Positions 1 to 24,378 of a stretch of 24,378 nucleotides of DNA are shown piece by piece. The notes beneath the pieces are model-generated. The model was not told the origin of the DNA. It did not search any database and saw nothing but the letters and a program-made list of their open reading frames with translations. Numbering within the stretch: position 1 is the first letter of the stretch; the number at the start of each line of letters is the position of its first letter. Origin of the DNA: a virus; the IMG/VR virus record IMGVR_UViG_3300032753_000159, positions 1 to 24,378 of that record. One strand, 5' to 3'. Position numbers and translations under genes: made by a program.

Positions 1-45
1 ACTAAATCTCTCAAGCCATCTGTTCAAGTAAAAAGGATTGTATAA
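1..45 (+). CDS. C-terminal end of an unidentified upstream gene (partial)
   Basis: Frame 1 is open from the window edge and ends with TAA at 43-45, giving only the last 14 residues (ending VKRIV). The final A of the stop is the first base of the next gene's ATG (TAATG), the same coupling seen at several other junctions here, which is the main reason to call it coding. The product cannot be identified from 14 residues. Confidence 0.55.
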   Translation, partial: TKSLKPSVQVKRIV

Positions 46-422
46 TGTATTGCGTAACACATAAAAGGTACTATCATTCTCTTTGTGTAGACTGTGCTGC
101 TTTAGCTAATAACTCTGTTCAAAACACAGGGGCTATTAGTGGTACTACTTATGGAGCAGGACGTAGTGAAAGTTACTATCCTCCTGGAGCTGGTGTAGGT
201 ATTAAGGACATGGTAAACTCTCCTAGTCATTACACTCAAGGAGGTATTGAAACCATTGACTACATTAAAGCTAAGCTTACTCCTGAAGAGTTTAAAGGTT
301 ATTTAAAAGGTAACATCATTAAGTACACTTCTAGAGCAGGTCTTAAGGATGAAGTAGCGCAAGAGTTCTCCAAAGCGAAATGGTATATTCAAAGGATGAT
401 TGATGAGCTTGACCCTAGCTGA
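45..422 (+). CDS. DUF3310-type phage protein with N-terminal Cys/His cluster
   Basis: This 125-residue protein has two parts. Residues about 55-123 look like the DUF3310 domain common in phage early regions, with the typical features VNSPSHY, GGIETIDYI, GNIIKY and AKWYIQRMI. Some members are annotated as nucleotide kinase by similarity to T7 gp1.7, but I see no evidence here for that activity. Residues 3-17 carry Cys3, His6, Cys14 and Cys17, which could bind a metal. The start ATG at 45 overlaps the preceding stop and has an AAGGA ribosome site about 8 bases upstream. The gene overlaps the next one by 20 bases. Domain assignment is from pattern memory; the function is unknown. Confidence 0.85.
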   Translation: MYCVTHKRYYHSLCVDCAALANNSVQNTGAISGTTYGAGRSESYYPPGAGVGIKDMVNSPSHYTQGGIETIDYIKAKLTPEEFKGYLKGNIIKYTSRAGLKDEVAQEFSKAKWYIQRMIDELDPS

Positions 423-573
423 TATAATATACCGTCTTAAGCAATTAGACGAAATGGATGTAACAGATATTCTTGGTTTAACTACTGAGGATATCTGTGA
501 GAGGTTCTCTGATATAATCGAAGAGAAAGCAGATTTACTTGAACAACTACTAAAGGACGATGATGACAACTAA
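403..573 (+). CDS. small acidic helical protein of unknown function (56 aa)
   Basis: A short frame starting ATG-AGC-TTG at 403 and ending TAA at 571-573 encodes 56 residues, beginning MSLTLADIIYRLKQLDEMD and ending in KDDDDN. It is strongly acidic and predicted to be helical. An AAGGA site at 392-396 lies 6 bases before the start. It overlaps the upstream gene by 20 bases and runs about 10 bases into the next, filling what would otherwise be a gap in this compact operon. I do not recognise a family. The alternative in-frame start ATG-GAT-GTA is less likely because it lacks a comparable ribosome site. Confidence 0.7.
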   Translation: MSLTLADIIYRLKQLDEMDVTDILGLTTEDICERFSDIIEEKADLLEQLLKDDDDN

Positions 574-784
574 AAAACCACTACATGACATGGGTCCTCC
601 TATTGAGCAGGAGATTCCAGGCCTCCGTGACTTTTACGCAACATCAGTATTGTCAGGAGCAATCTCTGCTGCTGGTGTTCCAGAGACAAACGTAGAAGAG
701 TATTGTGAAGTTATTGCTCATTTCTCTTATGTCATGGCAGATGCAATGATGGTAGAAAAGTACAAGAAGAATACGAGGCACTAA
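563..784 (+). CDS. small phage protein of unknown function (73 aa)
   Basis: The frame has two successive ATG codons, at 560 and 563. I prefer 563 because the AGGA at 554-557 then lies 5 bases upstream, against 2 bases for the first. The product carries a segment DFYATSVLSGAI and a C-terminal YVMADAMM helix. This layout resembles small phage proteins of the type 'DxFAAxALxG ... YxxADAMM', which have no known function. That resemblance is from memory and tentative. The gene sits in the rightward accessory operon, one base before the next ATG. Confidence 0.75.
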   Translation: MTTKKPLHDMGPPIEQEIPGLRDFYATSVLSGAISAAGVPETNVEEYCEVIAHFSYVMADAMMVEKYKKNTRH

Positions 785-785
785 G

Positions 786-941
786 ATGGATTATGCACAT
801 ACACTATTACTTATTAAAAAGTATAGCAGTGACTATTTGATTGCTGCTAATGGACGTAAGTTTAAAGAAGCAGCTTTACTGGCTCAGTTTATGAGTGAAC
901 TATCTAGCCAGTTAAGTGCTATTACAAAGGAAATGAAATGA
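786..941 (+). CDS. small helical protein of unknown function (51 aa)
   Basis: ATG at 786 opens a 51-residue frame ending TGA at 939-941. It begins MDYAHTLLLIKKYSSDYL and is predicted helical, with alternating hydrophobic and charged residues. Its stop overlaps the next gene's start in an ATGA arrangement. It starts one base after the previous stop, so it exactly fills the space between two neighbours. There is no strong ribosome site, which suggests translational coupling. No family recognised. Confidence 0.7.
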   Translation: MDYAHTLLLIKKYSSDYLIAANGRKFKEAALLAQFMSELSSQLSAITKEMK

Positions 942-1213
942 TTGATTTAGATAATGTATTTGCAGGATTGAAACGACTTGAAGAAGTATTGAACACAGCA
1001 GACCAGTTAATGCCTATTGTGTTTAGTCGTTGTCAGGAATCAGGAACTAGCTTAAAAGATTTAGATGCTATTCAACAAATGTTGTTAGTTCAAGACTTGA
1101 TTAAGATAGTACAGCCTCTTAACGATAAGTTGTTAGAGCTACAGACTACAGCTTTCTTTAGAGAGCTACAGCCTCCTCATCCTGCTAATTATCCTGCAGA
1201 ACCTGTATTGTAA
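938..1213 (+). CDS. phage protein of unknown function (91 aa), last gene of rightward operon
   Basis: A 91-residue soluble, mainly helical protein, beginning MIDLDNVFAGLKRLEEVLN, with a proline-rich C-terminal tail (residues about 78-91, QPPHPANYPAEP). The ATG overlaps the upstream TGA (ATGA), and AAAGGAA lies just before it. It is the last + strand gene before the terminator at 1240. I do not recognise a family. Confidence 0.8.
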   Translation: MIDLDNVFAGLKRLEEVLNTADQLMPIVFSRCQESGTSLKDLDAIQQMLLVQDLIKIVQPLNDKLLELQTTAFFRELQPPHPANYPAEPVL

Positions 1214-1239
1214 GAATTCTCGGTAGTTGTATTTTATGG

Positions 1240-1264
1240 CCCTGCTTCGTGCAGGGTCTTTTTA
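1240..1264 (+). terminator. Rho-independent terminator of the rightward operon
   Basis: CCCTGC (1240-1245), loop TTCGT, GCAGGG (1251-1256), then TCTTTTT and more T-rich sequence. This is a textbook intrinsic terminator for + strand transcripts, 27 bases after the last + gene. On the - strand the stem is followed by CCATAAAAT rather than a T tract, so it would serve the leftward lysis operon poorly. Its T tract overlaps the Rz stop codon at 1262-1264. Confidence 0.9.
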
Positions 1265-1666
1265 TTTAATGCTTAGTTGCTCTTTAACATAATCTTGGAG
1301 GGAGACGAGCTGCTGAGTGGTATTGGCACACTGTAGAGCAAATACAGGGTCTGTGGTGAAGCCATTAACTCTGACGAGGGTGTCGCTGGGGCTGGACACG
1401 GAGCTGCTACCATTGATGTGCAACCCACTGTACATAGCAGTAAGGCGAGTAAGCTGGTTCTTATAATCATTAGTTACCTTTTCTGTTACTAGTTGTTGTT
1501 GTTTGACTAAGTCTTTAGTATGTTCTTCCTGTACCTTAGCTGTGGATACTACTTGTTCTTTGTAGTTAGCAAAGCGAAGATGCTCTACATAGAAACCACC
1601 AATGAATGAAAGTACAAGCAATCCCACAGCAATAATAAACTTCATATAGATATTAGGCGTAGGCAT
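1262..1666 (-). CDS. Rz: Rz-like inner-membrane spanin subunit
   Basis: The 134-residue product has one N-terminal transmembrane segment (residues about 9-25, FIIAVGLLVLSFIGGF) followed by a charged, coiled-coil-like periplasmic region (about 30-75, rich in Lys, Glu and Gln) and a C-terminal domain with one Cys. This is the i-spanin layout: it is anchored in the inner membrane and, with Rz1, joins inner and outer membranes for the last step of lysis. Its ATG overlaps the holin stop (TAATG). A separate Rz1 frame lies wholly inside it, which strongly supports the call. Sequence identity between spanins is low, so the identification rests on architecture and position. Confidence 0.88.
   Translation of the reverse strand: MPTPNIYMKFIIAVGLLVLSFIGGFYVEHLRFANYKEQVVSTAKVQEEHTKDLVKQQQLVTEKVTNDYKNQLTRLTAMYSGLHINGSSSVSSPSDTLVRVNGFTTDPVFALQCANTTQQLVSLQDYVKEQLSIK
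1273..1470 (-). CDS. Rz1: Rz1-like outer-membrane spanin lipoprotein, nested in Rz
   Basis: A 65-residue frame in the +1 register relative to Rz and completely contained in it. It begins MIIRTSLLALLLCTVGC, a lipoprotein signal with a hydrophobic core and a lipobox-like TVGC (lipidated Cys17, although position -3 is Thr rather than Leu). A short Pro-rich stretch (PCPAPATP) follows, typical of Rz1. AAAAGG lies 6 bases before the ATG. The nested, overlapping arrangement matches lambda Rz/Rz1. The frame ends 11 bases before the Rz stop. The o-spanin role is inferred from these features. Confidence 0.82.
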   Translation of the reverse strand: MIIRTSLLALLLCTVGCTSMVAAPCPAPATPSSELMASPQTLYLLYSVPIPLSSSSPSKIMLKSN

Positions 1667-1869
1667 TATTTAATGTCCAATGGTTTAGTTGTCGTAGCTC
1701 TAAGATAGGCAATAACAATTCCAATTACAAACATAGAAATGCTGTAGACTTTAGGGTCTATTAAGCTTTGTAGATAAGAGGAGTTATCAGATACAGCTCC
1801 TAAAAGAAATAGGAGACCAGAGAACCACATAGTCCTTGATTTCCAAGCTCCATGTATTCTCTGTTTCAT
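1666..1869 (-). CDS. small two-helix holin
   Basis: A 67-residue protein with a basic N-terminus ([12 protein letters not shown]), two hydrophobic segments (about 14-28 and 43-58) separated by a polar turn containing SDNSSYLQSLIDP, and a basic tail (RATTTKPL). The size, the two membrane passes and the place between endolysin and spanin genes indicate the holin that releases the cytosolic endolysin. The 'WKSRTxW ... TTKPL' frame resembles small phage holins seen elsewhere. The start overlaps the previous stop and the stop overlaps the Rz start, both as TAATG, so it is tightly coupled. Confidence 0.82.
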   Translation of the reverse strand: MKQRIHGAWKSRTMWFSGLLFLLGAVSDNSSYLQSLIDPKVYSISMFVIGIVIAYLRATTTKPLDIK

Positions 1870-2033
1870 TACATTCTCTTTTTAGTAGATACTTTGCCTT
1901 TAGGCTTAACCTTAGACTTACCTGCTTTAGACAGAGCAATAGCGATAGCTTGCTTCTGTGGTTTTCCTTCTTTTACAGAAGTAGAAATGTTTTTAGAGAT
2001 TGTCTTTTTAAAACTACCAGTTTTAAGAGGCAT
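1869..2033 (-). CDS. DUF6496-like small basic protein (54 aa)
   Basis: ATG at 2033 opens a 54-residue frame that begins [16 protein letters not shown] and continues with a [16 protein letters not shown] segment and a Lys-rich tail. This 'KTISxNI ... G.[14 protein letters not shown]' pattern matches the widespread small phage protein family DUF6496 (family name from memory; function unknown). AAGGA lies 7 bases upstream, inside the end of the endolysin gene, and the stop overlaps the holin ATG as TAATG. Its high charge suggests nucleic acid binding, but that is only a guess. Confidence 0.82.
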
Positions 2034-2036
2034 AAG

Positions 2037-2486
2037 TTATCCTTTATAATTTGCATGTAGAAAGCAATCTTGCTCAGCAAGTCTGCGTGTTAAAATACTA
2101 TCGCTGTACTTCCCAGCTACCATAGACCATTTAAGAAACTCTTTAGAAGCAGCTTCTTTGTTTCCTGCTTTAAGTAACTTTAGAAGAGTCGAACGATTAA
2201 AAGCACCAGTACCTAAGTTAAAAGTAAAGGACACTAGAGCATCAAATTCATTCTGACTAAGGCTTAGTCCTTGTGCATTGACAGCAGTCTCTGCAGCAGT
2301 CACATCTCTTCTAAGAAGTGAAGTAGCTTGTCCCATAGTAATAGGACTTCCTGAAACACAGCCATCATTAGGTACAATGAGGTGACCGTACCCTACTGTC
2401 CATTTACCTGCAGTATCCATGTAAGGCATACTACGGAATCCTTCAAAGTGCTTAATCTGCTCAATACCTGCGTCAGAAGTCTTCAT
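2037..2486 (-). CDS. endolysin, GH24 (T4-type) lysozyme
   Basis: A muramidase of 149 residues that cleaves the MurNAc-GlcNAc bond of peptidoglycan. The GH24 catalytic triad is visible: Glu15 in HFEGFR, Asp24 in YMDTAG and Thr30 in WTVGYGH, with the same spacing as Glu11/Asp20/Thr26 of T4 lysozyme. The later ALVSFTFNLGTGAF segment (about 84-97) is also typical. There is no signal peptide or N-terminal membrane anchor, so export should depend on the holin. The start overlaps the stop of the upstream gene (ATGA). Confidence 0.95.
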   Translation of the reverse strand: MKTSDAGIEQIKHFEGFRSMPYMDTAGKWTVGYGHLIVPNDGCVSGSPITMGQATSLLRRDVTAAETAVNAQGLSLSQNEFDALVSFTFNLGTGAFNRSTLLKLLKAGNKEAASKEFLKWSMVAGKYSDSILTRRLAEQDCFLHANYKG

Positions 2487-2887
2487 AGGTTATAGTAAGG
2501 AAGTTTAAAGTTAGTACCATTGATATTGATAGTAACAAAACCTACAGGGTTAGCTGGTAAAGTATGTGTACCTGCTGTAGCTGTTATTGAAGTAGTATTC
2601 GTTAATGCTACATTACCTGTGATACTTCCTGATACAGCAACACCTGAAAGAGAACCGCCAGTAACATTAATAGCATCTTCATTCTGAGTAGCTAAAGTAC
2701 CAAGACCTAGATTCTGCCTTGCTCCTGCAGCACTGGTAGCACCTGTACCACCTGAAGAAACAGGAGCTACAATGTTACCGCCTTGTGCTTGCTGAATGTA
2801 GTTACCTAAGTTACGGAACCAGTCACGCCAGCTCTGTACTTCACTAATCTTATCTTGTGGTATCGGAGGTAAGTTATTAACGGCCAT
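2483..2887 (-). CDS. short tail-fibre-like virion protein (134 aa)
   Basis: The N-terminus holds a short amphipathic helix (SEVQSWRDWFRNLGNYIQQ, about 15-33). It is followed by a segment common in phage tail fibres, SSGGTGATSAAGARQNLGLG (about 44-63), and then a Ser/Thr/Gly-rich beta stretch ending FKLPYYNL. The fibre-type repeat is strong evidence of a trimeric fibre or spike component, although the protein is far shorter than the long fibres here. It could be a fibre tip or a head/tail decoration. It overlaps the ATP-grasp gene by 11 bases and the endolysin by 4. Confidence 0.7.
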   Translation of the reverse strand: MAVNNLPPIPQDKISEVQSWRDWFRNLGNYIQQAQGGNIVAPVSSGGTGATSAAGARQNLGLGTLATQNEDAINVTGGSLSGVAVSGSITGNVALTNTTSITATAGTHTLPANPVGFVTININGTNFKLPYYNL

Positions 2888-4217
2888 CTTCTACCTCGAA
2901 AGCGTAACCACAGCCTTGTAAATCATCTAAACTATCTTGTACTTTACAGCCAATGTCAAGTCTGTAAGCAATACTGTTTGGAATCTCAATCTTTTTCTTA
3001 ATCTTGCCGTAAACAGACTCACGAGCTTTTTCAATACTATCTCCTAAACCAACAACAGTGCAGCAGTAATCACCAGCAGTAACAAACATGGGAACATTCT
3101 CTTTGAGTTCACCGTCAACCATTGCAGGACCTTTGCCCCACTGAACTTCACAAAGATGTACGTCATTGACTGCATCTTCCATTGTCAAGCCCCAGATAGG
3201 ATAACCAGAGTTTTCCTTCTTAGTTAAGCGACTGTAAGGATAATCAGGAATAGTAACCACAACACCGCAAGCAATCTTGTCGTATACTTTGAATGTGTCT
3301 TTACCATCAATCATGTCAAGCATCCACTGAGCAGGGTCACCTTTGTGTAAAGACATCTGAATGTTAAACAAAGGCCAGCCTGGGCGAGTAGTGAACTCTA
3401 AAGGCCATGCTTTACCTTGTTTGTCAATAATGCAGTTAACATCGATGTAGCCAGTGTAGCCAATACCATGAAGCATATCTTCTAATGGCTTGAGCATCTG
3501 TTCAGCTAATTTAGATTCTTTAGTGTATCGAACAATAGTACCTTGCTCACCAGTAGTAACACCTAGTTCACCATCCATGAGCTTCTTGTGTTCCCAAGAC
3601 TCACAGAAATACTTAGCAAAGCCACAAGCACCAAACCAACCACCGACACCAAACTCAATACCAGGACGGAACTCTTGAAGAATAAACTTACCTTTAAAGG
3701 AATTCTTTTTCTTCCATCGTGTCAACATGTAAAGCATGTCAGCAGCAGACTTAGCTACATAGGATAAAGTCTTATCACCATCACCAATAGGCTTAGATAC
3801 GAATCTACGTGGATTCTCTTTAACGTAAGCAATAGCTTCGTCATAATTATCAAAAGTCTTACTAGGGATAGTAGGAATACCAGCTTTGTTTAGAATCTGT
3901 TCACCGTAGTCACGTTCTTGTTCCCAACGAGTACCAGCTAAGTTTGCACCAAAGATAGGGTAACCTTGTTCACGATAACGCTCTAATCCATGAATGTAAT
4001 AGATGTTATCTGTAACAAAGATTAAGTCAGCCCACTTCATGTGGCTTTCCCATTCAGAGACTCGTTTGATTAAACCGCCATCTCCTACTTCAGAGCGTGA
4101 GCCATCTTTGTTGTGCCTAAGAAACAGCTTAACATCATGTCCAGCTTCTTTGCTTCGTAAGCCAAAGGAAAGACCACAGCCACAGCCTGATGGGTCTATT
4201 ATAAGTACTTTAAGCAT
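2877..4217 (-). CDS. PurD-like ATP-grasp ligase
   Basis: A 446-residue enzyme resembling phosphoribosylamine-glycine ligase (PurD/GARS). Residues 1-100 form a Rossmann-like pre-ATP-grasp domain starting MLKVLIID. The ATP-grasp core spans about 100-300, with VSKPIGDG (Lys142), QEFRPGIEFGVGGW (181-194), GVTTGEQGTIVRY (219-231), GYTGYIDVNCI (253-263) and the metal-ligand-like LEFTTRPGWP (273-282). A C-terminal domain follows. The start at 4217 is preferred to one 30 bases upstream because AAAGG lies just before it and MLKVLIID aligns with the family N-terminus. The PurD glycine-rich start GGGGREH is replaced by PSGCGCG. It overlaps both neighbours, so it is co-expressed with late genes. The substrate is unknown; purine synthesis should not be assumed. 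Confidence 0.82.
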   Translation of the reverse strand: MLKVLIIDPSGCGCGLSFGLRSKEAGHDVKLFLRHNKDGSRSEVGDGGLIKRVSEWESHMKWADLIFVTDNIYYIHGLERYREQGYPIFGANLAGTRWEQERDYGEQILNKAGIPTIPSKTFDNYDEAIAYVKENPRRFVSKPIGDGDKTLSYVAKSAADMLYMLTRWKKKNSFKGKFILQEFRPGIEFGVGGWFGACGFAKYFCESWEHKKLMDGELGVTTGEQGTIVRYTKESKLAEQMLKPLEDMLHGIGYTGYIDVNCIIDKQGKAWPLEFTTRPGWPLFNIQMSLHKGDPAQWMLDMIDGKDTFKVYDKIACGVVVTIPDYPYSRLTKKENSGYPIWGLTMEDAVNDVHLCEVQWGKGPAMVDGELKENVPMFVTAGDYCCTVVGLGDSIEKARESVYGKIKKKIEIPNSIAYRLDIGCKVQDSLDDLQGCGYAFEVEDGR

Positions 4218-4758
4218 GTTTATTACCTTTACTACGATTAGGAGCACGTTGTATTACTTGTAAATTATAATGAACATGTAGACCGCAAACATTTTCACCC
4301 TGTAGCGGAATTATATGGTCTACTTCATAAGGCACTCCTGTTACTGCAGAACACCAAGAAGCTAAGGAATATTCAATTTTAATAGCTTTTAAATCAGCCC
4401 ATTTAGGAGTAGCTTTTAATTTAGTAGCTCTATACTTAGCTCTTTTAGCGTTGTATAGATGTTTATTTTCTTGAAAGTGTTTTTTACTTCTTTGTTTGTT
4501 TTGTTCTGCTAAATTTTCTTTATTTTCTTCGTAGTATTTTTTAGACTGTAAAGACATTTGTTTTTTATTTTTAATCCAATATTGTTTGTTATATTGTTTA
4601 AAATAATCTTTATTATTTTCTTTAAATGTTTTTTGACGAACAGAAATACATTTTTTACATGAACTTGCGTATCCACTTTTTAAATGAGAATCCTTATAAA
4701 ACTCAGTTATTTCTTTTTGAGTTTTACAAGAAGTACATTGTTTAATTAATACATTCAT
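4210..4758 (-). CDS. HNH endonuclease (free-standing, homing-type)
   Basis: The 182-residue protein has an N-terminal zinc module (Cys8, Cys11, Cys34, Cys37), a long Lys/Asn/Glu-rich helical linker (about 40-110) and a C-terminal HNH nuclease: VDHIIPLQG (Asp147, His148), VCGLHV, NLQVI (Asn165) and NRSKGN. The DNA is clearly more AT-rich than its neighbours, with many poly-A/T runs, which suggests recent acquisition. The gene overlaps the ejection protein gene by 4 bases and the ATP-grasp gene by 8, so it sits in the operon without an intron. Probably a selfish or homing nuclease rather than a packaging HNH protein, since no terminase is near. Confidence 0.88.
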   Translation of the reverse strand: MNVLIKQCTSCKTQKEITEFYKDSHLKSGYASSCKKCISVRQKTFKENNKDYFKQYNKQYWIKNKKQMSLQSKKYYEENKENLAEQNKQRSKKHFQENKHLYNAKRAKYRATKLKATPKWADLKAIKIEYSLASWCSAVTGVPYEVDHIIPLQGENVCGLHVHYNLQVIQRAPNRSKGNKHA

Positions 4759-6173
4759 AGGTTTTTCTCTTTAGCGATAGCACCAGCAGTTGTAGCACCA
4801 ATAAATAATCTCATAGCACGACTAATATCTTGAGGTGTCTGAGCACCTTGCATAATGTCAGTAATGTTATTATACACTTTATCAGAGAGTTTCATCTGTT
4901 TTTTAACTTCAGGACCAATAGTTCCCCACATCTTTTTAGCTTCTACAGCCGTAGTGCCTTTTAAGTAACTTAAGAATTCTTGATTAAATACTTTAACTCC
5001 TTCAGGATTCTTACCTAAGTTTTGTAATTGGTCTTTAATAGCAGCTCCACTATTATTAGCAAATAAAGTAGGTAATGTATCTTTAGCTAAAGCAACACGT
5101 TCTGTTTCGTATGCTTTTCGAGCAATTTCTTCAGAACGTTTATTTGTTGTTCTTTCAAGATAGTCATTAAAAGCATCACGGGCTTTTTGAGTTTCGGTGG
5201 TTGTAGCATCTTTACTAAATTTAAGATTTTCAACTACTTTATCGCCTGTTAAAGGATTACCTTTAGCATTTTCAAAAAATTGAGAATAAGCATCTTTTTT
5301 AGACGGAATATCACCATGTAGAGATTTAAATTCAGGAGAATCTAAAAAAGTGCTTGCTTGTTTACCTTTAGGAAAAGCCACATTATCATAAGATTGTTTA
5401 GCATCTTCATATAAAGAATGAGAAATAGACTTACCTTCAGCGACTGGAATATCAGGGTGTGCTTCTTTTAAAACAGCATTTGCTTCATCGATATTTTTAG
5501 TAGAGCCTATGCCTAGTGTTTTTGCTTCTTCTTCTAAAGTTTGTCCTACAGCTTTGTAATCAGCAGGTTTTCTCTTTTCAATAAACTCACCAGCTTTTTT
5601 AACAACTGTACCAGCAAAAGGAATATCCATTGATTTAACAATAGCTTTAGTTGCATATTTAGTAGCATACTCTGCTGCTCTTTTTTCAATCATTTGCCCT
5701 ACTTTGGTAGACAAACCTACACCAGGAGTAACCATACCTGCTGCAAATTGCGTACCTGCACCAAAACCTAAATCTTCAGCTCCTGCTTCTAAAAGACCTG
5801 AAACAGCACCGCCAATAGCTCCTACAGTACCTGTAACAATAGCACCTGGACCTGTTACAAATCCTAAAGCACCTCCAAAAGCACCTCCTGTGACAGCTCC
5901 TGCAGCAGCCCTAGTAGCATAGTCTCCAGCAGTTAATTTACCTGCTTTAGAAGGGTCTCTTCCAAATAATTCTTGAGCTTTAGTACCTGCGTCAACCATG
6001 CTTTGTCTATCTTTAGCAGAAGGAGATAAATGATTGATAATTTCAGTGGGCGTGTATCCTGACTTTTCAGCAGAGTCTTTATCAAACCCTGATTGCTGAG
6101 ACAAGTGAGCAGCTATCTCATCATCTGAATATCCAGCTTTTCTAGCACCTACGACATCAAAATCTACTGGCAT
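4755..6173 (-). CDS. internal virion / DNA ejection protein (472 aa)
   Basis: Two related helical motifs open the protein: VGARKAGYSDDEIAAHLS (8-25) and SAEKSGYTPTEIINHLSP (34-51). This 'GYSxxEIxxHL' type is familiar from phage ejection and internal virion proteins. Residues about 88-132 are a long Gly/Ala-rich hydrophobic stretch with GxxxG spacing that could enter a membrane. The rest is a helical, Lys/Glu/Ala-rich region ending in another hydrophobic patch (FIGATTAGAIA). The protein lies downstream of two other internal-protein genes, as ejection proteins do in podoviruses. The role in forming the DNA channel across the cell envelope is inferred. No enzymatic motif seen. Confidence 0.72.
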   Translation of the reverse strand: MPVDFDVVGARKAGYSDDEIAAHLSQQSGFDKDSAEKSGYTPTEIINHLSPSAKDRQSMVDAGTKAQELFGRDPSKAGKLTAGDYATRAAAGAVTGGAFGGALGFVTGPGAIVTGTVGAIGGAVSGLLEAGAEDLGFGAGTQFAAGMVTPGVGLSTKVGQMIEKRAAEYATKYATKAIVKSMDIPFAGTVVKKAGEFIEKRKPADYKAVGQTLEEEAKTLGIGSTKNIDEANAVLKEAHPDIPVAEGKSISHSLYEDAKQSYDNVAFPKGKQASTFLDSPEFKSLHGDIPSKKDAYSQFFENAKGNPLTGDKVVENLKFSKDATTTETQKARDAFNDYLERTTNKRSEEIARKAYETERVALAKDTLPTLFANNSGAAIKDQLQNLGKNPEGVKVFNQEFLSYLKGTTAVEAKKMWGTIGPEVKKQMKLSDKVYNNITDIMQGAQTPQDISRAMRLFIGATTAGAIAKEKNL

Positions 6174-6182
6174 TGTGTTTCC

Positions 6183-8078
6183 TTAGAATGACAAGTCGCC
6201 TTGACCGAATTGGAACTTTCGTTCTTTACCGCCACTACCAAAAGAACTAAGAGGAGGACGTTCTTTAGTACTATCTACGCCATACTTTTTATCTTGTTCT
6301 TTAGTCTTAGCAGTTTGTGTTTCCATGAAATCTTTAGAAGATTTAGAGAACATCAATGGATATTCTGTCTTATCTAAATTTTCTCTATCAGCTCCAATTC
6401 TACGATTTAAGTTACGTACAGCATCATCTTGACGGTCTTTAAGAACACCAACAAGAGACTGAGGGCTTAGAGATTTATCATAGATACCTACAAACATTTT
6501 TTCTAAGTATTGGTTTATACGCCCACCGCCTGAAGCAGCAGCATCTTGTAAGCCTAAAGTAGCTAGTTCTTTAGCAAGAATAGCAACATCTTCTGTATAC
6601 TTATTATCTTTATTTGTAGAAACGTTATCCAATAAGTTTTTAGTTAAGCCGCCAGCACTTCCCACAAGAGAAGCAATAGTACCTACGGCACTTGGATTCT
6701 TAGCAATTAAATCAGAAACTTTTTCAGTTTGCTTCAATACATCAAAGTCTCCTGCAATAGCAACTTTAGCTTTAGCACCTTGTCCTACTAATTTATTAGG
6801 AGGAATAGCAAACTCTTTACCTACCTGAGCAATATCACCAATCTGCTTTTGAATAGGCATAGACACATCTTCATACATTTGCTCTACGTCAGCCTTTTTA
6901 TTTGCTTTAGCAGTTTCATAAGAAACATCACCAACTTTACCACCACCAGACAAGTTCTTGGTAATCGCTTGCCCAACAGTAACTTTACCTTGTAAATCAG
7001 GATTAGCAGCAATTACTTTATCACTTAATACATCTTTAACAGGAGTATCAGAATCAGCTTTAACTAACTTCTTAGCATCTGTGTCTCCGAATCTCCACCA
7101 TAAGTCTTTATTAGCATTAGTAGGAGATAAACCAGCAGCAGAAATTTCTTTACTAATTTGTTGTTCGTGAATCTTAGCAGCTTTATCTTGTGCGTCTTTA
7201 TTTCCTTTAAGTTTAGAAAACTCAGGTAATGAAGGGTCTTCTTCACGGATTTTATCGTAAGTACCTTTAGTAAGGCCATACTTACCGACAGCAGAAGATG
7301 TTTTACTTTCAGCATTATAAGCAGCATCTCCTTTAAAACCCCCAGATTCAACACCAGCACGAGAAGATAAGAAATCTCCTTCTTCCCCAGATACTGTAGC
7401 AGCAGCTTTTCCACCTTTTTGATACTTAGGAATAACACCAGTATCTCTAGTAATTTTTTCTTGTTCTGTTAAAGGAATACCATTTTTAGCTTTAGCCTCA
7501 ATACGATTTAATTCTACTCTTAAATCTCTTGTATCCATTAAATCTTGACGATTATCAGCAGAGATTGCTACTTGCTGTGCTTGAATATTTTGACTGGCTG
7601 TTCTTGAAACATTAGTCAACAAAGCTTTAGCTTTTTGAACTCCTTCTGGAGTGTCACCAAACTGTTTAACAGCATTTGCTAATTGTAGCTGAGTAGCTTC
7701 ATCAATACCAGCAGCCCCAATAGCAGAAATTAAATCAGATTGTGTAGTAGCCCCTTGAACTAATTGTCCAGCATAAGCAAGCTTTCCTTCTTTTACTTTA
7801 AGGTCATTTAATGCTTGTGTCTGAGTAGCCTCAGAAAGACTACCAGCTTGTTTTTGTAGTTTGTAAGCAGCAGAGTTTAGTCCTTTACTTTGAAGCATCC
7901 CAGCAGCTTGATTAAGAGTAGCTGCTTGTTTAATAGGGTCTTTAATTTCTTCAGGTGTTTGACCTGCGTAAGCTTGTTTAAGGATATCCTGCGAAGCAAC
8001 ATCTTCTTGAACACCTTTCATTGCTTCGTAACCAGAAGCAAAAGATTCAACGGCAGTAGGTCCATATGATGTAGGCAT
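6183..8078 (-). CDS. internal virion protein with lytic transglycosylase-like domain
   Basis: This 631-residue protein is mainly helical and Ala/Gln/Lys-rich. Residues about 234-345 look like an SLT/lysozyme-like domain: a catalytic Glu244 in AGVESGG, SSAVGKYGLT (261-270), and a later helix-rich part containing WWRFGD. It would degrade peptidoglycan locally as the DNA is ejected, like T7 gp16 in role, although the domain here is internal rather than N-terminal. The flanking helical regions probably build the ejection apparatus. It lies 12 bases after the previous internal protein gene and 9 before the next. The transglycosylase call rests on motif spacing and is not certain. Confidence 0.75.
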   Translation of the reverse strand: MPTSYGPTAVESFASGYEAMKGVQEDVASQDILKQAYAGQTPEEIKDPIKQAATLNQAAGMLQSKGLNSAAYKLQKQAGSLSEATQTQALNDLKVKEGKLAYAGQLVQGATTQSDLISAIGAAGIDEATQLQLANAVKQFGDTPEGVQKAKALLTNVSRTASQNIQAQQVAISADNRQDLMDTRDLRVELNRIEAKAKNGIPLTEQEKITRDTGVIPKYQKGGKAAATVSGEEGDFLSSRAGVESGGFKGDAAYNAESKTSSAVGKYGLTKGTYDKIREEDPSLPEFSKLKGNKDAQDKAAKIHEQQISKEISAAGLSPTNANKDLWWRFGDTDAKKLVKADSDTPVKDVLSDKVIAANPDLQGKVTVGQAITKNLSGGGKVGDVSYETAKANKKADVEQMYEDVSMPIQKQIGDIAQVGKEFAIPPNKLVGQGAKAKVAIAGDFDVLKQTEKVSDLIAKNPSAVGTIASLVGSAGGLTKNLLDNVSTNKDNKYTEDVAILAKELATLGLQDAAASGGGRINQYLEKMFVGIYDKSLSPQSLVGVLKDRQDDAVRNLNRRIGADRENLDKTEYPLMFSKSSKDFMETQTAKTKEQDKKYGVDSTKERPPLSSFGSGGKERKFQFGQGDLSF

Positions 8079-8090
8079 AATTATTCCTTA

Positions 8091-8750
8091 TTAATATACT
8101 GGTTGTGATGTATCAGCTATGTACTGAGCTTGTATATCAGCAGGAACTGCTTGATTAGCTCCTTGAGATACTTGAGAAGAAGTATAGCCACCTAAATCAC
8201 TACCAAACCAAGAACTACCAGAGCTTCCTGAACTTCCAAACATACCGCTTAATCCTGAAGACAAACCACCTAGTCCAGAAGTAAGCTGACCAAGACTAGA
8301 AGCTTGTCTACCATAAGCAGCATTAGCAGCTTGTTGCTGAGCTAATCCTGCTGCTGCTGGGTTTTGTGCAGCACCTGATAACTGCATCAAGTTAGCAAGT
8401 TGTGCATTATAGTACTGACCAAAAGTATTTTGCCCTTGTTGCTGAAGAGCGTTAGCTTCTGCACCAGACTGAAGCATACCACTAGCAGCAGCACCTCGTT
8501 GAGACTGTTGTAGTCCTTGTTGAAGCTGTTGTTGATAACCAGGCTGAGCCATAGCTAATGCAGGATTATTTACTAACTGATTAAGCTGAGTAGCTGCTTG
8601 TCCACGGTAAGCACCATATGGGTCGTAAGTACCAGAAGTAGCAGGAACAGAGCCGCCTGAAGAACCTCCTCCACCGCCTCCACCAAACATACTATTTAAT
8701 CCTGAACCTATCCCTACTACGCTTGCTGCTACTCCTAATGATGCACCCAT
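8091..8750 (-). CDS. internal virion / DNA transfer protein, Gly-Gln-Ala-rich (219 aa)
   Basis: It starts with a hydrophobic Gly-rich segment (1-23) and an uninterrupted Gly/Ser linker (24-34). A helical region follows with YRGQAATQLNQLVNNP (48-63), PGYQQQLQQGLQQSQRGAAASGMLQSG in pieces (70-96) and YYNAQLANLMQLSGA (113-127). The 'GYQ..LQQG...R..AA.GML.SG' pattern is common in a family of phage virion proteins encoded beside ejection proteins, comparable in place to T7 gp14 or P22 gp7. The tail is Gly/Ser-rich. Function in DNA ejection is inferred from the composition and from two ejection-type genes downstream. Confidence 0.7.
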   Translation of the reverse strand: MGASLGVAASVVGIGSGLNSMFGGGGGGGSSGGSVPATSGTYDPYGAYRGQAATQLNQLVNNPALAMAQPGYQQQLQQGLQQSQRGAAASGMLQSGAEANALQQQGQNTFGQYYNAQLANLMQLSGAAQNPAAAGLAQQQAANAAYGRQASSLGQLTSGLGGLSSGLSGMFGSSGSSGSSWFGSDLGGYTSSQVSQGANQAVPADIQAQYIADTSQPVY

Positions 8751-8760
8751 GGTGATGTCC

Positions 8761-9207
8761 TTATATCATTTTGCTATACAGTTTTTCGATAAACGTATAA
8801 CCTAAATATTCAAATAACTTAGAATTATCTAAATGTACTTTTGTGCTATACATAACACGATGTACACCGATTGATTTTAAATACTGTTCAGCAAACTGAA
8901 ACAGTCGTATTCCAACCCTACCTTTACGTTCCTGTTTAGTAACGTAGTAAATATCTTCCACAGCAGTGATGCAAGATTTATAATGCAAATGTGGAGTAAT
9001 AACAAATATAATATAACCTATTAGGACACCATCTTTACGACAAGTAATTACTTTAGATAATCCTAGTTCTTCTAGTTTAAAATAAGACTCGTAATCTGGT
9101 TCTAATGGTACTGTCTTTGTGACAGAGAGTTCAGCATAATGGTCATCATAGTGCTCCTTCATCTCTTCAATGCAATTTGAATAAGCTTCTACTTGATATG
9201 TAACCAT
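8761..9207 (-). CDS. GNAT-family N-acetyltransferase
   Basis: A 148-residue protein with the GNAT fold signature: a central strand VLIGYIIFVI (61-70), an acceptor-side strand CITAVEDIYYVT (79-90), the acetyl-CoA pyrophosphate loop region QERKGRVGIRLF (92-103) leading into helix FAEQYLKSIG, and the late NSKLFEYLGYTF segment (128-139). AGGAGC from the end of the tail hub gene serves as its ribosome site. It lies between tail and ejection genes, where podoviruses often carry an acetyltransferase of unknown target. The substrate (a virion protein, a host protein or a small molecule) cannot be read from the sequence. Confidence 0.85.
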   Translation of the reverse strand: MVTYQVEAYSNCIEEMKEHYDDHYAELSVTKTVPLEPDYESYFKLEELGLSKVITCRKDGVLIGYIIFVITPHLHYKSCITAVEDIYYVTKQERKGRVGIRLFQFAEQYLKSIGVHRVMYSTKVHLDNSKLFEYLGYTFIEKLYSKMI

Positions 9208-9210
9208 TTT

Positions 9211-11286
9211 CTAGCTCCTGTATACTGTCGGTGAAACGCCTCCACCTTCTAATTCCCCAATTTCAAAATCAACTTCAGCAGCATCTAAACGTAATGGCTG
9301 ATTATCTGTACAGAGGAATTCCCAAGCTCTGCGTCTTCCTTGTCCTGTTTGATAAATCTGAGGACGAGACGCATTAAGGTTTACAGTACGGTAAGGAGAC
9401 CATGATTTATAATCATCATCAGTGTGGCGAATATTCATTATAGCAGGTTGTTTATCTCCTACAATTTCCACCCTATTGTAAAACTTACGCTTAGTAGTTC
9501 CATTATCAACAATGTCTGTAACAGCTCGATAATAGATTGGAGCACCTGCATCATTATAGTACGTATCTGACATAACGTAAATAGCACCTGTGTCATCATC
9601 TAAAAGATAGTAAGATAAACCATCTCCTGAGAAATAACTAGGTCTGAAATACTGTTCACCATAGATACCAGGAGCACCTGAGTTTTCATCACCCTTAGCC
9701 CACATAGTCCATTGATACCACATCTTTTCAGATACGTCGTATACTATTGTAACATTTAAATCGTGTAAAGTCAAGACATAAAATGGATGACCGTTGTATC
9801 TTAAAGTATAGGCTTTTACGTCTTTTAAGTTACTATTATTGAGAACACGGTCAATATAGACAGTAGAAAGCTTAACTGGAGATACCCCATCTACACCATA
9901 TACACCAGTACCTGTAGTCTTAGAAATACCAACAAATAACACAGTATTCTCAAAACTAACAATAGAATCACCATTAGCACAACCTACTTCAAATTTGTAA
10001 GAAGGAGCAGCAGCTAAGGGAGAACCTGGGAATGTACCATAATCATAGAAGAAGTCAGTAGACCATTGTCCATGAGCTAGGATATAGTTTAAATGCTTAG
10101 AAATACCTACTAAGTTATCTGGTTCAGATTCTGCTGTAACATAGTCTAAAGCATTCCAATGAGTAGGGTCTCCTACATCACAGTTGTACAATCTACCTGT
10201 TACAGTGCCTACAACAATGTAAGAATCTAAGAATACTACTCCAGGGACTAAAGGACCTGCAGGGAAGCCTTGTAATAACGCTGTAGCAGTGGCTCCAGAG
10301 CCTCCTGTAGCCGTAAAAGTACCTGTCCATTGAATAACAGCAGTACCATCTAAACCAACTCCTCCAGTGCCTGTTAAACTGACAAACTGAACAGTAGCTG
10401 TGCCATCTGGTCCCGACCCTGAAGTAAAAGTAGGTTCAGAAGCTCCTGTAGTGCCTGCTGCTGTACATACATACAGATAACCAGAAGAAGTTACAAATTC
10501 TTGTCCTCTGAGAATATTCCAGCCTGATGCCCAAGCAGGGGCTACATCAGAGTTATTTATAGTAGGTTGGATTATTCCTGTAGTACCTGCTGATAAAACT
10601 ACATAAGAATTACTACTAGTAGTATAAGTAGCTCCTGTGCCTTTAAATGTGCTAGCTGTCCAAGTGTAGGTCGTAGCCCCTGAATCACCAATAGTAACAA
10701 CTAAGGTATCTGAAGATGTGTAACCTGAGCCACCATTAGTAATTGTAATTCCTGTAACTACACCACCTGTAGTCTGTACAGTACCTGTGGCTGTTGTACC
10801 GCCTCCAGAAGGAGCTGAGAAGGTAACGTATGGGGTTATGTAGCCTGTACCGCCAGTAAGGATAGTAGTTGTTACAATAGTATCATCTTTAATCTGACTA
10901 AATGCTCCAGTAGAGCCATTTACTAAATAACCATTAGTTTGATTATGTAGGAATAAGTAATTACTGTCTAATGTCTGAACAAAGTAACAAGTCACAATAG
11001 GACCTGTTAAAGTACCGACTACTGTAGAAGTATATGTTGTAGGGTCTACTTTATATAAGACATTATTAATAACAAGATACAACAAACCTTTAAATAGATA
11101 AATACCTTGACCATCTCCAGCAGGTAAAGCAGGAGTTATTGTAGGTGTTATTAATCCAGGACGTTTAATAAACTCACGCATTTGATTGCGTGTTTCAAAG
11201 TAACCATTGACGCACTTAGAGTCTGTGTTTAATCTACCATCCCTTGTTTCTACAGGCTGAGATAATGGAATTCTTTGAATTGGCAT
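9211..11286 (-). CDS. P22 gp10-like tail hub / packaged-DNA stabilisation protein with inserted repeats
   Basis: Both ends of this 691-residue protein match the style of P22 gp10 (tail needle adaptor that closes the portal exit): MPIQRIPL at the N-terminus, a VNGYFE/KRPGL segment (26-45), then SEPDNLVGISKHLNYILAHG (387-406) with an FDYG-like follow-up, and a C-terminal LRLDAAEVDFEIGELEGG. P22 gp10 is about 470 residues; the extra length is an insertion at about 137-342 made of Gly/Thr-rich beta modules, including two GTTG...EP-type units (233-241, 278-288) and ITNGGSGYT (182-190). The gene follows a gp4-like gene by one base, as expected for a P22-type tail. Homology is from memory. Confidence 0.78.
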   Translation of the reverse strand: MPIQRIPLSQPVETRDGRLNTDSKCVNGYFETRNQMREFIKRPGLITPTITPALPAGDGQGIYLFKGLLYLVINNVLYKVDPTTYTSTVVGTLTGPIVTCYFVQTLDSNYLFLHNQTNGYLVNGSTGAFSQIKDDTIVTTTILTGGTGYITPYVTFSAPSGGGTTATGTVQTTGGVVTGITITNGGSGYTSSDTLVVTIGDSGATTYTWTASTFKGTGATYTTSSNSYVVLSAGTTGIIQPTINNSDVAPAWASGWNILRGQEFVTSSGYLYVCTAAGTTGASEPTFTSGSGPDGTATVQFVSLTGTGGVGLDGTAVIQWTGTFTATGGSGATATALLQGFPAGPLVPGVVFLDSYIVVGTVTGRLYNCDVGDPTHWNALDYVTAESEPDNLVGISKHLNYILAHGQWSTDFFYDYGTFPGSPLAAAPSYKFEVGCANGDSIVSFENTVLFVGISKTTGTGVYGVDGVSPVKLSTVYIDRVLNNSNLKDVKAYTLRYNGHPFYVLTLHDLNVTIVYDVSEKMWYQWTMWAKGDENSGAPGIYGEQYFRPSYFSGDGLSYYLLDDDTGAIYVMSDTYYNDAGAPIYYRAVTDIVDNGTTKRKFYNRVEIVGDKQPAIMNIRHTDDDYKSWSPYRTVNLNASRPQIYQTGQGRRRAWEFLCTDNQPLRLDAAEVDFEIGELEGGGVSPTVYRS

Positions 11287-11287
11287 A

Positions 11288-12037
11288 TTAGTTAGGTTGT
11301 CCGAAGGTTACGTTAGCCATACGAAGGTCAGCTTGGAAGAATGTAGATACAGATTCCACGTCCCAGTCTGTAAGCTCTTCACGGTATGATTTAGCTCTCA
11401 TTGCTATCTCTTGACGATGCCCTGCAGGTAAAGAGTATTCAATAGCGAGCTGGTCAGCTAAGTTCCAAACAAGTGTATTAAACCACTCCACAGGAAAGTT
11501 AGGTACTGAAGAACCGTAGTTAATGTCTTGAATAGGCTGTTGAGCCATGAAGTACAAGTCATATTGTAGAGCAGCATTGTAGTCAGGAGTCAAGTAAACA
11601 TACATATTACCTGTGTTCTGACGAATCTCATAGTAAATAGAGTTAGCTACACCAGTGCTAAACTTAGAACCTAATGTCTTATACTCTTGTTGGCTAAGGA
11701 GCTGAACAGGGGTATCAATAGGAGGTGTTACAGTAGTCTGACGTAACCAAGCCTGAATAACCTTCAAAGGCTTGTCAGCATCTAAGTCTACTGTAGGATT
11801 CTGTGAGATAGGACCAATAGAGTACTGAGTCTGTCCGTTAACTAAAGGAAGGACTAATTGGTTGACTGTCCATAGCTTTAGACCTTCAGTCTGCATCTGC
11901 TTAACAAAGAGATTCAAAGCTAAAGAAGCATTAGCCACAGTCTCTGAATCAGGAGTAGAACCAAGCTCAAGCACTCCCAATTTCCTCAAGGCCAGAGATA
12001 TTATTTGGTCACGAGTAACGCTAAAAACAGATGACAT
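11288..12037 (-). CDS. P22 gp4-like head-tail adaptor protein
   Basis: The N-terminal helix RDQIISLALRKLGVLELG (9-26), followed by a second helix NASLALNLFVKQMQTEGLKLW (about 36-56), is the pattern of P22 gp4-type adaptors that dock beneath the portal. A beta-rich middle and a C-terminal helical part with FNTLVWNLADQLAIEYSLP (about 186-204) complete a 249-residue protein, longer than P22 gp4 (about 166). It is directly followed by the gp10-like gene, which is strong contextual support. I see no sign of the peptidoglycan hydrolase activity described for P22 gp4. A T7 gp11-like tubular protein is the alternative. Confidence 0.75.
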   Translation of the reverse strand: MSSVFSVTRDQIISLALRKLGVLELGSTPDSETVANASLALNLFVKQMQTEGLKLWTVNQLVLPLVNGQTQYSIGPISQNPTVDLDADKPLKVIQAWLRQTTVTPPIDTPVQLLSQQEYKTLGSKFSTGVANSIYYEIRQNTGNMYVYLTPDYNAALQYDLYFMAQQPIQDINYGSSVPNFPVEWFNTLVWNLADQLAIEYSLPAGHRQEIAMRAKSYREELTDWDVESVSTFFQADLRMANVTFGQPN

Positions 12038-12038
12038 A

Positions 12039-12266
12039 TTAGCTTCCTAAAAGGACTTTAATGGCTTTATCAATGCCGATGGTTTGTGCGATAATGACAG
12101 CTAGAGCACCGATTGCAAGCCATTTAATCTGAGATAAATTCTTTTCAATGGAGTGCATAGTAGAGGTTAAGTCAATAGTTGTTTCACGAAGTTCTTTGAT
12201 GTCTTCAGCGTGATTAGCTTGGGTGACTTCAAGGCGTACTACACGGGTCTCTAGTTGGTCTGACAT
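12039..12266 (-). CDS. coiled-coil protein with C-terminal membrane segment (XhlA-like)
   Basis: A 75-residue protein: residues about 4-46 form a predicted coiled coil (LETRVVRLEVTQANHAEDIKE and onwards), followed by a transmembrane segment at about 49-66 (WLAIGALAVIIAQTIGI). This layout resembles XhlA/hemolysin-type phage proteins and other short coiled-coil membrane proteins sometimes annotated as holins. It lies among tail genes, about 10 kb from the clear lysis cassette, so it may instead act in virion assembly, in early membrane association or as an accessory lysis factor. Only one base separates it from the adaptor gene. Confidence 0.7.
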   Translation of the reverse strand: MSDQLETRVVRLEVTQANHAEDIKELRETTIDLTSTMHSIEKNLSQIKWLAIGALAVIIAQTIGIDKAIKVLLGS

Positions 12267-12270
12267 GATG

Positions 12271-12420
12271 TTATTCTTGTGGTTCTAAAGGAGGAGTTAC
12301 TAAAGCAACTTGTTGTTGGAGTTTTTGCAGCAAAGGATAAGCACCTGACTCTGTAGGTAGTTGTCCTACTACACGGATGATGAATGCTGCTTCGTTATCT
12401 TCTAATGTAAATGTTTTCAT
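12271..12420 (-). CDS. small acidic protein of unknown function (49 aa)
   Basis: I place the start at ATG 12420 (MKTFTLEDNEAAFIIRVVGQ), because AAAAGGAAATAAT precedes it. The longer reading would begin inside the end of the upstream spike gene. The 49 residues continue with LPTESGAYPLLQKLQQQ and an acidic, Pro-rich tail. Small proteins with this 'LxxNEAxFIxxVLGxLPTxSGAxPLLxKL' style occur in other phages next to tail genes; function unknown. It is 4 bases ahead of the coiled-coil membrane protein gene. Confidence 0.75.
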   Translation of the reverse strand: MKTFTLEDNEAAFIIRVVGQLPTESGAYPLLQKLQQQVALVTPPLEPQE

Positions 12421-12431
12421 ATTATTTCCTT

Positions 12432-14084
12432 TTAATTTCCAGTCACGTTCCACTGAGTACCGTTCCAAGTAAATGTCTTTGTAACATAGTTGGTACTATA
12501 TACAGGATTAAGAACATTATCTGCTGTTGCTACAAGTTGAATAGGATATGTACCAGCAGTCCCGTTACCATCTTTAATAGTAAAAGTATAACCAGGAGGC
12601 ACGTTAGAAGGAGGAGTAACTTGGATAGAAGTACTTCCTTGGTTGGTAATGATTACTAAATCTTCTGCTCCAGTCATGGTGTAATTAGCAGTTTTAATAA
12701 CAGTAGCTTTATCAACACGACCTACATTTAATGCAGAAGTACCTACACCATTAAAATAATTATTTTTAGCGTCTACTTCATTATTTGTACCGCTAATAAT
12801 AATACCTTGATAACAATAGCTTCCTGAAGGATTCGATGAATTAATTGCACCGCCTACTAAGTTATTTGATATATATGTACCAGATGAGTTATCTACATAA
12901 ATACCACAAGAATAACTAGGGTCTCCTCCTGCTGTTAAATTTCCAGTATTATAAGCAGTAATAGTATTATCTGAAATAACACCCCCTTGTATATGTCTTA
13001 AAAATATACCACTTCCGAGAGTATTTGAAATAATATTACCAGCAATATTAAAATCAGTAAACGTTGGTTGAATACCATAAGGATTATAAGAACCTATAGC
13101 TTGATATCCAAATATCTCTACGTTAAAGCAATTATTTGAAATATTAACCATTATTGCATATTGGCCGTCTGATTGAGGTTGGATTAATATACCAGGAGAT
13201 TGATATGAAGCACCATCAAAAAAGTTATTAGTTATTCTTACTTGAGATAAAATTGCATTAGGGTTTAAAAAAATATTATTATAAGAATTACCTCCAATAT
13301 AACAACTATCAATTAAAAGACCTTCACAAGTATTTACACGTATTCCTTGCTGTGACCCTGCATTTGCACCAGGTATTGTATAGGATTGTGCTCCTTTATC
13401 CGTAGTTGTAATAGTAACAGTTTGAGGACCAGCATTAGAACCACCAAGATAACAATTTGTAATTTCAACTAATTGAGTATAAGCAGTAGAACCAATGTAA
13501 ATACAAGAAACACCTTCTTGAGCTGCTGAGGTTGCAAAAGTATTCCAGCATCCTTGTATATTACATTTATTAATTTTAATTATTGAACCTTGTTGAATAT
13601 TAATACCAAAAGGTAAACGCCACATCCAGCATTCTTCAATAATAGCCGATTGTGCATTTCCAAAGTTAATGTGAGCACCTGATGTAGCAAGGTAATCTAA
13701 AGATGTAAAACCTACTGCTGGTAAGTCGCCGTGCCAAAACCAAAAACCAGTAATTAAAGCAGCTCCTGCGTTTGTAAAATGAAGAGTATCTCCATAATTA
13801 CCAAAACGTCGAATAATAGTATTGTTAACACCAGCACCGATAAATTGTTGATTTACTAAACCATTTAATGTAGCAGAAACTAAAAATGTCCCTGTAGGAA
13901 AATTAATTGTTCCTCCAATGCCAGCAGCAGTAATAGCATTTTGAATCGCTGCTGTGCTGTCTGTAGCACCAGTAGGGTCAGCACCAAAATCTAAAATATT
14001 AAGAGTTTGCTGTAGCTTTTGGTTTATTGGTAGATTAACAGCACCTGTAAAGGGTTGTTCAAATTTTGGAATTAGTGTTGTCAT
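12432..14084 (-). CDS. beta-helix tailspike-like protein without the N-terminal anchor
   Basis: A 550-residue protein. After a short N-terminal lead, residues about 31-75 show the Pectate_lyase_3 start: LDFGADPTGATDSTAAIQNA (31-50), then a GGTINFPTGTFLVSA strand pair and IGAGVNNTII. Many short Asn/Ile/Gly-rich turns follow (ISNNxx, ITNCYLGG, IRITNNFF types) to about residue 450, giving a right-handed parallel beta-helix. The C-terminus (about 465-550) is a beta domain ending TFTWNGTQWNVTGN. Such proteins bind or depolymerise surface polysaccharide. Unlike the two upstream fibres it lacks the shared anchor domain, so it may attach through one of them. Confidence 0.85.
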   Translation of the reverse strand: MTTLIPKFEQPFTGAVNLPINQKLQQTLNILDFGADPTGATDSTAAIQNAITAAGIGGTINFPTGTFLVSATLNGLVNQQFIGAGVNNTIIRRFGNYGDTLHFTNAGAALITGFWFWHGDLPAVGFTSLDYLATSGAHINFGNAQSAIIEECWMWRLPFGINIQQGSIIKINKCNIQGCWNTFATSAAQEGVSCIYIGSTAYTQLVEITNCYLGGSNAGPQTVTITTTDKGAQSYTIPGANAGSQQGIRVNTCEGLLIDSCYIGGNSYNNIFLNPNAILSQVRITNNFFDGASYQSPGILIQPQSDGQYAIMVNISNNCFNVEIFGYQAIGSYNPYGIQPTFTDFNIAGNIISNTLGSGIFLRHIQGGVISDNTITAYNTGNLTAGGDPSYSCGIYVDNSSGTYISNNLVGGAINSSNPSGSYCYQGIIISGTNNEVDAKNNYFNGVGTSALNVGRVDKATVIKTANYTMTGAEDLVIITNQGSTSIQVTPPSNVPPGYTFTIKDGNGTAGTYPIQLVATADNVLNPVYSTNYVTKTFTWNGTQWNVTGN

Positions 14085-14098
14085 GTTTAAACCTTTTA

Positions 14099-17000
14099 TT
14101 AACCAACAATCCAGTTGGTTCCGTTATAAAATACTGGAATTGTTACTGCACCTCCACCAGCTACTGTAGCACCAAATACAGGAGCCAAAGCATTAGTCAC
14201 ATAAGCTCTTGCGCCTGTTACTCCTGTAGGCAGAGTAGCTACAGTATACCCGCCTGTATTAATAGTACCACTTAAAGCAATAGAGCTTACATAGGTAGGA
14301 GGAGCATTACCATTTGATTGTAGAAGTTGACCACTAGAACCATAGTTTGTAGCACCATTAAAAGCTACTGCGCCTGTAGACCTAAAACGTACTACTTCAA
14401 CTCTTGATGTAGAGCCTGAAGGAGTAACAGAAAAAGTAAGTGCTGTAGGTTGACTTGTAGGAGTTGCTAATGTTTCTAAAAGGCTTTGTATAGCTACTGT
14501 ATTAGCATAAGTGGTCCCATCACCAGTAGTTGCGCCTATTATGCTAATAATGGAGGTAGTTGTTGTTGCAGTAGGAGAAGCAATAGTTCCTCCCGCTCTT
14601 CTAAAACTAATACTACCTAATGTTGAACCATACTCATCTATTGTTATGGACGGTACAGTAGATGCTCCAGCATCTGCTCTAAGAGTTAAAAGACCTGTCC
14701 CAAAAGCAAGACCAGTCCCTAATGTTGTTTGACCAGTTACTGATAAGTTAGTCGCCCCAGGGTCAAATGTATTCCCAATAGAAACACCACCTGTTGCTCC
14801 AATTTGCATTCTTTGAACAGAGTTGGTTGTAAATATTGTTGGATAAGCTCCATCATTCCATAATACTCTTGAGTATCCTCCAAGTCCAAAGTTACTACCA
14901 GTAGAATTATCAATAGCAAACTGAAAACTTCCTCCTGTATTACCGATATTTAATCGTGCTAAATTTGTACCAGTTGTTGAGAAAAATCTCACATCAGCAG
15001 TTGAAGTTATTACGTCTAATGGGTAAGAGGGAGACCCTCCAATACCTATTTTACCTGTTACAGATAAGTTAGTTGCTCCTGGGTCTGTAGTGTTACCAAT
15101 AGAAAAACCGCCAGAAGTAAACAAACGAAGTCTTTCACTACCTCCTGTATACATTGTTAGTGGGAGGTATGTACCAGTACCACGAATCTGAGAAGAAATC
15201 CGTGAGTCTGAACCACCAACAACTATCATTTGTACTTCTGAACCATTTGTTGCTGCTGAATCTGATAATGCGCTTAAGCCAGCATTAGTCGATGTTCCAT
15301 TTGGAATAATAAAAAATGTAGTTTGTCCATTGACGGTACTTGTTTGAAATGCTACACGACTTGCGATAGTCGCATTACTCATATCGCCAGTAATACGGTT
15401 ACTAGTGCCAGTAAAGGTTAAATTATTACTTGTAGATATTCCAGTAGTAGTTAAAGTTGTACCATTAAAAGTTAAATTAGTACTAGAACTAAAAGCCCCT
15501 GTCCCATTTCCGTAAGGAATGTAATTAGCAGTAAGAGTGGTTAATCCTGTTCCTCCGTTAGGGACAGTTAAAGCAGTATTTAAAGTCAATGCGTCTGTGT
15601 GTGTCCACGTACCGTTAGCTGTTACAGTAGTGCCAAAAGTAGAGCCAATTGCTAGTGCAGTTGTAGAACCAGTAAGACCGCCTGTTGCAATATTGATTGT
15701 TTTTGTACTACCTGAAGCAGTTGCTCCAGCTTGGATATTGATTGTTTGACTTACTGTAGATTGTCCAAAAATTAAAGTAGATGTTCCTGATGTGCTTCCA
15801 AAAGTAATAGTACCGTTTGAAGTTGTTATATTATTGCCAAATTGAACAGTGCCTGAAAAAAGTTGTGGAGTGTTCCCTAATACAGCTAATGTAGAACCTG
15901 ATAATGCTGGTAAAGCGTAGGTATAGTTGGTAGCAGTAGTTAAACCACTTAATACAAAATTGGCTTGTTTAGTGTTATCGGTAGCATCTTGGAAAGTAAA
16001 ACCACTACCAGTTACAGACATTGTTGGTCTTGTTGTTCTAACTAAAGTACCTGTACCGTTGCCTGTGTAATCTGTTTGTGACAAATGATAATAGTTAGGA
16101 GTAGCATCGCCACCTTGAATGTTAGCGAGGTCATTATGGTTAGTTACAGTAGTGCCTGAAAATACTTGAGTAAATGCAGAATCAATCTGAGTTGCTGTAG
16201 TAGCGTTTTGTAATACAATAATACGACCTACTAAAATTGCCATTGTTGACAAAATAGGAGGAGGCGTAGGAACAGTAGATGCTACAGCTTGAGCCAGTGA
16301 GTAGTTACCACTTCCCATTATATAAGCTAATTTAGGAAGCCCTGAACCATCTAAATAACGGTATACCCAGTTAACTGCGTATTTACCACCAGGACCGTTT
16401 AATGTTACTAAGTTTGTACCATTATCATATTGAGTATTGTTGTATGTAGATACTGTAGACATTGTCCACACACCAGATACGTGATACCAAAATTCTGCAT
16501 TAGAGGAAGATGAATCAGTAATTAATTCACTATATGATGTAACACCATACCAAACTACACCAGCAGTACAAGTAATAATACGACCTGTAGACTCTCCAAG
16601 AGAAAGCCCCGAAGCCCATTGGTAACGATTAGTCTGTACTAAACGACGGTTGAGACGAGATGCTGTTGAACGGCCCCAATCAATTGGCTGAAAGTGTACT
16701 TGAGTACCGTTACGCCACAACAAAGCAGCACCTACAACACTAGAGTTATCAATAGTAGATACGTTAGTAGTTATAGAGTAAACAGGACTTCCTGAATTAT
16801 AACTAACAACTAAATAGTTAGCTGATTGGTCTGTAAGAGATAATCCTGTTGCTGCGGGGATTACATACTTCTTTAAATCACCTACCCATCCTACTTGTGA
16901 ATACAAAACAGCTTCAATTGAAGTAACGTTAATAGTTGCTCCGCTACCTGTAACAGTAATAGTAGGTTGTGTCAATACACCAGCAGCATTATCACCAATA

Positions 17001-17479
17001 TCTAACTCTGTGACATAAGTGCTATTTTGGTAGTAAAGACCTTCAGCTTCAGACCAAATAGAACCTGTAGCAGGGCTTGTTGGAACAGTACCTACTGGGA
17101 TATTTAAAGGTACTAAAGATGAAGTAGAAGCAGCTAATACTTGTGAGCCTGTGTAAGTATTGGTTTCATCTAACTTAGGAAAGTCGTTAAGACTTGCACG
17201 AACTAAACGAAGAGATACTACATCACCAGCATTAAACGCAGTTCCTGTAGTACCGTCTTGTCCACGAACAATAGTAAATGTAGTTCCTGTTACGTTAGTT
17301 ACTTTAACAATCTCGATAACAAGCTGAGTAGCTGCATCAGCTAATGTGCAATAAAAATACTGTGAGCCTGTAGGAGTAGGAAAGCCTGTCGCAGACGTAA
17401 CCGACAAAGTTGTAGCTACGTTAGTAAGACTACTAGCTAAAGTAGTATTACAATTGTTTGCGAATAACATATTAGGCAT
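14099..17479 (-). CDS. long tail fibre with shared N-terminal anchor (1126 aa)
   Basis: Residues about 4-103 are the anchor domain also present in the next upstream fibre (LFANNCNTTLASSLTNVATT ... TIVRGQDGTTGTAFNAGDVV). Next come beta-rich linker segments, then a Gly/Ser/Thr/Asn-rich fibre shaft (about 480-1040) with NGGTGLTTLTANYIPYGNGTG, typical of phage fibres. An internal duplication of about 107 residues carries SIGNT(T/F)DPGATNLSVTG twice. The end, GARAYVTNALAPVFGATV followed by a VFYNGTNW strand, is a common C-terminal fibre motif. No autoproteolytic chaperone domain is evident. The ATG overlaps the stop of a 30-residue gene (TAATG). Role: receptor-binding or side fibre, inferred. Confidence 0.88.
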   Translation of the reverse strand: MPNMLFANNCNTTLASSLTNVATTLSVTSATGFPTPTGSQYFYCTLADAATQLVIEIVKVTNVTGTTFTIVRGQDGTTGTAFNAGDVVSLRLVRASLNDFPKLDETNTYTGSQVLAASTSSLVPLNIPVGTVPTSPATGSIWSEAEGLYYQNSTYVTELDIGDNAAGVLTQPTITVTGSGATINVTSIEAVLYSQVGWVGDLKKYVIPAATGLSLTDQSANYLVVSYNSGSPVYSITTNVSTIDNSSVVGAALLWRNGTQVHFQPIDWGRSTASRLNRRLVQTNRYQWASGLSLGESTGRIITCTAGVVWYGVTSYSELITDSSSSNAEFWYHVSGVWTMSTVSTYNNTQYDNGTNLVTLNGPGGKYAVNWVYRYLDGSGLPKLAYIMGSGNYSLAQAVASTVPTPPPILSTMAILVGRIIVLQNATTATQIDSAFTQVFSGTTVTNHNDLANIQGGDATPNYYHLSQTDYTGNGTGTLVRTTRPTMSVTGSGFTFQDATDNTKQANFVLSGLTTATNYTYALPALSGSTLAVLGNTPQLFSGTVQFGNNITTSNGTITFGSTSGTSTLIFGQSTVSQTINIQAGATASGSTKTINIATGGLTGSTTALAIGSTFGTTVTANGTWTHTDALTLNTALTVPNGGTGLTTLTANYIPYGNGTGAFSSSTNLTFNGTTLTTTGISTSNNLTFTGTSNRITGDMSNATIASRVAFQTSTVNGQTTFFIIPNGTSTNAGLSALSDSAATNGSEVQMIVVGGSDSRISSQIRGTGTYLPLTMYTGGSERLRLFTSGGFSIGNTTDPGATNLSVTGKIGIGGSPSYPLDVITSTADVRFFSTTGTNLARLNIGNTGGSFQFAIDNSTGSNFGLGGYSRVLWNDGAYPTIFTTNSVQRMQIGATGGVSIGNTFDPGATNLSVTGQTTLGTGLAFGTGLLTLRADAGASTVPSITIDEYGSTLGSISFRRAGGTIASPTATTTTSIISIIGATTGDGTTYANTVAIQSLLETLATPTSQPTALTFSVTPSGSTSRVEVVRFRSTGAVAFNGATNYGSSGQLLQSNGNAPPTYVSSIALSGTINTGGYTVATLPTGVTGARAYVTNALAPVFGATVAGGGAVTIPVFYNGTNWIVG
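14733..15114 (-). repeat. internal duplication in long tail fibre gene
   Basis: Two copies of a segment encoding SIGNT(T/F)DPGATNLSVTG lie at about 14733-14793 and 15054-15114, 321 bases (107 codons) apart. They differ mainly at third codon positions. Similarity extends upstream of each copy (GSERLRLFTSGG against NSVQRMQIGATGG), indicating that a roughly 107-residue shaft unit was duplicated and then diverged. Confidence 0.75.
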
Positions 17480-17571
17480 TAATTAGATTCTTTCGTATCA
17501 CACCAATTACAAGAATGACCCTTACCAACTTCAATCCATTCTTTTTCAATAGGGCAGTAATGTCTCCACAT
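17479..17571 (-). CDS. very small Cys-rich protein (30 aa), possible zinc knuckle
   Basis: ATG at 17571 opens a 30-residue frame, MWRHYCPIEKEWIEVGKGHS, then CNWCDTKESN, ending TAA at 17479-17481. Cys6, Cys21 and Cys24 with His4 or His19 could bind zinc. It starts one base after the stop of the upstream fibre, and its stop overlaps the ATG of the next fibre (TAATG), so it exactly fills the gap between the two fibre genes. No strong ribosome site is visible, suggesting coupled translation. No known family recognised. Confidence 0.65.
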   Translation of the reverse strand: MWRHYCPIEKEWIEVGKGHSCNWCDTKESN

Positions 17572-17572
17572 A

Positions 17573-19588
17573 TTATTGTTCAACATTTACAGACCACCCA
17601 AAAACAATAGAGCCTGTTCCAGATATGTTAATATTAAATGTAGTAGCAGTAATGTTTGAAATCCAGAAATTTCCAGTTGTTCCTATAGCTGAAAGCGCAT
17701 TTACTGATATTTGACCTGCTGTTGGTGTTTTATACGCACCATGTGTAACAGTAATAGAAGTACCAGAACTTAAAGTGACTGAGCCTGTTGTATGTGAAGC
17801 AACTCCTAAATTATTAGCAACTACAGAAAAAGAACTTCCAGATAAATCAGTAAAATTATGTAAACTATTTCCTATTACTGTAAAATTAGAACAGCCAGAA
17901 TTAATGTAAAGACCTACAGGACTTGCTGTTAAATTTCCCCAAGCACCTGTAAAACAGTTATTAACATAGAACTGGGAAGTTCCTGTTCCTATAGTAATGT
18001 CTGCAGTTGTGTTTTGAGAAAATACACAAGAATCTACCATTAAACCAGCAACTACTGCACCATTATCTATTTCAATTCCATTATTATTAAGATAAAACTC
18101 ATTTCCATCAGATATTAAACCTCCTACTGAAGAACCTGAAATTACTCTAATTCCTGCACTATTTATAGCACTAGATAACCAACAATTTTCTATTCGTATT
18201 CTTTGAATTAAACCACCAGCAGAATTATCTATATATAAAGCACCGTTATTAGAAGTATCTAAATAACAATTAGATATTCCTACGCTAGTAACAGCAGAAG
18301 TAGATGTCGGAAGCATAGCTATTGAAATCCCAGATTGTGCAAATTGACAATCAGTTATTGTAAGCCCAACACCTTGTACTATTTTTAATCCTGCAAAAGG
18401 CGAAAAAGCGCCTCCTGCTGTGATTGTTATACATCCAAGTAATTCACCAATACCATCAGCAACTCCTACAGTATTTACAGTAAAACCTATTCCTGTTGTC
18501 GGCTTATAATCTCTAACTTTAACATCTTCTAGCCTAAAATAATTAGAGGATAAAAATACTCCACAAGTACCACCAAAAATAGTTACATCATACATTTTAA
18601 ACTCAGATGCGTTATTAGTCGTAACTACAGCATATAAACCATCAGTAGTTGTAAGGCTATAGGTCATACATAAATTTTGTATCGAAACACCAGAAGCAGT
18701 TACATTAAAAAATGAAGTATTTGTAGAAGTTGTTTTAATTAAATTTGTAATATTGTTTACGCCTTGGCCTTGTATAGTACAAGAAACAGTAATGTTTAAA
18801 GTACCTTCAATTCGCCACCAACCTCCGTTAGGAATAATAACTGTTCCTCCGACAGCAGGAAGTGAGTTAATAGCAGCTTGAAAAGCAGCAGTATCGTCAG
18901 TTACTCCATCACCAATTGCACCAAAGTCTTTAACAGATACAGACTCTTGAAGTTTATCTTGGACAGTACGGTTAACTGCTCCAGTACCTTGTTCGTTGTA
19001 AATAACATTAGAAGAGTTAATTACTCCACCAGCTAAAGGCAAGTTGTAAATAGCTTGTACAACATCTCCAGCATTTAAACCAGAAGCCATTGTAAAAGTA
19101 GTAGCAGTAGACTCTGTGTAGTTTACGTTAACTACTTGTTTACTACCGTTAATAAAGATAGCTAAGTTGTCAATACCTTGTGTGTATGAAAAAGGTAATG
19201 TAAATACTGTTTGACCTTGAGTAGCAGTAAAGTCAGCAACAGAAGTACCAGAAGCACTTCCACCACTTCCGCCACCGATAGCAAATAAGTTTAAGCTACC
19301 TGCAGTAATACGTAGTTCTACGTTATCACTAAGGTTAAATGTTTGAGGTGAGGTTCCTTCTTGACCACGAACAACAGTAAGAATATCTCCAACACGTTCA
19401 ATACATTCTACAATTTCAGATACTTCAGGATTGTTGATTTGCACCAACGTAAGCATGAAGTAGTCACCAATAGAAGGCGAAGGAAATTGTTGACCTGTTC
19501 CTGCAGTAACTTGCAGAATAGTGTCAGTAGGTGTAATAGCTCTAGCGAGTGCTGTAGCAGCGTTGTTTGTAAATAAAGGACGTGACAT
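17573..19588 (-). CDS. tailspike/fibre with anchor and Pectate_lyase_3 beta-helix (671 aa)
   Basis: Residues about 4-105 are the shared anchor domain ([20 protein letters not shown] ... [20 protein letters not shown]). A Gly-rich hinge (105-115) is followed by a beta-sandwich (about 117-190, [20 protein letters not shown], then [10 protein letters not shown]) common in podovirus tail fibres. From about 213, [20 protein letters not shown] starts a Pectate_lyase_3 right-handed beta-helix with many ISNCYLDTS- and IRIENCWL-type coils. The C-terminus is a beta domain ending FGWSVNVEQ. It probably binds or cleaves capsular or O-antigen polysaccharide. It is 4 bases after the zinc-ribbon gene. The enzymatic residues cannot be identified by eye. 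Confidence 0.9.
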
Positions 19589-19592
19589 TGAA

Positions 19593-19871
19593 TTATCCTA
19601 CTGTAATAGTGTTTATAACAAAACCGTTGACTAATCTATTAGTACTATATACGGTGATGAATTGGTCTTGTGGTTCTGGTCTTGTCCAAGGAGGTGCTTG
19701 GTAGTCTGCTACGCCACGAACAAAGTCTTGAGGTTGACGTGGTTCCCAGTCTTCAGGACATACTTTAAGACCATCCCATCTCTGGCGAAGGTCTGAAGCT
19801 TTTAGTTTACGACCACAGGCATCACAGAGGCAAGCCCAGTCGCCACGGTCATAACGAGGAGTGTAGCTCAC
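19593..19871 (-). CDS. zinc-ribbon-like conserved phage protein (92 aa)
   Basis: Residues 14-54 hold [18 protein letters not shown], then [20 protein letters not shown] and VRGV. Cys16, Cys19 and Cys38 (plus Cys14 or a late Asp/His) could form a small metal site. The 'CDxCGxxxKxSxLxxRWDGLxVCxxDWExRxPQDFVRG' pattern recurs in many phages near tail genes; its function is unknown. The C-terminal part (about 70-92) is a beta segment. It lies between a small structural-type gene and the first fibre gene. Confidence 0.85.
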
Positions 19872-19880
19872 GAGTTATCC

Positions 19881-20192
19881 TTAAACTTGAGAAGCATCGT
19901 AGATAGTTAAATCACCAACACCCACATAGGTGTTACTTAGAGAAGTCGTAATCGTCATCTCTAGGCGATAAGTTACTTCAGCTAGTCCTGCTACTACTCG
20001 TTGAGAAGCAGTCTTATTCACAATAATAGCTGTAGACTGTAGGATACTAGAAGGAGTAGGGTCTACACCATTCATCACTATAACAGTGCATACTGCTGTT
20101 AGAATAGTCTCATTAGCAGCAAGAACCTGCGTAAAATCGAAAGTGAATAGTTCACTCTCAGTGGTAATCTTGTAAGAAAATGACTCAGCCAC
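19881..20192 (-). CDS. beta-rich virion-associated protein (103 aa)
   Basis: The 103 residues read as a beta-sandwich: FTFDFTQVLAANETILTAVC (17-36), VDPTPSSIL (43-51), then SQRVVAGLAEVTYRLEMTIT (63-82). The pattern 'FxFDFxxxLxxxETI ... DPTPSxIL ... xGLxxxxYxLxxxxTTS' occurs in small phage proteins coded next to tail fibre genes, some annotated as fibre-tail adaptors. That family link is from memory and only moderate. It overlaps the repeat-protein gene by 8 bases. Confidence 0.75.
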   Translation of the reverse strand: MAESFSYKITTESELFTFDFTQVLAANETILTAVCTVIVMNGVDPTPSSILQSTAIIVNKTASQRVVAGLAEVTYRLEMTITTSLSNTYVGVGDLTIYDASQV

Positions 20193-21027
20193 GATATCCT
20201 TTAAAAGCTATTATAACACGATTTTTAACAAAAGTCAAAGTATTTGTAGCCTTTGTGACTAAAATATCCCTGTCTTTAACTATAACTGCTGTAAGCTGTT
20301 TAGGCCCAACAATGAAGGTAAACTTTGCTACAGCTCCGAACTTTTGAATAATAGCTGGAAATAGCTGCAGGATTGATGTAACACTTACTTTTAAAAGCTT
20401 TTCAATAAGCCTTTTAAGACTTGTTGTATTAGTCACTACTACGGTTAATAACTTTGTTAAAGCTTTGCTAATTGTCACCGTAGAGGTAGCTACAACTTGT
20501 AAAGTCTTATAAATGAAGTTATGATAGATTAGACTTGCTGTACTGGTTACTGTAGCCGTTAGCGTCTTGTGTAAAGCCTTAATAAAGCTAATAACAGCAG
20601 AGCTAGTAACTAATGTAGTTAATGTCTTAGTAATAGCCTTAATTATACTAGCTACAGAACTCACTAGAACCGTCATAGTACGGTTTATGCTTCTACCTAT
20701 AGTCACGGTACTTACTACTGCCTTAGACAGTGCTATGAGGTGCATAGCTATGTCGCTAAGAACTACAATAGTATGTTCTACAACAGTAGTCATAAACTTA
20801 CTAATAGCTCTGCCTATTGTAACAAGACTATTAACTGTTACAGCTAAAAGCTTAATTGGTAACTTAACCAACGTAGCTAAAGAGGTAACAATAACACTTA
20901 ATACTCTTGGAATATTTTTAAGGATGGTACTAGTATTCGTAGAAGTAACAGTCAATGTAGGCTTTAACGTAATGTTATCGCTTGCATCAACTGCAACTCT
21001 ATTTATACTAGAACCATTTAATCCCAT
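20185..21027 (-). CDS. protein of tandem 18-20-residue repeats (280 aa), function unknown
   Basis: From residue 22 to about 228 the protein consists of about eleven degenerate repeats starting near residues 22, 41, 59, 77, 97, 116, 134, 154, 174, 192 and 210. The consensus is roughly [K/R]-[TL]-L-[TS]-V-x-V-T-S-x-[AVT]-[ST]-[IL]-x-[KR]-x-[IL]-x; for example KTLTATVTSTASL. Alternating hydrophobic and Thr/Ser residues suggest beta strands, with a basic turn in each unit, so a solenoid or a long rigid rod is plausible. The very basic composition with few acidic residues is unusual. The C-terminal 50 residues break the pattern. It overlaps both neighbours. I do not recognise a named family. Confidence 0.8.
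   Translation of the reverse strand: MGLNGSSINRVAVDASDNITLKPTLTVTSTNTSTILKNIPRVLSVIVTSLATLVKLPIKLLAVTVNSLVTIGRAISKFMTTVVEHTIVVLSDIAMHLIALSKAVVSTVTIGRSINRTMTVLVSSVASIIKAITKTLTTLVTSSAVISFIKALHKTLTATVTSTASLIYHNFIYKTLQVVATSTVTISKALTKLLTVVVTNTTSLKRLIEKLLKVSVTSILQLFPAIIQKFGAVAKFTFIVGPKQLTAVIVKDRDILVTKATNTLTFVKNRVIIAFKGYRG
20344..20964 (-). repeat. tandem coding repeats of 54-60 bp
   Basis: Eleven units of 18-20 codons, clear at protein level but too diverged to be near-identical in DNA. The conserved positions are a basic residue at unit position 1, Leu at 3, Val at 5 and 7, Thr-Ser at 8-9 and Ile/Leu at 13. Spacings between unit starts are 19, 18, 18, 20, 19, 18, 20, 20, 18 and 18 residues. Confidence 0.75.
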
Positions 21028-21392
21028 TAACTAAACTGTACTTTGAAGGTAAATTGAATTGAATCACTTGTATTCAAAGGAATACCTGTAAAGTCACCTT
21101 TAACAAATAAGTTACCAGAAGTAGAAGCGTCAAATAAACCAGCATTCGTGATTGTCTCAGTCGTGCCAGCAGTTTGTGTCGCTACAACTTGAAAAGTATC
21201 ATTTGTAGTAGATGTTGTAACCTGAGATACAGTACCACTAACTCGTGGAAGTACCTCAGTAAATAATGTTGTATCAGTAGCACCAGTAGTACCTGTACCT
21301 GTTCCCCATCCTACATATTGGGGAGTAGTACCACCGCCATTTAAACGGTTGGTAATAATAGCCCTACCTGTATTGACTAATAATGTAGCCAT
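21027..21392 (-). CDS. small virion/tail-associated protein (121 aa)
   Basis: A 121-residue beta-rich protein: MATLLVNTGRAIITNRLNGG, then QYVGWGTGTGTTGATDTTLF, VLPRVSGTVSQV, TITNAGLFDASTSGNLFVKG (81-100), and DSIQFTFKVQFS at the end. The 'WGTG ... LP-R-xGT ... NAGLFDAxxGG-LF' pattern is known from small phage structural proteins encoded before fibre genes. It probably contributes to the virion surface or fibre attachment; this is inferred. Its ATG lies inside the 3' end of a 50-residue gene, overlapping it by 16 bases. Confidence 0.75.
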   Translation of the reverse strand: MATLLVNTGRAIITNRLNGGGTTPQYVGWGTGTGTTGATDTTLFTEVLPRVSGTVSQVTTSTTNDTFQVVATQTAGTTETITNAGLFDASTSGNLFVKGDFTGIPLNTSDSIQFTFKVQFS

Positions 21393-21529
21393 TTTTTAAT
21401 TCTCCAGATAAGTCTCTTGATTGGATTTTGATGATAATAATCTATAACGCCAAGTTCTTCCGTAGTACCATCAGCACGAATGATAGTGGCAACTAACTGG
21501 ATTTCCTTAGCGTTAAGATTAGTTTTCAT
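21377..21529 (-). CDS. small protein of unknown function (50 aa)
   Basis: ATG at 21529 overlaps the stop of the upstream gene (TAATG) and opens a 50-residue frame ending TAG at 21377-21379. It begins MKTNLNAKEIQLVATIIRAD, has an acidic middle GTTEELGVIDYYHQNP and ends in a basic, Trp-containing helix (IKRLIWRIKKWLHY), which looks amphipathic and might touch a membrane or nucleic acid. Its overlap with the upstream stop and the downstream start argues that it is real. No family recognised. Confidence 0.7.
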   Translation of the reverse strand: MKTNLNAKEIQLVATIIRADGTTEELGVIDYYHQNPIKRLIWRIKKWLHY

Positions 21530-21942
21530 TAAACTCCAGGGCCTTGTTTAACAAGCTCAAGAACAATAGTGTAAGACAAAACAGCACCTGTAGCCCAGCC
21601 TTGTGTAGACATAGTAATTTTACCTGTCGGGCTAGTAGCATTGTTTACAATACCACCATAACGCCAAGCATCTACTTTACCACGTCCAACAAAGTCACCA
21701 ATACGCACTGGTGTTGCTGCATCCCAGAAAAGCTCTACATCTAGACCGTCTTCAACGTCAAAGTTAATCTTGTTGATGCGAAGTTTAGTGGCTTTAACAC
21801 CGTTGATGTTGTAATCAGACAAAGTAGCAGGGTCTACAATAACTACACCGCTTAAATCAGAAGTGTCAAGAAGACCATCTAATTTAAGGACTACGTTACG
21901 TGGTCCGTCTACTAATGTTTGATTAGAGGTTGAGTTAGCCAT
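21529..21942 (-). CDS. virion structural-type protein (137 aa)
   Basis: A 137-residue beta-rich protein beginning MANSTSNQTLVDGPRNVVLK, with VEDGLDVELFWDAATPVRIG, RYGGIVNNATSP and a C-terminal YTIVLELVKQ strand. It follows the capsid block with only 12 bases between it and the 233-residue gene. Similar small proteins occur near capsid genes of other podoviruses, but I cannot name a function. A decoration, tail or head-completion role is possible. The stop is coupled to the following 50-residue gene. Confidence 0.75.
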   Translation of the reverse strand: MANSTSNQTLVDGPRNVVLKLDGLLDTSDLSGVVIVDPATLSDYNINGVKATKLRINKINFDVEDGLDVELFWDAATPVRIGDFVGRGKVDAWRYGGIVNNATSPTGKITMSTQGWATGAVLSYTIVLELVKQGPGV

Positions 21943-21954
21943 TGTAACCCCCTA

Positions 21955-22656
21955 TTAACGTGAAATTTCTTCAGCAGCCAATACGTAGTCAATAGTCATT
22001 GTCTCAGTAGCTGTTGGTGTATCAGTAAAGATTGGAGCAACCAAAACGCTACTTAAAGTAGTACCAGAAGTACCGATAGTAGGTGTTGTTACACGAGCAA
22101 CTAATTGATTGTTTGCAAATACTAACAAGTCAGTGTTGTTATAAACAAGACCGAGTTCAATAAAAGTATTAGCTGCAAGAGTTGCTACGTTAGCTACCAA
22201 AGTAGTAGATGTAGAACCTACACGAGATACTAAACTTACTGTAGTACCTGAAGTAGCAAACCAAATACCATCAGTAGCTGAAGTACCAGCAGAAGCTAGG
22301 CCAGCAGTGAAAGCACCAGTAGTTGCGCTAACTTTAAGACGTGTAGTAAACCACAGTTTCTGACCAGCTACAAAGCCAAAGCCTGTACCTGTTTTGAATA
22401 CTGAAGTAGCAGTAGTAGTACCGCCTGGAGTAACTAATGCTTGACCACCTAAACCAGATGTCAAAGCAAAAGTAGAACTAGAACCAGCAATAGCAAAGTC
22501 TGCTGTGCTTGCTGCGTTAAAGTCTGTAGAGTAAGTGCTTACGCCATAACCAGTGTCGCTAGTGCTGTTAAAAGGGTCTGGAAGTGGATAGCTTGAAAGT
22601 GGATAGCCACGTGGAACCGTTGCTACGCCATAGGTAAATCTTGTTGGTGTTCCCAT
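21955..22656 (-). CDS. probable capsid decoration / virion surface protein (233 aa)
   Basis: The 233 residues are low in charge and rich in Thr, Ser, Gly and Ala. The part from about 60 has a beta-sandwich look, with GQKLWFTTRLKVSATTGAFT, IWFATSGTTVSLV and FIELGLVYNNTDLLVFANNQ, reminiscent of concanavalin-like domains. Placement just after the capsid gene and promoter fits an abundant decoration protein. The ribosome site TTTAGGAG lies 8 bases before the ATG and is part of a possible RNA structure (22664-22703). The function is an inference. Confidence 0.65.
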   Translation of the reverse strand: MGTPTRFTYGVATVPRGYPLSSYPLPDPFNSTSDTGYGVSTYSTDFNAASTADFAIAGSSSTFALTSGLGGQALVTPGGTTTATSVFKTGTGFGFVAGQKLWFTTRLKVSATTGAFTAGLASAGTSATDGIWFATSGTTVSLVSRVGSTSTTLVANVATLAANTFIELGLVYNNTDLLVFANNQLVARVTTPTIGTSGTTLSSVLVAPIFTDTPTATETMTIDYVLAAEEISR

Positions 22657-22663
22657 TTGAATC

Positions 22664-22703
22664 TCCTAAAAGTGATGGGTCACGTCAATTAAGACGTTTA
22701 GGA
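22664..22703 (-). promoter_or_regulatory. possible three-way-junction RNA over a ribosome binding site
   Basis: On the - strand transcript, TCCTAAA (22697-22703) is the exact complement of TTTAGGA (22664-22670), which contains the AGGA of the ribosome site of the 233-residue protein. Between them lie two small hairpins: CGTC/GACG with loop TTAATT (22683-22696) and GTGA/TCAC with loop CCCA (22672-22683, sharing one base with the first). The fold would hide the ribosome site. No T tract follows, so it is not a terminator. Seen by complementarity only; no energy calculated. Confidence 0.45.
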
Positions 22704-22713
22704 TTAAAAAGTA

Positions 22714-22905
22714 TTACTTTGGAAAAGACAGCTTTTCAACAGCGTGTAAACGCTTTTTCTTGAAACCTGACTCTTGTCCTTCTTTGTTTTCTACTGCTTG
22801 GGTGTTGCCGAGACCGCTAGGCATTTTTGCTTTAGGAGAAGCTGTAGTGCTTTTCTTCTCTTTAGCGATACCGCCTGTAGGCTCTTTAATAATTGGATAA
22901 TCCAT
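22714..22905 (-). CDS. small Lys-rich protein (63 aa), unknown
   Basis: A 63-residue, low-complexity, basic protein (MDYPIIKEPTGGIAKEKKST, then Lys/Ser/Gly/Glu-rich and a final KKKRLHAVEKLSFPK). It is probably disordered. The ribosome site AGGAAATAAT directly precedes the ATG, and the gene is the first one downstream of the sigma-70-like promoter at 22960-22988. No family recognised. A scaffold-like, capsid-associated or RNA-binding role cannot be distinguished from the sequence. Confidence 0.7.
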   Translation of the reverse strand: MDYPIIKEPTGGIAKEKKSTTASPKAKMPSGLGNTQAVENKEGQESGFKKKRLHAVEKLSFPK

Positions 22906-22959
22906 ATTATTTCCTAAAAGGTGGTGAGGAAAGGCACGTTTTAAGTACCAAACCCCACC

Positions 22960-22988
22960 ATTATAACATAATCTAGTTCTCTTGTAAA
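22960..22988 (-). promoter_or_regulatory. sigma-70-like late promoter
   Basis: Read on the - strand: -35 TTTACA (22988-22983), 17-base spacer, -10 TATAAT (22965-22960). The -10 is a perfect consensus and the -35 has one mismatch to TTGACA. The expected start is near 22953, about 48 bases before the 63-residue gene. It would drive the whole leftward block from there with host RNA polymerase. Confidence 0.75.
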
Positions 22989-22994
22989 GAACTA
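22974..22994. promoter_or_regulatory. operator-like palindrome over the -35 box
   Basis: TAGTTCT (22974-22980), 7-base centre, AGAACTA (22988-22994) is a perfect 7-base inverted repeat that covers the -35 box and the start of the spacer. Such a position fits a repressor or activator site. It could also form an RNA hairpin in a transcript coming from the capsid gene, but no T tract follows. Binding is not shown. Confidence 0.45.
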
Positions 22995-23002
22995 TTTAGT
23001 CA

Positions 23003-23338
23003 TTAATCAAGCAAATAGTTGATAGCTTCTGCAAGGAATTTAGGATTATCTCTAAAGTTGCCTAAACCTTGATTACATCCCATACACAACAAACCACGAA
23101 CTTTCTTAGTAGTATGGCAATGGTCTACTGCCAGATTTCTAGGTTGCTTCGTTCTGTTATCTATGACTGTTTCAGGATTTTTGCATATCTTACAAACACC
23201 GTTTTGATTTTCTAACATTTCGTTGTACTGTTCTAAAGTAATGCCAAAACTTTTCTTTAAATCAGTACTTCTTACTCTATCAGGATGTCTTAAACGGTAT
23301 TGCTTTTGATACGCAGCAGCTTTAGCCTTTTTATCCAT
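23003..23338 (-). CDS. endonuclease VII-like HNH nuclease
   Basis: A 111-residue protein with the recombination endonuclease VII family signature: zinc ligands Cys49/Cys52 (VCKICKN), catalytic VDHCH (72-75), Cys85/Cys88 and Asn89 in CMGCNQGLGNF. The basic N-terminal 30 residues (KKAKAAAYQKQYRLRHPDR) probably bind DNA. It is inserted just after the capsid gene, with about 27 bases before it and the promoter region behind it. Such free-standing genes often act as homing endonucleases; a Holliday-junction role as in T4 gp49 is the alternative. Confidence 0.9.
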   Translation of the reverse strand: MDKKAKAAAYQKQYRLRHPDRVRSTDLKKSFGITLEQYNEMLENQNGVCKICKNPETVIDNRTKQPRNLAVDHCHTTKKVRGLLCMGCNQGLGNFRDNPKFLAEAINYLLD

Positions 23339-23365
23339 AATTCCTTACAAATCAACTAGTTACGG

Positions 23366-24280
23366 TCAAGGACCATTAACACCGTAGACTGCTCTTGGGT
23401 CAGACCAGCCAAAGCTGTAACGCTCGTAGCCTTTAGCCTTAGCGTTCATTGTGTCAAAATCATTGTCCTGGTCGAACATGATACCAACACGTTCATAGTA
23501 CTTCATACCGTTTTGGATATTAGTACGTAGGAACCAAGCGTGAGGGCTTGTAAGGTAATGGTTCATAGTGATACCTTCTGGAATGGCATTAGTTGCCTTC
23601 AGAACGTTGATATCATTGTTTGCAGTACCTGATTGGAACACAGACTTCAGAATGCGATTAGCGTTGTACCATTCTTGACGAGCTACAATCAAAGAACGTG
23701 GCATTACGTTAATCAACAAACCACGGTCGTTTTGGAAACCCATGATTGCTACAGTTGCATCTTCCAAAGAAGCTTCGGACAAGTCAACAGAAACAGTAGG
23801 GGTATTCGCCCATGTACCGCCAGAAGTATTAGGGTGAACTAATGAGCACAAAGGTTGAGCATCACCACCTGTGTAGGTAGCATTGAACGCACGGTTGTAA
23901 ACGTTAGCACCAATATTTTCTTTGGTTTGACGGAAAGACATAGCGAGGGCAGCAGCACGACGCTTAGAAACTTGCTCATACAAATTGTCATCCAACTCTT
24001 CTTTAGTTACGATGTAACCAAGAGCGTATGCAACGTGTGTGTAGCGAGTTACGAAACCTTGAACTTCTGAGTCATACTGAACGCCTTGACCTTCAGACTT
24101 AACAGGAGCAAGACCGAATCCAGTTAACTGAACGTCTTCCTCGTAGTTTTGATGTGAAGTATCTTTGTCGAACAAGTGGATGTACTCTTCAGGATGTTCG
24201 TCGTAAGTTTGACCCCACCATGCTTTAATACCAGGCCATAGGGCCTTTGGGTGAGTACCAGTTGTAATTACACCAGCCAT
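23366..24280 (-). CDS. major capsid protein (Mu gpT-like style)
   Basis: A 304-residue protein starting MAGVITTGTHPKALWPGIKA, with FVTRYTHVAYALGYIVTKEE (about 75-94), LDDNLYEQVSKRRAAALAMS and SLVHPNTSGGTW (about 146-157). The length and the sequence of segments (a 'xxKEELDDN..Y' helix, then a 'F..HP' turn) resemble Mu gpT, a HK97-fold capsid protein of about 305 residues. The ribosome site GGAGATATATAAA gives a strong start at 24280. Position upstream of decoration-type, tail and adaptor genes is consistent. Resemblance is from memory, not alignment. Confidence 0.75.
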   Translation of the reverse strand: MAGVITTGTHPKALWPGIKAWWGQTYDEHPEEYIHLFDKDTSHQNYEEDVQLTGFGLAPVKSEGQGVQYDSEVQGFVTRYTHVAYALGYIVTKEELDDNLYEQVSKRRAAALAMSFRQTKENIGANVYNRAFNATYTGGDAQPLCSLVHPNTSGGTWANTPTVSVDLSEASLEDATVAIMGFQNDRGLLINVMPRSLIVARQEWYNANRILKSVFQSGTANNDINVLKATNAIPEGITMNHYLTSPHAWFLRTNIQNGMKYYERVGIMFDQDNDFDTMNAKAKGYERYSFGWSDPRAVYGVNGP

Positions 24281-24299
24281 TTTATATATCTCCTATTAA

Positions 24300-24378
24300 T
24301 TAAGCACCGAAGGCTTGTTTGTATTGGTGTTTATTAAACACAACCAACACGTTATTGTAAGCACCAGGAACGTTCAAA
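24300..24378 (-). CDS. C-terminal end of an unidentified gene upstream of the capsid gene (partial)
   Basis: The - strand is open from the window edge to TAA at 24300-24302 and gives the last 25 residues (LNVPGAYNNVLVVFNKHQYK, then QAFGA). It lies 19 bases before the capsid ATG, so it is probably a scaffold, protease or decoration gene, but the fragment is too short to identify. Confidence 0.6.
   Translation of the reverse strand, partial: LNVPGAYNNVLVVFNKHQYKQAFGA

Follow-up and report, generated by a model that had tools for sequence, protein, structure and literature searches.

A PurD-fold ATP-grasp protein in a phage virion operon belongs to a separate family of probable ligases shared with archaea and some bacteria

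Among the known proteins closest to the enzyme analysed here are two from haloarchaea. Brown et al. (2011) judged two haloarchaeal 'extra PurD-like' proteins, Hlac_1553 and rrnAC0307, not to be GAR synthetases (GARS); both lack GARS_N, have a divergent P-loop and have lost the Asp of R[LF]GDPE (PMC3261824). That paper names the two proteins and gives the verdict 'not GARS', and it covers no phage branch, distribution or neighbours. In phages, ATP-grasp peptide ligases of the R2K/CDC123 type and others, some of them linked to GNAT genes, have been proposed to modify proteins (PMC4431377, PMC7824862). The ligase that we describe is likewise a phage ATP-grasp protein, but it belongs to a different ATP-grasp clade from the R2K/CDC123-type enzymes. 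Its clade shows the same losses as the two haloarchaeal proteins and, like them, stands apart from PurD; by genus and features, we infer that Hlac_1553 and rrnAC0307 belong to this clade, which includes Halorubrum and Haloarcula genes. In the literature that we searched on PurD-like proteins and ATP-grasp virion enzymes of phages, the clade is not described, and the phage branch and the neighbours of the 'not GARS' paralogue look unreported.

The window, a stretch of 24,378 nucleotides of viral DNA (IMG/VR record IMGVR_UViG_3300032753_000159), encodes the ligase (P0001) on its minus strand at positions 2877-4217. The reading frame starts with ATG, runs for 446 codons plus the stop and contains no internal stop. 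A first-pass annotation made from the sequence had described an intact-looking, full-length ATP-grasp enzyme here, and all the motifs that it cited are present: K142, QEFRPGIEFG, GVTTGEQGT and LEFTTR, with PSGCGCG replacing the G-rich loop of PurD. Comparison with six relatives gave dN/dS values of 0.05-0.11, synonymous change far exceeding replacement change. Because of this selection, and because the gene is carried by more than 500 viral contigs, it is no chance reading frame.

The same annotation had placed the ligase in the virion operon, flanked by an HNH gene and a short fibre-like gene, and both neighbours are confirmed. The HNH/endonuclease VII-like gene (4210-4758, minus strand) lies upstream, between the ejection gene and the ligase, and overlaps the latter by 8 bp; since it is missing from the corresponding spot in two relatives (G003 and G005), we regard it as a local insertion. 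A second HNH/endonuclease VII-type gene is found in the virion operon at 23003-23338, and relatives carry similar genes elsewhere. Further upstream, all on the minus strand, are the last ejection/internal-virion-like gene (4755-6173), recognized by its position and by counterparts immediately before the ligase in relatives; an internal-virion-like gene of cluster 2 (6183-8078), which in relatives stands two or three genes ahead of the ligase; a DNA-ejection-like gene of cluster 3 (8091-8750; phrog_598, E 0.0036); and a GNAT acetyltransferase gene (8761-9207) in the slot between the head-closure and ejection genes. PHROG and Pfam searches returned no match for the products of 4755-6173 and 6183-8078. 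The head-closure Hc3 gene (9211-11286) lies upstream of the GNAT gene. On the other side, the fibre-like gene (2483-2887, minus strand; PHROG tail fibre, E 1e-5) overlaps the downstream end of the ligase by 11 bp and encodes a short protein with an N-terminal PPIP...WRDWF motif, after which a phage lysozyme gene (2037-2486, minus strand; PF00959, E 6e-37) ends the operon. Judged from gene order alone, the ligase would be expressed late, with the virion genes.

Two further features were seen at this end of the operon. Just after the lysozyme gene, the minus strand encodes a lysine-rich protein of 50-odd residues (MPLK...; 1869-2033), and in a sister group (L191, L193, L206 and others) a lysine-rich protein of 50-odd residues is encoded directly before the ligase; such a small protein is a possible candidate substrate. 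A strong stem-loop with a T tail (1238-1258) separates the minus-strand virion operon from the plus-strand genes on its left.

Sequence searches relate the ligase to PurD at a distance. In Pfam, GARS_A matched with 32.2 bits (cut-off 27), GARS_C reached 27.3 bits (below its cut-off of 34.8) and GARS_N gave no match. The purD profile TIGR00877 scored 94.6 bits over residues 61-426, under the PurD threshold of 288; cellular paralogues scored 84-124 bits and the true PurDs of their carriers 332-555. Sequence matches in the PDB were to PurD without exception, and a PHROG search with the ligase matched no family. An AlphaFold2 model built from a 53-sequence alignment (pLDDT 95.5, pTM 0.93) has the three-domain PurD fold and superposes on all solved PurDs with Z scores of 31.7-35.6 (376-394 aligned residues, rmsd 3.1-4.3), compared with 24.5 for the next fold family, PurK, and about 24 for PurT, so the fold is that of PurD from end to end. 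PurK, PurT, PylC and biotin carboxylase share the fold class and acyl-phosphate chemistry (Z 22-24.5), but they are more distant from the ligase than PurD is and act on other substrates. Among the viral structures of BFVD there was no close match, the best TM-score being about 0.4 by query length. In a tree of 109 sequences, comprising 15 PurDs (including the true PurDs of several carrier cells), 37 phage members and 57 cell members, PurD is split from all phage and cellular relatives of the ligase with support 100 and a branch of 0.76+1.87. The window ligase is thus no PurD; it is a member of a separate sister family common to archaea and some bacteria.

We mapped the active site from the residues given for A. 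aeolicus PurD, whose glycine pocket is formed by D212, R287 and E292 (PMC8880213), and counted residues across the 15 PurDs and the 94 clade members. What the clade shares with PurD (TIGR00877; PDB 2yw2, 2xcl, 1gso) is the whole fold, the ATP-grasp catalytic residues, the carboxylate arginine and the C-terminal RxDIG. E99, K142, K211, E274, R278, R419 and D421 are invariant in 94/94 members, and E188 is invariant in the 53-row alignment; these invariant Lys and Glu nucleotide and metal residues, with GARS_A above its gathering cut-off, identify an ATP-grasp enzyme. R278 corresponds to PurD R287, which binds the carboxylate of glycine and is kept in all 94.

Unlike PurD, the clade lacks GGREH, VGPExPL, GDPE and the SPxP stretch. 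None of the 94 members has the R and H of the GxGGREHA loop or the PE of VGPExPL, residues that vary little or not at all among the 15 PurDs, and the D of GDPE is lost in 93. R287 is the only residue of the glycine pocket to survive: D212 has become E throughout, and E292, at the glycine-amine end, is missing from every member. Other uniform changes are K103 to R, E185 to Q (93/94), the N of EFN to T, and TGGMG to TGE(M/Q)G, the second G being replaced by E in 92/94. D70 is nearly invariant in the clade at a position where PurD binds phosphoribosylamine. The first-pass annotation had suspected that the protein was no ordinary PurD and that its substrate had changed, a view well supported by the residues, the profile score and the tree: a PurD fold is predicted, and its GARS substrate ends have been rebuilt. 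It had named the retention of every PurD substrate residue as a sign against this view, and such retention is seen in none of the 94 members. The N-terminal loop that it singled out as the sign of a changed substrate is indeed altered; several other changes accompany it, and CGCG itself is restricted to the phage subgroup of the window.

The clade-wide replacement of a Mg-ligand Asn by Thr possibly weakens catalysis; PurK and PurT tolerate changes of this kind. Inteins tend toward conserved active sites, and in the ligases of three divergent phages (L258:3024-5276, L259:9989-11956 and L261:4472-6727) we observed an intein with a LAGLIDADG-like domain, inserted at GPN|C...GN|SGE, exactly at the TGE motif. 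This position supports the importance of the changed TGE loop. In another contig, a large reading frame that looks terminase-like by eye (L253:1356-3914) also has an apparent intein-like stretch (CVGGEQEIWDPV...).

Scans with the window protein and mixed alignments found the family in more than 500 viral contigs and at no fewer than 538 cellular loci. The phage lineage of the window gene is very common in lake water. Outside viruses, clade members occur in haloarchaea, DPANN archaea, Patescibacteria and a few other bacteria. Counting in each sample the genome on which it was centred, the paralogue was present in 36/97 haloarchaeal, 26/194 DPANN, 9/240 Patescibacterial, 5/193 Omnitrophota and 1/299 Pseudomonadota genomes, the last being that central genome alone. 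Half-length pieces of the ligase (about residues 1-205 and 200-434) were seen in four haloarchaeal genomes (G948, G957, G980 and G981), some near full copies; they may be split genes, remnants or interrupted genes. The cellular copies, one plasmid copy (L090) aside, form one clade with support 100. This clade was nested within phage diversity in the first tree; once L090, a long plasmid row, and other rows were removed, a single phage clade was not rejected (p-AU 0.50). The family has possibly been exchanged between phages and archaea or bacteria.

We examined 211 viral loci, in which ejection-type genes precede the ligase; 151 of them contain the cluster of the fibre-like gene, and in 138 of these that gene occupies the +1 position. 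Even the most divergent phage copies, from other lineages, lie among structural genes. The comparison of phage neighbourhoods proposed by the first-pass annotation thus finds the ligase travelling with virion genes. Four genes upstream of it, the slot that separates Hc3 from the ejection genes is a hot spot of small modifying enzymes, holding GNATs of several unrelated clusters (some labelled by eye) as well as cupin and 2OG-oxygenase-like genes (by eye). In ten loci (L013, L014, L021, L022, L024, L030 and L069-L072) a cupin-SET fusion stands in the place of the GNAT. A strict pairing of ligase and GNAT in phages was rejected, as the slot may instead hold cupin-SET, cupin and 2OG-oxygenase-like or fibre-like genes, or be empty. 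One phage locus without the ligase (L317) has a GNAT-like gene (by eye) in the same slot, and the proximity of GNAT in the phage operon may have nothing to do with the ligase.

Around the haloarchaeal copies examined, which stand alone, and around most cellular copies, no conserved neighbours were found. In DPANN archaea, Patescibacteria and others, GNAT, Acetyltransf_6 (FemAB/GNAT-like) and SET-domain genes recur. A GNAT gene lies directly downstream of the ligase in four loci, with gaps of 2-17 bp. With expectations derived from every SET and Acetyltransf_6 gene in 43 carrier genomes, we counted, no more than 5 kb from the ligase, six SET genes (0.27 expected; P about 4e-7) and six Acetyltransf_6 genes (0.26 expected; P about 3e-7). 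These P values ignore kinship and, related genomes not being independent, overstate the significance. The link of GNAT and SET to the ligase comes from a minority of cellular loci. The copy on a Sphingomonas plasmid is broken into two reading frames and adjoins a SET gene.

Taken from its sequence and setting, the ligase is probably an active carboxylate-amine ligase with non-GARS substrates, serving as an accessory enzyme in the virion operon. The intact ATP-grasp residues would bind Mg-ATP, and the conserved R278 would anchor a carboxylate substrate distinct from glycine, to be activated as an acyl-phosphate. The rebuilt N-terminal domain would take in an amine different from phosphoribosylamine, whose attack would yield an amide. 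The phage would make this accessory enzyme together with its virion and lysis genes. Its likely use would be to conjugate an amine-bearing target, either a lysine side chain belonging to a protein of the virion or the host, or a molecule resembling a polyamine. Such a target falls within the biochemical sphere of the GNAT/FemAB-type acyltransferases and SET proteins encoded next to the cellular copies and in the upstream slot of phages.

How far the product may instead be a small conjugate (a polyamine-acid, an amino-acid amide or a dipeptide-like compound), produced inside the infected cell to serve as metabolite or protectant, can be judged from two Patescibacterial loci. In one (L418, genome G257) the ligase lies among an Orn/DAP/Arg decarboxylase gene, two saccharopine-dehydrogenase-like genes, an FMN reductase gene, an M29 peptidase gene and a SET gene; in the other (L170:7597-9993) it is directly preceded by the gene for a 798-residue double ATP-grasp protein (L-amino-acid-ligase-like plus Ddl-like). 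These contexts, the use of small molecules by PurD-fold relatives and the near-invariance of D70 at the phosphoribosylamine site make a small product a serious contender, albeit at somewhat under even chances: both contexts are single cases, and such a product leaves the strict residence of the gene among phage virion genes unexplained. A protein-lysine target, taken alone, is tentative to about the same degree, and we judge protein and small-molecule targets about equally probable. Identifying the amine with a lysine or polyamine-type group is speculative; we propose it because the GNAT and SET neighbours act on such amines, because D70 is nearly invariant and because of the decarboxylase-containing cluster.

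It is far less probable that the family comprises diverged but genuine GAR synthetases, auxiliary metabolic genes (AMGs) that raise purine supply during phage DNA replication. An ocean virome survey did report a virus-enriched 'phosphoribosylamine-glycine ligase', possibly of this clade, as a purine AMG (PMC11360552), and the full-length PurD fold and the Pfam and TIGR matches would fit. Both substrate sites are rebuilt in 94/94 members, though, with the loss of GGREH's R and H, of the PE pair and of the glycine-amine Glu; the purD profile score falls far below its cut-off, and the gene sits in a virion operon. The cells that carry the paralogue tell the same way. A separate, full-scoring PurD was present in 8 of 10 carrier genomes checked, and the DPANN/CPR carriers, some of whose genomes may be incomplete, had a PurD over the cut-off in 9/33 cases and none over it in 24/33, one of these 24 falling just under; one carrier (G012) had neither PurD nor PurF over the cut-off. 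Because most carriers own a separate PurD or lack one over the cut-off, the paralogue is not the GAR synthetase of the cell. A near-complete relative of the window phage (G005), whose 44-kb contig carries, as read by eye, replication genes of the T7 type and a ribonucleotide reductase of class II, had no purine gene that could be recognized on inspection of its reading frames. On residues, profile score, tree and co-occurrence, we rejected an ordinary PurD.

Equally improbable is a protein that has lost catalysis and persists as a factor in virion structure or assembly. Such a role would suit a gene that, in most relatives, is flanked by ejection and fibre genes; against it stand the invariance of all ATP-grasp catalytic positions in 94 sequences whose identity falls to about 30%, the stand-alone copies in cells, and relatives that have the same virion genes and no ligase. 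When we compared related Hc3 loci extending 7.5 kb or more downstream, 14 carried the ligase and four informative ones lacked it (L317, L368, L381 and L388; a fifth, L374, was excluded because its contig stops within the ejection gene). In these four the ejection gene runs directly into the same fibre gene, leaving an empty site. Since these relatives keep both the fibre and the ejection genes, the ligase is a long-kept accessory outside the minimal virion machinery, and on the same grounds we rejected an obligatory fibre-maturation ligase. Attachment of an amino acid or amine to a base of the phage DNA or its nucleotides, an option named by the first-pass annotation and suggested by the amide bonds that ATP-grasp enzymes can form on nucleotides in purine synthesis, is very doubtful and was rejected, as inspection of the reading frames recognized no base-hypermodification gene in the near-complete 44-kb relative, the ligase never adjoins replication genes in the loci examined and its N domain lacks the phosphoribosylamine loops.

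We return, then, to an accessory carboxylate-amine ligase with substrates other than those of GARS. In a narrower form, the ligase, the GNAT/FemAB-type acyltransferases and SET proteins would together attach an acid to protein lysines, and phages would use this to modify virion or injected proteins; we consider this version unlikely, yet if it were true, it would represent a new kind of post-translational conjugation by a widespread, unrecognized ligase family. Freshwater phages and archaea of reduced genome size hold many members of the family, which has a confident model and, in TGE(M/Q)GT and EFTxR(P/F)G(W/Y)P, clear signatures that set it apart from PurD. Being named after a purine enzyme, its genes can be counted as nucleotide metabolism in virome surveys; going by those signatures, the family should stay out of purine-metabolism counts in virome catalogues. 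Its partner genes hint at substrates, and thereby open a long-ignored 'not GARS' paralogue to direct test.
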